Origin: Aquisphaera giovannonii
GTDB lineage: Bacteria > Planctomycetota > Planctomycetia > Isosphaerales > Isosphaeraceae
DNA length: 64,000 nucleotides
Reading direction: 5' to 3'
NCBI RefSeq assembly: GCF_008087625.1
Contig: NZ_CP042997.1
Location: 9,858,001-9,922,000, forward strand
Under the pieces are notes generated by a model that was not told the DNA's origin, did no database searches, and saw nothing but the letters and a program-made list of their open reading frames with translations. Numbering within the stretch: position 1 is the first letter of the stretch; each line of letters starts with the position of its first letter. The position numbers and the translations under genes are program-made. Shown here piece by piece: positions 1-64,000 of this stretch.

Positions 1-255
1 CTCGTGAAGACCTCCGCCGAGCTGAGCGACGACCCGCTCTACCAGCGGACCTCGCGGCTCGACAACCTGCTCCGCTGGGACCTCACCGTCCCCCCCGCCA
101 CGACCGGCGACAAGCCGCTGACCGTCAACTACGAGTTCCGCCTCGAATACGCCCGCGACCTGCCCCAGCCGAGGTTCCTCTCCGGCGGCCTCGCCGAGGG
201 CCCCATCGGCGGCGGAGCGATGGGCGGCATGGGCGGCATGGGCGGCATGAGATAG
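1..255 (+). CDS. DUF4139 domain-containing protein, C-terminal fragment
   Basis: The frame is open from the first base and stops at 253-255, so only the last 84 or so residues of a longer protein are here. The visible part (LLRWDLTVPP, then a YEFRLEYARD strand) resembles the end of DUF4139 (MuiA-like) beta-rich proteins, where a WDL..P strand closes the domain. The tail after about residue 65 is low complexity, a run of Gly-Gly-Met units, likely a flexible end. The function of this family is unclear. The assignment rests on a short stretch and could be wrong if the missing N-terminus shows another fold. Confidence 0.55.
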   Translation, partial: LVKTSAELSDDPLYQRTSRLDNLLRWDLTVPPATTGDKPLTVNYEFRLEYARDLPQPRFLSGGLAEGPIGGGAMGGMGGMGGMR

Positions 256-269
256 AGGTCATATGGCCG

Positions 270-425
270 CTTTTGTAGGGTGCGTCTTGACGCACCGGAC
301 CGGTTCGTCACCGGGACCGGCCCCGGCTCGCCCCGCATGCGGGGCCCCTCTTCGCGGCCCCAACTGGTCCCACATGACGCGGCGGTCCGGTGCGTCCGCG
401 CTCCGCTTGACGCACCCTACAAAAG
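270..425. repeat. Palindromic intergenic repeat with 17-bp inverted arms
   Basis: Arms at 270-286 and 409-425 are perfect 17-bp inverted repeats with core TAGGGTGCGTC. Inside each arm lies a smaller palindrome: GGTGCGTC-TT-GACGCACC at 279-296 and a 28-nt copy at 389-416. A related 28-nt copy (25 of 28 identical in inverse orientation) is at 41794-41821. The element sits between two convergent genes, so it may also help end transcription. Confidence 0.7.
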
Positions 426-429
426 AGGA

Positions 430-1920
430 TCAGGCGAGCAACTCCTTGCGCACGCGCCCGTCGCCCTCGACGCCGATGAGGCGCTGCTGGAGGCCCTGGT
501 AGGGGTAGCGGAAGGTCTCGGCGTCGAGGCCGAGCTGGTGGAGGATGGTGGCCTGGAAATCGTGGACGGTGACCGGATTCTCGGTGATCTGGTAGCCCAG
601 GTCGTCGGTCGCGCCGAAGGAGAGGCCCGGCTTGAAGCCGCCGCCCGCGACCCACAGCGTGAAGCAGTGCGGGTGGTGGTCGCGGCCCAGGAACGTGGAG
701 CCCCCGCGGGCCTCGTTCATCGAGGTCCGGCCGAACTCGCCGCCCCAGACGACGATCGTCTCGTCGAGCAGCCCCCGGCGCTTGAGGTCCTTGATCAGGG
801 CCGCGACCGGCCGGTCGATCTCCTTGCACTTCTGGGGCAGGTGGACGACGATGTCGTCCCCCGCGCCGGTGCCGTGGCAGTCCCAGCCCCAGTCGAAGAG
901 CTGGACGTAACGCACGCCGCGCTCCACCAGCCGGCGGGCCAGCAGGCAGTTGTTGGCGAACGAGGCCGCCCCCGGCTGGGCCCCGTAAAGCGCGATCGTC
1001 TCCGCGGATTCCTGGCGGATGTCCATGACGTCGGGGACCGACATCTGCATCCGATAGGCCAGCTCGTACTGGCTGATCCGCGTCAGGGTCTCCGGGTCGC
1101 CGAACTCCTCCAGCTCGTACTCGTTCAGCCTCCGCAGGGCGTCCAGCGTCCGCCGCCGGTCGGCGCGGTCCATGCCCTTCGGGTCGCTGACATAAAGGAT
1201 CGGGTCGCCCACCGTCCGGCACTGGACGCCCTGGTAGACGCTCGGCAGGAAGCCGGTGCTCCAGAGCGCCTTGCCGCCGGTCGGGTCGGTGCCGCCGCTG
1301 ATCAGGACGACGAAGCCGGGGAGGTCCTGGTTCTCCGAGCCCAGGCCGTACGTGATCCACGAGCCCATCGCGGCGCCGCCGTTGCGGGGCGTGCCGGTGA
1401 ACATGAACAGCTCGGCCGGGGCGTGGTTGAACTGGTCCGTGTGCATCGACCGGATCACGGCGATGTCGTCCACGACCTCGCCGACGTGCGGCAGTAGGTC
1501 GCTGATCGTCTGCCCGCACTCGCCCTTCTTGCGGAACTTGTACGGCGAGCCGAGCAGCTTGGGATGCCCCTTGATGAAGGCGAACCGCTGCTTCTTCAGC
1601 AGCTCGTCCGGGCACGGCTGCATGTTGTGCTTGACGAGCAGGGGCTTGTCGTCGAACAGCTCCTGCTGCGGCGGCCCTCCGGACATATGAAGATAGATCA
1701 CCCGCTTCGCCTTCGCCGGGAACTGCGGCGGCCTCGGCGCATTCGGGTTGTCGGCGTCCGAGGTCGAGGGCCCGCGGCCCGCGCCCAGGGCGTCCCGGCC
1801 GCCGAGCATCGCCAGGGCGAGCGCCCCGAGGCCGCCCGACTGGCCGAGGAACTGGCGGCGGGTCGTGGCGCGGGCGTGCCGCAGGGACAGGTCCAGCTCG
1901 TCGAGGAAGTCGCGGCTCAT
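430..1920 (-). CDS. DUF1501 domain-containing protein (Tat-exported)
   Basis: A 496-residue protein of usual DUF1501 length. It has a twin-arginine export signal, TTRRQFLG at residues 19-26, followed by a Gly/Ala/Leu-rich hydrophobic stretch. The body has the sulfatase/alkaline-phosphatase-like features of this family: YLHMSGGPPQQELFD near the start of the mature part, then HTDQFNHAPAE and late VVWGGEFGRTS and GRDHHP motifs. DUF1501 proteins are multiplied in planctomycetes and almost always follow a DUF1549/DUF1553 gene, as here with a gap of 4 bases, so the two are surely one operon and translation may be coupled. The substrate is unknown; a role in handling complex polysaccharide is only an inference. 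Confidence 0.9.
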   Translation of the reverse strand: MSRDFLDELDLSLRHARATTRRQFLGQSGGLGALALAMLGGRDALGAGRGPSTSDADNPNAPRPPQFPAKAKRVIYLHMSGGPPQQELFDDKPLLVKHNMQPCPDELLKKQRFAFIKGHPKLLGSPYKFRKKGECGQTISDLLPHVGEVVDDIAVIRSMHTDQFNHAPAELFMFTGTPRNGGAAMGSWITYGLGSENQDLPGFVVLISGGTDPTGGKALWSTGFLPSVYQGVQCRTVGDPILYVSDPKGMDRADRRRTLDALRRLNEYELEEFGDPETLTRISQYELAYRMQMSVPDVMDIRQESAETIALYGAQPGAASFANNCLLARRLVERGVRYVQLFDWGWDCHGTGAGDDIVVHLPQKCKEIDRPVAALIKDLKRRGLLDETIVVWGGEFGRTSMNEARGGSTFLGRDHHPHCFTLWVAGGGFKPGLSFGATDDLGYQITENPVTVHDFQATILHQLGLDAETFRYPYQGLQQRLIGVEGDGRVRKELLA

Positions 1921-1924
1921 GGCA

Positions 1925-4360
1925 TCAGCCCCTGGTGAGGACGCCGTCGAGGTTCAGGAGCACGTTGGCGAGCGTGGTCCACGCGGCGAGGTCCGCCGGC
2001 TCCATCCCCGGGGGGAGCGGGCCGAGCGGGGCGGTGGCCAGCTCGACCGCCGCGGCGGCGTCGCGGTCGAACCGGGCCCGCTCGCTCCGGTAGAGGGCCA
2101 TCAGGGGCTCGACCTGCTCCTCCCACGCGGGGCGGGCCAGGCAGAGCCGCAAGGCGTAGCGGACGCGGTCCTCGAGGCCCGATCCCCCCTCGCGCACGAC
2201 CCGCCGGGCGAGGGCCTGGGCGGCCTCGACGTAGACCGGGTCGTTGAGCGTGACGAAGGCCTGGAGCGGGGTGTTGGTCCGCACCCGCTTGATCGCGCAG
2301 ATCTCGCGGCTGGGGGCGTCGAACGCGGCCATCGAGGGATACGGCACCGTCCGCCGCCAGAACGTGTAGAGGGCCCGGCGGTACTTATCCGTGCCCTGGC
2401 TCGTGGCCCAGGTCCGCTGGCCGTTGAACGCCGCCTGCCAGAGCCCGTCCGGCTGCGGCGGGAAGACGCTCGGCCCGCCGACCTTCCGCTCGAGCAGGCC
2501 CGAGAGCGCCAAGGCCTGGTCGCGGACCATCTCCGCCTCCAGCCGGATCCGAGGGGCCCGCGCCAGCAGCCGGTTCTTCGGGTCGCGGGCCAGCAGGTCC
2601 GGCGAGACCCGCGACGACTGCCGGTAGGTCGAGGACGTGACGATCAGCCGGAGCATCGCCTTGGTGTCCCAGCCGAGCTCCCGGTAGCGGACCGCCAGCC
2701 AGTCGAGCAGCTCCGGGTGCGAGGGGAGCTCGCCCTGCGTCCCGAAGTCCTCCTCGGTCGCGACGAGCCCCGCGCCGAAGAGCTGCGCCCAGTACCGATT
2801 CACCGCCACGCGGCCCGTCAGCGGGTTCCTCGGGTCGACGAGCCAGCGGGCCAGGTCCAGCCGGTTGACCGGCCCTTCATGCGCCCGCGAGAGCTGGTGC
2901 AGCGCCTTCGGCAGCCCCGGCTCGACGACCTGGCCGGGGTCCAGGAAGTTGCCCTTCTGGAGCAGCTTCGTGACCCGCCGCTTCTCCCTCGGCAGCTCGA
3001 CCATGACGGGGAGCGTGGGGGCCTCCGGGCGCTCCTTCTCGAGCCTGGCGAGCTCGTCGCGGATCGCCTTCCGCTCGGCCTCAGGCGCCTTCGCGGCCTC
3101 GGCCTTCGCCAGGCGATCCTTGACCGGCGCGAGCCTCGCCTCGAAGGCCTTCGCCGCCGCCAGCGACTCCGGCGTGGGGGCCGGGATCGCCGGCGACTCG
3201 TCGGGCTGGTCGTTGTCCGCGGTCTGGTCGAAGATCGCGTAGAACTTGTAGTACTCTTCCTGCGTCAACGGGTCATACTTGTGCGTGTGGCACTTCGCGC
3301 AGCCCATCGTCAGGCCCATCCAGACCTGCATCGTCGTGTCGACGCGGTCCTTCACGGCGGCGACGCGGAACTCCTCGTCGTCGGTGCCCCCCTCGGTGTT
3401 GGTCATCGTGTTGCGGTGGAAGGCCGTGGCCATCCTCTGCTCGAGGGTCGCGCCCGGCAGCAGGTCGCCGGCGATCTGCTCCACCGTGAACCGGTCATAG
3501 GGCAGGTTGCGGTTGAAGGCGTCGATGACCCAGTCGCGATACCGCCAGATCGTGCGGAGCGGGTCCGAGCCGTAGCCGGCGGAGTCGGCGTAGCGGGCCA
3601 GGTCCAGCCACATCCGGGCCCACTTCTCCCCGTACGCCGCATCGTCGAGGAACCGGTCCACGGCGCGCTCGTACGCCCCCGGCTGCTTGTCGGCCAGGAA
3701 GAGGTCGAGCTCCGCGGGCGACGGCGGCAGGCCGCGGAGGTCCAGGCTGGCGCGACGCAGCAGGGTGCACGGGTCGGCCTCGGGGGCGGGGCGGAGGCCC
3801 TCGGCCTCCAGCCTCGCGAGGATCCAGGCGTCGATGCCGTTGCGGGGCCAGCCGGACTGCTCGACCTTAGGCAGGGGGAGGGCCTTCGGCGGGATGAGGG
3901 CCCAGTGCTCGCTGTACTCGGCCCCCCCGGCGATCCAGCGCTTCAGGATGTCGACCTCGGCGGCGGAGAGCCGCGGGCCGGCCTTGCGCGGGGGCATGCG
4001 GAGGGTGTCGTCCTCCTCGACGATCCGCGCGACCAGCTCGCTCGCGTCCGGGTCGCCGGGGACGATCGCCGCGTCGCCGTCGCCCTTCGGCGGCTTCACC
4101 GCGGCCTCGCGGAGGTCCAGCCGCAGGCCCTTGGCGCGCTTCGCCTCGTCCGAGCCGTGGCAGGCGAAGCAGCTCCGCGAGAGGATCGGCCGGACGTCGC
4201 GGTTGTAGTCCACGGCCTTCGCGTCCTTCGCGGCCCGCCCCTTCCCGGCATCCTCCGCGGGGGCGGGTGCGGCCAGGAGGATCGCGGCGACCGCCGAGAG
4301 GGCCAGCCGCGTCGTCCGGGGCGCGATCGAGCCGGGGCGCGGCATCGCGGTGCATCTCAT
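1925..4360 (-). CDS. PSCyt1-DUF1549-DUF1553 secreted cytochrome-like protein
   Basis: An 811-residue exported protein of the planctomycete cytochrome/DUF1549/DUF1553 family. Residues 1-35 form a signal peptide. A class I cytochrome-like segment carries a haem-binding CFACH at 64-68 and the later [10 protein letters not shown] motif. DUF1549 follows (about 150-365) and contains a second haem motif, CAKCH at 354-358, next to THKYDPL. DUF1553 fills about 480-780. The start at 4360 has a strong ribosome site (AAGGAGGACC). It is the first gene of a two-gene operon with the DUF1501 protein. Such pairs are thought to be periplasmic redox or glycan-processing enzymes, but no reaction is established. 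Confidence 0.92.
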
Positions 4361-4649
4361 CGCTCCGGTCCTCCTTCGGGGGGCAAGCGGGCGGCGGGGG
4401 CGGGCCTCGCGTCGTCATACCGGCGGGCAGTCCGGGCCGGACTCGTCACCCGCTATTGTGCCCAGGGTGCCGGCCAATCCTCAAGCACTCATTCCGATGG
4501 CACGGGCGCGGGCCGGCTCCAGGCCGACCCGCGGGGATCCCGGGGGAGCCCCGGCCGCACCCCCGGGCACAGCCTCGCCTGGCCGGGGCGGGTGCTCCAC
4601 CGAGGCGCCCACGCCGGGCGGGGCCCACGGGCCGCACGCGGGTCCGGGC

Positions 4650-5648
4650 TCAGCGACCGTCCCGGCCGCCCCGCCGGATCTCGATCGGCGGGAGGCCGAC
4701 GACGTCGTAGGTCGCCGAGGCGATCCCGATGCCCGCCTCGTCGAGCGCCGCGAGGATGTCACGGCTCATCGCGTCCTTCAGGTCGCGGATGCCACGGTCC
4801 TCGGCGATGAACCGCACGGTCAGCTCCAGCCAGTTGTCGGTCAGCCGGTAGAAGACCCTGGGCTTCATCTCGGCGGGCCGCATGAAATACCGGCGCTGCA
4901 TCTCCCGGAGCGCGGCCTCGCCCATCTGCTCGATGCGGACGGTGTGGCGCCCCGCGGCGTCCAGGAGGATTTGCTCGGCCCGCACGCGGTCGGCGGCGTA
5001 CGGGACCGGCAGCGACATCTCGTCCCAGATGTAGGGGAAGTCCTTCGTGTAGTTGTAGACCGGCTCGTCGAAGATCCGCGCGTTGGTGACGGTGACGATC
5101 CGGCCCGAGTACTGCCGACCCCGCACCCACATCGCCGGGTCCGCCTCCTGGACCGCCGGCGGCTGGCCCATCTCCATGATGGTCGTCTGGAGGAAGCCCA
5201 GGTCGATCACGTCGCCCCGGACGCCCCCCATCGTGATCCGGTCGCCGACGTCGAAGACCCGGCCGCGGAGGATCACGAAGTAGCCCGCCAGCGCCGTGAC
5301 CACGCGCTGCAGCGCGAAGGCCAGCCCGGCGGTCACGAGGCCGAGCGCCGTCGCCAGCCGCGTCGGGTCGTCGAACCAGATCGAGATCAGCCCGAGCATC
5401 AGGAGCACGGCCGTCGCCAGCCGCACGCCCTGCCGGGCCCAGAACAGCCTGCGCTCGTCCACCCGCCCGCCGAGCAGCCTGCGGATGACGGCCTGGAGCC
5501 CTCGCCCCAGGAGCAGGGTCAGGGCGATGAACGCGGCCGTGAAGACCAGCTTCAGCCCGTTGTCGGCGTTGACGCCGACGAGCTTCACCCCGAGGATCTC
5601 CACGGCGCGGTTCGGGCCGACGAGCCGGACGAATTGCCCCATCCTCAT
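4650..5648 (-). CDS. Mechanosensitive ion channel family protein (MscS-type)
   Basis: A 332-residue membrane protein. Three hydrophobic helices are visible at about 32-52, 74-95 and 98-125. The third, rich in Gly and Ala (ALGLVTAGLAFALQRVVTALAG), matches the pore-lining TM3 of MscS and is followed by the beta domain signature (FDVGDRITMGGVRGDVIDLG). A YNYTKDFPYIWDEM stretch and an alpha/beta C-terminal domain end the protein. MscS channels open when membrane tension rises during hypo-osmotic shock and release solutes. The gene starts 7 bases after the stop of the upstream DUF2254 gene, so the two are co-transcribed. The C-terminus is basic. Confidence 0.87.
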   Translation of the reverse strand: MRMGQFVRLVGPNRAVEILGVKLVGVNADNGLKLVFTAAFIALTLLLGRGLQAVIRRLLGGRVDERRLFWARQGVRLATAVLLMLGLISIWFDDPTRLATALGLVTAGLAFALQRVVTALAGYFVILRGRVFDVGDRITMGGVRGDVIDLGFLQTTIMEMGQPPAVQEADPAMWVRGRQYSGRIVTVTNARIFDEPVYNYTKDFPYIWDEMSLPVPYAADRVRAEQILLDAAGRHTVRIEQMGEAALREMQRRYFMRPAEMKPRVFYRLTDNWLELTVRFIAEDRGIRDLKDAMSRDILAALDEAGIGIASATYDVVGLPPIEIRRGGRDGR

Positions 5649-5655
5649 GCTCCTT

Positions 5656-7038
5656 TCAACGGCCGGCGAAGTCCTGCGCGTCCGGCCGCGTCGGGGCCCC
5701 CTCGCCTTCGATGCCGAGGGCCTGCATCGCCTCGCGGTGGCGGCGGTCCAGCTCCTGCCGGTCGATGACGTCGGCGAGCCCCTCGCGGCCCCCCCGCCGG
5801 ATCGCGTCGGCCTGTCGGCGGAGCGCGGCCCGGAAGTCGGGGGCCCGGGCCGCCCGCGCGACCTCGGCGATCGCCTCCAGGAGCCGCATCGTCACCGCCG
5901 CGTCGCCGCGGGCCGCCTGGCGGATCTGGTGGAACGAGGCGTCCACGATCCCCGCGGCGGTCGAGACGTCCGCGACGACCCGCAGCCGCCCCTCGTCGTC
6001 GTAGCGGTACGGCGAGGGCATGTCCCGGCCGGCGAGGGTGCAGAGCGCCTCGCCCAGCCGGTCCACGCAGTTCATCGCCGTGAACGGGTCGTTGATGCCC
6101 GGCGAGAGGGCCCGCACGGCGATCTCCACGAGCTGGTCGACGGCGAACTCCACGTCCTGCCTGAGCGTGCGGCGGTGGCCGAAGTAGAAGGCCCCGCCGA
6201 GCGCCTCGGCGAGCCCGTCGTCGGCGCGGTCGGCCGGCCAGGCCCGCACCAGCTCGGAGCCCTCGACGACGAACTTCCCCGGCCGGCGGCGGACGTCCAG
6301 GATGACGTCGTGCTGCCGGGCCAGGCCCATCAGCCGGTCCACGTCGATCGCCTGGAGGTATCCCCCGGCCGGCGCGGGGATCGGCCGGGAATCCCGGTCG
6401 AAGCCCTCGGGCGGCCTGGGCCCTCCCGGCGGGCTGGACGTCTCGTCGGCCTCGCGGCCCAGGCACTCGGGATAGAGGCGGTCGATGGCCCGACGCAGCT
6501 CGCGGCTCACGGAGTCGATCACGTTCTCGGCCTGGATGGCCTCCGCGGTGTGGTGGATGAAGTAGATCAGGACCCCGAGGCTCGCCAGCGAGAGGAGCAG
6601 CCCGACGGTCACCGCGATGTGCGGCACGAACTGCTCGCCCTCCTGGCCGTTGACCGCCCGTAGCACCAGCAGGCAGTAGGCGAACGTGGCGATGAACGTG
6701 CCCAGGGCCACCTGGCTGCCGCGGTCGCCCATGAAGTTCCGCAGCAGCCGGGGCCCGAACTGCGACGACGCGAGCTGGAGCGCGACGACCGTGATGGAGA
6801 GGGTCACGCTGGCGATCGTCATCATCGAGCCGGCCACCGCGGAGAGGACCGCTCGCGACCCCTCCGGCCCCCTCGTGTACGTCCACCCCAGGGTCGCGAT
6901 CCAGTTGTGCTCCGGGAACGTCCGGTCGAGGTGGATCGTCGCCAGCGACAGCGCGATCGCCGCCGTGACCATGAGCGTCGGGACGAACCAGAAGCTCGTC
7001 CGCAGCCCCTCCCACTTGCTCTCCAACCATAATCTCAT
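5656..7038 (-). CDS. DUF2254 family membrane protein
   Basis: A 460-residue protein with four membrane helices in the first 150 residues and a long soluble C-terminal part. Recognisable DUF2254 blocks are SVTLSITVVALQLASSQFGP, RLLRNFMGDRGSQVALGTF and, further on, ALSPGINDPFTAMNCVDRL. The function of the family is unknown. It is the upstream partner of the MscS-type channel with a 7-base gap, which suggests a link to envelope tension or ion flow; this is inference from position only. Confidence 0.88.
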   Translation of the reverse strand: MRLWLESKWEGLRTSFWFVPTLMVTAAIALSLATIHLDRTFPEHNWIATLGWTYTRGPEGSRAVLSAVAGSMMTIASVTLSITVVALQLASSQFGPRLLRNFMGDRGSQVALGTFIATFAYCLLVLRAVNGQEGEQFVPHIAVTVGLLLSLASLGVLIYFIHHTAEAIQAENVIDSVSRELRRAIDRLYPECLGREADETSSPPGGPRPPEGFDRDSRPIPAPAGGYLQAIDVDRLMGLARQHDVILDVRRRPGKFVVEGSELVRAWPADRADDGLAEALGGAFYFGHRRTLRQDVEFAVDQLVEIAVRALSPGINDPFTAMNCVDRLGEALCTLAGRDMPSPYRYDDEGRLRVVADVSTAAGIVDASFHQIRQAARGDAAVTMRLLEAIAEVARAARAPDFRAALRRQADAIRRGGREGLADVIDRQELDRRHREAMQALGIEGEGAPTRPDAQDFAGR

Positions 7039-7270
7039 CGCGGCATCCCCGGCGCATGGACCGGCCCCGGACCTTCGGCGGGCCCCGGCGGGCTTGCACG
7101 CAGACGGCGTGCCGTCGCGTCAGACGAGCAAACGCTCCAGGCCCTCTTCGAACTCCGGATCGTCGCGATCAAGCTCGTCGGCCTCGAGGCGGGTTAGGGA
7201 TAGGCCGGGGCGGATCGCGAGGGCCGGCCCCGTCGCATCGAACATCCGACGCCTTTCGCCTCGACTTCCC

Positions 7271-7292
7271 CGATCGCCTCGCGAGGCGATCG
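7271..7292. terminator. 22-bp perfect palindrome after the hybrid kinase stop
   Basis: CGATCGCCTCG and its exact complement form a 22-bp perfect palindrome a few bases after the stop codon of the kinase gene on the minus strand. It could fold as a hairpin and end transcription, but no U-run follows. Confidence 0.35.
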
Positions 7293-7294
7293 CC

Positions 7295-10200
7295 CTACCC
7301 CCCGCGCCCCCGCAGCTCGCGGACGAGCTCCTGAAGGTCGGCGAGCTCGACGGGCTTGACGAGGTGGCCGTCGCAGCCGGCGTCGCGGGTGCGGGCGCGG
7401 TCGTTGTCGTGGCCCCAGCCGGTCAGGGCGATGATGGTGGGGGAGCGGCCCCAGGGCTGCTCGCGGATCCGGCGGGTCGCGTCCAGGCCGTTGAGCCGCG
7501 GCATGCCCACGTCCATCAGGATCACCTCGGGGCGGAAGGCCGCGGCGGCGGCCACCGCCTCCAGGCCGTCGTGGGCCGTGGCCACCTCGTGGCCCAGGAG
7601 GCGCAGCATCTCGGCCATGCTCAGGGCGCCGTCGCGGTTGTCGTCCACCACGAGCACCCGCAGCCGGCCCCCCGCGACGGCGGCCGGCGCCCCGACCGCG
7701 GCCGCCTCGGCCTCGGGCCCCGCGACCGGGAGCCGCACCGTGAAGGTGCTCCCCCGCCCCTCCGCGCTCTCCGCGGAGACCGAGCCGCCGTGCATCTCCA
7801 CCAGGCCCTTCACCAGCGCCAGGCCGATCCCCAGCCCCCCGGCCGTGCGCTCGGCCGGGCGGTCCACCTGGCTGAACATGTCGAAGATCTTCGGCAGGGC
7901 CGACGCCGGGATGCCGATGCCCGAGTCCCGCACCGACGCGACCACCTCGCCGCCGGACCGCGCCGCGGAGACCCGGATCGTCCCGCCCCCCGGCGTGTAC
8001 TTGGCGCTGTTGGTCAGCAGGTTGGAGAAGACCTGGGCCAGCCTCGTCAGGTCGGCGTCCAGGAAGACGGGCTCCGGCGGCAGCGCGACCGTCAGCTCGT
8101 GGCCGGCCTCGCGGATCGCCGGGGCCGCCGCCTCCACCGCGTGGCGGACCACCTCCGCCAGCGTCACCCGCGCCCGGCGGAGCTCCATCTTGCTGCGGCC
8201 GATCCGCGAGACGTCCAGCAGGTCGTCGACCAGCCGGACCATGTGGGTGAGCTGGCGGTCCATCATCGCCCGCGCCGCCTCCACGGCCGCGGGGTCGCCG
8301 GCGGATATCCGGATCACTTGCAGGCCGTTGCGGATCGGGGCCAGCGGGTTGCGCAGCTCGTGGGCCAGCAGGGCGATGAAGTCGCCCTTCTTCCGGTCGG
8401 CCTCGCGGAGCGCCTCCTCGGCCTCCTTCCGCTCGGTGACGTCCCGGGTCGTCCCCGCGACCCCCTCCACCTCGCCGTCGGCCCCCAGGATGGGCACGAA
8501 GATGTAGTCGTAGATCCGCCGGCCGAACGTGCCGCTGAAGGGGACCTCGCCGCGGATCGGCCGCTTCGTCGCCACCACCTGCTCGATCTCCCGGTCGTGC
8601 ATCGCCGCGTGCCACGGCTCGTAGCCCAGCTCCAGGCAGTTCCTGCCGATCGCCTCGTCCCAGGTCCGCCCCCACATCCGCAGCAGCACGTCGTTGGCGT
8701 ACACGAAGCGGTGGTCCAGCCCGAAGACGTACACGAGGTCCGGCGTGTTCGAGAGGATCGTCTCGTAGAGCCGCTTGCGCCGCCCCGCCTCCTCGACGAC
8801 GCGAGCCAGGCCCTCCTCGGCCCGCTTCCGCCGCGTCACGTCGCTGGCGGTGCCGAACCACTCCACGACCTCGCCCCCGTCGCCCAGGATCGGCACGGCC
8901 CGCGAGAAGATCCAGCCGACGCCCCCGTCGGCGCGGTACACCCGGTGCTCCAGCTCGAACACCCCCCGCGACGCGACCGCCGCCGCGACCGCCTCCAGGA
9001 CCCGCGGGCGCTCGTCGGGCGGGACGTACGCCTCGATCCAAGGCCGGCCCGGCCCGCCCGCCTCGGCGAGGAACGCACGGCCGGCGAGCTGCCGCAGCTC
9101 CGACCAGTCCGGGCTCATCCGGTAGACCGAGTCCGACGTCGCCGTGACCAGCGCCCGGTACCGCTGCTCGCTGCCCCGCAGCGCCTCCGCGTCCCGCGTC
9201 CGGTCGGTCACGTCGCGGGTCGAGCCGGCGACGGCCTCCACCGAGCCGTCCGCGGCGAAGACCGGCACGAAGATATACTCATACAGGCGCGTCCCGAACT
9301 GGCTCGTGTACGGGGTGTCGTCGCGGAGCGGCCGCCCGGTCTCGAGCACCTCGCGGACCTGCCGCTGGAGGCGGGCGGCCAGCTCCGGCGGGTAGCCGAG
9401 CTCGCGGAAGTCCCGCCCCAGGGCCTCCGGGAGGCCCTTGCCCCAGAGGTCCAGCAGGGCCTTGTTGGCGTAGGTGAACCGCCCCGCGGCGTCGAACGTG
9501 TAGACGAAGTCGGCCGTGTGCGAGAGGGCCGTGTCGAACATCCGCCGCTGCCGCTCGGACTCGGCCACGACCCGCGAGAGCGCCTCCTCCGCCTCCCGAC
9601 GCTCGGTCAAATCGATCCCCTGCACGAGGACCCCGGAGACCGCGCCGGCGGCGTCCCGGATCGGCTGGTAGACGAACTCGATGGTCCGCTCGACCAGGCC
9701 CTCCGGCCGGCGGATGACGACCCGGGCGTCCACGAAGGCGCGCGGCTCGCCGGTGCGATAGACCTCGTCGAGCAGCTCGAAGTACCCCTGCCCCTCGATC
9801 TCCGGCAGGGCCTCGCGGACCGGCCGGCCGGCCACGTCCCGGCCGCCGATCAGCTCCACGTAGCGGTCGTTGACCCGCTCGAAGACGTGGCCCGGCCCGC
9901 GGAGCACGGCCATGAACGAGGGGGCGTGGCGGAAGACCTCCTCGAGCCTCCGCCGCTCCGCCTCGGCCTCGGCGAGCAGCCGGTCCCGCTCCGCGGCGGC
10001 GTTCCGCTGCTCGGTCACGTCCTCGAGCGTGCCGACCCACTCGCGGGCCGCGCCGTCGGCGCCCGGGATGGGCACGCCCCTCGACCGGACGTGCCGCCAG
10101 CCGCCGCGACGGGCCCGCACCCGGTATTCGATCTCGTAGGCCGTCCCCGAGCGGAAGGACCTCAGCCAGGTCTCCGCCGTGGCCAGGTCGTCCGGGTGCA

Positions 10201-10450
10201 CCATCCGCAGCCAGGCCTCGACGTCCGCCCTCTGCTCCTCGACCGGCTGGCCCGTCAGGTCCTCCCACCACCGGCGCAGGGTGTCGAAGTCCGACCCGTC
10301 CCCCTCGAGGTCCCACGACCAGACGGCCTGCCCGATGACCGCCGCCAGCGCGCGGAACCGCTCCTCGTTCCGCCCCGGCGGATCCCCCGACCGCGCAACG
10401 GCCGCCGCGACACCGCGACCGACGGACTCCCCATCCGCTGCCTGGCTCAT
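7295..10450 (-). CDS. Multi-PAS hybrid sensor histidine kinase with receiver domain
   Basis: A 1051-residue soluble hybrid kinase. The start at 10450 (MSQAADG) is preferred because the upstream in-frame part is low complexity and a GGGG ribosome site precedes this ATG. Five PAS domains come first (roughly 30-155, 175-295, 300-420, 430-560, 565-695). Then come a HisKA domain with the phospho-acceptor His in ALLAHELRNPLAP, a HATPase domain (NLLTNSAKYTPGGG, DSGIGIP, LGIGLALVKG) and a C-terminal receiver with VLVVDDNRDG and phospho-acceptor Asp in ILMDVGMPRLNG. No membrane helix is visible, so it senses a cytoplasmic signal. PAS 3 and PAS 5 are very alike (YEYIFVPVFAADG against YDYIFVPILGADG), pointing to internal duplication. 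No partner regulator gene adjoins it. Confidence 0.92.
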   Translation of the reverse strand: MSQAADGESVGRGVAAAVARSGDPPGRNEERFRALAAVIGQAVWSWDLEGDGSDFDTLRRWWEDLTGQPVEEQRADVEAWLRMVHPDDLATAETWLRSFRSGTAYEIEYRVRARRGGWRHVRSRGVPIPGADGAAREWVGTLEDVTEQRNAAAERDRLLAEAEAERRRLEEVFRHAPSFMAVLRGPGHVFERVNDRYVELIGGRDVAGRPVREALPEIEGQGYFELLDEVYRTGEPRAFVDARVVIRRPEGLVERTIEFVYQPIRDAAGAVSGVLVQGIDLTERREAEEALSRVVAESERQRRMFDTALSHTADFVYTFDAAGRFTYANKALLDLWGKGLPEALGRDFRELGYPPELAARLQRQVREVLETGRPLRDDTPYTSQFGTRLYEYIFVPVFAADGSVEAVAGSTRDVTDRTRDAEALRGSEQRYRALVTATSDSVYRMSPDWSELRQLAGRAFLAEAGGPGRPWIEAYVPPDERPRVLEAVAAAVASRGVFELEHRVYRADGGVGWIFSRAVPILGDGGEVVEWFGTASDVTRRKRAEEGLARVVEEAGRRKRLYETILSNTPDLVYVFGLDHRFVYANDVLLRMWGRTWDEAIGRNCLELGYEPWHAAMHDREIEQVVATKRPIRGEVPFSGTFGRRIYDYIFVPILGADGEVEGVAGTTRDVTERKEAEEALREADRKKGDFIALLAHELRNPLAPIRNGLQVIRISAGDPAAVEAARAMMDRQLTHMVRLVDDLLDVSRIGRSKMELRRARVTLAEVVRHAVEAAAPAIREAGHELTVALPPEPVFLDADLTRLAQVFSNLLTNSAKYTPGGGTIRVSAARSGGEVVASVRDSGIGIPASALPKIFDMFSQVDRPAERTAGGLGIGLALVKGLVEMHGGSVSAESAEGRGSTFTVRLPVAGPEAEAAAVGAPAAVAGGRLRVLVVDDNRDGALSMAEMLRLLGHEVATAHDGLEAVAAAAAFRPEVILMDVGMPRLNGLDATRRIREQPWGRSPTIIALTGWGHDNDRARTRDAGCDGHLVKPVELADLQELVRELRGRGG

Positions 10451-11615
10451 GCCGCCCCTGCCGCCTTCCAGCCCACGCCGGCTCACCTTCCCCTTCGGCC
10501 GTTCGACGGCCCTGCCCGCGACGTCTTCATGCAATTTACACGCCACCGCCCGAGGCCCGCCACCGCCGGACCTCCCCCGCCCCACGCGAACCCCGCCGAC
10601 CGTGGGTCCGCTCGCCACGTACCCGGACCGCCACGCATCGCCACAAACCCATACATAGAAGTAACTTGCCACCGAAACCCGGCAGGCCAGCCGCCCTCAT
10701 ATCAGCGGCCTCAGCCCCGGCCACCGGGCGGACGGGCCGGCCCCATGCGGCCCCGCGGCCGAGGCGAGCTGGGGCGGCCTCGCGACGGTCGGGCCTCCGC
10801 GCCCCGCGCCGGGCGCGAAGGTTCCGCCCGGCCTTTCCCGCAGGGAGGCGTCTCCCGGCGGTCGGCCGGGGGTGCGGGCAACGGGCATCGGTCCCGAGCC
10901 GGCGGCCCGGCCGCCCCGGCCGCGGCGTGGGTTCGCTCGTCGCGAGCCCCTGCTTCGAAGACCCGACCACAAATCCTTGTCCCCAAGAGTGTTGACATCG
11001 GTTTTCGAACGGCTTCGCCGGCACCCAAGCAGGGTGGTCGGCCTGCCCCCGAGGCGAGCTTGACGGTCGGCACGGGCCCGGGGAGGCTCGAACCCGACGG
11101 GCTTTCCACGTTCCCTCATGCCGACGATCCGCGCGCACGGGGTGGCCGGGGCGGAGCCGAAGGCGACGCCCCGCGACCGCCGTGGCGGCGGGCCGACAGG
11201 GTTCGGCCCGCACGGCCCCGGCCACGCCGACCGAGGGACGCGGCGAGTCGGCCCGCGACGCCCCCGGCCCGGCGCGCCCGGACGATCGGCACTCCGGACC
11301 GACGGGCCGCGTCCCGGGTGCCTTGCCACGCCGCGTCCCCGGGCCGGTCGAGAGCGTCGCATTCCGCCGGTTCGCCGGGACCTGGGCCTCGGTCACCATC
11401 GTCGGGGTCTCCGCGTCGAATACGGGGGATCGGGAGACGGGCGCACGATGCCGCGCCCTCTACCCAGACACGATCCCCCCGTCGGCCCCGCCGCTTTCAT
11501 GCCCGCGACAGGAACCCGCCGGGCCGCTCCGGATGGCAGGATCGCGCCCCGGCCCGGTCCGGTCGCGTGGTCCCGCCTGCCGCCCGCCGCCCCTCCGGCC
11601 ACCCCGGGGCCGGGC
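10451..11615. other. 1.2 kb stretch with no convincing gene
   Basis: Many overlapping open frames cross this stretch on both strands, but their products are dominated by Arg, Pro and Gly and match nothing. A dip in G+C at about 10960-11030, containing TGTCAACACTCTTGGGGAC on the minus strand, is the only local structure seen. It holds the promoter side of the hybrid kinase gene and the downstream side of the SIMPL-like gene. Confidence 0.55.
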
Positions 11616-12554
11616 CTACCTGGCCCCGTGCGGGTCGATCTCGTACTTGACCTTGAGGTAGAGCGTGAACTGCACGACCGGCTCGAGGAGGACGGGGTCG
11701 ATGACCCGGTCGAAGCCGTCGGCGTCGAGTCCGTTGAAGTAGAAGGTCCGGCCCTTGCGAGCCGACTGCACGGCGTAGCGCTGGCGATCGGGGGTCATGC
11801 CCATCGCCTCGCCCTCGGCAGCGACGTAGGAGTCGTACATCTCGGTCGGGTAGTAGGCCGCCGACCGCTCGGCGAACACCTGGGCCGGGGGCAACAGCTT
11901 CAGCTCGAGCAGCGCCTCGTGGCGGGCCTTCTTCCGCTTGATGACCCCGGTCGCCTCCTCCATCAGGCGGTCGTGCACCCGGCCGAGGTCCTTCACGACG
12001 TAGTCCACCTTCACCAGGTCGTGGATCTCCGCCCCGACCGCGGTGTCGATCAGCCGGTCGATCATCGCGCGGTCCCGGAACCGGACCGAGACGTTCTGCT
12101 TCAGCTCGAAGCCGGAGGGCGTCTCGCGGGCGACGTCCTTCTCGAGCTCGAAGCGGTACACCTTCGACTGGGCGACGTAGTCCACGTAGACGTCGTTCTC
12201 CCCGCCCCCGAGCGCGTTGGCCGCCCGCGTGAAGGCCTCGACGGCCGCCGCGACCTTCCGCCCGCTCTCGGCCACCGTCGCGCCGTCGCGGCCGACGGCG
12301 AAGACGACAACATGGTTATATTCATTAATGCTCACTATAACTTTAGCCCCCCCCACGAACATGCTCGTCCCGCTCGGCGGCAGCTCCTCCTTCGTCAGGC
12401 TGCGCTTGCCCCGCTCGTTCTGCTCCGCCCTCTGCCTGCCCCCGCCCTGCGCGAATTCGACGTTCCCCCCACCTGCGCCCGCGAGGACGCGGGAACCGCC
12501 AGCTGAGGAGTGGGCCGGGGCCGGGCATCGGCTGCCGCACCCGCGCCTGCTCAT
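11616..12554 (-). CDS. SIMPL (DUF541)-like protein
   Basis: A protein of about 312 residues if started at the ATG at 12554, which has AAAGGA just upstream. The frame is open further upstream, so the start is not certain. From about residue 55 the sequence shows the alternating strand pattern of SIMPL/DUF541 proteins (VIVSINEYNHVVVFAVGRDG, then ALGGGENDVYVDYVAQSKVY, then a lysine-rich helix GVIKRKKARHEALLELK). The first 40 residues are Cys-, Ser- and Gly-rich and do not form a clear signal peptide, although SIMPL proteins are usually exported. The role of the family is poorly known. A tRNA or IS boundary is not visible at this end. Confidence 0.5.
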   Translation of the reverse strand: MSRRGCGSRCPAPAHSSAGGSRVLAGAGGGNVEFAQGGGRQRAEQNERGKRSLTKEELPPSGTSMFVGGAKVIVSINEYNHVVVFAVGRDGATVAESGRKVAAAVEAFTRAANALGGGENDVYVDYVAQSKVYRFELEKDVARETPSGFELKQNVSVRFRDRAMIDRLIDTAVGAEIHDLVKVDYVVKDLGRVHDRLMEEATGVIKRKKARHEALLELKLLPPAQVFAERSAAYYPTEMYDSYVAAEGEAMGMTPDRQRYAVQSARKGRTFYFNGLDADGFDRVIDPVLLEPVVQFTLYLKVKYEIDPHGAR

Positions 12555-12789
12555 CCGTCCTTTCATCCGCGTGAACGAGGACCGATGATCGAGCTCACCG
12601 CCGAGCCGGGCGTACCGCTGCCAGGCTGAGGGTGTCGGGTGCGAGGATGTCATAGCGGGCCGCTTCCGCTCGGGGGATTGGGCTGGCGCGCCAATCGCCG
12701 TCGTCCCGCTCGGGCCCGTCCCGTCTGAACTGCGCACGCCGGTTGGGAACCATAGGTGGACACGGTCATCGAAATCGACATCGGCTGCC

Positions 12790-12797
12790 TCCCTGAG
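12790..12797. repeat. Target site duplication, left copy
   Basis: TCCCTGAG at 12790-12797 recurs at 14114-14121 directly outside the insertion sequence. Keeping a single copy restores the reading frame of the interrupted gene. Confidence 0.7.
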
Positions 12798-14113
12798 GGC
12801 CCGGGCAAAAATAACCTGAGCAACTGGAGTATCGCTGGACGGCCAGTGACGTTATCCTCTGGCCGTGCAGGATGCCACTCGCATTGAACGGATTCGGGCG
12901 AAGTTCTGCGCCCTGGACGCAGTCCTGGATGAGAGGTCCAGGCGGCAGTGGGCGGCCGCGGAGGCGCGCGAATACGGGTACGGCGGTGTGACTGCCCTAT
13001 CCCTCGCCACGGGGTTGGCTCGCAACACGATCGCGGCCGGAATGCGGGAGCTCGAGTATCGCGAACTCCACCCCGACGAACCGGTCTCGACCCGGCTGCG
13101 ACACAGCGGCGCGGGGCGGAAGCGCCGGACCGAGGCCGATCCCGACCTGGCCGCGGCGCTGGAGGCGCTGCTGGAGCCGCTGACGCGGGGCGACCCGATG
13201 TCGCCGTTGCGCTGGACGTGCAAGAGCACGCGACGGTTGGCGGCAGAGTTGAGCGGGCAGGGGCATCGGGTCGGCTACCGCACGGTGGCGTGGCTGCTCC
13301 ACGAGGCCGGCTACAGCCTGCAGGCCAACCGCAAGACCCGCGAGGGGAACCAGCACCCCGACCGGAACGCCCAGTTCGAGTTCATCAACGCACAGGCGGC
13401 GCGGTTCCAGAAGCGGCGCCAGCCGGTGATCTCGGTGGACACGAAGAAGAAGGAGTTGATCGGGGATTTCAAGAACGGCGGCCGCGAGTGGCGCCCCGAG
13501 GGGCGGCCGGAGCCGGTGCGCGTCCACGACTTCCGGGACAAGGAGCTGGGCAAGGCGATCCCCTACGGCGTGTACGACGTGACCAACAACCAGGGCTGGG
13601 TCAGCGTGGGGATCGATCATGACACCGCCTACTTCGCGGCCGCGAGCATCGGCCGATGGTGGCGAGAGATGGGGGCCCCCCGCTTCCCCCGCGCGACCGA
13701 GTTGTTCATCACCGCGGACGGCGGGGGCAGCAACGGTTACCGCACCCGGTTGTGGAAGGTGGCGTTGCAGGGCCTGGCCGATCAGATCGGCCTGAAGCTA
13801 ACGGTGAGCCACTTCCCGCCGGGCACGAGCAAGTGGAACAAGGTGGAGCACCGGCTGTTCAGCTTCATCACACAGAACTGGCGAGGCAAGCCGCTGGTGA
13901 GCGTCCAGGTCATCGTCAACTTGATCGCCGCCACGCGAACCAAGAAGGGCCTGGTTGTGAGAGCCGCGCTCGATGAAGGCAAGTACGAGACGGGCATCAT
14001 TGTGACCGACGAGCAAATGGCCGGGCTCCAGTTGAAGCCCGCTAGCTTCCACGGCGAATGGAATTACACCATCAAGCCGCGCTCGAGAACTTGATCAGTT
14101 TATTTTTGCCCGG
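12798..14113 (+). mobile_element. ISAzo13-like insertion sequence, about 1.3 kb
   Basis: The element spans about 1316 bp and carries one transposase gene. Terminal inverted repeats share CCGGGCAAAAATAA exactly (12801-12814 and, inverted, 14100-14113); identity continues imperfectly inward for another ten or so bases. Three extra bases (GGC) lie outside the left repeat if the 8-base duplication TCCCTGAG marks the true borders. Both ends and the transposase are intact, so the copy may still be mobile. It is the only insertion sequence seen in the window. Confidence 0.85.
12865..14094 (+). CDS. ISAzo13-family DDE transposase
   Basis: A 409-residue transposase, full length for the family, with a GTG start at 12865. 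An N-terminal helix-turn-helix region (VTALSLATGLARNTIAAGM, about 42-60) should bind the element ends. The catalytic domain shows candidate acidic residues Asp192 (VISVDTKKKELIG), Asp285 (FITADGGGSNGYRTRLWK) and Glu328 (SKWNKVEHRLFSFI), in the contexts typical of ISAzo13 transposases. The DDE enzyme would cut and join the ends of its own element. No frameshift or stop interrupts it. The gene sits inside a split host gene, in the same orientation. Confidence 0.92.
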   Translation: MQDATRIERIRAKFCALDAVLDERSRRQWAAAEAREYGYGGVTALSLATGLARNTIAAGMRELEYRELHPDEPVSTRLRHSGAGRKRRTEADPDLAAALEALLEPLTRGDPMSPLRWTCKSTRRLAAELSGQGHRVGYRTVAWLLHEAGYSLQANRKTREGNQHPDRNAQFEFINAQAARFQKRRQPVISVDTKKKELIGDFKNGGREWRPEGRPEPVRVHDFRDKELGKAIPYGVYDVTNNQGWVSVGIDHDTAYFAAASIGRWWREMGAPRFPRATELFITADGGGSNGYRTRLWKVALQGLADQIGLKLTVSHFPPGTSKWNKVEHRLFSFITQNWRGKPLVSVQVIVNLIAATRTKKGLVVRAALDEGKYETGIIVTDEQMAGLQLKPASFHGEWNYTIKPRSRT

Positions 14114-14121
14114 TCCCTGAG
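14114..14121. repeat. Target site duplication, right copy
   Basis: Second copy of TCCCTGAG, directly after the right terminal repeat of the insertion sequence. Confidence 0.7.
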
Positions 14122-14562
14122 CTGGCGGTCTCCGGGCCGATCGTCATGGCGATCGATGAGCGGCTGGCGTTCAGCTTCAATGCGACTCGCCCGACGCCCG
14201 ACGGGCGGAGGGCCGACGCGAGCCGGGCGGTGGTCAAGGTCGGGCCGTGCCTGGCGTTCCAGTTCGGCCACCCGAACGACGAGGCCCTCCCGGGGCATCC
14301 GCTCTACGACCGGGGGTTCGAGGGCGTGGCGGTCCACGAGGTGCTGGAGTCGCCCAGGATCGCGGAGCCGGCCCGGCAGAACCGAGTCCGGTTCCCCGGC
14401 TCCGACTTGGCCGCGCGGGCAGTCCGGCACTTCCTGTCCTCGTCTTCTGAGAGCACCCTGGAAGTGCTCGGCAACGGGCTCGACGTCTCGGTGTCGGATG
14501 ATCCGCTCGAGGTGATCGTCGGCCGCGAGCAGGCCTGGCTATTCCGTGAGCCGGCCCTGTAG

Positions 14563-15144
14563 CCCAAGCCCATCAAATCCCCGAAGGTGCCGCAGTTCCC
14601 GGGGTGCCGGCTCGTGCCCGATGGGAACGAGACCACGCCCGTATCCTCGGCTTCGCGGAACGCGACCGAGACGCCAGCGACGGGATGCGGCCAGCCCCTT
14701 TGGCGAGCCGCCTCGTTCGCCCGCGGCCGGAGCGGGCGAGCCGCATCGCGACGCCCTCTCGTCGGGGTCGTTTCCCTGGTCTTCCGGGGCGCGGCCGCGA
14801 AGTCCCGGGGGCTCGCCCGGTCACCGGGAAGAATTGGCTGCCACGGGGCGAGGCCCGGGAACGCGCCGCAATCGTGATGTGTTCCTGGCGGGAACGGCCC
14901 TGGGGTTTCGGTCAGGATAGGCGGACCGATCCCGGGCGACGGTGGGCGCCCTGCCCTCGGTCCGCCGGGCCCGTCCCTGGCGGGCATGATGCCGGGATCG
15001 TGATACGGGGGCGGAGACCGGGGCGAGGGCCGTGGGCGATCCCTCGCCGTCGCATCCGATTTTTCCTGCCGCCGCTTCGGGTCAAGTTAAGCTCTTTTGA
15101 TCTTGCGGATGGGTACCTTCCCTCCAGGACAAAGGAGAACAGCC
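14563..15144. other. Gene-free stretch upstream of the cystatin-like gene
   Basis: No plausible coding frame is seen; open frames here give Arg/Pro/Gly-rich products. The last 60 bases drop in G+C (TTTTTCCTGCCGCC, then AAGTTAAGCTCTTTTGATC) and are the likely promoter region of the next gene. Confidence 0.5.
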
Positions 15145-15426
15145 ATGTCAGTCGGCGTGCCCGGCGGGTATTCGGGATGGAGCTTCGATCTGACGTCGGA
15201 GGCCACGGGCGTCTTCCGCGAGGCGCTGCAAGGCGTCGTGGGCGTGGAGTACGAGCCGTTCGCGTTCGCCACCCAGGTGGTGGAAGGGGTCAACTATTCC
15301 TTCCTGGCCAAGGCACGCCCGGTCGTGCCCGACCCGCAGCTCAACGTGGCGCAGGTGCATGTGTTTGCGCCCTTGCCCGGGCAGGGATCGCCCAAGCTCG
15401 AGGGCATCGAGGTCATCCAGCCCTGA
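15145..15426 (+). CDS. Cystatin-like cysteine protease inhibitor homologue
   Basis: A 93-residue protein with an excellent ribosome site (AAAGGAGAACAGCC before the ATG). The layout matches the stefin/cystatin fold: an N-terminal Gly pair (PGG, residues 6-8), an alpha helix EATGVFREALQG (19-30), then a strand entering the QxVxG hairpin as QVVEG at 44-48, followed by NYSFLAKA and later VHVFAPLPG and KLEGIEVI. In cystatins the Gly and QxVxG loop wedge into the active site of papain-like proteases. No signal peptide is present, so this copy would act in the cytoplasm. Inhibition is inferred from the motif and not shown. A papain-like enzyme is encoded at 49600-52134, but that one is exported. Confidence 0.75.
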   Translation: MSVGVPGGYSGWSFDLTSEATGVFREALQGVVGVEYEPFAFATQVVEGVNYSFLAKARPVVPDPQLNVAQVHVFAPLPGQGSPKLEGIEVIQP

Positions 15427-15691
15427 TCGGTGCGGGGCGTGGGGGCCCCCGGGGCACCGTCGCGGGGCCCCGCGGTCCCCGGCCATGCCCGCGAGGCGGC
15501 CATGCGGCAGCGGCCTCCGTGCGCCCCTGCCTTGCATGGAGGGCGGGGCCGTGTTGCGAGGTGAGGGAACTCGGCGGTCCGGACGACGCCGGGAAAGCGA
15601 CGGCCTCCGGAGGTAGTGCCTCACGGCGTCCGTCCCGGGCGCGGTAAGTTCGTCAGGGCCCGTCGATCGTCGCGCGGGGCGGGTCGGTCGC

Positions 15692-17713
15692 GTGCGGCGA
15701 AGGACAACAGCCCGGGACCCTGCGGTGAGCCAGAATCCTCGTTCGCGGATCCGCCGGAGGCTGCTCGGCCGGGTCCTCGTGCTGGCCGCGATCACCCTGA
15801 TCGCCGTGATCGTCGGGACGCTGGCCCTGTCGATCCGCGGGGGCCGGAAATTGCTCCCGGGCTTCGGGGCCGGCGCCCGCGAGGCGCGCGACGTCTACGC
15901 CGGCGCCTTGTATGAGAACGCCAACCCCCGGGTCGCCTACGTCGGGGATGAGGCGTGCGTCGGCTGCCATCGCGCGATCGCGGAGGACTATCGGACGCAC
16001 CCGATGGGCCGGTCGCTGGCCCCGATCGACGCCGGACGCGGGACGCCTCCGGCCGGGGCCGGGGAGAAGGCGCTCTTCGAGTGGAACGGGCTCCAGTTCT
16101 CCGCCGAGCATCGCGACGGCCGGGTCTTCCACAAAGCGACGCGCCGGGAGCCGGGCGGGGAGACGCTCGCGGAGGTCGAGTGCGAGGTGAAATACGCGCT
16201 CGGCTCGGGCACCCGGGGCGCCAGCTTCCTGGTCGAGCGGGACGGCTTCGTCTCGCTCTCGCCGGTCGCCTGGTTCGCCCAGGAGGGCCGATGGGGGGTC
16301 TCCCCCGGGTACGGCGAGGGGTCGCAGCAGACGAACTTCGAGCGGGCGGTCTATCCCGAGTGCCTCTACTGCCACGCGAACCAGGTGCGCCCCGTGGCGG
16401 GCCCGCTGAATCGCTACGAGACGCCGGTCTTCCGGGGCCACGCGATCGGGTGCGAGCGGTGCCACGGCCCGGGCGGGCTCCACGTCCGCGAAGACGCCCG
16501 CGCGGCGAGCCCGGGGCGGACCATCGTCAACCCGGCCAGCCTGGCCCCGGAGCTGCGCGAATCGGTCTGCCAGCAATGCCACCTTCAGGGGGCCTTCCGC
16601 ACCCCGCGGGCCGGCCTGGGGGCGTTCGACTACCGCCCGGGCCTGCCGCTGCACCGGTTCTGGGCGGTCTTCCAGCGCCCCGACGGGAGCCGCGAGCAGT
16701 CGGACGCCGTCGGGCACGTGGAGCAGCTCGGGACGAGCCGCTGCTTCCTGGAGAGCGAAGGGCGTCTCGGCTGCATCTCCTGCCACGATCCCCACAAGCT
16801 GCCCGAGCCGTCCGCGAAGGCGGACTACTACCGGAGGCGCTGCCTGGATTGCCACCAGCAGCGGGGCTGCTCGCTGCCCCGGGCCGAGCGCGAGGCCCGC
16901 GGCCAGGCCGAGGATTGCGTCGGCTGCCACATGCCCCGGCTCAAGGTCGCGAACATCCCCCACACCGCCGCGACCGATCATCGGATCCCGCGCGGTGTGC
17001 CGGGCCGCGACGCCGGGCGACCGCGGGCCCCGGCGGGGCCGGACGCCCGGGCCTTGCTGGTCGACTACTTCGACGCCCGGAGGACCGAGGAGGAACGATC
17101 GGCCGGCCGGCGCGACCTGGGGGTCGCCCTGGCGTGGGTCTCCGGCCGCCTAGGCCCGAAGTCCGGCCTGACGACGATGAGCGCGACGCAGGCCGTCCCC
17201 CTGCTCCAGGAGGCCCTGCGGGACCGGCCCGACGACCGGGCGGCCGGCAATTCGCTGGGCGCCGCGCTGGAGGCCCTGGGCCGCGGCCCCGAGGCGCTGG
17301 ACGCCTACGAGGCGGTCCTGCGGGCCGCCCCGGACGACGAGATGGCGCTGCGGTCGTCCGGCAGCCTGGCGGCGAGCCTGCGGCGATACGACCTGGCCCG
17401 GGAATCCCTCCGGAGGACGATCGCGGTCAATCCGTGGCGGTCCGATTACCGCCTGGCCCTGGCGAAGATCCTCTCCCAGGCCGGAGACTGGCCGGGCGCC
17501 CTCGCCGCCGCCCGGGAGGCCCTCGGGCTCGACCCGAACCAGCCCGAGGCGCGGTCCATCCTCATCCAGGGCCATCTCCGGGCCGGGGAGGCCGCGAAGG
17601 CCGAGGCGGAGCTGCAAACCTTGCTCCGCTTCTATCCGGCCGGTCGCGAGATCTGGCAGCAATGGTACGAGGACCAGAAGCGTGCGGCCGCGGCGGGAGG
17701 AAATCCGCTGTGA
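15692..17713 (+). CDS. Seven-haem c-type cytochrome with C-terminal TPR repeats
   Basis: A 673-residue membrane-anchored protein. A hydrophobic helix (LVLAAITLIAVIVGTLAL, about 29-46) anchors or exports it. Seven CxxCH haem motifs start at residues 89, 224, 254, 293, 361, 384 and 409, as in multihaem nitrite-reductase-like and cytochrome c554-like proteins. After about residue 440 come at least four TPR units (QAVPLLQEALRDRPDD, EALDAYEAVLRAAPDD, and so on). Such fusions are common in planctomycetes beside TPR-VCBS-ASPIC proteins, one of which lies at 20678-23698. An electron-transfer role outside the cytoplasm is likely; the donor and acceptor are unknown. The start is GTG at 15692; GTG at 15725 is an alternative. 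Confidence 0.88.
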   Translation: MRRRTTARDPAVSQNPRSRIRRRLLGRVLVLAAITLIAVIVGTLALSIRGGRKLLPGFGAGAREARDVYAGALYENANPRVAYVGDEACVGCHRAIAEDYRTHPMGRSLAPIDAGRGTPPAGAGEKALFEWNGLQFSAEHRDGRVFHKATRREPGGETLAEVECEVKYALGSGTRGASFLVERDGFVSLSPVAWFAQEGRWGVSPGYGEGSQQTNFERAVYPECLYCHANQVRPVAGPLNRYETPVFRGHAIGCERCHGPGGLHVREDARAASPGRTIVNPASLAPELRESVCQQCHLQGAFRTPRAGLGAFDYRPGLPLHRFWAVFQRPDGSREQSDAVGHVEQLGTSRCFLESEGRLGCISCHDPHKLPEPSAKADYYRRRCLDCHQQRGCSLPRAEREARGQAEDCVGCHMPRLKVANIPHTAATDHRIPRGVPGRDAGRPRAPAGPDARALLVDYFDARRTEEERSAGRRDLGVALAWVSGRLGPKSGLTTMSATQAVPLLQEALRDRPDDRAAGNSLGAALEALGRGPEALDAYEAVLRAAPDDEMALRSSGSLAASLRRYDLARESLRRTIAVNPWRSDYRLALAKILSQAGDWPGALAAAREALGLDPNQPEARSILIQGHLRAGEAAKAEAELQTLLRFYPAGREIWQQWYEDQKRAAAAGGNPL

Positions 17714-18158
17714 GCGGCCCCGCCCGGGTCCGGGGCATGGCCCGCGTCGCGGGCCGAGGAGGGCCCAGAGAATCTTTCGCAAAATCGGCCTTTCCCGCTG
17801 GACGGCGGGAGTCCATCGTCTTAGATTAAACCGATCTCCAACCCTTCGCCTCGTGAAGGCCTTAAAACGCAATCATGAATTGAAGCCGTCACGCCATCGG
17901 ATGGGTCACCGCGCGACGGCCCTCTTGAATTCCTCCGCTCCTGGGGATCTCGCAGGCATCCGGGCTCCACGCAGCTAGTCTCACAGCCGCCTCCGGACGA
18001 GAGATTCGCATGGCAAGCATGGTCCCCGCAGGGCCTGGTCCCCCTGCGCCGACCGGGAACCGACGTCCGCGTCCGCGAAGCATCCGATCGATCCTCGCCA
18101 CAACCCCCTCGCGCGGGGCCGCGATCGCGGCCCGCGCCCATCAGGAGGAGGAGAAGCC
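17714..18158. other. Intergenic stretch upstream of the lipoprotein gene
   Basis: No coding frame of good composition was found. A G+C dip runs from about 17780 to 17880 (for example CTTAGATTAAACCGATC and AAAACGCAATCATG), where a promoter is likely. The last 20 bases hold the GGAGGAGG ribosome site of the next gene. Confidence 0.5.
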
Positions 18159-18377
18159 TTGCGCCGCAATTGCATTCGCCTTTTCATTCCCTCATTGATG
18201 ACGTTCGTGATCGGCTCCGCTCCGTTCCTCGCGGGCTGCGAATCCTCCCAGGAGGGGACGTCCGCCCAGTTCGACGCGAAGGCCAACCTCAAGCAGCAGG
18301 ACGCCATGAGGTCGTACATGGAGAAGAACAAGCCGAGCGCCGGGAAGGCGGCGAAGGCGAAGGGCAAGGCGGGCTGA
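18159..18377 (+). CDS. Small lipoprotein of unknown function
   Basis: A 72-residue protein starting with TTG at 18159, chosen because CAGGAGGAGGAGAAGCC lies directly upstream. Residues 1-27 are a signal peptide ending in the lipobox LAGC, so Cys27 would be lipidated. The mature part (about 45 residues) is Lys/Ala-rich and ends in AAKAKGKAG, with no recognisable domain. It sits 128 bases ahead of the DUF1559 pseudopilin gene in the same orientation and may be co-transcribed; small lipoproteins in front of DUF1559 genes are frequent in planctomycetes. Confidence 0.8.
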   Translation: MRRNCIRLFIPSLMTFVIGSAPFLAGCESSQEGTSAQFDAKANLKQQDAMRSYMEKNKPSAGKAAKAKGKAG

Positions 18378-18505
18378 GGCCCCGCCGCTCCCCGCGGGGC
18401 CCGCGGCCGTCGACCCTCGCCGGGGCCGCCGCCCGGGAGGCCCTCGAGGATCCAACACGAAGCGTTCATACCATCAATCGCGGTATCGAGTACGAGGAGT
18501 TCGAC

Positions 18506-19570
18506 GTGGCACGGAACGATCGTCGCGGCTTCACCTTGATCGAGTTGCTCGTCGTCATCGCCATCATCGCGGTCCTCATCGCGCTGCTGCTGCCGGCCGT
18601 CCAGTCGGCCCGGGAGGCGGCCCGCCGCGCCCAGTGCGTCAACAACCTGAAGCAGATCGGCCTGGCGCTGCACAACTACCACAGCACCATCGGCACGTTC
18701 CCGATGGCCAGCGCGGTCGCCTACTCGGACCCGGGCGCGCAGACGAACTGGGGGACGTGGAGCGCCCAGTCGATGATGCTGCCGTACGTCGAGCAGACGC
18801 CGCTCTACAACTCCATCAACTTCGCCTGGACGAGCTGGTACGGCATCGGCGCCGCGCAGAATTCCACGGCCTGGAACATGAACATCCAGGCGTTCATCTG
18901 CCCGTCGGACAGCATCACGGGCCAGCACAACAACAACAATTACTTCGGCTCCATCGGCACGACCACCGACTTCCCGAACGACTTCCGCGGCTTCGACGGC
19001 GGGTCCACGGGGCTCTTCTCGCACCTGAAGACCTACGGGATCCAGAGCGTCACGGACGGGACCTCGAACACGATCGCCTTCTCGGAGGGGCTGGTCGGCA
19101 GCCTGCCGGGCGGGATGTGGACGCGGTGGCGGGACGACCTCTCGACGGCCGCCGGCCAGGCGGCCATGCTCCCGGACGCCAACTCGAACATCCCGCTCGT
19201 CATGACCGACCTGAAGACGTGCAGCCAGTGGTGGACGTCCAGGACCAACGGCCCGGACATCAACCTGGGCAACTTCCAGTCCCACGGGTTCCGCTGGGGG
19301 GTCGGCGACCCGGGGGACTCGCTCTTCCAGACCATCGTCCCGCCGAACTCGAACGACTACCCGTGGGCGGACTGCCGGATGGACTGCGGGGCCGGCTGCG
19401 GCGCCGTCTTCACCGGCTACCACAACGCGACCAGCAACCACCCCGGCGGCTGCAACGTGACGATGTCCGACGGGAGCGTGAAGTTCGTCAAGAGCACCAT
19501 CTCGATGATGACCTGGTGGGCCCTGGGCACCCGGGCCTCCGGGGAGGTCATCAGCGCCGACGCGTTCTGA
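18506..19570 (+). CDS. DUF1559 domain-containing type II pseudopilin-like protein
   Basis: A 354-residue protein starting with GTG at 18506 (GAGGAG just upstream). It begins with a short basic leader and a type IV pilin-like methylation site, [19 protein letters not shown], in which Gly-Phe is the prepilin peptidase cleavage site and Glu is at +5. The large DUF1559 body follows, with [20 protein letters not shown] and the C-terminal HPGGCNVTMSDGSVKFV block typical of the family. Planctomycetes carry tens of these proteins; they are thought to build extracellular or envelope fibres through a type II secretion-like machine. A paralogue lies at 31693-32760. Confidence 0.93.
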   Translation: MARNDRRGFTLIELLVVIAIIAVLIALLLPAVQSAREAARRAQCVNNLKQIGLALHNYHSTIGTFPMASAVAYSDPGAQTNWGTWSAQSMMLPYVEQTPLYNSINFAWTSWYGIGAAQNSTAWNMNIQAFICPSDSITGQHNNNNYFGSIGTTTDFPNDFRGFDGGSTGLFSHLKTYGIQSVTDGTSNTIAFSEGLVGSLPGGMWTRWRDDLSTAAGQAAMLPDANSNIPLVMTDLKTCSQWWTSRTNGPDINLGNFQSHGFRWGVGDPGDSLFQTIVPPNSNDYPWADCRMDCGAGCGAVFTGYHNATSNHPGGCNVTMSDGSVKFVKSTISMMTWWALGTRASGEVISADAF

Positions 19571-19797
19571 GCGGCGCGATCGGCGCGATCGGCCGGCCCG
19601 CCGGGCGCGCGCCGGCGCGACGGGCCGGCTCGCATCGCGGGCCGGGGCCGCTCGCATCCGGGGATCGTCCCCGACGCGGGCCGGCGCCGCGGAGCCTTGC
19701 CGCCTCGGACGGCGCCCGGGGCGGCCCGCAGGCCGCCTGCCTGCGGCCGGTCGACCGCCGCGCCGGACTTCGAACCCCGTTGAGGAGGGCCTGCCCC

Positions 19798-20607
19798 GTG
19801 TCGAATCTCCACGACGATCCGGCGGCGGTCTCGCCGGCCGGCGATGGGCCGCCCGCGGGCCCGCTCCATCTCCGATCGCGCGTCGGGATCGCCGCGCTCG
19901 CGGCCGGCGTCGCGGCGGGCCTCCTGGGCTGGCTGCTCGGGGAGCCGATCCATGCGCGGTTCGCCCCGCCCAAATTCGTCAACACGGCCTCGTCCACCGG
20001 AGGGTTCCTGGACCCCGCCGAGGTGTACAAGCTGGACATGGCGAAGCAGCGGGCCCAGATCCGGGACGCCTGCCTCGTCTTCGGGGCCTTCGGCGCGGCC
20101 CTGGGCATGGCGATGGGCCTGGCGGGTGGCTGGGCCCGGGGGACGGGCCGCGCCTCGGCCTGGAAGGGGCCGGTCCTCGGCCTCGCCCTCGGGGGCATCG
20201 CGGCGGCGGCCGCCACGGCGATCGCCCTGCCCATCTATTACCGGGTCCACAACCCCGACACGAACGACCTCGCCGTGGGGCTCATGCTCCAGGTCGCCAT
20301 CTCGGCAGCCGTCGGCGCCGCGGGGGGGACCGCCTTCGGCGTCGGGCACGGCCGACGCGACGTCGTCGCGCGGGCCGCGATGGGCGGCCTCCTCGGGGCC
20401 TGCGCCGGCGCCATGGCGTATGAGCTGCTCGGCGCGATCGCGTTCCCGCTCGACGAGACCTCCAACCCGATCTCATTGACCTCCCGCACGCGCCTCCTCG
20501 GCCGGCTCGCGGTCGCGACGCTCGCCTCCGCGGGCCTGGCATGGGGCGTCCTCGACAGGAGGGCGGAATCCGACCCGATCCCCGGGGCGTTGGCGCATTC
20601 GAGCTGA
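19798..20607 (+). CDS. Hypothetical multi-pass membrane protein
   Basis: A 269-residue protein with GTG start at 19798 and a good ribosome site (GAGGAGGG). At least six hydrophobic segments are visible (for example IAALAAGVAAGLLGWLLG, LVFGAFGAALGMAMGLAGGW, VLGLALGGIAAAAATAIALP and LMLQVAISAAVGAAGGTAFG), many with small-residue Gly/Ala faces. No domain was recognised. Its position between the pseudopilin gene and the convergent ASPIC gene gives no clear hint of function. Confidence 0.8.
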   Translation: MSNLHDDPAAVSPAGDGPPAGPLHLRSRVGIAALAAGVAAGLLGWLLGEPIHARFAPPKFVNTASSTGGFLDPAEVYKLDMAKQRAQIRDACLVFGAFGAALGMAMGLAGGWARGTGRASAWKGPVLGLALGGIAAAAATAIALPIYYRVHNPDTNDLAVGLMLQVAISAAVGAAGGTAFGVGHGRRDVVARAAMGGLLGACAGAMAYELLGAIAFPLDETSNPISLTSRTRLLGRLAVATLASAGLAWGVLDRRAESDPIPGALAHSS

Positions 20608-20677
20608 CGAGGGGCCGCGGGCGCGGCGGACTCGGGGTGCGATCCCCGCCGGCGGACGCGCGGGACCCGATCCTCGT

Positions 20678-23600
20678 TCAGGGCCGGCGGGGCTTCCCGA
20701 AGCCGGCCAGCGGGCGGGGCGTCGGGTCGCCCTCGCGGAGGCGATAGCCGGCCCCCGCGGGGAGGGATGACCAGGCGTCGACCTTCCCGGACGGCCAGCG
20801 GACCTCGACCCTCTCCGCGCGGTCGCGGCGGCCGAGCCCGAAGTGGAGGCGCGGGTCGTTGGCCGACATGTAGCTCCCCCCGCCCACCCGCTGCGCCACC
20901 CGCCGCCCGCCCGCGACGACTACGACCGTGGCCCCGACGCCGTCGCGATTGCTCACCGTCCCTTCGAGCGCCAGCGTGAGCGAGCGGCCCGCCGCGCTCG
21001 TCCGGTTGTGGAAGTAGGCCATCGGCCCGTCCTGCGCCACGACCAGCGCATCGCAGAGGCCGTCATTGTCCAGGTCGCCCGCGGCCAGCCCCCGGCCGAC
21101 GCGGGGCCGTTTCCAAGGGTCGCCCGCCCGGTCCGAGATGTCGGCGATCCGGCCGTCGACCAACGCCTCGTAGAGCCGGCACGGCATCGGGTAGCGGTAC
21201 GAGGGCGCCGGGCCGTTGACGTGCCCATTGGCCGCGACGATCTCCGGGCGGCCGTCGTTGTTCGCGTCGGCGATCGCGATCCCAAACCCGAGCAGGTAGC
21301 GGGTGGCCAGCCAGAGGCCCGAGGCCTCGCTCTGGTCGGCGAACATCCCACCGCCCAGGTTGCGGTAGAGCGTGGTCCCCTCGCCGTAGAAGTTCGTGAC
21401 CAGCAGCTCGGGCCGGCCGTCCCCGTCGAGGTCGCCGCAGGCGACGCCCATGCCCGCCTGGTATCCGCCGGACGCGTTGCCCGCCACGCCGGCCCGCTCT
21501 CCGACCTCCTCGAAGCGGAAGCCGCCCAGGTTGCGGAACAGGTAGTTGGCCGTGCCGTCGTTGGCGACGTACAGGTCGACGAGGCCGTCCCCGTCGAGGT
21601 CGGCGGCGACCACGCCCAGCCCGCGGCCGTCGGGGTCGGCGAAGCCGGCCGCCTCGGTCACGTCCGCGAAGCGCCCGCCGTCGTTCCGGAACACGCGGTC
21701 CGCGGCCGGCTCCACCCGGCGGGGCTCGCAGTAGATCGGCTCGCCCTGCCCGTTGCGGCAGAGGCCGGGATCCTTCGGATCCCATCGCATGTAGTGGCAG
21801 ACATACAGGTCCAGGTCGCCGTCGTTGTCGAGGTCCGCGAAGGCGGCCGAGGTGGGGTCGTCCCGAGGCCCGGAGAGGCCGGCCCTCCCGGTGACGTCCT
21901 CGAATGTGCCGTCGCCGCGGTTGCGGAAGAGGTTGTACGACTGGAGCCTCGTGATGAAAAGGTCGGCGTGGCCGTCGTTGTCGTAGTCGCCCACGGCCAC
22001 TCCCTGGCCGTAGCCTCGCCCCCGGGCGAGCGACGCAATGCCCGAGGCCTCCGACGCGTCCCGGAAGGTGCCGTCGCCGAGGTTCCGGAAGAGCCGATCG
22101 CCAAGGGCCTTCCCGGGGCGGGCCTCGGCGGCCCCGGGGACCACCTCTCCCCCCTGGACGCAGTAGACGTCGAGCCAGCCGTCGCCGTCGTAGTCGACGA
22201 GCCCCACGCCCCCCGACAGGGTCTCGGGCAGCATCCGCTGCGGGGTGCGGCCGTTGTCGAAGGTGAAAGCGAGGCCCGCCGACGCCGCGTCGTCGACGAA
22301 CCGCGGCACGGCCGCGTCCGGCCCTCCGGCCGCGGGGCCGATCCCCGGGACGCCGGGGGCCGCCGGCTTGCGCTCGACGCCGAGGTCCGCGAGCAGGTCG
22401 CCGAGCGCGGGCCGGCCGGACGTGCCGCCGTCGGGGAGCGTCCGGTACGGCGACGAGATGGCCGCCGCCTTCTCCTTGAGGTCGCGGACGACGGAGGAGC
22501 GGCCGGTGGGACCGCGGCGACGGGGATCGGCCGTCCTGGGGGCCGGCTTCATCGCGTCGGCCAGGAAGGCCCAGGCCGCGGCATCGAACGCGCGGCCGAG
22601 CGCCGCCGAGTCCTTCGCCAGGCCCGCGGCCAGGCTCGGGGCGGGCGTGCCGTCGAGGAAGAGGTTGTGGACCCGATGCTGGATGCGGTCCACCTCCGCC
22701 TTCCGGCGTCGCAGGTCCTCGGCATCCCGGGGCCGCCCGTCGCGCGTCGCCAGCGCCGCGAGCCTCTCCAGCGCGTGGGCGTTCCCCGGCTCCTCTCCGA
22801 CCACCTCCTGGAGCGCCCGCCTCTCCCCTTCCGCGTCGCCGTTGCGGGCCGCCAGCCAGGCCCGCAAGCCCTGGACCTCGATCGCTTCGAACTGCCCGGC
22901 CGGCAGGTGCGACGCGGCGAGGAGGAAGGCCCCCGCGTCGTCGGATGCGACGGCCAGGTCGAGGCGGGCTCGCCAGACCGCCGGGTCATCCGGCCTTCGG
23001 CCCAGGCAGCGCTCCAGCCACTCCGAGGCCGAGGCGAGGCGGCCGACGAGGATGTCGTGGTTGGCCCTGCCCAGCCAGGCCCGGTCGTCGTCCCGATCGG
23101 CCCCCTCCAGGCGACGGAGCCAGGTCTCGGCCGGGATCGCCGCGTGGTCGAGCATCCAGAGCTCCCTGAGCGTCCCAAGTGCGTCGGTGGACCGGCACCA
23201 GGACGCGCGCAGCGCGCGGCGCACGTCGTGGAACCGCCCCTCGAGCCGGTACAGCTCGATGAGCTCCCGCTCCAGGCCGTAGTCCGCCCCGCTCGGGGCC
23301 GGCCGGGACAGGGCCCGGACCAGGACGGACTCCGCCGGCGCGTACCGGCCGGCCTGGATCATCGCGGTCGCCCGGAGCCGGGCCGCCCTGCCGAACGCCG
23401 GCTCCGCGGGGTCCACCTTCTCCCAGGCCGCCAGGGCCCCCTCGCGCCGGCCGATCCGGATCCGGCACTCGCCCAGCAGGAGGCAGACCTCGCCCCCATC
23501 CGTCCAGCGCTCCGCGAGCCGCGAGAGGCGTCGCTCCGCCCGGTCATAGTGCCCGGAGCTCATCTCGCCCAGGGCCGCGTCCCGCTCCGCCCGTCGATGT

Positions 23601-23698
23601 CGGGTCGTCGCGAGGTGCCCGGCGAAGGTCGCCGCCCCGGCCAGCAGGCCGAGGCTTATCCCGGCGAGCACGGCCCGCCGCCTCAACGTCCTGGTCAT
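20678..23698 (-). CDS. TPR, FG-GAP/VCBS and ASPIC/UnbV (CRTAC1-like) protein
   Basis: A 1006-residue exported protein. The start at 23698 (MTRTLRRRAVLAG) follows a GGGAGGG ribosome site; residues 1-30 form a signal or anchor helix. TPR-like helices fill about 45-330 (GEVCLLLGECRIRIGRREGA). A beta-propeller with repeated calcium-type loops (DYDGDGWLDVYCVQGG, DYDNDGHADLFITRL, DLDNDGDLDLYVCHY, DLDGDGLVDLYVAND) spans about 470-850. The ASPIC/UnbV domain lies near 905-990 (NRDGVGATVVVVAGG, HFGLGRRDRAERVEVRWPSG). It is convergent with the preceding cluster and is the usual companion of the TPR multihaem cytochrome at 15692-17713. A cell-surface binding or adhesion role is an inference. Confidence 0.92.
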   Translation of the reverse strand: MTRTLRRRAVLAGISLGLLAGAATFAGHLATTRHRRAERDAALGEMSSGHYDRAERRLSRLAERWTDGGEVCLLLGECRIRIGRREGALAAWEKVDPAEPAFGRAARLRATAMIQAGRYAPAESVLVRALSRPAPSGADYGLERELIELYRLEGRFHDVRRALRASWCRSTDALGTLRELWMLDHAAIPAETWLRRLEGADRDDDRAWLGRANHDILVGRLASASEWLERCLGRRPDDPAVWRARLDLAVASDDAGAFLLAASHLPAGQFEAIEVQGLRAWLAARNGDAEGERRALQEVVGEEPGNAHALERLAALATRDGRPRDAEDLRRRKAEVDRIQHRVHNLFLDGTPAPSLAAGLAKDSAALGRAFDAAAWAFLADAMKPAPRTADPRRRGPTGRSSVVRDLKEKAAAISSPYRTLPDGGTSGRPALGDLLADLGVERKPAAPGVPGIGPAAGGPDAAVPRFVDDAASAGLAFTFDNGRTPQRMLPETLSGGVGLVDYDGDGWLDVYCVQGGEVVPGAAEARPGKALGDRLFRNLGDGTFRDASEASGIASLARGRGYGQGVAVGDYDNDGHADLFITRLQSYNLFRNRGDGTFEDVTGRAGLSGPRDDPTSAAFADLDNDGDLDLYVCHYMRWDPKDPGLCRNGQGEPIYCEPRRVEPAADRVFRNDGGRFADVTEAAGFADPDGRGLGVVAADLDGDGLVDLYVANDGTANYLFRNLGGFRFEEVGERAGVAGNASGGYQAGMGVACGDLDGDGRPELLVTNFYGEGTTLYRNLGGGMFADQSEASGLWLATRYLLGFGIAIADANNDGRPEIVAANGHVNGPAPSYRYPMPCRLYEALVDGRIADISDRAGDPWKRPRVGRGLAAGDLDNDGLCDALVVAQDGPMAYFHNRTSAAGRSLTLALEGTVSNRDGVGATVVVVAGGRRVAQRVGGGSYMSANDPRLHFGLGRRDRAERVEVRWPSGKVDAWSSLPAGAGYRLREGDPTPRPLAGFGKPRRP

Positions 23699-24031
23699 GC
23701 AGCCAGCCCTCCCGGGATGAAGCCAGACAAAATGAACCAGCCGCGGCGAGGGCCCCCGGATCACGGGCCCCTCGGGGGGTTGAGGAAGGAGTGGGACGGA
23801 CTGACGCTACCAGATCACCGATCGGAATCAATCCACGTGCCCGAGGGAGACGACGAGGCCCGCGAGGCGACGAGTGAGGCCGGATGCGAGCCCTCGCCAG
23901 TCGGGGGCAGTCTCCGGAGCCAACGGGGTCAGTCACGGAGTCGGCGGGATCGTCCCGAAACCAGGCGGCAGGCGGAGAGGTCTGGGGGGGGAACGAGCGG
24001 GAATGCGGGAATGGCGCCGGACCGAAGGTGC
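23699..24031. other. Intergenic stretch without a visible gene
   Basis: This holds the promoter side of the TPR-VCBS-ASPIC gene and the downstream side of the PIN-like gene, both on the minus strand. No coding frame of good composition, repeat or clear hairpin was seen. Confidence 0.5.
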
Positions 24032-24586
24032 CTATGCCCCGGGCTTCGCGCGCGGGTAGACAAGGATGATGCCTTGCCGGGAGATGCGGGCGATGAAGGG
24101 GGCGGGATGGTCCTTCAGGAACCGCCCCATGTTCCAGAGGTTCTCGACGAAGAGTTGGGCCATCTCCTCGCCGGTCCGATGCCCGCTGGCCAGGGTGAAC
24201 ATGCGGACGCGGGCGGACTCTATGGCCCGGATCTCCGGACGGCCGCGCGAGTTGGCCTTGTCCTTGGTGAGGACGACCCATCCCCGCGTCCCGGCCTGGG
24301 AGGGCCAATCGAGGTCGTCCGCGTCCTCCCCCAGGTGGGACTCCACGGTCAGGCCGTGAGACCGCAGCGACTCGCCGAGACGCTTGCCCAGTCCGTGATC
24401 CGCGAGGAACGTGGTCGACTCAAGAAGCCCTTCGGCTCTCGCACCGTATGGCTTCCTCCCCAGGACCCAGGAGCGGATCGTTGCCTCCGGGATCCCGAGG
24501 TATCGCGCGGCATCCGATGCGGAGTGGACCCGGAGATCGCGGGGGGCCTCGCCCCCATGGAGATCGATGGTCGTCCGGCGATCCAC
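24032..24586 (-). CDS. DUF433-like helix-turn-helix fused to a PIN-like (VapC45/DUF5615-type) domain
   Basis: A protein of about 184 residues if started at GTG 24586 (VDRRTTIDLHG). The frame is open to 24718, so the start is uncertain. Residues about 20-50 (SASDAARYLGIPEATIRSWV) match the N-terminal helix-turn-helix of DUF433-type antitoxins. From about residue 60 a PIN-like nuclease domain follows: FLADHGLGKRLGESLRSHG, an acidic DADDLDW, GWVVLTKDK and PFIARISRQG, as in DUF5615/PIN_8 toxins with acidic metal ligands. Antitoxin and toxin are normally separate genes, antitoxin first. Here most of the antitoxin is missing and the remnant is joined in frame to the toxin, so this is probably a deletion product of a toxin-antitoxin pair. 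Activity is doubtful without a complete antitoxin. Confidence 0.6.
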   Translation of the reverse strand: MDRRTTIDLHGGEAPRDLRVHSASDAARYLGIPEATIRSWVLGRKPYGARAEGLLESTTFLADHGLGKRLGESLRSHGLTVESHLGEDADDLDWPSQAGTRGWVVLTKDKANSRGRPEIRAIESARVRMFTLASGHRTGEEMAQLFVENLWNMGRFLKDHPAPFIARISRQGIILVYPRAKPGA

Positions 24587-24744
24587 GTCAACGACTCCCG
24601 CGCGAGGAGGGAGGGGCGGGATTGCCCCTCGATCCATCGCATCCCGCGTGCGGCAGCGGGGGCAGGTGCCGGTCGCCAGCCAGCGGAGTGGGGAGCCCGG
24701 CGTGGGGATACACCACACATCGACGACTCTGGCGGGGCGGAGGC

Positions 24745-25905
24745 TCAGTGGGGCTCGGGCTTCGCTGCGGGCTTGCTGCGGGCGTCGTCCAGCTCGCGGC
24801 GGAGCCGGTCGATGGCCTTGCGGAAGTGGTCGGCCCGCATGCGGTCCTGGGGCTGGGGGTCGGCCTGGAAGATGGCCTCCAGGGCGGCGACGTGGGCGGC
24901 CTTGAGGGCGTGCTCGGCGGGGGACTCGATGTCGGGGGACACGCCGGTGCCCTCCCAGTTGGTCCGGGAGATCGGGTTGATCGCCCGGCCGTTGGGGATG
25001 AAGGCGGCGAAGTGCTCGGCCAGGCGGCGCATCTCGCCGGGGTGGGCGCCGCCGCCGGTCGTCTCGCCGACGATCCTAGCACGCTTCAGGTTCTTCAGGT
25101 TGTACGCGAACTCCTCGGCGGCGGAGAATGACTGGCGGCTCGTCAGGACGAAGACCGGCTTGTCCTTGCCCAGCTTCTTGCCGGGGACGTAGGACAGCGT
25201 CCACCACTGCTGCGTCCGGTCCTCGGGCCGGAAATACAGGTCGTTGACGTGCACGGGCTCGCCGTCGAAGAGGTAGCTCGTCAGGAACGCGACCATCGCC
25301 GGCTCGCCGCCGTTGTTCTGGCGGAGGTCGATGATCAGGGCGTCGGAGTGGCCCAGGAAGGTCATCGCCGCGGCGGCGGTCTCGCCGGCGATCTCCGGCG
25401 GCATGAACCCGCGGAGGTTCAGGTAGCCGACGTTCCCCTCCAGCCGCTCCACCTTCTCGAAGCCGTAGTTCACCCGGGCCGCGAACTGCTTCATCCGCTC
25501 CCTCTCCTCGGGCGGCGGCCCGGACGGGGCGCCGGGGGGAGACACCGGGACCGCCTCGTAGGAGTAGTCCACGCCCAGGTGCTTGTCCTTGCTGATCGCC
25601 CGCAGGTGATCGGTCAGGGTGCGGGCGAACTCCTTCGCCCCGGCGATCCCTTCGTACTCCTTCGCCTCGAGCCGCCGGCGGAGGTCCTTCGCCATCTTCG
25701 CCGCCGTCTCGGGGAAGACGTATTCCTTGTCGAGCGCGGCGACGAGGGCGTCGATCACCTCGCCGCGGGCCTTCGCGTCGATCTTCAGGTCGGGCTGGTC
25801 CGGCGGCGGGCCCTGGGCATGGACCGCGCCCGGGTGCCACGAGGCGAGCGCAAGAGCGAGGGCGAAGGCGAGTGCGGACGGGGCGTTCGTTCGGGGTCGG
25901 ACCAT
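24745..25905 (-). CDS. S41 family peptidase (tail-specific protease-like)
   Basis: A 386-residue exported serine protease. Residues 1-31 are a signal peptide (ALAFALALALASWHPGAVHA). An N-terminal helical domain (DALVAALDKEYVFPETA) is followed by the peptidase core: GYLNLRGFMPPE, LIIDLRQNNGGEPAMVAFL, then the catalytic block SRQSFSAAEEFAYNLK with the likely nucleophile Ser261, and GETTGGGAHPGE. No separate PDZ domain is clear, unlike CtpA. Such enzymes degrade or process periplasmic proteins. The start at 25905 has GGAG 10 bases upstream. The TetR gene ends 119 bases upstream in the same direction, so the two may be linked in regulation. Confidence 0.9.
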   Translation of the reverse strand: MVRPRTNAPSALAFALALALASWHPGAVHAQGPPPDQPDLKIDAKARGEVIDALVAALDKEYVFPETAAKMAKDLRRRLEAKEYEGIAGAKEFARTLTDHLRAISKDKHLGVDYSYEAVPVSPPGAPSGPPPEERERMKQFAARVNYGFEKVERLEGNVGYLNLRGFMPPEIAGETAAAAMTFLGHSDALIIDLRQNNGGEPAMVAFLTSYLFDGEPVHVNDLYFRPEDRTQQWWTLSYVPGKKLGKDKPVFVLTSRQSFSAAEEFAYNLKNLKRARIVGETTGGGAHPGEMRRLAEHFAAFIPNGRAINPISRTNWEGTGVSPDIESPAEHALKAAHVAALEAIFQADPQPQDRMRADHFRKAIDRLRRELDDARSKPAAKPEPH

Positions 25906-26024
25906 CGTCGATCATCTCCGTTTCGGGGTTCACGCGTTGGGAGCCGCGCCGGCGGCCGGCGCGGACGGGGAGCGGGGGCCGGCCCGCGTTGGGCCGGTCG
26001 AGGTTCACGGCGTCGGGCCCGGCG

Positions 26025-26621
26025 TCACGACGGGGGGCGTCGGCGCAGGCCGTGGATGAGGAGGTCGGCGATCCCGGCGGCGCGGGCCTCGACCTCGTCG
26101 CGCTCGCCGAGCTCGCGCGGGCTCAGGCTCGACGGCAGCAGGGCATTGGTCGCGAGCAGCAGCGTGTCGGCGAGGGCCGCCGGGTCGGCCCGGGCGAGCG
26201 TCCCGTCGGCGATCCCCTCCGCCAGGACGGCCGAGAAGACGGCCGCCTCCGCGGCGAAGTAGCGGGACCGCCTGGCCATGTAGGCCGGGCGGATCTCCCG
26301 CAGCAGCTCGTCCAGGCTGGCGTGGTAGTCGCGCACGCTGTCGAACCGGAAGAGGACCCGGAGCAGCAGCATCCGCCGGACCTTCGCGTCCGCCGCCCCG
26401 CCCGCCGCGGCGATCTCGCCGAGGCCGGCCAGCAGCCGGTCCACGATCCGGTCGATCGTCGAGAGCGTCAGCTCCTCCTTGCTCGGGAAGTGCAGGTAGA
26501 TCGTCCGCTTGCTGATCGACGCCTCCTGCGCCACGTCGTCCATCGCCATCTTGCGATAGCCGAGCCTCGCCAGCAGCCGCTCGGCCGCGTCGAGGATCCG
26601 ATCGCGCATCCCCTCGGCCAT
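26025..26621 (-). CDS. TetR/AcrR family transcriptional regulator
   Basis: A 198-residue regulator with an AGGAGG ribosome site. The N-terminal DNA-binding domain is clear: RDRILDAAERLLARLGYRKM, then AMDDVAQEASISKRTIYLHF with the recognition helix near residues 35-45, and PSKEELTLSTIDRIV. The C-terminal helical ligand domain is not specific enough to name an effector. TetR proteins are mostly repressors that act on neighbours. Candidates are the downstream S41 protease gene on the same strand and the divergent sialidase gene, which shares the 367-base upstream region. Confidence 0.92.
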   Translation of the reverse strand: MAEGMRDRILDAAERLLARLGYRKMAMDDVAQEASISKRTIYLHFPSKEELTLSTIDRIVDRLLAGLGEIAAAGGAADAKVRRMLLLRVLFRFDSVRDYHASLDELLREIRPAYMARRSRYFAAEAAVFSAVLAEGIADGTLARADPAALADTLLLATNALLPSSLSPRELGERDEVEARAAGIADLLIHGLRRRPPS

Positions 26622-26988
26622 CGCGGCCCCCTCCTGGACGACACAAGTGCACGATTCCGGGGTTTCAGTTTACCGACACCCGTACTTCGACGGACGGGGC
26701 CGCATATTGAGCGGGCGTCCGAAATGGATGCGGTCCGGCCACGCGGGCGACCGGCGGTGGAGGTGCGGCCCCCGCCCGCGGCGGCCGGCGCGAGCGCCGG
26801 GCGGGGCCGGCCGCGGGGGTCTTCGCAACGCCACCCGGCCGGGATCCCTCGGGAGCCTTCGCCGGGGAAAGCTCCTGGTGTGCGGGCGCCGGGAGGGCGA
26901 GAATGGGGCTTCGCGCGAGGGCTGCGCCCGCCGCCCTCTCCGAGGACCGGAATCCCGACGCGATCGCGTCGATGCGGAGGAAAGAATC
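26622..26988. other. Divergent intergenic region between tetR-type and sialidase genes
   Basis: No gene is visible. The part next to the regulator is less G+C-rich (GTTTCAGTTTACCGACACCC) and is the likely place for promoters and a TetR operator, but no clear dyad operator could be picked by eye. Confidence 0.45.
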
Positions 26989-28095
26989 GTGAGACGATGC
27001 ATCCCGCTCCTGGCCTTCGTCGCATGCCTGGCCATCCGCCCGTCGCGGGCCGGCGGGCCGGAGGGTGTGGACGTCTTCGTCGAGCGCACCGGCGGATACT
27101 TCGCCTACCGCATCCCCGCGATCGAGGTCGCCGCGGACGGCTCGCTGCTGGCCTTCGCCGAGGCCCGCAAGCACGGGCTGGACGACCCGGGCTTCGGCAA
27201 GCAGGACATCGACCTGGTGTTGCGACGCAGCCGGGACGGCGGCCGGACGTGGTCGCCGATGAAGGTCGTCGAGGATCCGGGCGAGCTCTGGTCGGCGGCC
27301 AACCCGGCGGCGCTGGTGGACCGCTCGAGCGGCCGGGTCTGGCTGCTCTACCTCCGCTGCAAGCCCGGGCGCAACACCGAGACCGCGAGGCCGGGGACCG
27401 ACGACTCCCAGGTCCTGGCTCGCACCAGCGACGACCACGGGGAGACCTGGTCCGACCCGATCGACCTGACGCGGGTCTCCCGGGACTTCGACGACCCCCG
27501 CTGGCGATGCTCCGTGGTCGGCCCCGGCGGGATGATCCAGGACCGCCGCGGCCGGCTCCTCGCCGCCTGCTGGCGGTTCGCGCCGTTCGGCAACTTCGCC
27601 CTGTCCAGCGAGGACCACGGCAAGACCTGGCGGCGGTCCGCGATGGTGCCGGCCGCGATGGGCGACGAATGCCAGCTCGTCGAGTTGGCCGACGGCCGGC
27701 TGATGATGGACATCCGCCAGGAGGAGGGCGATCGCCGGGCCTTCTCCCTGAGCGATGACGGCGGCAAGAGCTGGTCGCCCCACCGGCCGGGCCTGCCGGC
27801 CACCCCGGTCGCGTGCGCCATCGAGCGGCTGCCCGGCGCGTCCCCCGGCGAGGGCGACCGGATCGCCTGGACCGGCCCGAAGGGCCCGGGTCGCCGGGAC
27901 CTGGTCGTCCGCATCAGCTCGGACGAGGGCAGGACCTTCCCCGCCGAGCGCCTGATCGCGGCCGGCCACGCCGCCTATTCCGACCTCGCGGTCCTCAAGG
28001 ACGGCTCACTCGGCGTCCTCTGGGAGCGCGGGGCGGACCGCGGCTACCAGTTCGTCACCTTCACCCGGCTGACGCGGGACTTCCTGCGGCCGTAG
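26989..28095 (+). CDS. Exo-alpha-sialidase (BNR-repeat glycosidase)
   Basis: A 368-residue exported enzyme. The GTG start at 26989 has GCGGAGGAAAG upstream, and residues 1-21 form a signal peptide. The sialidase signature YRIP at 40-43 (arginine of the carboxylate-binding triad) is followed by Asp-box repeats SRDGGRTW, SDDHGETW, SEDHGKTW and SDDGGKSW and the degenerate SSDEGRTF, the layout of GH33 six-bladed propellers. A GDECQLVELADG block supplies the usual acidic residue. It should release terminal sialic acid or a related sugar from glycans outside the cytoplasm. Sulfated or sialylated polymer scavenging is typical of planctomycetes. It is divergent from a TetR regulator. Confidence 0.9.
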   Translation: MRRCIPLLAFVACLAIRPSRAGGPEGVDVFVERTGGYFAYRIPAIEVAADGSLLAFAEARKHGLDDPGFGKQDIDLVLRRSRDGGRTWSPMKVVEDPGELWSAANPAALVDRSSGRVWLLYLRCKPGRNTETARPGTDDSQVLARTSDDHGETWSDPIDLTRVSRDFDDPRWRCSVVGPGGMIQDRRGRLLAACWRFAPFGNFALSSEDHGKTWRRSAMVPAAMGDECQLVELADGRLMMDIRQEEGDRRAFSLSDDGGKSWSPHRPGLPATPVACAIERLPGASPGEGDRIAWTGPKGPGRRDLVVRISSDEGRTFPAERLIAAGHAAYSDLAVLKDGSLGVLWERGADRGYQFVTFTRLTRDFLRP

Positions 28096-28280
28096 GCAGG
28101 AAGCCACGGCCTTCCCTGCCGAGACCCTCGGAGCGCCGCTCAGAATTCCTCTCCATCCGTACCCCGGGTGCGCGGGCCGAGTCGCGCCTCGGCTCGGGCG
28201 ACGCGCGGTGGGACGTCTTCGAGGCGGGCCCGCGACGAGGCGCGGCGCCTCCGGGAGGCGGGCGGGCGCCGGAGTTCGTA

Positions 28281-28296
28281 CGGCATCCGAATTGCC
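28281..28296 (+). promoter_or_regulatory. Sigma-54-type -24/-12 promoter (candidate)
   Basis: CGGCATCCGAATTGCC has GG and GC at the required 12-base offset and an intact TTGC. It lies 61 bases upstream of the basic plasmid-stabilization-like gene. It matches less well than the two elements near 30.3 kb. Confidence 0.45.
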
Positions 28297-28356
28297 TCCA
28301 CATGGATGAGCACGTCACTTCGCTTCCCCGCACGGCCAGAGCCGGAGGTCCCAGCC

Positions 28357-28683
28357 ATGCCCCGCGGCGACAAGAGCAAGTACACCGACAAGCAGAAGCG
28401 TCAGGCCGAGCACATCGCAGAGGGCTACGAGGATCGCGGCGTCCCCGAGAAGGTCGCCGAGGCCCGCGCCTGGGCGACCGTGAACAAGGAGACGGGTGGC
28501 GGCAACAAGTCGGGGAGCGGGCGCGGCAAGCCGGACACGCACGCCTCCAGCAAGAAGGGCGGCAAGGTCGGCGGCGCGGCCTCCGCCTCGCGCACGCCCG
28601 AGCAGAGGTCCGCCTCGGCGAAGAAGGCCGCGGAGACCCGCAGGCGCAACCGCGCGGCGAAGGAGAAGGCCGGCTCGAAGTGA
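28357..28683 (+). CDS. Plasmid stabilization protein-like small basic protein
   Basis: A 108-residue, highly basic, hydrophilic protein with a GGAGG ribosome site before the ATG at 28357. The N-terminal half (KSKYTDKQKRQAEHIAEGYE, then RAWATVNKETGGG) matches proteins annotated as plasmid stabilization proteins. The C-terminal half is Lys/Ala/Ser-rich and probably disordered, histone-like in composition. The name is historical and its role here is unknown; these proteins are chromosomal in many soil bacteria and often sit among stress genes. Downstream is mgtC in the same direction, 55 bases away. Confidence 0.8.
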   Translation: MPRGDKSKYTDKQKRQAEHIAEGYEDRGVPEKVAEARAWATVNKETGGGNKSGSGRGKPDTHASSKKGGKVGGAASASRTPEQRSASAKKAAETRRRNRAAKEKAGSK

Positions 28684-28738
28684 GCTCGCCCCGCCGCCCC
28701 GCGGGGGGACGCCCGACCGACGGGGAGCGTCGCATGCC

Positions 28739-29437
28739 ATGCCGCTGACGCCAAGCTGGGAGGATATCGCCGTCCGACTGCTGCTGACGGTCGCGGCGGG
28801 CGCGCTGATCGGCCTCAACCGGAGCGAGGGCGCCCACGCCGCCGGGCTCCGGACGACGCTCCTGGTCGGGCTGGCGGCGGCCGTCTCCATGATCCAGATG
28901 AACCTCCTGCTCCCCGTCGCGGGCAAGACGTCCGGGTCGTTCGCCACGCTCGACCTGATGCGGCTGCCGCTGGGCATCCTCACCGGCATGGGCTTCATCG
29001 GCGGCGGCGTGATCCTCCGCCGCGGCGAGATGATCCACGGGGTGACGACCGCCGCGACGCTCTGGCTCGTCACGGTCGTCGGCCTCTGCCTGGGGGGCGG
29101 CCAGCTCGCGCTCGGGGCCGCCGCGACCGCCATCGCCCTCGCCGTCCTCTGGGGGATGAAGCGGGTGGAGGCCCGGCTCTGCCGGGGGCGCAACGCCCGT
29201 CTCGTCGTCGTGGCGGAGGAAGGCGGTCTCGCCGAGGAGGACCTCCGGTCCCTCCTGGCGGAGGCCGGGTTCGAGGTCACGTCGTGGGAGGTCGCGACGA
29301 AGAGGCGGCCCGACGGCCTGCGACGCACCGTCCGCTGCGGCCTCCGCTGGCGACCCGGCGACGACCTCCACACCCCGGCCGTCGTCCGGGACCTCGCCCG
29401 GCGCCCGTTCGTCGAGGCCGTCCGCTGGCGGACGTAG
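28739..29437 (+). CDS. MgtC/SapB family membrane protein
   Basis: A 232-residue protein starting at 28739 (MPLTPSWED). The N-terminal half has four to five membrane helices with MgtC hallmarks: LLTVAAGALIGLNRS, the AAGLRTTLLVGLAAA block, LGILTGMGFIGGGVILR and VTTAATLWLVTVVGLCLG. The C-terminal 80 residues form an ACT-like soluble domain (LVVVAEEGGLAEEDLRSLL). MgtC proteins aid survival at low magnesium and modulate the ATP synthase in some pathogens; in soil bacteria the role is less clear. The gene closely follows the plasmid-stabilization-like gene. Confidence 0.9.
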   Translation: MPLTPSWEDIAVRLLLTVAAGALIGLNRSEGAHAAGLRTTLLVGLAAAVSMIQMNLLLPVAGKTSGSFATLDLMRLPLGILTGMGFIGGGVILRRGEMIHGVTTAATLWLVTVVGLCLGGGQLALGAAATAIALAVLWGMKRVEARLCRGRNARLVVVAEEGGLAEEDLRSLLAEAGFEVTSWEVATKRRPDGLRRTVRCGLRWRPGDDLHTPAVVRDLARRPFVEAVRWRT

Positions 29438-29512
29438 GGGCGGGCCGACGCGAAGTGGCCGGGTCGATCGCCGCGGGTGTGAGGTGGTGATCGAGGTGCG
29501 GGCCGTCGTCAT

Positions 29513-29638
29513 CCGGGTGGCTGCGGCAGGGCCGCAGGCGATGCCGCGGGGTCGCCGAGCCACGCGCGAAGACCGGGGCCCAGCTCGCCAGCTGAGGCGA
29601 TCCCGTGGCGTCGCTGCGCTCCCGCCACAGCCACCCGG
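29513..29638. repeat. MITE-like 126-bp element with 14-bp terminal inverted repeats
   Basis: The left end CCGGGTGGCTGCGG (29513-29526) and right end CCACAGCCACCCGG (29625-29638) are inverted repeats with one mismatch. The 35 bases at 29602-29636 match 35132-35166 in 30 of 35 positions, so the right end is dispersed. No coding capacity. Confidence 0.6.
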
Positions 29639-29685
29639 AGGGTCGCGACCGCGGCGTCGCGGAAGCGTCCGGGCGTAACACAACA

Positions 29686-29709
29686 GGGCCGGGGTTGTCG
29701 CCCCGGCCC
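29686..29709 (-). terminator. Intrinsic terminator for the DUF2171 gene
   Basis: The arms GGGCCGGGG (29686-29694) and CCCCGGCCC (29701-29709) enclose a 6-base loop. Read on the minus strand the hairpin is followed by TGTTGTGTTA, a T-rich tract, 38 bases after the DUF2171 stop. Confidence 0.65.
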
Positions 29710-29746
29710 CGATCCGGACACGGCGGGTGATCGATCGCGGCGACGG

Positions 29747-30190
29747 TCAGGCGGACTGCCACTCGCTCTGGACCTTCACGTGGTCGCGGTCCAGGCGGAC
29801 GCCGCTGTCGACGGAGCTCACCCAGGACAGCGGGATGCGGTGGTGCTGGCCGTCGGGGCTGCCGCTCTTGGTCAGCTTGATCGTCTGGCCCTCGACGTGA
29901 TCGACGGTGCCGACCTTCGTGCCGCACGAGGCATAGACGTCCATGTGCTCGCGGATGCCGGAGGCGGACGCGGAGGACGTCGCGTGCTCGAACTTGTCCT
30001 TCAGCTCCTCGGCCTTGTGCCCGGCGCGCTGGGTGGCCTCCTCCACGCGGTGGCCGGCCTCGTGGGCCTTTTCCTTCGTCCAGTCGGCGGCCTTCTCCAC
30101 CGCCTCGCCGACGCGATGCCCGACGTGGGACGCCGCGTCCGCGATCTTGTGGCCCACGTCTTCCAGCTTGTCCTTGATGTTCTCGGCCAT
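29747..30190 (-). CDS. LEA-like helical region fused to a DUF2171 domain
   Basis: A 147-residue protein starting at 30190 (MAENIKDKLEDVGHK), with GAGGAGG upstream. Residues 1-75 are a hydrophilic amphipathic helix with an 11-residue-like LEA group 3 pattern (WTKEKAHEAGHRVEEATQRA, GHKAEELKDKFEHA). Residues about 80-147 match DUF2171: MDVYASCGTKVGTVDHVEG, then KLTKSGSPDGQHHRIPLSWV, a PRC-barrel-like beta domain. The helical part is clearly paralogous to the 76-residue protein encoded divergently at 30419. LEA-type helices protect proteins and membranes on drying. The gene has a very good sigma-54-type promoter at 30265-30280 and its own terminator. Confidence 0.85.
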   Translation of the reverse strand: MAENIKDKLEDVGHKIADAASHVGHRVGEAVEKAADWTKEKAHEAGHRVEEATQRAGHKAEELKDKFEHATSSASASGIREHMDVYASCGTKVGTVDHVEGQTIKLTKSGSPDGQHHRIPLSWVSSVDSGVRLDRDHVKVQSEWQSA

Positions 30191-30264
30191 GACGGCCTCC
30201 TCGCTCGCTGAGGTTGGAAAGATCCTACTGCCCCGCCCGGGGCGGCTGTCTGAAGAAACGCAAA

Positions 30265-30280
30265 TGCAAAGAACGGGCCA
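30265..30280 (-). promoter_or_regulatory. Sigma-54-type -24/-12 promoter for the DUF2171 gene
   Basis: On the minus strand the sequence TGGCCCGTTCTTTGCA fits the sigma-54 consensus TGGCACG-N4-TTGCA with a single mismatch and exact spacing. The start codon is 75 bases downstream. Confidence 0.75.
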
Positions 30281-30320
30281 AACAGCCAGACGGGACCGAC
30301 CGGCGTGAACTCCCCGGCGA

Positions 30321-30336
30321 CGGCACATTGTTTGCT
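30321..30336 (+). promoter_or_regulatory. Sigma-54-type -24/-12 promoter for the LEA-like gene
   Basis: CGGCACATTGTTTGCT matches TGGCACG-N4-TTGCW at all but two positions (first and seventh) with exact spacing of GG and GC. It lies 83 bases before the start at 30419 and faces away from the other sigma-54-type element, 40 bases to the left. Confidence 0.72.
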
Positions 30337-30418
30337 TTTAAGAAACCCGACCGGGCCGCCGCGGCGGACACGCGACGGCCATGAACATCCCGGAATCTGA
30401 CGACGCAAGGGAGAGACG

Positions 30419-30649
30419 ATGTCGGACATCAAGCAGAAGGTCGAGGACGCGGGCCACAAGGTCGCCGAGAAGGCCAACGAGGTCGGGCACGCCGCGGCCG
30501 AGAAGGTGCGCGAGGCCAGCAACAAGGCGGGCGAGGCCGCGGGCCGCGTCGGCGACTGGGCGAAGGAGAAGGCCCACGAGACCGGCAACAAGCTCGAGGA
30601 GGCGGGCGACGCCGCCAAGCGGAAGCTGGACGACGCCGCCAACGACTGA
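30419..30649 (+). CDS. Small LEA-like hydrophilic helical protein
   Basis: A 76-residue protein with GGGAGAG before the ATG. The whole chain is Ala/Lys/Glu-rich amphipathic helix without aromatic core (VEDAGHKVAEKANEVGHAAA, WAKEKAHETGNKLEEAGD). It shares the GHK, VGH, EKAHE-G and EEA spacing with the first half of the divergent DUF2171 protein, so one derives from the other by duplication. A protective role during drying, osmotic or stationary-phase stress is likely from family knowledge. A sigma-54-type promoter precedes it and a strong hairpin terminator follows. Confidence 0.82.
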   Translation: MSDIKQKVEDAGHKVAEKANEVGHAAAEKVREASNKAGEAAGRVGDWAKEKAHETGNKLEEAGDAAKRKLDDAAND

Positions 30650-30694
30650 GCCGGCCCGGCGGGCCGCCCCCTCGGCCTTGGCCGATCCGTTCCC

Positions 30695-30736
30695 GAAGAA
30701 GGCCCCGCCGCGCCCCGAGCCGGCGGGGCCTTCTTC
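30695..30736 (+). terminator. Strong hairpin terminator after the LEA-like gene
   Basis: GAAGAAGGCCCCGCCG (30695-30710) pairs perfectly over 16 bases with CGGCGGGGCCTTCTTC (30721-30736) around a 10-base loop, 46 bases after the stop codon. The right arm ends pyrimidine-rich, so it can work as a rho-independent terminator. Confidence 0.75.
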
Positions 30737-30938
30737 GTTCACCGCGGGCCCGCGCCGTCCCGGTGCGCATCGAAATTCTCAATATCAAATTTCCATCACT
30801 TTTCATCGGAAAGAAGGACGCCCCGGCATCGCCTGCCGGGGGCGATCCGGCGTCGCGGCGATCGACCGCTTGACAGGTCCCGCCCCGCGACGGAGCATGG
30901 TTGCGTCGCGCGTCTCCCCGCACCCCGCCGGATGCGTC

Positions 30939-31439
30939 ATGCACCCCTGCCGCTGGACCAAGCCCGATCGGCCGATCCCCACTCGCGTGGCGAGGGCGAT
31001 CGTCGTCGCGTTGGCGATGGGCGCGACGACGGGGATCATGCCGGGGTCCCCGGTCCCGGCCGCGAGGGCCGGCGCCCACGGCGGGCATACCTGCGCCTGC
31101 GGCATGGATTGTCGCGGCAGCTCCTGCTGCTGCACGCATGACGCCCCGAAGGGGCCATCGCCAAGGCCCGCCCCGCCCCCCTTCGCGAGGGACGTCCCCT
31201 CCGCCGCCCCCGACACCCGACCGACCGGCCCGTGCTTCGCCGACGGGCGTTGCGGCGATCCCGCCGCGCCGACGAGGGCCGTGACGAGCCCCGCCGGCAA
31301 GGCCGCCGCGCTCGCGGGCCGGGCCCTGCCCATCGCCGGGCGTCCCACCCGGATCGCCGCGCGCGAGGGCCCCGCGCCCCGCCCCCTGGCCCTCGCCTCA
31401 CGCCTGGAGAGGCCCCCGAGGACGGACGAGACGGCCTGA
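30939..31439 (+). CDS. Hypothetical exported Cys-rich protein
   Basis: A protein of about 166 residues if started at ATG 30939; an in-frame ATG at 30897 is the alternative and neither has a strong ribosome site. A basic start and the segment ARAIVVALAMGATTGIMPG, then AARA, look like a signal peptide. The mature part begins with a dense cysteine cluster, HTCACGMDCRGSSCCCTHD, which could bind metal or form disulfides. The remainder is Pro/Ala/Arg-rich with two more Cys (PCFADGRCGD) and no recognised domain. Similar short proteins with a C-C...CCC cluster are seen in planctomycetes; the function is unknown. A DUF1559 gene follows in the same direction. Confidence 0.5.
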   Translation: MHPCRWTKPDRPIPTRVARAIVVALAMGATTGIMPGSPVPAARAGAHGGHTCACGMDCRGSSCCCTHDAPKGPSPRPAPPPFARDVPSAAPDTRPTGPCFADGRCGDPAAPTRAVTSPAGKAAALAGRALPIAGRPTRIAAREGPAPRPLALASRLERPPRTDETA

Positions 31440-31692
31440 TCCGCCCCCCGCGGGTCGGCCGCACGGCTGATCGATACGGCCCGCCGCTCCGGCTCGCCCC
31501 CGCGGATCTCCTGCTCGGGCGTGCGCACGGCGGCCGGCCGCGCAACATCCGTCACGTCCATGGCCGCGCCGGATCGCCCCGGGCCGCGGCCCTCCCGACG
31601 CGCGTCGCCGTCGCGACCGCCCGTCCCGGGAGGGGCCGCCACTCCGGGACCGCGCGCGCCGAGGTGCCCCCACTCATCCGGAGCCTTCCCCG

Positions 31693-32760
31693 ATGCCCCC
31701 ACGCCCGAATCCCTCGCGCGGCTTCACGCTGATCGAGCTGCTGGTGGTGATCGCCATCATCGCCGTCCTGATCGCGCTCCTCCTGCCCGCGGTGCAGTCC
31801 GCGCGGGAAGCGGCCCGCCGCGCCCAGTGCACGAACAACCTCAAGCAGATCGGCCTCGCGCTGCACAACTACCACTCGGCGATCAACACGTTCCCGGTCG
31901 GCTTCCTCTACCCGCAGAACAACCAGGTCTACCCGGGCGTGCCGGCCCTGCACTACCGGTGGTCGGTGCTCGCCCAGCTCTCGCCCTACATGGAGCAGTC
32001 GACGGTCTACAACGCGCTGAACATGAACTGGCCGATCGCCGCCGGGCCGGGCGCGGTGCTGGGCACGCCGTCGTGGACGCCCTTCCCGGCGAACACCACG
32101 GTCATGGCGGCCAAGGTGAGCTTCTTCCTCTGCCCGAGCGACGCGGCGGAGCCGCCGACCACGCTGCCCGGCGGCGTGACCTCGGGCCCGAGCGACTACC
32201 AGTTCTGCACGGGGGACGGCTCCCCGAGCAGCGCCAACCCGGGCGACGCCGGGGTGACGGTCGCGGCCAACGGGGCGTTCGTGCTGGGCCGGGCCGTCTC
32301 GATGGCGGCCATCGTCGACGGCTCCAGCGGGACGGCCGCGGCGAGCGAGCAGCTCATCGGCCCGGCGTCCGGCGGGGTGTCCACCCTGGGCTCCCCCGCC
32401 CCGCCCCCGGGCGACATCCGCCGCGCCGCCGCGGTCGGCTCCACGCCCCTGTCGGACTCCGCCTGCGCCAGCCCGACCGGCTGGCGGCTCGACAAGGGCT
32501 ACGGCTGGTGGGACGGCGACTATCGCACCAGCTTATATAACCACTACCTCACGCCGAACTCGAAGTCCTTCGACTGCTGGCAGTCCAGCCCGCCGCACAA
32601 CCCGGCCTGGAAGGCGGCCCGGAGCAATCACCCCGGCGGCGTGAACGTCCTCTGCTGCGACGGCCACGTCCAGTTCGTCAAGGACTCGGTCAGCCTGCCC
32701 GCCTGGCGGGCTCTCTCCACCCGCTCCGGCGGCGAGGTGATCTCGGCCGACTCGCTGTGA
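31693..32760 (+). CDS. DUF1559 domain-containing type II pseudopilin-like protein
   Basis: A 355-residue paralogue of the protein encoded at 18506. The leader [10 protein letters not shown] ends at the prepilin cleavage site before [19 protein letters not shown]. The body has the DUF1559 blocks [43 protein letters not shown] and the C-terminal [22 protein letters not shown] ribosome site lies upstream. It should be inserted in the inner membrane and processed by a prepilin peptidase encoded elsewhere. The first 50 residues are almost identical to the other copy, whereas the rest has diverged widely, as usual for this expanded family. Confidence 0.93.
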
Positions 32761-32898
32761 GCGGCCCCCGCCCGCTGCTACAATCCGGGGCGCGACTCGA
32801 GCCGGGCCCCGAGCGGGGCTCGGCCGGGGCCCCGCCCCCCCCTCGTGCGCCCCCGTGCTGGACCGGCCGCGCATCGGGTCGCGCCGAGGACTCCGACG

Positions 32899-35091
32899 AT
32901 GCGACGACGCCCCCGACTTGCGGCAACGATGCCGGCGGTCTTGCTGCCCCTCCTCGCGGGCCACTCCGCCGCCCGTGCCGAGGACGCCCGCAGGCTGGAC
33001 GCGAAGGTCTCCTGGATCGGCAACACCTACCCGGGCGGGAAGCGATGGGTGCCGCAGGACGTCAGGGCGATCTGCGTCCTGGCCGACGGCACCGCGTACA
33101 CGAACGTGCCATGGGATGAGGGCGGCGGCCAGGTCGCCGTGATCAAGGACGGCCAGGTCCTCGGCCACGCCGGGCACACGCACGGCTGGGGCCAGGAAGG
33201 GGGCGAGGCCATCGCCGCCAACGGCAATTATGTCTTCATCGGCCAGTCCATGGGCAACGAGGGGGGCGGCCTGGAAGATCCGGGGACGTGGCCGCCGAAG
33301 GGCAAGGCCTGGTTCGGGATCTCCCGGCGGCTCCGATCGGACGTCACGAAGCCCGCCCCGTTCCCCGGCGGCAAGGGGGGCAAGGGGGACACGCTCAGGG
33401 AATGCTTCCTCCCCGTCGTCGAGGTGGACGACCGAGAGAAGGCCGACCTGCCGGGCCTGGTCGCCGACGACCGCCGCGTCTACGCGAGCAGCCCGCGCGA
33501 CGGCCGGATCGAGGTCCTCGACGCCGAGACCATGAAGACCGTCGCGCGATGGCCGATCGATCGGCCCGGCCCGATCGCCCTGGACGCATCCGGCGGCCTG
33601 TGGGTCCTCCAGGCCGGCGAGGGGCCGGAGCCCGCGCGCGTCGTCCGCCTCAGCCCCGACGGCGATCCCTCGCCCCAGCGGGTCGAGCTCACCGCCGGCT
33701 CGGCGCCGACGTCCCTCGCGATCGACGGGCGAGGCCGGCTGCTCGTCGCCGACGACGGGCCGGACCAGCACATCCTCATCTACGAGGACATCCTCCGCTC
33801 CCCCCGCGCGGCCGGGACATTCGGCGCCAGGGGGGGCATCTATGCCGGCACGCCCGGCGCGGTCGGCCCGCTCAAGCTCAATCGGCCGGCGGCGGTGGGC
33901 GCCGACGCGGCGGGGAACATCCTCATCGCGAGCGACGGCCAGACCGGCGGCGGCGGCACGGTGCTGGAGAGCTACCGGCCCGATGGCTCGCTCAACTGTC
34001 GGCTGCTCGGCGTCGAGTTCGTGGACATGGCGGACTTCGATCCGGCCTCGGATGCGGACATCTTCACGAAGGAGGAGCATTTCGTCGCCGACTTCTCGCG
34101 GCCCCGCGGGCAGGAGGCCGGTTACGTCGGCTACACGGTCCACCGCTTCAAGTACCCGGAGGACCCGAGGCTCCACATCTGGTCCGCCGGCGCCTGGGTG
34201 CGGCGGATCGCCGGCAGGCGGTTCCTCTTCGTCAACGAGATGAACGCCGGGCCGCTCCAGGTCTATCGCTTCGACCCCGAGCAGGAAGGCGAGATCGCCG
34301 TCCCGTCCGGCCTCTTCGCCCCGCGGCGGCTGACGTCCGAGAAGGACGACGCCTGGCCGCCCCACCAGCCGACCGAGGGAGGGTGGGTCTGGTGCGACGC
34401 GAACGGCGACGGCCGCTTCGACGCCAGCGAATACAAGGGCACCGGCCGGGACGAGCCGGACGCCCAGGGCTGGTGGGTGGACTCCGTCGGCAACGTCTGG
34501 CGGGCCACCGAGGCCGACGGGATCCGCGAGTTCCGCTTCGACGGCCTGGACGCGAAGGGCAACCCGGTCTGGGACTTCGCGGCGATCCGGTCGTTCCCGA
34601 AGCCCCCCGAGTTCGACCGCGTCAAGCGGCTCCGCTACGATGCCGCGGCCGACGTCATGTATCTGGGCGGCACGACCCGCGAGCATGCGAACCAGCACTG
34701 GAAGCCGATGGGCCCCGTGATCTGCCGCTACGATCACTGGAGTCGAGGCCCATCACGCCCCACCTGGCGGATCGTCGCCCCGTATGCGAGGGGCTCCCAG
34801 GGCCACGAGTCCTGCGAGCCGATGGGCTTCGACGTCGCGGGCGAGTACCTGTTCCTCCCCTACACCGGGTCGTCGAAGCCCCTGGGCTTCCGGACCGGCC
34901 ACGTCGAGGTCTTCCGCGCCGGCGACGGCCGCCGCGTCGGCTACCTGGAGCCGTCCGAGGACGTCGGCGAGATCGGCCTCCAGGACATCCGCGAATGCCT
35001 CGTCGCCCGCCGCCGCGCCGACGGCGAGTACGTCATCCTCATGGAGGAGGACTACAAGGCGAAGATCCTGATGTACCGCTGGAGGCCTTGA
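32899..35091 (+). CDS. Secreted NHL/SMP-type beta-propeller protein
   Basis: A 730-residue protein. The ATG at 32899 follows GAGGACTCCGACG, and residues 1-28 form a signal peptide (AATMPAVLLPLLAGHSAARA). Repeating propeller-like segments run through the chain: ICVLADGTAYTNVPWDEGGG, VADDRRVYASSPRDGRIEVL, LDASGGLWVLQAG, IDGRGRLLVADDGPDQHILI and VGADAAGNILIASDGQTGGG. A calcium-type loop DANGDGRFDASEY and the segment WWVDSVGNVWRATEADGIRE come later. No catalytic signature was recognised. It may bind or cut polysaccharide, but this is only inferred from the fold and export. Confidence 0.7.
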   Translation: MRRRPRLAATMPAVLLPLLAGHSAARAEDARRLDAKVSWIGNTYPGGKRWVPQDVRAICVLADGTAYTNVPWDEGGGQVAVIKDGQVLGHAGHTHGWGQEGGEAIAANGNYVFIGQSMGNEGGGLEDPGTWPPKGKAWFGISRRLRSDVTKPAPFPGGKGGKGDTLRECFLPVVEVDDREKADLPGLVADDRRVYASSPRDGRIEVLDAETMKTVARWPIDRPGPIALDASGGLWVLQAGEGPEPARVVRLSPDGDPSPQRVELTAGSAPTSLAIDGRGRLLVADDGPDQHILIYEDILRSPRAAGTFGARGGIYAGTPGAVGPLKLNRPAAVGADAAGNILIASDGQTGGGGTVLESYRPDGSLNCRLLGVEFVDMADFDPASDADIFTKEEHFVADFSRPRGQEAGYVGYTVHRFKYPEDPRLHIWSAGAWVRRIAGRRFLFVNEMNAGPLQVYRFDPEQEGEIAVPSGLFAPRRLTSEKDDAWPPHQPTEGGWVWCDANGDGRFDASEYKGTGRDEPDAQGWWVDSVGNVWRATEADGIREFRFDGLDAKGNPVWDFAAIRSFPKPPEFDRVKRLRYDAAADVMYLGGTTREHANQHWKPMGPVICRYDHWSRGPSRPTWRIVAPYARGSQGHESCEPMGFDVAGEYLFLPYTGSSKPLGFRTGHVEVFRAGDGRRVGYLEPSEDVGEIGLQDIRECLVARRRADGEYVILMEEDYKAKILMYRWRP

Positions 35092-35131
35092 GCGAGCCCG
35101 GGCAGGCACTCGCCCGTTGGACGGCCGCCCT

Positions 35132-35166
35132 CCCGTGGTGTCGCCACGCTCCCACCACGGCCACCC
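35132..35166. repeat. Partial copy of the MITE-like right end
   Basis: Identical in 30 of 35 positions to 29602-29636. The full element is not present here; only this end and a nearby opposite end at 35208-35219 are recognisable. Confidence 0.5.
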
Positions 35167-35344
35167 ATGGGCCGTGGATGCGATCAGAAAGAGACGCGAC
35201 CTCGATCGGGTGGCCGTGTTAGAGCCGGAGGTGCCGCAAGGCACCGCAGGCGAAACCACGGGATCGCCGGCCATCACAAGAGGCTTCGTCCTTCGAGACG
35301 ACCGGCCCGCCCCTCACGACATCCTTCACCGGCCGAGGCCAATC

Positions 35345-35371
35345 CGGTCGCCGGACGGAGCCGGCTCCCAC
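35345..35371. repeat. 27-bp GC-rich dispersed repeat, copy 1
   Basis: Identical over 27 bases to 46752-46778 and, inverted, to 46707-46733. The core GGAGCCGGCTCC is itself palindromic. This copy lies just beyond the 3' end of the kdp genes. Confidence 0.75.
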
Positions 35372-35403
35372 GGGGGGTGTCCTTGGGGCCGGCGCGTGGC
35401 CCC

Positions 35404-36534
35404 TCACACGTCCACGACCATCACGTCCACGCCCGCGGAATGGTCGACGAGGTGCTCGAGGATGGTGCCGCCTAGGATGCGGCGATACCAGGGCCGGCGG
35501 GTCTTGCCCATGACGACGATGCGGATGTCGTACTCGCGGGTGAAGGCGAGGATCGTGCGGACGACGTCCGGGCCCTTGAAGGTCATCGGCACGCCGCCGA
35601 GCTGCTGGGCCAGCTCGAGGTTCTTGCCGATCGCCCGCTGCGTGGCGGCGTCCACGCGCGTCAGGTCCTCGGCCGGCGTCTGGATGTAGACCGCGTACCA
35701 GGGGGCGTTCAGCCGGTCGGCCAGTCGGGCGGCCTTGCGGAGCAGCGCCGGGGCGTTCGGGCTCCGGCTGGAGAGGCCCACCATCAGGCGATCGGTCGCG
35801 GACATCGGCGCGCGATCGGCCTCGGCGCGGCGGTTGTGGCGGTCGATCAGGTGGGCCATCTCCGAGAGGGTGATCTCCCGGAGCCGCGTCAGGTTCCCGG
35901 GCGTGAAGAAGTTCTCCATCGCCCGCTCCACGCGCTCCGGCGGGTACACCTTGCCCGACCGCATCCGCTCCAGCAGGTCCTCCGCCGAGAGGTCGACGTT
36001 GACGATCTGGTCCGCCTCCGCGATGACCGAATCGGGCAGGCGCTCCTTCACCTTCACGCCGGTGAATCGCTCCACCTGGTCGTACAGGCTCTCCAGGTGC
36101 TGGACGTTCACCGTCGTGATCACGTGGATGCCGGCCCGCAGCAGCTCCTCGACGTCCTGGTACCGCTTGGCGAACCGGCTGCCCGGGGCATTCGTGTGGG
36201 CGAGCTCGTCCACCAGGCAGACCGTCGGACGCCTCGCGAGCACGGCGTCCAGGTCCATCTCGCGGAGCGTCACGCCGCGGTACTCGATCTCGCGAGGGGG
36301 GATGATGGGCAGGTCCTTGACCTGCTCCGCCGTCTCCGCCCGGCCGTGCGTCTCCACCAGGCCGATCGCCACGTCCACGCCCTGCTTGCTCAGGCGGTTG
36401 CCCTCGCGGAGCATGGCGTACGTCTTGCCCACCCCGGCGTTGGAGCCGAGGTAGACCTTCAGCCGGCCCCGCTCCTGGCGGCGGATCAGTTGGAGGAATT
36501 GCTCGGGGGACGGGCGGGCGGCTTCCACGGGCAT
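35404..36534 (-). CDS. kdpD: Kinase-less KdpD: KdpD N-terminal and universal stress domains only
   Basis: A 376-residue protein; the start at 36534 (MPVEAARPSPEQF) is chosen for the GGGGAGGG ribosome site. The KdpD domain fills about 20-230 with a Walker A loop (YLGSNAGVGKTYAML), VETHGRAETAEQVKDLP, LVDELAHTNAPGSRFAKRYQ and HVITTVNVQHLESL. A universal stress protein domain follows (about 250-376). The protein ends there: the four membrane helices, GAF and histidine kinase parts of full KdpD (about 900 residues) are absent, so it cannot phosphorylate a regulator itself. It may sense potassium or nucleotides and work with the separate kinase at 42768-44633. It overlaps no neighbour; kdpC ends 18 bases upstream. 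Confidence 0.92.
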   Translation of the reverse strand: MPVEAARPSPEQFLQLIRRQERGRLKVYLGSNAGVGKTYAMLREGNRLSKQGVDVAIGLVETHGRAETAEQVKDLPIIPPREIEYRGVTLREMDLDAVLARRPTVCLVDELAHTNAPGSRFAKRYQDVEELLRAGIHVITTVNVQHLESLYDQVERFTGVKVKERLPDSVIAEADQIVNVDLSAEDLLERMRSGKVYPPERVERAMENFFTPGNLTRLREITLSEMAHLIDRHNRRAEADRAPMSATDRLMVGLSSRSPNAPALLRKAARLADRLNAPWYAVYIQTPAEDLTRVDAATQRAIGKNLELAQQLGGVPMTFKGPDVVRTILAFTREYDIRIVVMGKTRRPWYRRILGGTILEHLVDHSAGVDVMVVDV

Positions 36535-36551
36535 CGGCTGGTCCCTCCCCC

Positions 36552-37139
36552 TCAATGAGACTGCGGCAGATCATCCAGCGCCAGGTTCAGCCGCAGGACG
36601 TTCACCCGCGGCGGCGCCCCGATGATCGCGCCGGAGGTCTCCACGTGGGCGTCGATCAGCGCCGCGATCCTCTCCACCGGGAGGCCGCGGGCCGCGGCGA
36701 CCCGAGCCGCCTGGTAGCGGGCCGCCTCCGGGCTGATGTCGGGGTCGAGGCCGGATCCCGAGGTCGTGACCAGGTCCACGGGGATCGGCTCCGACGCCTT
36801 GACGCCCGAGGACTGCCGGAGCGTCTTCACCTGCGCCTCGATCCGCTCCCGCAGCGCCGGGTTCGTCGTCGCGAGGTTGGAGCCGCCGGCGGCGTCCGCG
36901 GCGTAGCCGTTGGGGCCGGCCGCGGAGGGACGCGGGGCGAAGTACTTCTCGGACGCGAACGGCTGGGCGATCAGTGTCGAGCCGACGACCCGCCCCTCGC
37001 GGCGGATCAGGCTGCCGCGGGCCTGGTCGGGGAAGAGCAGGTTCCCCGCGCCGAGGACCACGAGCGGATACGCGACGGCGCAGAGGACGAACGTCACGAC
37101 GCAGGCCAGCAGGGCATGGACGGTCTCGCGAATCATCAT
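36552..37139 (-). CDS. kdpC: Potassium-transporting ATPase subunit C
   Basis: A 195-residue KdpC of normal length. One N-terminal membrane helix (VVTFVLCAVAYPLVVLGAGNLLF) is followed by the family blocks GSTLIAQPFASEKYFAPRPS, TSGSGLDPDISPEAARYQAA and VNVLRLNLALDDL. KdpC stabilises the complex and helps ATP binding by KdpB. It starts 7 bases after the kdpB stop, so translation is probably coupled. An AAGGGA site precedes the paired ATG ATG start. Confidence 0.97.
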   Translation of the reverse strand: MMIRETVHALLACVVTFVLCAVAYPLVVLGAGNLLFPDQARGSLIRREGRVVGSTLIAQPFASEKYFAPRPSAAGPNGYAADAAGGSNLATTNPALRERIEAQVKTLRQSSGVKASEPIPVDLVTTSGSGLDPDISPEAARYQAARVAAARGLPVERIAALIDAHVETSGAIIGAPPRVNVLRLNLALDDLPQSH

Positions 37140-37146
37140 CGTTCCC

Positions 37147-39288
37147 TTACTTGATACCGACCAGCGCCAGGAGCGGGTCGATGGCGATGTCGATGAGCTT
37201 GATGCCGACGAACGGGGCGATGACGCCCCCCAGGCCGTAGATGAGCAGGTTGCGGCGGAGCAGGGCCCCGGCGCCGACCGGCCGGTACGTCACGCCCTTC
37301 AGCGCGATCGGGATCAGCATCGGGATGATGATCGCATTGAAGATGACCGCCGCCAGGATCGCGGAGTAGGCGCCTCCTCGCGTCGCCAGGCCCATCAGAT
37401 CCAGGACCTTGAGCTCGGGCAGGGTGACGATGAACATGGCCGGGATGACGGCGAAGTACTTGGCCAGGTCGTTGGCGATCGAGAACGTGGTCAGCGCCCC
37501 GCGGGTCATCAGGAGCTGCTTGCCGATCTCGACGACCTCGATGAGCTTGGTCGGGTCGCTGTCGAGGTCGACCATGTTGCCGGCCTCCTTGGCGGCCTGG
37601 GTCCCGCTGTTCATCGCCACGCCGATGTCCGCCTGGGCGAGCGCCGGGGCGTCGTTCGTGCCGTCGCCCATCATGGCGACGAGCTTGCCGCCTTCCTGCT
37701 CCTTTCGGATGTAGGCGAGCTTGGCCTCGGGGGTGGCCTGGGCGATGTAGTCGTCCACGCCGGCCTTCTCCGCGATGGCCGCGGCGGTAAGCCGGTTGTC
37801 GCCGGTGACCATCACGACCCGGAGCCCCATCTGGCGGAGCCGGGCGAAGCGGTCGCGGATGCCGGGCTTGAGCACGTCCTCCAGCTTGACCACGCCGAGG
37901 ATCCGGGCGTCCTCGGCCACCGCCAGCGGCGTCGCGCCGCCGGAGGCGATCACGTCCACCGCCTGCTGGTAGCCGTCGGGGATGACGCCCCCCTGCTCGC
38001 GGACGTAGCCCGCGACGGTGTCCGGCGCACCCTTGCGGAGCCTCGGCCCGCCGGGCAGGTCGACGCCGCTCATGCGGGTCTGGGCGGTGAAGTCGATGAA
38101 CCGGGAGCCGGCCGGGGCCTCCGCCTCCACGGCCGCCTGCTGGCGGGCCAGGTCCAGGATGCTCCGGCCCTCGGGGGTGGAGTCGGCCATCGACGCCAGC
38201 CCGGCGGCGCGGGCGAGCTCGCGGGCCGAGGCCCCGGCCAGCGGCGCGAACTGCGTGGCCCGGCGGTTGCCGATGGTGATCGTCCCGGTCTTGTCCAGGA
38301 GCAGCGTGTCGATGTCGCCGGCCACCTCCACCGCCTTGCCGCTCTTGGCGATCAGGTTCGCCGCCAGCGCCCGGTCCATGCCGGCGATGCCGATCGCCGC
38401 CAGCAGCGCCCCGATCGTCGTGGGGATCAGGCAGACGAGCAGGGCGACGAGCGTCGGGATGTCCAGCGTCAGGTCGAAGTAGCGGGCCATCGGGTAGAGG
38501 GCCGCGGTCACGATCAGGAAGATGAGCGAGAAGGCGGCCAGCACGATCGTCAGCGCGATCTCATTCGGCGTCTTCTGGCGGCTGGCGCCCTCGACCAGGG
38601 CGATCATCTTGTCCAGGAAGCTCTGCCCCGGCTCGGCCGTCACCCGGATCACGATCCGGTCCGAGAGGACGCGGGTGCCGCCGGTGACGCCCGAGTGGTC
38701 GCCGCCGGCCTCGCGGATCACCGGCGCGCTCTCGCCGGTGATGGCCGATTCGTCCACCGAGGCCACGCCCACGACGACCTCGCCGTCGGACGGGATCACC
38801 TGCCCGGCCTCCACGAGGACGTGGTCGCCGGCGCGGAGAGTGGTCGACGAGACGAACTCCCCGGCGTCGCCTTCCGGGTCGCGGAGCCGGAACGCGGGCG
38901 TGTCGGCCCGGGTGGCCCGCAGGCTGTCCGCCTGGGCCTTGCCCCGGGCCTCGGCCAGGGCGGAGGCGAAGTTGGCGAAGAGCACGGTCAGGAAGAGCAG
39001 GAGCGTGAGCGTCGCCTGGTAGAGGATCAGGCCGATCTCCGCGCCCTGGACGATCGACTGCACGGTGACGATCGCCGTCAGCACCGTGCCGACCTCGACG
39101 AGGAACATGACCGGGTTGCGGGCCATCTCCCGCGGGTCGAGCATCCGGAACGACTGGGCGGTCGCCATCCGGACCAGTGACGGCTCGAACAGGCGGAGCT
39201 TCCGCGTGCTCCGCCGCTGGAGCTTGAACGCCTGGACGTCGCCGGCGTCCCGGGTGGCCGTTGTGGGGGTCTCGATATCGAGGCTCAT
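37147..39288 (-). CDS. kdpB: Potassium-transporting ATPase ATP-binding subunit
   Basis: A 713-residue P-type ATPase, the energy-coupling subunit of KdpFABC. The phosphorylated aspartate is Asp332 in [13 protein letters not shown]. The actuator loop [20 protein letters not shown], the hinge [20 protein letters not shown] and [20 protein letters not shown] are intact. GAGAGGAA forms the ribosome site. The 225-base gap from kdpA, unusual for this operon, contains a dispersed inverted repeat that might attenuate or process the transcript. Confidence 0.98.
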
Positions 39289-39403
39289 CGCGCTTGGTTC
39301 CTCTCCTTCGGAGGATGCGTATCTTTCATCGCAATCGGTCGTGTTTCACCAGGGCCGGACGGCGGACCAGTCGTGCGGCCGGCGGCGCCAATTTCGCTTC
39401 CCT

Positions 39404-39485
39404 CCTTACCAAGGGGGGATACAGGGGGGTTCTTCGATCGCCTCGGCCCGGGCCATACACCCCCTCCAACTCCCCCTTGGTAAGG
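39404..39485. repeat. Inverted-repeat element between kdpA and kdpB
   Basis: CCTTACCAAGGGGG (39404-39417) pairs perfectly with CCCCCTTGGTAAGG (39472-39485). The internal part, read on the minus strand (GGAGTTGGAGGGGGTGT onward), resembles the stretch at 58672-58745 inside the glucan synthase gene over most of its length. The hairpin could form in the kdp transcript. Confidence 0.75.
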
Positions 39486-39513
39486 GGACAGCCGGAATCA
39501 GGATCGCTCCTAT

Positions 39514-41319
39514 TCATCGCGCCAACTCGGCCGCACTCGCGGTCGTCGCCGTCGCGGCGGCCTGCGCCTTCGTCGTGGACAGGTGGTCGGCCACCGGGCC
39601 GAGCACCACGGCGGGCATGAACGACAGGGCGCCCACCAGCAGCACCGTGCCCATGAGCATGCCGGCGAAGGTCAGGTCGTCCGTGCGGAGGGTGCCCGAC
39701 GTCTTCGGCACGCGCTTCTTCGTCGAGAGGAACCCGGCGACGGCCAGCGGCAGGACGAGCGCCGGGAACCGGCCCAGCAGCAGGACGACGCCGGTGGCGA
39801 CGTTCCACCAGGGGTTGTTGTCGGCGAGCCCCTCGAAGCCGGAGCCGTTGTTGGCCGCGGCGGAGGTGAACTCGTAGACGATCTCGCTGAAGCCGTGCGC
39901 GCCCGGGTTGGCCGTCGTCGTGGTGCCCCACAGGGTCGCGGCGAAGAGGCCGGCCCCGGCGCAGATCAGGAGCGGGTGCAGGAGGATCGCCACCATGCAG
40001 AGCTTGACCTCCCTCGCCTCCACCTTCTTGCCGAGGTATTCCGGCGTCCGCCCGACCATCAGGCCGGCGATGAACACGGCGACGATGATGTACATCAGCA
40101 TGTTCTCGAACCCGGCGCCGATGCCGCTGAAGACGACGTTGAGCATCATCATCGACATCGGGACCATGCCGGCGATCGGGTTGAGGCTGTCGTGCATGCT
40201 GTTGACCGAGCCGTTCGACGTGGCCGTGGTCATCGCCGCCCAGGTCGCGGAGGCGACCGGCCCGTTGCGGACCTCCTTGCCCTCCATGTTCGGCCCGGCC
40301 GAGACGGGCAGCCCGGTCGTCGCGGCGCTCGGGGCGGACTCGGCGGCGATCGCGACGGCGGCCCCGGCGGCCAGGAAGGCGAGCATCACGCCGTAGATCA
40401 CCATCGCGTGCCGGCGGTCCCGGAGCATCCGCCCGGCCATCACGATCGAGGCCATCGGCAGGGCGACGATCGAGGCGATCGACAGGAGGTTCGTCCACGG
40501 GGACGGGTTCTCGAACGGGTGGGCGGAGTTGGGGCCGAAGAAGCCGCCGCCGTTCGTCCCGGCCTGCTTGATCGCCACCAGGGCCGCGACCGGGCCGCGG
40601 GCGATCGCCTGGGTCTCCATCTTCGTCGCGGCCCCGTCCAGGGTCGCGGCCTGCGCGGCCCCGTTCAGGGTCATCGGCACGCCAAGCCCGACGAGCGCGA
40701 CGGCGAGGATCAGGCAGTACGGCATGAGCACGTACACCACGCCCCGCATCAGGTCGACGTAGAAGTCGCCCAGGTGCCTATCCCCCCTCAGGCCGCGGAG
40801 CGTGGCGAGCATCACGCAGAGCCCGGAGGCCGGCGTGACGAACATCAGCCAGACGATCACGGCGAGCTGGCTGAAGTACGAGAGGTGCTGCTCGCCCGAA
40901 TAGTGCTGGAGGTTCGTGTTGGTGACGAACGAGCAGACCGTGTTGAAGATCACCGCGGTGTCCGCCCCGTCCCGCTGCGCCCCGGCCGTGTCCTTGTAGC
41001 CGAGCGCCGCCAGCGACCCCTTGCCGTCGGGGTTGAGGAATGGGATCCACGGCTGGGCATACAGCAGCGCAAACGTCAGCACGAACAGGGCCGCGTTGAA
41101 GGCGAGCATCGCGGCCGCGTACCGCCTCCAGTCCATCTCCGCGGGCCGGCGGGACGTGACCAGGCGGGCGAGGAACGCCGGCAGGGCGTCGAGCCCCCGG
41201 CCCTCGGAGCCCTCGGGCACGTCCAGGGTCCGCCACATGAGCCGACCGAGCGGGAACGAGAGGACGATGGGCAGGGCGAACGCCCACGCCGGATGGAGCC
41301 AGGCTAGCGACGGTTCCAC
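39514..41319 (-). CDS. kdpA: Potassium-transporting ATPase potassium-binding subunit
   Basis: A 601-residue protein with about ten membrane helices. KdpA contains four pore-type repeats; visible are the selectivity-filter regions VCSFVTNTNLQHYSGE, IKQAGTNGGGFFGPNSAHPF and EFTSAAANNGSGFEGLADNN, all matching the family. It binds and conducts potassium with high affinity while KdpB hydrolyses ATP. The start codon at 41319 follows kdpF by 57 bases. Full length, no lesions. Confidence 0.98.
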   Translation of the reverse strand: MEPSLAWLHPAWAFALPIVLSFPLGRLMWRTLDVPEGSEGRGLDALPAFLARLVTSRRPAEMDWRRYAAAMLAFNAALFVLTFALLYAQPWIPFLNPDGKGSLAALGYKDTAGAQRDGADTAVIFNTVCSFVTNTNLQHYSGEQHLSYFSQLAVIVWLMFVTPASGLCVMLATLRGLRGDRHLGDFYVDLMRGVVYVLMPYCLILAVALVGLGVPMTLNGAAQAATLDGAATKMETQAIARGPVAALVAIKQAGTNGGGFFGPNSAHPFENPSPWTNLLSIASIVALPMASIVMAGRMLRDRRHAMVIYGVMLAFLAAGAAVAIAAESAPSAATTGLPVSAGPNMEGKEVRNGPVASATWAAMTTATSNGSVNSMHDSLNPIAGMVPMSMMMLNVVFSGIGAGFENMLMYIIVAVFIAGLMVGRTPEYLGKKVEAREVKLCMVAILLHPLLICAGAGLFAATLWGTTTTANPGAHGFSEIVYEFTSAAANNGSGFEGLADNNPWWNVATGVVLLLGRFPALVLPLAVAGFLSTKKRVPKTSGTLRTDDLTFAGMLMGTVLLVGALSFMPAVVLGPVADHLSTTKAQAAATATTASAAELAR

Positions 41320-41376
41320 GTACGAAATCTCCGGTGAATCAGGATCCCCGCCCGAAGCGATCGGCCGCGGCGGCGG

Positions 41377-41457
41377 TCAGAAGCGCTCGGGGCGGATCAT
41401 CGCGTAGACGAGGTAGAACAGGGCGAGTACGGTCGTGACGGCGGTCAGGTAGAGCAT
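41377..41457 (-). CDS. kdpF: KdpF small membrane subunit
   Basis: A 26-residue single-helix peptide (MLYLTAVTTVLALFYLV, then YAMIRPERF) with GAGGGACGACC before the ATG. Length, the position directly upstream of kdpA and the C-terminal P-E-R-F end match KdpF, which stabilises the KdpABC complex in the membrane. At 81 bases it is easily missed. Confidence 0.9.
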   Translation of the reverse strand: MLYLTAVTTVLALFYLVYAMIRPERF

Positions 41458-41490
41458 GGTCGTCCCTCGGGATGGCGATGGGTCGCCGGG

Positions 41491-41754
41491 TCAGGCGGGC
41501 ACGAGGGCCCAGAGGATGGCGAGGACGGCCCCGACGGCCGCCCAGAGGATCGCCATCGTGGCCAGGACCCGGGCCAGGCTCCGGCGGCGGTGGTCCCGCG
41601 CCTCGGCGTCCGTCGCGGGCGAGTAGCCGGCAGGCCTGGCCAGTCGGGCCGCCGGGACGCAGTCCGGGCTCCGCCACCAGCGGTCGAGCGAGGGCCGGGA
41701 GATCGTCACGCGCCCCCCGTCTTCACCCCTCATGGTCACGAATCGGCGATGCAT
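41491..41754 (-). CDS. Small membrane protein in the kdp locus
   Basis: An 87-residue protein with a very strong ribosome site (GGAGGAGTCTC before ATG). The first 60 residues are soluble and basic (ISRPSLDRWWRSPDCVPAAR), and the last 25 form one membrane helix (VLATMAILWAAVGAVLAILW). No family was recognised. Its place 33 bases ahead of kdpF, in the same direction, suggests a Kdp accessory or regulatory peptide; this is inference. Confidence 0.7.
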   Translation of the reverse strand: MHRRFVTMRGEDGGRVTISRPSLDRWWRSPDCVPAARLARPAGYSPATDAEARDHRRRSLARVLATMAILWAAVGAVLAILWALVPA

Positions 41755-41793
41755 GAGACTCCTCCAGCAAGCGGCCCCGCAGCCTCCTCGTGG

Positions 41794-41821
41794 GGTGCGT
41801 CAAGCGCGACGCGGACGCACC
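41794..41821. repeat. Second copy of the GGTGCGTC...GACGCACC palindromic repeat
   Basis: A 28-nt palindrome starting GGTGCGTCAAGCG and ending GGACGCACC. It differs in 3 of 28 positions from the inverse of 389-416. It lies between two small kdp-locus genes. Confidence 0.7.
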
Positions 41822-41910
41822 GAGGGCGGGCCCGGGACGCCCGGGCGGGCAGGCCATCGATCTCACAGGGGCCGCGACGTCATCGCGGGCCCGGCACGAC
41901 AGAAGAACTT

Positions 41911-41994
41911 TCAGAAGTGGTCGCAGGCCGCGACCAGGCCGAAGAACAGGCCGAACAGGAAGACGCCCAGGGTCAATGTGGCAAGGGTCAGCAC
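41911..41994 (-). CDS. 27-residue membrane peptide upstream of the kdp genes
   Basis: A GTG start at 41994, eight bases after CCGAGGAG, opens an 84-base frame. The product is a single hydrophobic helix (MLTLATLTLGVFLFGLFFG) ending in AACDHF. Short one-helix peptides ending in a C-E/D-x-aromatic or C-E-R-L motif are known upstream of kdpF in other bacteria, so this is probably a real Kdp-associated peptide. It starts 40 bases after the response regulator stop. Confidence 0.6.
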   Translation of the reverse strand: MLTLATLTLGVFLFGLFFGLVAACDHF

Positions 41995-42033
41995 GTCGTC
42001 ATCTCCTCGGAGATTCCTCTCGCAATCGGCGGC

Positions 42034-42771
42034 TCAATCGGCCGCGGGGTTGATGGCCTTGCTGCCGTAGTCCAGGCCGAAGCGTTCGCAGTACCGCCGC
42101 AGGTTGTCCCGCGCCGGGGCGAAGTGGGGGTCGGCCTCCAGCGCCCTGCGGTAGTCCTGGTAGGCCGCGTGGTCCTGGCCCCGGCATTCGTGGAGGACGC
42201 CCATGAGCGTGTTCGCCTCGGGCGAGAGCGGGGCGACGTCGAGGGCCTCATCGAGCAGCTCGGCGGCCAGGGCGAACTGCCGCATGTTCAGGGCCCTCTT
42301 GGCCGCCTTCAGGTCCACGACGGTCGCGGCGACCGGGACCACGACGGACGCGGAGCGGCCCCGCCGCGGGGGCATCGGCTCGTCCGCCGCGTCGGGCTCG
42401 TCGTGCCGCGCCAGGACCTGGGCGACGACGACGCGCAGCGTCTCCGGGCTCGTCGGCTTGGAGAGGAAGTCGATGGCGCCGAGCTTCATGGCCTCGACGG
42501 CGTCCGGGACGGTCCCGTGCGCCGTGACGATGACCACGGGGGTCTCGTCGCCCGCGTGGCGGAGCCGGCGGAGGAACTCCATGCCCCCCATGCCGGGCAT
42601 CTTCAGGTCCAGCAGGATGAGCGCCGGGCGGGCGTGGGGCAGGAGCGAGAGGGCCTCGTTCCCGTCCCTCGCCTCGGCCGTCGCGTGCCCGGCCGATTGC
42701 AGGGCGGTCCGGAAGACCAGCCGGATGTTCGGCTCGTCCTCGACGATCAGGATGGATGCAGGGCGGCTCAT
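42034..42771 (-). CDS. Receiver domain-TPR response regulator
   Basis: A 245-residue protein. The receiver domain (1-120) has all key residues: ILIVEDEPNIR, the phospho-acceptor Asp in LILLDLKMPGMGG, VVIVTAHG and the Lys in DFLSKPTSPET. There is no DNA-binding output. Instead a linker rich in Pro, Arg and Val leads to a TPR-like tail (AAKRALNMRQFALAAELLDE, DYRRALEADPHFAPARDNLR), pointing to control by protein contact. Its start overlaps the kinase stop by four bases (ATGA), so the two form a coupled pair. It precedes the kdp genes. Confidence 0.92.
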   Translation of the reverse strand: MSRPASILIVEDEPNIRLVFRTALQSAGHATAEARDGNEALSLLPHARPALILLDLKMPGMGGMEFLRRLRHAGDETPVVIVTAHGTVPDAVEAMKLGAIDFLSKPTSPETLRVVVAQVLARHDEPDAADEPMPPRRGRSASVVVPVAATVVDLKAAKRALNMRQFALAAELLDEALDVAPLSPEANTLMGVLHECRGQDHAAYQDYRRALEADPHFAPARDNLRRYCERFGLDYGSKAINPAAD

Positions 42772-44633
42772 GATCTCACTCCTGCCCGTTGGGCCGGCCC
42801 GGCCTCGACGGACGCCTGCGGCAAGTGGACGAGGAAGGTGGTCCCGCGGCCGGGCTCGCTCCGCGCCTCGATCCGGCCCCGATGGCCCTCCACGATCTCG
42901 CGGGCGATCGACAGGCCGAGCCCCGCGCCGCCGGACCTCGAGCCGGGCGGGCGGTAGAAGCGTTCGAAGAGCCTCGGCAGGTGCTCCGGCGCGATGCCGG
43001 CCCCGGTGTCCTCGACCGCGAAGCGGACGGAGCCGCCGCCGGGCTCGGCCTCGGCCGTGAGGCGGACCTCGCCGCCGCGGCCCGTGTAGGCCAGGGCGTT
43101 GTCGAGGAGGTTGTCGAAGACGTGCTCGATCCGGCCGCGGTCCACGAGGACCGGCGGCAGGCCGGGCGCGGCCCGCCCCGAGAGGTCGGTGCCGGCGTCG
43201 GCGGCCCTCGCCTCGAACCGGGAGACGGCGGCCTCGACGAGCCCGGCCGGCGATTCGGGGCGGAGCTCGAGCTGGACCTTGCCCTGCTCGATCCGGGTCA
43301 GGTCGAGGAGGTCGCCGACCATGGCCATCAGCCGGTCCGCGTCCTGCCGGGCGGCCAGGAGCAGCTCCACCTGCTTGGGCCCGAGCGGGCCGACGGCCTC
43401 CTCGAGAAGCAGGTGGATGGCCATCTGGACGCTCGTCAGCGGCGTCTTCAGCTCGTGGCTGACGGTCGCGACCATGTCGCTCTTGAGCTGGTCCACCAGG
43501 CGGAACTTCGTCACGTCGTGCAGCACCACCGCCGCGCCGAGCGGGCCGTCCTCCCCCTGGATCGCCAGGATCCGCGGCAGGTAGAACCGCTCCTGGCCGC
43601 CGTCCCGGAGGCAGATGGCGTTCTCGACCCCGGCGGGCAGGTAGTCGCCGCAGCCCCCGAGCACGTCGGCCAGCGGGGCCCGGAGCGTCGGCGAAGGCGG
43701 CCAGAGCATGGAGCCGTCGGACGAGGCCTCGCCCAGGATCCTCCGGGCGGCCGGGTTCGTCCGCTCGATCGCGCCCGTCGGGTCCACCACGACCACCGGG
43801 TCGGGGAACGAGTCGATGGTCGCCTGGGCCGTCTTCTGGACGCGGAGCAGCCTGGCCGTGCCCGCCTGCTGGAACTCCCGGATCCGCCTGGCCATGATGT
43901 TGAACGCGCCGGCCAGCTCGCCCAGCTCGTCGCGGGAGAGCACGGGGACCACCTGCTCCATGTCCCCCCTCGCCATGGCGCGGGCGGCGTGGGTCATCGA
44001 CCGGATCGGCTCGAGCAGCGACCGGCTCAGCACCATCGCGATCAGGCCGGCGGTCGCCGCGGAGCCGCAGAGCAGCAGGACCATCCAGCGCACCGAATGC
44101 GCGGCCGCCGAGCGGGCCCGGCCGTTCATGTCCTCCATGTTCCGCTGGTTCAGCGTCAGCACGTCGTCGGCCCGGTCCTTGATCTTGTTGAACGTCTGCC
44201 ACAGGTCGCTGAAGTAGTACAGCGTGCGCCCCCGCACGTCCGCCGCGGGGATCGCGTAGAACCGCTCGACCTGCCCGCCGTAGATCGCGTACAACGCGGC
44301 GAGCTCGTCCGCCAGCCCCTGCTCGTCCGGGAGGGTGATGTTGTGCAGCTCGATGTCCAGGTTCTGCTCGAAGACGGGCCGCCACTTCGCGAACTGGTCG
44401 CGGGACCGCTCCTCCTGCCCGCCGATGGCGAAGAGGACCGCCGAGTCCATCCGCTCGAGCGCCTCCTTCATGCGCTGGGCGGCCAGGACGCTGACGTAGT
44501 TCTCGCGCAGGATCACGTCGATGTTCCCCCCGAGCCGGTGGAACATGACGACGGCCCACAGCCCCATGCCGATCATCACGATCATGAGGGGTGCGATGCC
44601 GAGCAGGAATCGGGATCGGAGTGTCTTGAGCAT
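42768..44633 (-). CDS. Membrane sensor histidine kinase (HAMP-PAS-HisKA)
   Basis: A 621-residue kinase. Membrane helices at about 10-30 and 182-203 flank a helical periplasmic sensor (four-helix type, residues 35-180). A HAMP domain (about 204-256) and a PAS domain (268-378, DSFPDPVVVVDPTGAIERTN) follow. HisKA carries the phospho-acceptor His393 in ATVSHELKTPLTS, and HATPase motifs are NLLDNALAYTGRGG, EDTGAGIAPEHLP and GAGLGLSIAREIV. The design is KinB- or NtrB-like. It probably replaces the missing kinase half of KdpD and may serve both the receiver-TPR protein and the NtrC-type regulator upstream. Confidence 0.93.
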   Translation of the reverse strand: MLKTLRSRFLLGIAPLMIVMIGMGLWAVVMFHRLGGNIDVILRENYVSVLAAQRMKEALERMDSAVLFAIGGQEERSRDQFAKWRPVFEQNLDIELHNITLPDEQGLADELAALYAIYGGQVERFYAIPAADVRGRTLYYFSDLWQTFNKIKDRADDVLTLNQRNMEDMNGRARSAAAHSVRWMVLLLCGSAATAGLIAMVLSRSLLEPIRSMTHAARAMARGDMEQVVPVLSRDELGELAGAFNIMARRIREFQQAGTARLLRVQKTAQATIDSFPDPVVVVDPTGAIERTNPAARRILGEASSDGSMLWPPSPTLRAPLADVLGGCGDYLPAGVENAICLRDGGQERFYLPRILAIQGEDGPLGAAVVLHDVTKFRLVDQLKSDMVATVSHELKTPLTSVQMAIHLLLEEAVGPLGPKQVELLLAARQDADRLMAMVGDLLDLTRIEQGKVQLELRPESPAGLVEAAVSRFEARAADAGTDLSGRAAPGLPPVLVDRGRIEHVFDNLLDNALAYTGRGGEVRLTAEAEPGGGSVRFAVEDTGAGIAPEHLPRLFERFYRPPGSRSGGAGLGLSIAREIVEGHRGRIEARSEPGRGTTFLVHLPQASVEAGPAQRAGVRS

Positions 44634-44661
44634 GGCGATGAGCGCCCGGGCCGCGGGCCGG

Positions 44662-44994
44662 TTACCTCGGCGCCCCGCGGGGCGCGTCGATCGGGATGGC
44701 CTGGGCGCCGTAGACGGCGGCGACGTCCCCGCTCGGCAGGCTGAAGACGCCCGTCAGGCGGAGGTGGCCGTCGATCAGGCCCAGGACCTCGTGGTGGATC
44801 GTCGCCGCGACGCCCTTCGCCAGGTCCAGGCATCCCGGCGGCGCCGTCGGGGCCTCGCACCGCTGGTCGGGGACGGGCCCCTCCACGACCGCCCCGTCCG
44901 GGAGCCGGACCGGCCTGCCGCGCCGGCCGGCGCGATAGGGGACCGCAAAAATGCCCGCGGGCTGTGCGGCGCGGAGCTCATAGATCGTCGACAT
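44662..44994 (-). CDS. Hypothetical protein ahead of the sensor kinase
   Basis: A 110-residue soluble protein, started at 44994 because GAAGGGA lies upstream. It begins MSTIYELRAAQPAGIFAVPY and contains DQRCEAPTAPPGCLDLAKG and HLRLTGVFSLPSGDVAAVYG. No domain was recognised and there is no signal or membrane helix. It ends 28 bases before the kinase gene and is probably the first gene of that operon. Confidence 0.65.
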   Translation of the reverse strand: MSTIYELRAAQPAGIFAVPYRAGRRGRPVRLPDGAVVEGPVPDQRCEAPTAPPGCLDLAKGVAATIHHEVLGLIDGHLRLTGVFSLPSGDVAAVYGAQAIPIDAPRGAPR

Positions 44995-45160
44995 CGTCGG
45001 CATCCCTTCGAGGCCGCGGGGGCGTCGGGGTGGATTCTCGGCCCGTCGATCTCGCCCACCGGGTCGAGATCCCCGGCATCGGCCCCGCGGCATGAGGGGG
45101 GGGAAAAGCAAGGGCCATGCCGCATCCCCGCCCCGATCCCAAGTCACCATCGACAAGGGC

Positions 45161-45166
45161 ATTATA
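45161..45166 (-). promoter_or_regulatory. Candidate sigma-70-type -10 box
   Basis: Read on the minus strand this is a perfect TATAAT in a short A+T-rich patch within very G+C-rich DNA. It lies 167 bases before the hypothetical gene that leads the kinase-kdp array. No convincing -35 box at standard spacing was found. Confidence 0.4.
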
Positions 45167-45256
45167 TCGAATGGAGCCGATCCGGGCGTCATCCCTCCCC
45201 GGCCGCCATCGTGCGGAATGCACGACGGCCATTGCAGGCTGCACGACGGCCTCCCC

Positions 45257-46609
45257 TCAGAGCCCGAACTGCTTCCGCTTGCGGTAGAGCGTGCTCGGGT
45301 CGATGCCGAGGATGTGGGCGGCCTCCTCGCGGCTGTTCGTCGATCCGAGGATCCGGCGGATGTGGGCCTCCTCCAGGCGGTCGAGGCTGACCTGGGCGCC
45401 GACCTCGACGCGGTCGCCGGCGGCCGAGGGGCCGGCCCCGGCGCGGGGGGAGGCGATGCGATCCGGGAGGTCGGCCAGGCCGACCTCTGGGCCCTCGGCG
45501 AGGATCGCCCCGCGCTCGATCGTGTTCCGCAGCTCGCGGAGGTTGCCCGGCCACGGGTGCCGCGTCATCGCCGCGCGGGCCTCGTCGGTGAACCGCGTCA
45601 GCCTCCTCCCGGTCTGCCGGGCGAAGAAGGCGAGGAGGCGGTCGGCCAGGTCCGGCAAGTCGGTGCGGGCCCGGAGCGGCGGCAGGTGGATCTCGACGAC
45701 GTTGAGCCGGTAGAAGAGGTCCTCGCGGAAGGTGCCGGCGGCGACGGCCGCCTCCAGGTCGCGGTTCGTCGCGGCGACGATCCGGACGTCCGCGGCTCGC
45801 GTGGCGGTGTCGCCCACGCGCTCGTATTTCCGCTCCTGGAGGAACCGGAGCAGCTTCGGCTGCAGGGGCGTGGGCAGGTCGCCCACCTCGTCGAGGAAGA
45901 GCGTGCCCCCCTCCGCCACCGAGACCTTGCCGGCGGCGTCGCGGACGGCGCTGGTGAAGGCGCCGCGGACGTGGCCGAACAGCTCGCTCTCCAGCAGCTC
46001 GGCACTCAGGCTGGGGCAGCTCACCGTGACGAACGGGCCCTGGGCCCGCTTGCTCCAGGCGTGGAGCGCCCGAGCCAGGACGCCCTTGCCGGTGCCGCTC
46101 TCGCCGCGGACCAGGACGGCGGCCTCGGCCTGCGCGGCACGCCTGGCCAGTTCGAACGCCCGGCGCGTCGCGGGGTCGGGGCTGTCCAGCTCGGCCTCGG
46201 GGATCTCCGCGCGGACCTGGTCTTCCAGGTCGGCCACGCGGTCCTTCAGCCCCCGCAGCCGCCCCACGCGCTCGAGGATCGCCCGCACCTGCGCCGGGGT
46301 GAACGGCTTGGGCAGGAAATCGAACGCCCCCCGCCGCATCGCCTCCACGGCCAGGTCGATCGTCGCGTGCGCCGTGATGATCACGATCGCCAGCCGCGGC
46401 AAGTGGGCGAGCAGCGGCTCGATCAGGTCGAGCCCCGATTCCGTCCCGAGCCGCACGTCCACGAGCGCGACGTCGAAGCCCCCCTTCCCCGCCGCCGCGA
46501 CCGCGGCCGGGACCGAGCCCGCCTCCTCGACGGCATGCCCGCCGACCTCGAACGTCGCCCGCAGCGTCCGCCGGATGTTCGGCTCGTCGTCGACGATCAG
46601 GATCCTCAT
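45257..46609 (-). CDS. NtrC-family sigma-54-dependent response regulator
   Basis: A 450-residue three-domain regulator; the start at 46609 (MRILIVDDEPNIRR) is set by the receiver. The phospho-acceptor is Asp51 (VALVDVRLG). The AAA+ domain has Walker A GESGTGKG at 169-176, Walker B GGTLFLDE at 234-241 and the sensor region AATNRDLE. The sigma-54 contact loop reads GAFTSA at 216-221 where GAFTGA is usual. A Fis-type helix-turn-helix ends the protein (SREEAAHILGIDPSTLYRKR). It activates sigma-54 promoters from upstream sites. The gene lies next to the kinase and kdp genes and is the only sigma-54 activator in the window. Confidence 0.95.
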   Translation of the reverse strand: MRILIVDDEPNIRRTLRATFEVGGHAVEEAGSVPAAVAAAGKGGFDVALVDVRLGTESGLDLIEPLLAHLPRLAIVIITAHATIDLAVEAMRRGAFDFLPKPFTPAQVRAILERVGRLRGLKDRVADLEDQVRAEIPEAELDSPDPATRRAFELARRAAQAEAAVLVRGESGTGKGVLARALHAWSKRAQGPFVTVSCPSLSAELLESELFGHVRGAFTSAVRDAAGKVSVAEGGTLFLDEVGDLPTPLQPKLLRFLQERKYERVGDTATRAADVRIVAATNRDLEAAVAAGTFREDLFYRLNVVEIHLPPLRARTDLPDLADRLLAFFARQTGRRLTRFTDEARAAMTRHPWPGNLRELRNTIERGAILAEGPEVGLADLPDRIASPRAGAGPSAAGDRVEVGAQVSLDRLEEAHIRRILGSTNSREEAAHILGIDPSTLYRKRKQFGL

Positions 46610-46706
46610 GACCAGCGGGGTCCTCTGCTCGGGCGACGGGCCTTCCGGCCCACGAGCGATAGCAACGGAGGATTGGGCCCGTCGCAAACGAGGGCCGCTT
46701 CCCCTT

Positions 46707-46778
46707 GTGGGAGCCGGCTCCGTCCGGCGACCGCGCCGGCCTGGGCTCACCCGGTCGCCGGACGGAGCCGGCTCCCAC
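46707..46778. repeat. Perfect 27-bp inverted repeat pair (copies 2 and 3)
   Basis: 46707-46733 (starting GTGGGAGCCGGCTCCG) is the exact inverse of 46752-46778, with an 18-base spacer. The same 27-mer occurs at 35345-35371. RNA from here would form a very stable stem. Confidence 0.8.
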
Positions 46779-46904
46779 GGGAGGCGTTCGCCGCTCGTGC
46801 GTGATCCGCCACGGTGATCGCCAGCGTATCCGGCCCCAGCGCACACAAGCAAGCTCCGGCGGAAGGGACGCACGAATCTCGCTCGACGGGACCGATCGGG
46901 AGCA

Positions 46905-47093
46905 TCAGCCGGACGGTTGACCTTCGCTCCCTCGGCCTCCGTTGGAGTGCCGCTGGATGTCTTCCGGGAATCCGAGCCTCTTCAACTCGCGGTGGACGAT
47001 GTCGGGGAACCGAGCGATCTTCCACATGGTCCGCACTCGCAACGGCAAGCGCGAATCGAGCTGGCGGAAGCAGAGCCCGAAACCAGTCGACAT
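46905..47093 (-). CDS. Possible small gene, unrecognised
   Basis: A 62-residue frame starting MSTGFGLCFRQLDS. The middle (TMWKIARFPDIVHRELKRLG, then FPEDIQ) has normal protein composition, unlike the Arg/Pro-rich spurious frames nearby, but there is no good ribosome site and no family match. It could be the remnant of a gene that followed the DUF7832-like gene. Confidence 0.28.
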   Translation of the reverse strand: MSTGFGLCFRQLDSRLPLRVRTMWKIARFPDIVHRELKRLGFPEDIQRHSNGGRGSEGQPSG

Positions 47094-47101
47094 GAGGGGG
47101 T

Positions 47102-47542
47102 TCACCCCCGCGCTGCCTTCCATTCCTCATACCGGCGGTTGATCACCGGCGCAATTGCGTCGTAGTTGGCCCACGTGTCCTCGACGTGGTAAGTGCTGGG
47201 CAGCCCGCCGGCCAGCACTCGCTCGTAGTCTTCGATATAGGGGCCGTAGCCCTTCCCGCCCGCGCCGAGATAGTACGCCGCGCAGAAGGCTTTTCCCTCC
47301 TCGCTCATGTCCTCGTCCCAGAACTTGCCGTCGCACGCCCGGAACAGGAACTCTCGGCCGGTCATCTGCCGGGCGCGGACGGCTTCGAGCTCCTCGGGTG
47401 ATTCTTCGTCGTGGAACTCGCCCTGGAGACCGTTATGGACGATCCAGGCCAGGAACATCCCGATGTGCGTACCTCCGCATTCCGGCGGCAACTCGGCCGG
47501 GAAGTCCCCCCCCGAGTGCCAGTCTGCACGATCGACCGACAA
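47102..47542 (-). CDS. DUF7832-like protein
   Basis: A 146-residue protein. The TTG start at 47542 is preferred: GGAGG lies eight bases upstream and the product then begins MSVDRADWHSGGDFPAELP, the usual family start. Family blocks include THIGMFLAWIVHNGLQGEF, REFLFRACDGKFWDEDMSEE and a C-terminal TWANYDAIAPVINRRYEEW. It is soluble with no signal peptide. Related proteins occur singly or as clusters near mobile or toxin genes, and an immunity-like role has been suggested for similar small proteins, but nothing here proves it. It sits directly downstream of the HicBA genes in the same direction. Confidence 0.6.
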   Translation of the reverse strand: MSVDRADWHSGGDFPAELPPECGGTHIGMFLAWIVHNGLQGEFHDEESPEELEAVRARQMTGREFLFRACDGKFWDEDMSEEGKAFCAAYYLGAGGKGYGPYIEDYERVLAGGLPSTYHVEDTWANYDAIAPVINRRYEEWKAARG

Positions 47543-47561
47543 ATTCGCGGCCTCCAGCGTG

Positions 47562-47819
47562 TCACAACTCGGACCACCGCGCCGACGGCGGACGTGACGG
47601 AGGCCAGTCCGCGCCTCTACGCTCATACTCAGTCTCGTCCGATGGGTTGGCGAGCATGGCGATGATGTGGCGAGCCAAGTGCTCCCTGATCTCGCGGTGC
47701 CGGGCTATCGGCCGGGACACGCCGGTGGCCGGGTTCTGATCCCGGTCGTGCCTGCCACCATGACGCACCAGCATGCACCCGGACCCCTCGATGGTGCGAA
47801 CCGGGTCGACCCGCTTCAT
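47562..47819 (-). CDS. hicA: HicA-family toxin (mRNA interferase)
   Basis: An 85-residue protein. The HicA fold is clear in the first 60 residues: MKRVDPVRTIEGSGCMLVRH, GGRHDRDQNPATGVSRPIAR and HREIREHLARHIIAML. The GG-R-H block contains the conserved catalytic His. The last 25 residues (ERRGADWPPSRPPSARWSEL) extend beyond the usual end. HicA cleaves mRNA when freed from HicB. The ATG overlaps the stop of the antitoxin gene by four bases. Confidence 0.88.
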   Translation of the reverse strand: MKRVDPVRTIEGSGCMLVRHGGRHDRDQNPATGVSRPIARHREIREHLARHIIAMLANPSDETEYERRGADWPPSRPPSARWSEL

Positions 47820-48007
47820 GGGATGACCAGGTCGTCGACCTTCCGGATGCCGGGAATCTCACCGCTGGTCAAATCCCGGTAGAGGTCGACCAGGTGCTCC
47901 TCGAGGTCCTCGAGGGAGTCGCCTTGGGTCCAGTAGTCGGGATATTCGAGGAGATACCCGAGGAATGCATCGCCGTCGTGCCAGTGGACGAACCGGAGGG
48001 TTTGCAT
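47816..48007 (-). CDS. hicB: HicB-family antitoxin
   Basis: A 63-residue protein starting at 48007: MQTLRFVHWHDGDAFLGYLL, then EYPDYWTQGDSLEDLEEHLV and DLYRDLTSGEIPGIRKVDDL. This is the short HicB form with only the partial RNase H-like domain and no separate DNA-binding tail. It neutralises HicA. The pair is translated with antitoxin first and a four-base overlap. Confidence 0.87.
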   Translation of the reverse strand: MQTLRFVHWHDGDAFLGYLLEYPDYWTQGDSLEDLEEHLVDLYRDLTSGEIPGIRKVDDLVIP

Positions 48008-48227
48008 GGAAGAGAATTCCGATAGCCAGTCGCCGAAAGCCCCCGGCCACACGAGCATCATACACGAGGCCGCTCGATCCGGGCCATCGCCGCGGCCGCG
48101 AGCCGGCTCCCAGGAGGCCCCCGCTCCATGCCCCGGATTCGGGCCGGCCGTCCGAGATGGCCGGGCGGTGGAGCCCCGGAACTCGGCCGTGCTGCGATGA
48201 GCGACGCCGACCGGGACCGAGCCAGCA

Positions 48228-48890
48228 TCACGGCCGCATGGCATAGGGGGCCATGGCGGGATGGACGACCCGGCGCCAGTGGCCGCCCATGACGATGTCG
48301 TACGCGGTCCTCATCTGCATCGCGGCCTCGGCGGCCGGCATGGCACCGACGCCCGTGCAGAGGCCGGGGACGGCGAGGGCCCGGATGGGGCGTCGGGCCG
48401 CGGCGTTGTGGCGCAGGACCGCGACGAGCGCCGCTCGCATGGCCAGGTACGCGTTCAGGCTGTGGGGGACGCGCCCCGGGACGCGCATCGTCGGCGAGGC
48501 CACGACGAACGGCAGGCGGCGGCCCGGGAGCTCCACCACCACGGCCATGCCGACCGGGAGCTCGCCGTAGAAGTGCTCCGCGATGGCGTCCATCACGGCG
48601 CGCTGGGCGGCCCCGCGGTGGAAGTCGTCGATGGCCTTGTCGATGCCCCCGCCCATGTCGCCGAAGCTGTTGGCCGGGCTGACGATCGCCTCGCAATCGG
48701 CGTCGAGCAGGTCCCCCTCGACGACCTCGACCGCCGGCACGCCCCCGAACGCCGCGGCGAGCGCCCGCGCGACGCCGCCGTCGCGATCGCCGAGGGTGAG
48801 TCTCACCCCCTCAGGGGATGCCGGGTCGCCGAACGGCTTGAGAGTCGTCATGCGCCACCGACGGAATTTCGCGAGGACCGTGTGGACCAT
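48228..48890 (-). CDS. Macro domain-containing protein
   Basis: A 220-residue protein started at 48890, where GGAG stands six bases upstream; ATG 48851 is an alternative. The macro domain shows the ADP-ribose-binding signature in CEAIVSPANSFGDMGGGIDK (the DAIVNAAN-type block plus the Gly loop), AIDDFHRGAAQRAV, a second Gly loop LAVPGLCTGVGAM, and a helix-rich end. Macro domains bind or remove ADP-ribose. Members of this branch occur near toxin-antitoxin and defence genes. The neighbours are HicBA and a Uma2 protein. Confidence 0.8.
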   Translation of the reverse strand: MVHTVLAKFRRWRMTTLKPFGDPASPEGVRLTLGDRDGGVARALAAAFGGVPAVEVVEGDLLDADCEAIVSPANSFGDMGGGIDKAIDDFHRGAAQRAVMDAIAEHFYGELPVGMAVVVELPGRRLPFVVASPTMRVPGRVPHSLNAYLAMRAALVAVLRHNAAARRPIRALAVPGLCTGVGAMPAAEAAMQMRTAYDIVMGGHWRRVVHPAMAPYAMRP

Positions 48891-48940
48891 GGCGACTCCG
48901 CCCCTCCTCCGCCGAGCGGCCCAATCCGCCGCACAGTCCC

Positions 48941-49501
48941 TCAACCGAAGATCCGGCCCACCGCCATCCGCCAGCCGGTCACTGCGGGTTCGGCGTCGGC
49001 CTCCTGGCCGCGGGCGAAGACAGTCGGACGGCCGGGAGCTTCGGGCCGGTGCTTGCTCACCCGTTCGCGGATCGGATCCACGTCCCAGACGATCGCGGTG
49101 CCGGCCTCGAAGTAATCGGAGCGCTTCGCCGCCAGGGCTTCCTCGGCGGCGGCGCCGTAGTCGCTCTCGCTCCGGACCTCGACGGCGAACGCCGGCGCCC
49201 CCTCCAGGAACCGCATCTCGTCGGCCGGGAAGGGTCCGAGGAAGTAGGACGCATCCGGGGCGAACGATTGTCGCCCCGACGCGAGCGGCGGGACCGCAAA
49301 GCCCGTGTTGTCGGCGTAGGCCTCGCCTCGCCCGGTCGCTTCCGCGTGGTCGTCCAGGCTTCGAAAGATCCGCGAGGCGACGCGGCCCGGCTTCCGACCC
49401 ATCGGCGACAGAGCCACGATCCCGCCCGCGATCAGCTCCGCATTGCCCTCGTGGCGAGCCAGGTTCTCGAGGGTGGCGGCGACTCGTGTTCCGGATGACA
49501 T
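48941..49501 (-). CDS. Uma2 family (DUF820) restriction-like nuclease protein
   Basis: A 186-residue protein with a GGAGGAG ribosome site before ATG 49501. Uma2 hallmarks are GNAELIAGGIVALSPMGRKP near the start, PDASYF after a Ser/Gly strand, APAFAVEVRSESDYGAAAEE (the E-V-x-S-x-S-D strand of the PD-(D/E)XK-like core) and KRSDYFEAGTAIVWDVDP. These proteins have a nuclease fold and are numerous in cyanobacteria and planctomycetes; their targets are unknown. Confidence 0.9.
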   Translation of the reverse strand: MSSGTRVAATLENLARHEGNAELIAGGIVALSPMGRKPGRVASRIFRSLDDHAEATGRGEAYADNTGFAVPPLASGRQSFAPDASYFLGPFPADEMRFLEGAPAFAVEVRSESDYGAAAEEALAAKRSDYFEAGTAIVWDVDPIRERVSKHRPEAPGRPTVFARGQEADAEPAVTGWRMAVGRIFG

Positions 49502-49599
49502 CAGGCTCCTCCGCTGGTCCCGACGAGCGGCCCCGATCACATTCGCACGATACTCGAGATCGCCTGATTCGGGCCATCGCGAACCGCGAACCATGACGC

Positions 49600-52134
49600 T
49601 CAACGCCTTGGGTCCAGCCCCTGCCAGCGGTGGGTCCAGCCGCCGGGGCTCTCGACGACGAGATGGCCGCCCTCGCGGCGGGACTTCAGGGGCTTCTCGT
49701 TCTCGTCCCTCAGGAATCGATCGGGCATCAGGCCGGACCTGACCAGCTCGTCGAGCGACTCGGGCACGCGATCGAAGGCGAGGCGGTAGGCGTAAATCGC
49801 CCGGCCGATGCCCAGCCGCACGAAGTGGGCCTCGTTGTGCGTCTTCACGGGCCGCGTCGCCGGCGGCGGGAGCTTCAGGAGGCGGAGCATCTCCACGGCC
49901 AGAGGGCGGCCGTCCTCGGACAGGAACGCGATTTGGTGCTTGCCCGCGGTCAACTCGACGGTCCCGAGCAGGAGGTCGAGCTCATCATCGCCCGGCGATC
50001 GCAGGTCGGCGTCCGCCACACGCTTCCCGTCGACCAGGATCTCATACTTGCCGTATTCGGGGCCCTGCATCCCGCTCAGGCGGGCGGCGTAGCGGCCGTC
50101 CTCGGCGACCGCGAACGGGATCGTCAGCCTCGCGCCGGGCTCGCGGTTGGGCCAGGCCAGGAGCGGCCGGGCGCCGAACATGCCCTCGGTGCGGATCTCG
50201 GGCTTCGCCGTGCCGGTGGCCCTGGCCTCGCGGAAGGCCCGCACGAAGTGCTCGTGACGCCAGGGGACCCGACGCTCGTTCCACGGCGGCAGCGACGCGA
50301 ACCGCTTCGGCTCGCCGGCCTGGTACCAGAACGCCACGCTGCTGAGAAAGTCCGGGCGCTCCAGGTAGAAGCCCTGGAGGTCGTCCTCGTAGTTGCCCTT
50401 GTGCTCGATCGTCAGCCGGAGCGACTTCGCGAAGTGGACCGGGTCGGGCACGTGCCACCGATAGGCCACGCCGGAGTCCCCGGCGCGGTCGCCCTGCCAT
50501 CGGGGCTGGCCGAACCAGGGGCCGGTGCGGGGGCGGAATCCCCAGGCGTCGTTGAAGTAGTCCTCGCTGCCGGTGCCCTGGAGGCCGGGGACACTCTCCC
50601 CGTCGATGAAGAAGAAATCATCCCCCTCGCCGAACCAGCCGTCCTGGGCGAGCGTGACCGACAGCACCGTGCCCACGTACTTGCCCGAGCCGGCCAGGTC
50701 GGCGATCAGGTAATCATGCCCGACGGCTGCGGGGTACTCCCGGCGGTACTGGGCGTGGAAGTACGACGTGCCCGGCGGGAGGGCATCGAGCCGGGTCCAG
50801 TCCACCTGCCAGTAGAGACCCGCGCCGCGATCCGGGTTGTCGTTCGCGATGACGATCCGCGCGGACTTCTCGAAGGGCATCTTCCAGAAGCAGGTGAGCG
50901 AGCCGGTCGGCGAGACCTGCACGGGGATGCTCTCCACCGGGGCCGGCCTCCCCTGCCCCGCGGCGAAGAAGTCGCCGAGCGGCGCCTCCACTCCGGGCTC
51001 CTTGCGGCCGTCCCAGTAGATCCGGAGCGAGAGCGCGTTCAGCTCGATCACGCGCCCGGCGTGGCTGGTGAACCACATGTGCGTGATCACGCCGGGTCCC
51101 TCCAGGAGCGGCAGCTCCAGGACCTGCCCGGGCTGGAGCCAGGTCATGTCCATGTTGCCGTCGCCCCAGCGCGGCTGCTCGTTGCTGGAGACCCTGCGGC
51201 TGCGGCCCTCCGGGGGTGCCGCGAGGCCGCCGAGGATGTCGCGAGAGGGGAGGTCCGCGGCCTGGGGGCCGCCGGCCGACCTCGCGAGCTGGGCATCCCG
51301 CTTCGCGGGCGCGTCATCCGCCGCCGCCCGCCGAGCCCGCGACTCGACCCAGACGGCGTCGTTCATGTATTCCTTCGCATACGCGAACGTCATCATCCCG
51401 TCGACGCCCGGCCCGGCCGAGTTGCGGATCAGGAAGACGCCCCCGCCCGGCCGTGACGCGTCGTCGCGGTAGCCGACGAGGAGGACGCTGTGGCCGTCGC
51501 GGACGGCGTCGCGCGGGGCCATCCGGAGGACGCCGCCGTCCCAGCGCTCCTCCTTCGGCCAGAGGAAGCCCCCGGAGACCGGCCAGCCGTCGCGGAGGGT
51601 CCGCTTCACCGCCGCGAGTTGGGCGTCGTTCAGGCCCTTCCTCGGATCCCACTCCTTGATCCAGTGGAGGCGGAGTCCCAGCTCCTTCAGCGCCTGGGCG
51701 TTCTTCAGGGCCGGCTCGCCGGGCCGGATCCCGGGGTCGAACGTCGCCGCGTAGGGCATGTCGGATTCCGGGCAGACGCCGTGGGCCTGGGCCCCCTTCC
51801 AGAGGTCGGAGAAGAAGCCGCCGTCCTCCTTCGCGCCCACCTCGCGGTTCGACGCCCAGTTCAGGAACTCGACGCTCAGGGGGATCCCCTCGCCCCGCTG
51901 CCGTGCCGCGGCGAACTCGATCGCCCCGGTCAGGGCGAAGGCGGAGCAGGTCCCGCGGTGCCCCTGGCGGCGGGTCGTCAAGTGATAGCGGCCGAACTCG
52001 GGGCGGAGGTCCACGGACGTCGCGGCGACGTGCGGCCCGTCCCCGGGCCCGTCCGCGTGCGCCGGGGGACCGTGGAGGACGATGAACAGAGCGAGCGGCA
52101 TCGCCGCGGACAGGCGGCTTCGGGTTCTTCCCAT
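49600..52134 (-). CDS. Exported papain-like cysteine protease fused to a GH172 (DUF2961) domain
   Basis: An 844-residue protein, start at 52134 after GGGGAAAG. Residues 1-27 are a signal peptide. A C1A peptidase domain spans about 38-255, with Cys63 in HRGTCSAFALTGAIEF, His215 in RDGHSVLLVGYRDD and Asn238 in FLIRNSAGPG: a full catalytic triad. An Ala/Arg-rich linker leads to DUF2961/GH172 (about 300-590): QPGQVLELPLLEGPGVITHM, LRIYWDG, APLGDFFAAGQG, FWKMPFEKSARI, WFGEGDDFFFIDGE and GTGSEDYFNDAWGF. A beta-rich part follows, and the last 70 residues (RLGIGRAIYAYRLAFDRVPE) resemble a pilin-like periplasmic domain. The frame is unbroken across the junction. GH172 members act on fructo- or arabino-glycans. 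Confidence 0.9.
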   Translation of the reverse strand: MGRTRSRLSAAMPLALFIVLHGPPAHADGPGDGPHVAATSVDLRPEFGRYHLTTRRQGHRGTCSAFALTGAIEFAAARQRGEGIPLSVEFLNWASNREVGAKEDGGFFSDLWKGAQAHGVCPESDMPYAATFDPGIRPGEPALKNAQALKELGLRLHWIKEWDPRKGLNDAQLAAVKRTLRDGWPVSGGFLWPKEERWDGGVLRMAPRDAVRDGHSVLLVGYRDDASRPGGGVFLIRNSAGPGVDGMMTFAYAKEYMNDAVWVESRARRAAADDAPAKRDAQLARSAGGPQAADLPSRDILGGLAAPPEGRSRRVSSNEQPRWGDGNMDMTWLQPGQVLELPLLEGPGVITHMWFTSHAGRVIELNALSLRIYWDGRKEPGVEAPLGDFFAAGQGRPAPVESIPVQVSPTGSLTCFWKMPFEKSARIVIANDNPDRGAGLYWQVDWTRLDALPPGTSYFHAQYRREYPAAVGHDYLIADLAGSGKYVGTVLSVTLAQDGWFGEGDDFFFIDGESVPGLQGTGSEDYFNDAWGFRPRTGPWFGQPRWQGDRAGDSGVAYRWHVPDPVHFAKSLRLTIEHKGNYEDDLQGFYLERPDFLSSVAFWYQAGEPKRFASLPPWNERRVPWRHEHFVRAFREARATGTAKPEIRTEGMFGARPLLAWPNREPGARLTIPFAVAEDGRYAARLSGMQGPEYGKYEILVDGKRVADADLRSPGDDELDLLLGTVELTAGKHQIAFLSEDGRPLAVEMLRLLKLPPPATRPVKTHNEAHFVRLGIGRAIYAYRLAFDRVPESLDELVRSGLMPDRFLRDENEKPLKSRREGGHLVVESPGGWTHRWQGLDPRR

Positions 52135-52301
52135 GGCTCTTTCCCCGGGGAGGACGGCGGCCCTGTGCGTGCGGCGTCGCGGCGAGGTCCGCCTCCGCAT
52201 TCCATCAGAACCGGCCCGCGGGCTCAACACGCTCGTCCCGGACTCGCCCGGCGCCGGGGGGAGCCGGCCCCCGCGCGACCGACCGTCGCCCGCGCCTCGC
52301 G

Positions 52302-53918
52302 TCATTCGGCCGCGATGTGCGCCCCCTTCTCGGCCACCGACGGCTGCATCAGGAAGACGAGCGCGATGAGCGAGAGGGAGACGACGGAGAAGAGCCAGAA
52401 GTCGTCGAAGAAGGCCAGGCTCTCGGCCTGCTGGGTCCGGAGGGCCTCCAGGACCTGGACCGACGCGAGGTCGGAGGCGGCCGGATCCCCGGTGATCTGG
52501 AGGAACGCGGAGCGGGACTGCTCCAGGAACTCGTTGACGTGGGGATTGTACGCGTCGAGGAAGTCCCCTACGCGCACCGAGTGGAATTGCGCCCGCCGCT
52601 GTTCGAACGTCTTGGCCAGCGAGGTGCCCACGCTGCCCCCCTCGTTGCGGAGGAGGGCGAACAGCCCGACCGCGGCGCCCCGGAGCTCGCGCGGGATACC
52701 CTGGAAGGCGGCGACGGTGATCGGCGCGAAGAGCAGGGAGATCCCCATGAACGTCACGACGCGGGGCCAGATGACCTGGAAGGGGCTGATCTCCAGGTTC
52801 ATGACCGCCATCCAGTAGGAGCCCGCCGCCATCAGGAGGAGCCCCGCCACGATCAGGTACCGGGCGTCCACGCCGCGGCCCAGCAGGGTGCCGGCGACCA
52901 GGAGCATCACCACCGAGCCGATCCCCGACGGCGAGAGCACCAGCCCCGACGCGTACGCGTCGTAGGAGAAGAGCGTCTGGAGCAGGCCGGGGAGGGTCGT
53001 CGAGGAGCCGTAGAGGACCGCGTAGACGCAGAAGATGATCAGGCTGCACGCCGCGAAGTTCCGGTTCGCGAGCGGCCGGACGTTCACGAGCGGGTCGGCG
53101 CTCCGCAGCGAGTGGGCCACCAGGAGCACGAGCGAGGCCCCGAAGCCGATCGCCATGGCCTGCGCCCGCCAGGTGGGGTCGTTGTACCAGTCCCACTCCT
53201 GCCCCTTGCTCAGCAGGACCTCCCAGCACGAGACGCCGAGCACGAGCAGGCCCAGGCCGATGTAGTCCAGGTTCAGCGGCCGGCGGCGGAGGTCGGCCGT
53301 CGTCGCCTTCAGGTAGGCCGGGTCCTCGACCATCTTCCACGAGGCCAGCAATCCCAGGGCCCCGATCGGGATGTTGATGTAGAAGATCCATCGCCAGTTG
53401 TAGTAGACGGTCAGGTACCCGCCGAGCGTGGGGCCGACGACCGGGGCGACGAGGCCCGCGATGGCGAACATGGTCATCGCCGCGCCCTGCTTCGCGGGGG
53501 GGAACGCGTCGAGGAGGATCGCCTGGCTGGACGGCTGCAGCCCGCCCCCTGCGAGGCCCTGGATGATCCGGAAGAGGATCAGCTCCTCCAGGCTGCCGGC
53601 GATGCCGCAGAGGCCCGAGGCGATCGTGAAGACGGCGATCGAGCCCAGGAAGTAGTTCCGCCGGCCGAGCCTGGCCGAGAGCCAGCCGGAGATCGGCAGG
53701 ATCGTCGCGTTCGCCGCGAGGTAGCTGGTGATGACCCACTCGCTGTCGTTGTTCGACGCGGAGAGCCCCCCGGCGATGTACCGCAGGGCGACGTTGGCGA
53801 TCGTCGTGTCCAGCACCTCCATGAAGGTCGGCACGACCACCGCCGCCGCGACGATCCAGGGATTCGGCGTGCGGGCGCCCGCGGGCGTCGGCGTCTGGTC
53901 CGGGGCGGCGTCGGTCAT
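52302..53918 (-). CDS. DHA2-family multidrug efflux transporter (EmrB-like)
   Basis: A 538-residue major facilitator with fourteen predicted helices, start at 53918 (MTDAAPDQTP). DHA2 motifs: FMEVLDTTIANVALRYIAGG in helix 1, SEWVITSYLAANATILPISG, WLSARLGRRNYFL (motif A), RIIQGLAGGGLQPSSQAILL and VGPTLGGYLTVYYNWRWIFY (motif C). It should use the proton gradient to pump hydrophobic compounds with the membrane-fusion protein encoded upstream. The gap of 274 bases from that gene is larger than normal for emrAB. Confidence 0.93.
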   Translation of the reverse strand: MTDAAPDQTPTPAGARTPNPWIVAAAVVVPTFMEVLDTTIANVALRYIAGGLSASNNDSEWVITSYLAANATILPISGWLSARLGRRNYFLGSIAVFTIASGLCGIAGSLEELILFRIIQGLAGGGLQPSSQAILLDAFPPAKQGAAMTMFAIAGLVAPVVGPTLGGYLTVYYNWRWIFYINIPIGALGLLASWKMVEDPAYLKATTADLRRRPLNLDYIGLGLLVLGVSCWEVLLSKGQEWDWYNDPTWRAQAMAIGFGASLVLLVAHSLRSADPLVNVRPLANRNFAACSLIIFCVYAVLYGSSTTLPGLLQTLFSYDAYASGLVLSPSGIGSVVMLLVAGTLLGRGVDARYLIVAGLLLMAAGSYWMAVMNLEISPFQVIWPRVVTFMGISLLFAPITVAAFQGIPRELRGAAVGLFALLRNEGGSVGTSLAKTFEQRRAQFHSVRVGDFLDAYNPHVNEFLEQSRSAFLQITGDPAASDLASVQVLEALRTQQAESLAFFDDFWLFSVVSLSLIALVFLMQPSVAEKGAHIAAE

Positions 53919-54192
53919 GCGGGGCGAACCTCTCGGGCCGGGGCGAGGGGGGGTGTATTGGAGCTGTCGAACGACGGTCGGGCTTCGGCGTCTGTTCAGG
54001 AATACCGACTTGCCCACCCTCGTGAGCTGCGCCAATCCCACGAGCCGGGCGGGGGGACGCTCTCTCATCCCCCTGCCGCCGCGGGGGCGGGGACCGGGAT
54101 GTCGGCCCTTCACCCGGGATTCGCGACAGGCTTGCCGAGGGGGAGTCGCGGGGGTGCTCCGAGCCCGCAGTCCCGGGCCACCGGGGGGCCGA

Positions 54193-55794
54193 TCAGAGCG
54201 GCCGGGCCGGCGGCTCCGACGGCGGGCGAGGCGACGTGCCGGCGCCCGCGGGCGTCGACGGCCCCGCGGCAGAGAGGGCCCCGCCCGCGATCGCCCCCTT
54301 CGGGCGCTCGAGGATCGGCTGGAGGACCTCGCCCGCGCCCGGCCCGCTCGCCGGCTCCTTGTAGTAGACGTAGGGGACGACCGACAGGCCGACGAACAGC
54401 GGGGACTTCTCCGGGTCGTAGTCGGTGAGCTCGATCCTCACCGGGAGCCTCTGGACGACCTTCACGAAGTTGCCCGTCGCGTTCTGCGGCGGCAGCAGCG
54501 AGAGCGTCTGGCCGGTCCCCATCGTGAAGCCGGTGATCCTCCCCTCGAAGGACCTCCGATGCCCGTACATGTCCACCTCGCAGTCCACGCGCTGGCCGAT
54601 CCGGAGGTCGGCGATCTGGGTCTCCTTGAAGTTGGCGTCGACCCAGATCTCCGTCGTGGAGCGGACGGCCATGAGGGCCTGGCCGGCGAGGACGTTGTTC
54701 CCCGGGTTGACGTTCCGCCGGGTGACCACGCCGTCGATCTCGCTGACGACGGTGCAGTAGCGGAGGTCCAGCTCCGCCTTGGCCAGGTCCCGACGCGCCT
54801 GCATCAGCTTCGCCTTCGCCTGGCGGACGGCCGGGGCGTCGGGGACGATCCGCTCGATGATCCGGTCGATGTCCCCTTCCTTGTCCCGGCGGATGAACTC
54901 GTCGATCGCCTCCTTCGGCGTCCGCTTCGCGGACGTGAGCGGGAGGCCGACCTGGGCGACGCTCTGCGAGAGTTCCGCGAGGGCCTGGCGGACGCCGGAG
55001 AAGTTCTGGTTCAGGTCCGGCGGGACGTCGGTGAGCTCACCCTTCTCGACACGCGGCGGGAGCCCCAGCGAGACCCTCGTCTCGTAGACTTCCTCGAGCG
55101 CCTGCTGCGCCAGGGCGTCGGCGACCCGCTCCGCCTCCCGGCGCTGGTCGAGCTCCTCGCGCGAGATCGAGGCTCGCTCGAACAGCGCGCGGGCCCGGTT
55201 CAGGTCGGCCCGCGCCCGGTCGCGGGTGGCCTCGCGGCTCCGCAGCGCCGCGACGTGGGCCCGCAGGAGGGCGACCTGGTTGTCCACCTGCTCCATCGCG
55301 GTCTGGAGCTTCCACCTCAGGCTGCGGACCTGGCCGAACGTGGCCCGCACCTGGGCCTCGGCCGCGTTCAGGTCCGCCTCCGCGTTGTGCACAGCCGACT
55401 GCTTTATGTCGAGCTGGACCTGGTACGGTTCGCGGTCGAGCTCCACGAGCAGGTCCCCCTTGGAGACCCGCATGTTGTCGTCGACGAGCACGCGCGTCAC
55501 CTGCCCCTGGACGCGCGGGGCCACCATCGTCACGTGCCCGTTGATGTACGCGTCGTCGGTGGAGATGGTCCGGAAGGTCCTGAGGATGCTCGGGCCGAGG
55601 TAGTTCGCCACCGCGACCAGGGCGATCAGGCCGACGCCCCACATCAGCACGGGGCGACGCGAGCCGCCGTTCGCCCCCCGGCCCTTCGCGGGCGACGACG
55701 CGGTCCGGTCCGAAGCGTGCGCGGGTCCCTCGGCATTCGGCGGCCCGATGATCTCGGGGGCCGGATTCTCTCCTCGCGGAGTCTCGGCGCTCAT
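54193..55794 (-). CDS. HlyD/EmrA-type membrane fusion protein
   Basis: A 533-residue periplasmic adaptor; start at 55794 (MSAETPRGEN), with ATG 55806 as alternative. One membrane helix (VLMWGVGLIALVAVANYLGP) follows a short cytoplasmic tail. The biotinyl-lipoyl half-motifs (INGHVTMVAPRVQGQVTRVL and VVSEIDGVVTRRNVNPGNNV) flank an unusually long coiled-coil hairpin of about 250 residues. The barrel region ends with GQTLSLLPPQNATGNFVKVV and RLPVRIELTDYD, as in EmrA. It links the transporter to an outer-membrane channel, which is not in this window. Confidence 0.92.
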   Translation of the reverse strand: MSAETPRGENPAPEIIGPPNAEGPAHASDRTASSPAKGRGANGGSRRPVLMWGVGLIALVAVANYLGPSILRTFRTISTDDAYINGHVTMVAPRVQGQVTRVLVDDNMRVSKGDLLVELDREPYQVQLDIKQSAVHNAEADLNAAEAQVRATFGQVRSLRWKLQTAMEQVDNQVALLRAHVAALRSREATRDRARADLNRARALFERASISREELDQRREAERVADALAQQALEEVYETRVSLGLPPRVEKGELTDVPPDLNQNFSGVRQALAELSQSVAQVGLPLTSAKRTPKEAIDEFIRRDKEGDIDRIIERIVPDAPAVRQAKAKLMQARRDLAKAELDLRYCTVVSEIDGVVTRRNVNPGNNVLAGQALMAVRSTTEIWVDANFKETQIADLRIGQRVDCEVDMYGHRRSFEGRITGFTMGTGQTLSLLPPQNATGNFVKVVQRLPVRIELTDYDPEKSPLFVGLSVVPYVYYKEPASGPGAGEVLQPILERPKGAIAGGALSAAGPSTPAGAGTSPRPPSEPPARPL

Positions 55795-56042
55795 GGACGC
55801 CCTCATTCCATCATGAAGATTTCATGTTCGCCGCCGACCGCGATCCTCGATGGCGATCGAGCAAGGGAGCCCCGGGGAGGTTGGGCTCCGAGCGGGCCCG
55901 GCGGTCGCCTTCCGGCGACGGGCCGCGGCCGTGTTCTCACGTGGGATGGGCGAGTATAGCCACGGCCGCCGGGCGGCGTGAAGTGTCTTTCCGCCGCGAT
56001 GAATGGGCGTCGACCCTCCGGAACGCGGGGGCGGCCCATTCG

Positions 56043-56564
56043 TCAAGGAGCGGCTGAGGCGGCGGCTGGGTCATCGGCCGACGTGACGCCGGCCCGCGAA
56101 TCGGGCCCTCGTCGTCTCGCCAGATATCCGAACGCCCGCTCGCACGCGGATTCCACGGCCGCCTTCTTCTCCTCAGCGCTGCCCTGCCGCATGACGCGCA
56201 GGAACTCCGCGATCTCCGCGTCGGAGCTGCAGCGGACGAATGCCTCGTTGAAAGTCGGCTTGCAGAGCTCGTAAATCTCGGGCGTGCGGCCGCAGGCATG
56301 GCCGCGGCTGGGGAGCGGCCACCACGACGACGTATCGGACAGGAATTGCCACTGGTTGGTATGACCGCCCTCGCGGCGGACGATCCAGCGTTCCAGCGCG
56401 GAGGTTTGGACCGTCGTGGAGACGGGTACAAGGAACCGCTTCAACTCGAGTTTGAGCGATCCCGTGACGGGATCGCCCCAGCACAGATCGCTGCGAAAGG
56501 GCACCGAGGACGCCAGGGCGATCCCCATTCCCAACGCGAGAGCGGCGAGCCAGCGCCTCGACAT
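56043..56564 (-). CDS. Hypothetical exported protein, planctomycete-type
   Basis: A 173-residue protein with GGAG before ATG 56564. Residues 1-19 form a signal or anchor helix (LAALALGMGIALASSV). The mature part begins PFRSDLCWGDPVTGSLKLEL and goes on with TSALERWIVRREGGHTNQWQ and FLSDTSSWW, blocks I recognise from uncharacterised planctomycete proteins. The C-terminus is an acidic/basic helix (VMRQGSAEEKKAAVESACER). No function is known. Confidence 0.72.
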   Translation of the reverse strand: MSRRWLAALALGMGIALASSVPFRSDLCWGDPVTGSLKLELKRFLVPVSTTVQTSALERWIVRREGGHTNQWQFLSDTSSWWPLPSRGHACGRTPEIYELCKPTFNEAFVRCSSDAEIAEFLRVMRQGSAEEKKAAVESACERAFGYLARRRGPDSRAGVTSADDPAAASAAP

Positions 56565-56755
56565 CGATGGCTCCGCAATCAGGCCCACCGGCCCCGGCCG
56601 AGCCCGATCGTCCGTCAGGAGACCGGGGCCGGCTCGAGCGGGGCGTAGATATAGACGTCCTCGACGAAGGTCCCGCCGAACATCGTCCCGCTTGCTCGGG
56701 AGCGGGCGTCCTCGACGCCTGCGCCGCGTCACCGGCAGACCGGAACCGTAGCACT

Positions 56756-57322
56756 CTACCCCCGCCGCCTGTCGAGCCCCTGCTCCGCGATCCACTCCAG
56801 GAACGAGCAGTCCGCCTGGCCGGTGGCGATCACCCGGCCGCGGTGCGTCATCACGCCGGCACCGTGCTCCTCGTGCCAGACGCACCCGAACTGGAAGCCC
56901 ACGCACGCGAAACCGTCCCGGAAGACGTCGAGCACGTGCACCTCCGACAGGCCGATGAGCGGGCGGAGGTCATCCGCCTCGCTCACGTCCATCAGCTCGT
57001 CGTCGTCCCCATTGTAGGCCTCGCCGGGGCAGTATTCGACGAGGGCCCGCGCGACGGCGTCGGCCACCTCCGCCTCGTTGTCCATCAGGTGCCGGAAGGC
57101 CGCGACCTGCTCGGCGGTCGGGTGGGCCCGGGCGTCGCTGTCCAGCGAGGCGATCGACAACCGGGCGGTGCCGTCCGGGGGCCGTCCCACGCTGCCGCCC
57201 CCGTATGCGTCTCGTCGGGCCTGGAACCCGGCCCACGACGGCAGGACGACCTCGCCCGCCCAGCCGTAGTGGTCCCACTTCAACACCGGAAATGGAGCCT
57301 GATCGAGCGTCTCTTGATTCAT
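56756..57322 (-). CDS. DUF6985-like protein
   Basis: A 188-residue soluble protein with a GGAGG site before ATG 57322. It shows FPVLKWDHYGWAGEVVLPSW near the start, an acidic middle (AYNGDDDELMDVSEADDLRP) and the C-terminal FGCVWHEEHGAGVMTHRGRV, IATGQADCSFLEW block that I associate with DUF6985. Its role is unknown; related domains are found as single proteins and in immunity-like contexts. Confidence 0.6.
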   Translation of the reverse strand: MNQETLDQAPFPVLKWDHYGWAGEVVLPSWAGFQARRDAYGGGSVGRPPDGTARLSIASLDSDARAHPTAEQVAAFRHLMDNEAEVADAVARALVEYCPGEAYNGDDDELMDVSEADDLRPLIGLSEVHVLDVFRDGFACVGFQFGCVWHEEHGAGVMTHRGRVIATGQADCSFLEWIAEQGLDRRRG

Positions 57323-57834
57323 CGAGGGCCTCCCCGGGCGCGGAATGCACGCCCTACCAGGGTACCATCGAGGAGGCGTCGGGGCCCTACCTGGACCCAT
57401 CGAAGGCCGAATCGAGGGCTCGCACGCACCACGACGACATGCATGAATCGATCAAATGTCGCGGGGCGATGCTGCGGCGATCCGGCGGCTTCATGGGAAC
57501 GGCGCTGGCCCGCACGACCACGCGCAGCCGATGAAGGAGAGACCCGTTCTCAGACGAGCCGAGTCGATCTTAGAATGGGAGAATGAGGGCGGGTATTCCG
57601 GCGGCGCCCCTCGGCCCGCGGCGGGCCCCCGAGTCGTGATCGAGGCGAGGACCGTGGCGGCGCCGACGGGGCCCCCGGGCGTCGGCCGATCCGGAGCGGT
57701 TCGGCGGCCGCGCGGGATGCGAGGCCCCGGCGGGCCGCCCCGATAATGCAGCAGTCAGGCAGGAGACGCGACGCGATCGGCCGCCCCGGCGGGCGACGGG
57801 CCGCGGTCTTCCTGGACGGGAGTATGGCGACGGC
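57323..57834. other. Divergent intergenic region before the glucan synthase gene
   Basis: No gene with good composition is seen. A G+C dip (57540-57580, ending TTAGAATGGGAGAATGAGG) may hold promoter sequence for the synthase gene on the plus strand. Confidence 0.45.
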
Positions 57835-60800
57835 ATGAGCTCTTCTTTCCTCGAGGCCCCCGCCCCCGCGGGGGGCGACGCCGGTGCGGGTGCGGACCGC
57901 GACGGCCTGCGGCTCCCCGACCTGCTCGACACGCGGCCGATCCGCGCGGAGCTGCTGGGGATCGAGCGGCTGGAAGGCCGGGCCCGGCGGCTCGCGGCGG
58001 TCTGCCGCCTGGGCGGGCCGCAGCGCCAGGGCAGCCCGCTGCTGAAGCGGTTCGTCGAGAACGGCGAGGCCCTGGAGGTCGCCCGGCGGCGGATCTTCGG
58101 CGACTCCGGCCGCCAGCAGATCCACGGCCTCGACGCCGACTGGCTCGCCGACAACTTCCCGATCGTGGACGAGGTGCTCCGCGAGATCCGCCTGGACATG
58201 CCCCGCGGCTACGACGCCGTCCTCCCCAAGCTCGGCGTACCGCCCCTGGCCGGCTACCCCCGCGCCTACGCCCTGGCCCTGGCCCTCGTCGCCCACACCG
58301 ACAGCGAGCTCGACGAGAACCGGATCACCCGGTTCGTCCAGGCCTTCCAGGAGGTCGCGCCGCTGACCATCGGCGAGCTCTGGGCGCTGCCCACCATGTG
58401 CCGGCTCGTCCTCATCGAGAACCTGCGCCGCCTCGCCGACGAGATGCTCCGCCGCTGGGACGAGCGCGGCCGCGCCGACCGCTGGTGCGAAGAGGTGCTC
58501 CGGGGCGGCCCGGCCGGCCCCCCCTCGCCGGGGGAGGGGCGGTTCTCGCGTGCGGGGTCCCACCCCGCCCCTCGCCCGCACGAAGCGGGGGGCGGATCGC
58601 CCGAGCCGAGCCGATCGCGGGATGCCGCCATCGCGGGGGACGACGCAAGTCCCGGCTCTACCCCTTTCGAAAGGGGAGTCGGAGGGGGTGCATCGTCCGA
58701 GCCGCGGCGGTCGGGGAACTCTCCCTCGGCAAGGGGGGAAGCGACATCGGGCTTGCCCGCCGACGGCACGTTCACGCCGCCGTTCGTGGTCCGGCTCGTG
58801 CAGGTCCTCCGCGACCGCGGGCCCGCGGCGCAGCCGGCCATCGATCGCCTGGAGGCCGCGCTCGCCGCGGAGCGCCTGGACATCGACGAGATGGTCGGCC
58901 GCGAGCACCACCGCCAGGCCGCCAACCAGATCACCGTCGGCAACTGCGTGCTCAGCCTCCGCGTCCTCTCGGCCATCGACTGGAACCTCTTCTTCGAGCG
59001 CTGCAGCGCCGTGCAGAAGGTCCTGCGGGACGACCCGTCCGGCGTCTACGTCCGCCAGGACTTCCCCACGAGCGACCGCTACCGCAAGGCCGTCGAGAAG
59101 ATCGCCCGGCAGTCCGGCGCCGACGAGCTGGCCGTCGCCAGCAAGGCCAACGAGCTGGCCGCGTCCTACCGGGGGGATGACCCGGCGCAGGGGCACGTGG
59201 GCTACTACCTCGTCGACCGCGGCCGGGCCGTGCTGGAGAAGGCCTTCGGCTACCGGCCCCGGGGGGGCGAGCGGCTCCTCCGCGCCACGCTCGGCCATCC
59301 CCGGCTGGTCTACTTCGGCACGATCGCCGGCCTGATGGCGCTGGCGCTCGCCCTGCTGGGCTGGGCCGCCGGCGCCGGGCCGTGGTCGGCCGGGGGCGCG
59401 GGCGGCTGGGCCTGGGCGGGCCTGGCGGCGGTGCTGCTGGCGGGCCTGCTGCCGCTGTCGGACATCGTCGTCGGCCTGGTGAACCACTTCCTCACGCTCC
59501 TGCTGCCGCCCCGCGTCCTGCCCAAGCTCGAGTTCAAGGACGGGGTCCCCGAGGAGTTCGCCACGTTCGTCGTGATGCCGTCGATGCTGGTCCGGCCGGG
59601 CAACGCGGAGGCGCTCTGCGAGCGGCTGGAGACCCACTACCTGGCCAACCCCACCGCCCGCGTCCGGTTCGCGCTGCTGACCGACTTCGCCGACGCGCCG
59701 GACGAGGTGATGCCCAACGACGCGGCCCTGATCGAGGACGCCCTGGGGCGGATCGCCGCGCTGAATCGACGGTACGCGGGGGGCGGCCCGGACCTCTTCT
59801 ACCTGTTCCACCGCCGCCGCCTGTACAACCCGGCGCAGGGCTGCTGGATGGGCTGGGAGCGCAAGCGCGGCAAGCTCTCGGAGTTCAACCGGCTGCTCCG
59901 GGGCCATCGCGACACGACCTACGACGTCCAGAGCGGCGACCCCTCCGCCCTGCCCCGGACGCGGTTCGTGATCACGCTGGACGCGGACACGCAGATGCCG
60001 CGGGACACGGTGAACCGGCTCATCGGCACGATCGCGCACCCGCTGAATCAGCCGCGGTTCGACGCGGCGGCCGGGCGGGTGGTCCGGGGCTACGGCCTGC
60101 TCCAGCCGCGGGTGAGCTTCCACCTGACGGCGGCGACGCACTCGCGGTTCGCCGGGCTGCTCGCGTCGTCCGGGGGCATCGACCCGTACTCGACGGCGGC
60201 CTCGGACGCGTACATGGACCTCTTCGGCCTGGGGAGCTTCACGGGCAAGGGGATCTACGACGTGGACGCCTTCGAGGCGGCCGTCGGCGCGACCTTCCCG
60301 GAGAACCACATCCTCAGCCACGACCTCATCGAGGGGAACTTCGCGCGCTGCGGCCTGCTCAGCGACACCGAGCTGTTCGACGACTTCCCGGCCCGCTACA
60401 ACGCTTACGCCCGCCGCGAGCACCGCTGGGTCCGCGGCGACTGGCAGCTCCTCCCGTGGCTCGGCCGGACCGTGCCGGCCCCCGCGCCGGGCACGGGCGT
60501 CGAGCCGGCCGGCGTGGCCGACCGCGCGCAGGCGGCCTCCCCGGGGCAGCCCGGGCCCGCCCCCGCCCCGGTCGAGCGGAGGCGGAACGTCCTGCCGGCG
60601 GTGGAGCGGTGGAAGCTGCTGGACAACCTCCGCCGCAGCCTCGTGCCGCCGGCGGTCCTGGCCATGCTGGCCCTCGGCTGGACGGTGCTGCCCGGCTCGC
60701 CCTGGCTGTACACCGCGATCGCGGCGCTGGTGCTCGGGCTGCCGCTGGTGAAGTGGGCCACGGCGGCGACGATGGGGGCGATCCGCTCCGGCAGGCTCAC

Positions 60801-63800
60801 GCCGCTTCGGGCCTGGCGGGAGAGCGTCCCCTCGCTGGGGGGCCAGGCGCTGCTCTCGGCGACCTTCCTGGCGGACCAGTCGCGGCTGCTCGGCGACGCC
60901 ATCGTCCGCACGCTCTGGCGGCTGTTCGTCTCGCGGGAGCGGCTGCTCGAGTGGGAGACCGCGGCGTCCACCGAGGCCCGCCTGGGGGCCCGGCTCCGCG
61001 ACTTCGCCGTCGGCATGTGGGGCTCGCCGGCGACGGCGCTGGCCCTCGCCGCGGCCATCGCCCTCCTCCGCCCCTCGGCGATCTGGGCCGCGTCGCCGTT
61101 CCTCCTGATCTGGCTGGCCGCGCCGCTGGTCGCCTGGTGGGTGAGCTGCTCGACGCCGGCCGTCGAGGAGCCGCTCTCCGACGAGGCCCGCCGGGCCTTC
61201 CGCCGCGTCGCGCGGAAGATCTGGGGCTTCTTCGAAACGTTCGTCGGCGAGGCCGACAACTGGCTGCCGCCGGACAACTTCCAGGAGGTCCCCGACGGCC
61301 GCGTCGCGCACCGGACCTCGCCCACGAACAAGGGCCTGCTGCTGGTCTCCACGCTCTCGGCGCACGACCTCGGCTACCTCGGCTTCCTCCGCCTGGCCGA
61401 GCGCCTGGAGAGGACGTTCGACACCCTCGAGCGGATGGAGCGGCACTGGGGCCACTTCTACAACTGGTACGAGACGACGACCCTCCGCGTCCTGCCGCCG
61501 GCCTACATCTCGACGGTGGACAGCGGCAACTTCCTGGGCTGCCTGGTGGCGCTCAAGCAGGGGCTCAAGGACAAGCTCCGGGAGCCGATCGTCGGCCCGG
61601 CCCTCGCCGACGGCCTGGCCGACACGTTCGGCCTCGTCGGCGACGACCGCGCGCGGCTCGCGCCGGGGATCGACGCCCTCCTCCGCGAGGCGCCCGCCGG
61701 CGCGGCCGCCTGGGCCTCGTGGCTGGAGCGATTCGAGCGCGAGGCCTCCGCGCTGTCCGACCGACTGGCGGCGGGCCGGGAGGAGGGCGAGGGCGACGAG
61801 CCCGGCTCCCCCGCGCACTGGGCGGGGCGGCTCCGCGCGATGGCCGCCGAGCGCCGGGCGGAGCTCGACGCGCTGATGGCCGCCGCGGGCGGGGCCGGCG
61901 ACGCGGCCGCCATCCCGACGGCCGGCGAGGCGCTCGGGCTCCGCGACCGCCTGCTGGGCCTGATCGGCCGGGCCGAGGCCCTCGCGGCGGCGATGGACTT
62001 CCGCCCGCTCTACAAGACCGAGCGCCACCTCTACGCGATCGGCGCGAACCTCGCCCAGGGGAGGCTGGACGTCTCCTGCTACGACCTGATGGCGTCCGAG
62101 TCCTGCCTCACCAGCTACCTGACGGTCGCCCGCGGAGACGCCCCGCGGAAGCACTGGTTCCAGCTCGGCCGGCCGTTCATCCGGGCCGCCGGGCGGACCG
62201 GCCTGCTCTCCTGGGGCGGGACGATGTTCGAGTACCTGATGCCCCGGCTGCTCCTCCGCAGCCTGCCCGGCACCCTGATGGCGGAGGCCGTCGAGACGGC
62301 CGTGGCCCGGCAGGTCGAGTACGGCCGCCAACTCGGCATCCCCTGGGGCGTCTCCGAGAGCGCCTTCGCGGCCCAGTACATCGACGGCGACTACCGCTAC
62401 CAGTCCTTCGGCGTCCCCGGGCTGGGCCTCAAGCGGGGCCTGGAGGAGGACCGCGTCGTCGCGCCGTACGCCACGCTGATGGCCACGATGATCGCCCCGC
62501 GCGAGGCCCTGGCGAACCTCCGCCGGCTGACGCGGGAGGGGGCCGAGGGGCCCTACGGGTACTACGAGGCGATCGACTTCACCCCCGCGCGGCTCTCGGC
62601 CGGGCAGCCCTCGGCGGTGGTGAAGTCGTACATGGCCCACCACCAGGGGATGAGCCTCGTCGCGCTGACGAACGTGCTCCGCGGGGAGGTCATGCCCCGG
62701 CGGTTCCACGCCGACCCCACGGTCCGCGCCGCCGACCTCCTGCTCCAGGAGCGGATCCCCCCGGAGACGCCGATCGTCGAGCCCCCGCGCGCCGCGGGCC
62801 ACGCCGCCGACGCGGAGGGCGAGGGGGACGGGGCGCCGGCCGGCGCCGGCGGCTCGCTCCTGAGCCGGCGGCTGACGTCGCCGTTCACGTCGGGGCCGCG
62901 GACGCACCTGCTCTCCGCCGGCCGCTTCCACGTGATGATCACCAACGGGGGATCCGGCTACAGCCGCTGCGACGGCCGGGACGTCGTCCGCTGGCGGGCG
63001 GACGCGACGTGCGAGCGCTGGGGGCAGTTCTTCTACGTCCGCGACGTGGGCTCCGGGGCGTTCTGGTCCGCGGCCCACCAGCCGACGTGCCGCCCGGCGG
63101 ACGACTACGAGGTGGTCTTCTCCGCGGACAAGGCCTCCTTCCGCCGCCGCGACGGCGAGGTCGAGACCCTGCTGGAGGTCACGGTGTCCTCCGAGCAGCT
63201 CGCGGAGGTCCGCCGCCTGACCGTGACCAACCACGGTCCGGCCCCCCGCGAGGTCGAGCTGACCAGCTACATGGAGCCGGTCCTCGCCCACCCCGGCTCG
63301 GACCTGGCGCACCCGGCGTTCGTGAAGCTCTTCCTCGAGACGCAGTTCGTGCCGACGAGCGAGTCCCTGATCTGCCGCCGCCGGCCCCGGGCGGCCGGGG
63401 AGCCGGCGCACTGGGGCGTGCACGTGATGGCGGTCGACCGCTCGGCGCCGGGCTGCGAGGCCGTCGGGCCGGTCCAGTACGAGACCGACCGCGCGCGGTT
63501 CATCGGCCGCGGCCGGACGCTCGCGGCCCCGGCGGCGATGGGCCCCGGCGCGGCCCTCTCGGGGACGACCGGCCCGGTGCTCGACCCGGCGTTCAGCCTG
63601 CGGCGGCGGTTCCGGATCGCGCCGGGAGGCTCCGCCGTGGCCGGCTTCACCCTGGCCGTCGCGGAGTCCCAGGACGAGGCCCTGGCCCTGGCCGACAAGT
63701 ACCACGGCATCAGCGCCGTGGCCCGGGCCTTCGAGCTGGCGTGGGCCCAACGCCAGGTGGAGCACGGCCACGGCAGCGCCGCCTCGGAGGAGGCCCACCT

Positions 63801-64000
63801 GTTCCAGCGGCTGGGGGCCCACCTGCTCTTCGACGGCGCCACCCTGCGGGGCCACGGCCAGGCCCCCCCGGAGGTCGCCTCCGGGGGCGGGTTCGCCGCC
63901 CTGGAGCGCCTCGGGCTGTCGATCTACCGGCCCATCCTCCTGCTCCGCGTGGCGGAATCCGGCGAGCTCTCCCTGCTCCGCCAGCTCCTGGCCGCGCACG
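57835..64000 (+). CDS. Cyclic beta-1,2-glucan synthase (GT84/GH94), N-terminal 2055 residues
   Basis: The frame opens at ATG 57835 (MSSSFLEAPAPAGG) and runs off the window, so about one third of a protein of roughly 2900 residues is missing. An N-terminal helical domain (about 30-480) is followed by membrane helices near 497-545 and a glycosyltransferase domain with Asp716 in ITLDADTQMPRDTVNRLIG, YGLLQPRVSFHL, SHDLIEGNFARCGLL and ARREHRWVRGDW near 861. More helices follow (VPPAVLAMLALGWTVLPGSP). After these come the glycoamylase-like region (HLYAIGANLAQGRLDVSCYD, AHHQGMSLVALTN) and the start of the GH94 phosphorylase-like part (ITNGGSGYSRCDGRDVVRWR). The enzyme makes cyclic osmoregulated periplasmic glucan from UDP-glucose. 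Residues about 222-305 are a low-complexity insertion derived from repeats. Confidence 0.93.
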   Translation, partial: MSSSFLEAPAPAGGDAGAGADRDGLRLPDLLDTRPIRAELLGIERLEGRARRLAAVCRLGGPQRQGSPLLKRFVENGEALEVARRRIFGDSGRQQIHGLDADWLADNFPIVDEVLREIRLDMPRGYDAVLPKLGVPPLAGYPRAYALALALVAHTDSELDENRITRFVQAFQEVAPLTIGELWALPTMCRLVLIENLRRLADEMLRRWDERGRADRWCEEVLRGGPAGPPSPGEGRFSRAGSHPAPRPHEAGGGSPEPSRSRDAAIAGDDASPGSTPFERGVGGGASSEPRRSGNSPSARGEATSGLPADGTFTPPFVVRLVQVLRDRGPAAQPAIDRLEAALAAERLDIDEMVGREHHRQAANQITVGNCVLSLRVLSAIDWNLFFERCSAVQKVLRDDPSGVYVRQDFPTSDRYRKAVEKIARQSGADELAVASKANELAASYRGDDPAQGHVGYYLVDRGRAVLEKAFGYRPRGGERLLRATLGHPRLVYFGTIAGLMALALALLGWAAGAGPWSAGGAGGWAWAGLAAVLLAGLLPLSDIVVGLVNHFLTLLLPPRVLPKLEFKDGVPEEFATFVVMPSMLVRPGNAEALCERLETHYLANPTARVRFALLTDFADAPDEVMPNDAALIEDALGRIAALNRRYAGGGPDLFYLFHRRRLYNPAQGCWMGWERKRGKLSEFNRLLRGHRDTTYDVQSGDPSALPRTRFVITLDADTQMPRDTVNRLIGTIAHPLNQPRFDAAAGRVVRGYGLLQPRVSFHLTAATHSRFAGLLASSGGIDPYSTAASDAYMDLFGLGSFTGKGIYDVDAFEAAVGATFPENHILSHDLIEGNFARCGLLSDTELFDDFPARYNAYARREHRWVRGDWQLLPWLGRTVPAPAPGTGVEPAGVADRAQAASPGQPGPAPAPVERRRNVLPAVERWKLLDNLRRSLVPPAVLAMLALGWTVLPGSPWLYTAIAALVLGLPLVKWATAATMGAIRSGRLTPLRAWRESVPSLGGQALLSATFLADQSRLLGDAIVRTLWRLFVSRERLLEWETAASTEARLGARLRDFAVGMWGSPATALALAAAIALLRPSAIWAASPFLLIWLAAPLVAWWVSCSTPAVEEPLSDEARRAFRRVARKIWGFFETFVGEADNWLPPDNFQEVPDGRVAHRTSPTNKGLLLVSTLSAHDLGYLGFLRLAERLERTFDTLERMERHWGHFYNWYETTTLRVLPPAYISTVDSGNFLGCLVALKQGLKDKLREPIVGPALADGLADTFGLVGDDRARLAPGIDALLREAPAGAAAWASWLERFEREASALSDRLAAGREEGEGDEPGSPAHWAGRLRAMAAERRAELDALMAAAGGAGDAAAIPTAGEALGLRDRLLGLIGRAEALAAAMDFRPLYKTERHLYAIGANLAQGRLDVSCYDLMASESCLTSYLTVARGDAPRKHWFQLGRPFIRAAGRTGLLSWGGTMFEYLMPRLLLRSLPGTLMAEAVETAVARQVEYGRQLGIPWGVSESAFAAQYIDGDYRYQSFGVPGLGLKRGLEEDRVVAPYATLMATMIAPREALANLRRLTREGAEGPYGYYEAIDFTPARLSAGQPSAVVKSYMAHHQGMSLVALTNVLRGEVMPRRFHADPTVRAADLLLQERIPPETPIVEPPRAAGHAADAEGEGDGAPAGAGGSLLSRRLTSPFTSGPRTHLLSAGRFHVMITNGGSGYSRCDGRDVVRWRADATCERWGQFFYVRDVGSGAFWSAAHQPTCRPADDYEVVFSADKASFRRRDGEVETLLEVTVSSEQLAEVRRLTVTNHGPAPREVELTSYMEPVLAHPGSDLAHPAFVKLFLETQFVPTSESLICRRRPRAAGEPAHWGVHVMAVDRSAPGCEAVGPVQYETDRARFIGRGRTLAAPAAMGPGAALSGTTGPVLDPAFSLRRRFRIAPGGSAVAGFTLAVAESQDEALALADKYHGISAVARAFELAWAQRQVEHGHGSAASEEAHLFQRLGAHLLFDGATLRGHGQAPPEVASGGGFAALERLGLSIYRPILLLRVAESGELSLLRQLLAAH
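58500..58750. repeat. Repeat-derived in-frame insertion inside the glucan synthase gene
   Basis: The 250 bases encode a Gly/Pro/Ser/Arg-rich segment with no family similarity. They include GC-rich hairpins at the left (CCCCTCGCCGGGGGAGGGG). At 58672-58745 lies a degenerate copy of the kdpA-kdpB intergenic repeat (39404-39485 read inversely), with the shared stretch GGGGAGTCGGAGGGGGTGCA and the end GGCAAGGGGGGAAG. The frame stays open. Confidence 0.7.

Follow-up and report, generated by a model that had tools for sequence, protein, structure and literature searches.

Conserved, divergent sigma-54-type promoters between two LEA-like genes of Aquisphaera giovannonii and a predicted sigma-54 regulon of small stress proteins in the Isosphaeraceae

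Results

The intergenic region between two genes for LEA-like helical proteins of Aquisphaera giovannonii very probably contains two genuine, divergent sigma-54 promoters, which would be opened by an activator and, judging from sequence comparison, would belong to a wider regulon of small stress proteins in the Isosphaeraceae. The two genes lie in a window of 64,000 nucleotides from the 10.5-Mb genome of a congener of Aquisphaera insulae. Gene A (29747..30190, minus strand, ATG at 30190) encodes a protein of 147 amino acids with LEA-like amphipathic helices at residues ~4-74 and a C-terminal DUF2171 domain at residues 79-140. Gene B (30419..30649, plus strand, ATG at 30419) encodes a LEA-like helical protein of 76 amino acids, whose sequence is related to the N-terminal module of the gene A product. 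A BLASTP comparison (45% identity over 67 amino acids, E 2e-15) bears out the helical module that a preliminary description of this DNA had ascribed to both proteins; gene B consists of this module alone, and gene A of the same module joined to DUF2171. Gene B scored 17.6 bits (E 0.0035) against LEA_4 (PF02987), for which the Pfam cut-off is 51.1 bits, and gene A was not among the LEA_4 matches of the Pfam scan. Because neither gene passes this cut-off, we use "LEA-like" as a description by resemblance, with no claim of family membership.

The DUF2171 domain of gene A (PF09939), which the preliminary description had overlooked, scored 87.8 bits (E 5.7e-25) against a curated Pfam cut-off of 25 bits. 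In the AlphaFold model the C-terminal part forms a beta barrel with a pLDDT of ~80-90, and the helices are of low confidence. The top Foldseek matches were reaction-centre H subunits, RimM, and PRC domains, with a probability of ~1 and E-values of only ~1e-3 to 1e-2. On the basis of this model, the domain is predicted to have the PRC-barrel fold. Near the LEA-like pair, at 35404-39319 of the window, a KdpD-type sensor with a Usp domain and its adjoining genes show strong synteny with A. insulae.

The 228 bp between genes A and B hold two -24/-12 elements, which we compared with the consensus TGGCACG-N4-TTGC and its GG-N10-GC spacing. The element of gene A, TGGCCCGTTCTTTGCA (30265..30280, minus strand), has one mismatch and a predicted transcription start near 30254; that of gene B, CGGCACATTGTTTGCT (30321..30336, plus strand), has two mismatches and a predicted start near 30347. 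The elements point apart with 40 bp between them, and the GG-N10-GC spacing is exact in both, so that positions, mismatches, gap and spacing were all reproduced as first described. The predicted leaders measure ~64 nt for gene A and ~72 nt for gene B, and in both the ATG is preceded by a purine-rich stretch for ribosome binding. By count, the motifs in the window were at the level of chance: seven matches were found where 4.9 were expected, and eight sites compared with 10.9 in shuffled sequence, while 12 of 200 shuffles of the window produced a divergent pair no more than 150 bp apart. Genome-wide, the exact pattern TGGCNCG-N4-TTGCW occurred 13 times and its reverse 11 times, which is no enrichment. 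The elements are lifted above chance because they are conserved in orthologues, and not by the motif count in the window.

Both elements are kept in A. insulae, where they lie 39 bp apart. There, the CGGCACATcGTTTGC part of the gene B element is retained inside a stretch that has otherwise diverged, within which CGGCACATnGTTTGC forms a conserved block. DUF2171 genes were found at 19 places in the Isosphaerales, distributed over 15 of 45 genomes and seven genera. A de novo motif search made without any sigma-54 assumption on 260 bp of upstream sequence from 18 of these 19 genes (Isosphaerales/Isosphaeraceae) returned cGGCACG.cc.TTGCgtt in 18/18, with a log-likelihood of 137 compared to 52-57 for shuffled sets. 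When the same 260 bp were scanned directly, a site on the coding strand with at most two mismatches preceded 16/19 DUF2171 genes, rising to 19/19 at three mismatches, while for the same genes the opposite strand gave 2/19 and the region further upstream 1/19. No such site at up to two mismatches was seen before alphaproteobacterial DUF2171 genes (0/33), and cold-shock genes of the same Isosphaeraceae genomes had none (0/25). The hypergeometric value for 16/19 versus 0/33 is about 1e-10, an optimistic figure given the relatedness of the sequences, since the orthologues compared are not independent of one another. In the orthologues the elements are oriented toward the gene and lie at promoter distance, and the perfect TGGCACG-N4-TTGC is found at several loci. 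Two DUF2171 orthologues from the Gemmataceae (L063 and L064) also carry the site. The preliminary description had named the absence of the motifs from orthologous intergenic regions as grounds for rejecting its proposal; they are present in both Isosphaeraceae and Gemmataceae, and sigma-54 control of the LEA-like pair is well supported by this conservation. A second DUF2171 gene of the host genome (L120:1545-2432; G000:C1 at about 9294500) is fused at its C-terminal end to a long hydrophobic part and has a degenerate upstream site, GGGCGCAGGCTTTGC, with three mismatches.

Across the whole host genome, the pattern YGGCACG-N4-TTGCD was present at 14 places, compared to three for the reversed pattern. 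The genes that follow near-consensus sites in this genome include those for CsbD, DUF3072, a small lipoprotein, a GAF-PtsP phosphotransferase, and a histidine kinase. Family-wide, 18 of the 30 CsbD genes have a direct site, and six of the other 12 have one before a small lipoprotein gene located just upstream. The top de novo motif before CsbD genes, TGGCACg.CGcTTGC, scored 153 versus 56-61 for shuffles in a run made without coding bases, as coding starts otherwise dominate. Sites were likewise found for 3/4 DUF3072 genes. In several genera (L147, L150-L154, L158-L160) another site points the opposite way, toward a YqjD-like gene for a membrane-anchored helical protein, and thus back-to-back arrangements of putative sigma-54 promoters recur. 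The name "YqjD-like" is our reading of the sequences, with a weak DUF883_C match only. The LEA-like pair is therefore predicted to belong to a conserved sigma-54 regulon that comprises small stress proteins of the Isosphaeraceae, and this conserved set of sites before small stress-protein genes is a more interesting result than the pair itself.

Three further observations concern this wider set. The preliminary description had overlooked the sites that precede the genes for CsbD, DUF3072, lipoprotein, and YqjD-like proteins. Some loci hold clusters of as many as three sigma-54-type sites, which precede csbD, the small lipoprotein gene, and, divergently, the YqjD-like gene (L147, L151, L158-L160; ~400-720 bp upstream of csbD). 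A consensus site at G000:C1:5355897-5355912 (L108) lies ~60-90 nt before the gene for GAF-PtsP, a nitrogen-type phosphotransferase.

The sigma-54 DNA-binding domain was detected in 42/45 genomes and in 26/26 of those of good quality. RpoN and NtrC-type activator genes are both present in the host genome, in which the activator ATPase domain gave 21 matches, 15 of them strong (NtrC-type). Within the gene B leader lies a dyad, GCCGCCGC-N9-GCGACGGC (30355..30379, unstranded), 75-99 bp upstream of the -24 element of gene A, which is a candidate activator site or RNA hairpin. A. insulae has a counterpart, GCCGTCGC-N9-GCGGCGGC, at the same distance; the dyad was not seen in other genera. It is GC-rich and occurs elsewhere in the genome at about chance frequency, and none of its three other exact copies is near a sigma-54 site. 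From the sequence comparison, it is the only conserved candidate activator site for gene A. The preliminary description had placed the activator site of each promoter over or beyond the other gene, and the position of the dyad in the gene B leader plausibly fits this geometry.

The NtrC-type regulator encoded at 46609..45257 of the window was a candidate for the activator but was not adopted: neither the LEA nor the CsbD promoters contain its likely site, TCGTGC-N5-GCACGA, and the regulator itself was not found in the A. insulae contig stretches examined. Directly after this regulator gene, a perfect TCGTGC-N5-GCACGA dyad (45209-45225), also perfect in A. insulae, resembles a classic activator site. 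It lies 87 bp upstream of a second sigma-54-type site (45108-45122, minus strand), which is conserved in A. insulae (L203 17537-17551) and lies ~100 nt ahead of a small ORF and the gene for a HAMP-PAS histidine kinase.

Discussion

Sigma-54 promoters are silent until an ATP-driven activator is triggered. In the mechanism that we propose, RpoN polymerase would sit at each of the two promoters as a closed complex, and an NtrC-type AAA+ activator responding to stress would open both. The output would be two small helical proteins, namely B and, in A, the same helices carried on a PRC-barrel-type DUF2171 domain. The pair would belong to a wider regulon including CsbD, DUF3072, the small lipoprotein, and YqjD-like proteins, arranged partly as divergent promoter pairs. 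We infer that the promoters are used and that A and B may be induced together, and a single activator site might, as a hypothesis, serve both. The proteins may help to protect against water or envelope stress; a function in desiccation or osmotic protection is hypothesized from the type of protein only.

The sigma-54 promoters could also be real with A and B answering different activators or signals, the back-to-back layout being compact packing only, an alternative that we regard as possible if somewhat doubtful. No activator motif common to the upstream regions of the regulon was found, and a motif search over all upstream regions gave GC-rich palindromes modestly above shuffles, a result made untrustworthy by the relatedness of the sequences. 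In other genera (L003, L004, L005) gene A occurs singly, with a site of its own, which also favors separate control. However, A. insulae retains the pair with its spacing of 39-40 bp, and the two encoded proteins are related. In principle, distinct activators could also act on the CsbD and the DUF2171 promoters.

It is improbable that the conserved element is the site of another regulator, or of an extracytoplasmic-function sigma factor, that merely resembles a -24/-12 promoter. Planctomycetes possess many such sigma factors; yet the consensus and spacing of the element equal those of sigma-54 and emerged de novo in two unrelated gene families, and it occurs in perfect form at several loci, in a single orientation, facing the gene. 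Fortuitous matches in a GC-rich genome, with which the motif counts in the window agree, are a very remote explanation contradicted by the orthologue comparison, in which the elements are conserved at matching positions in at least seven genera with negative controls. Two genuine sigma-54 promoters thus remain our preferred reading.

The sigma-B and general stress regulons, for example that of Bacillus subtilis, carry CsbD. The predicted regulon is similar in that CsbD and other small stress proteins would be switched on together, but sigma-54 needs an ATP-driven activator, and its promoter class is unrelated to that of sigma-B. In the Planctomycetia, sigma-54 control of UspA, MscS, and chaperone genes has already been predicted (Carrera-Reyna et al. 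2025, PMC12316311). That work concerns the same bacterial class, the same promoter type, and stress genes; unlike ours, its text contains zero occurrences of CsbD, and we found in it no LEA or DUF2171 genes and no description of a divergent pair. One gene in the general stress response of Rhodopirellula baltica, RB10378, has been proposed to have a sigma-54 promoter (PMC2754498). This too is a planctomycete stress response with a proposed sigma-54 promoter, but rpoN was down-regulated under salt in that organism and no LEA or CsbD genes were discussed (PMC2754498). In a literature search with most subscription journals outside its range, we found no work combining sigma-54, desiccation, and a LEA protein, which is weak evidence; within the same range, literature on CsbD and sigma-54 concerned other bacteria only, and no report of sigma-54 control of LEA, DUF2171, or CsbD in the Planctomycetia was found.

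The control of general stress responses in planctomycetes is little understood. A conserved and easily recognized promoter before CsbD, LEA-like, DUF2171, and YqjD-like genes makes the question testable with one rpoN mutant. The Isosphaeraceae probably switch on part of their stress protection via sigma-54 in place of the usual stress sigma factors. More tentatively, sigma-54 and a single ATP-driven activator might govern the general stress and water-loss response of the Isosphaeraceae, and perhaps of planctomycetes broadly, replacing sigma-B, sigma-S, or EcfG; the output would comprise LEA/PRC-barrel, CsbD, DUF3072, lipoprotein, and YqjD-like proteins. Control of such genes by sigma-54 would be an unusual use of this factor, for protective proteins that are normally under sigma-B, sigma-S, or similar factors.
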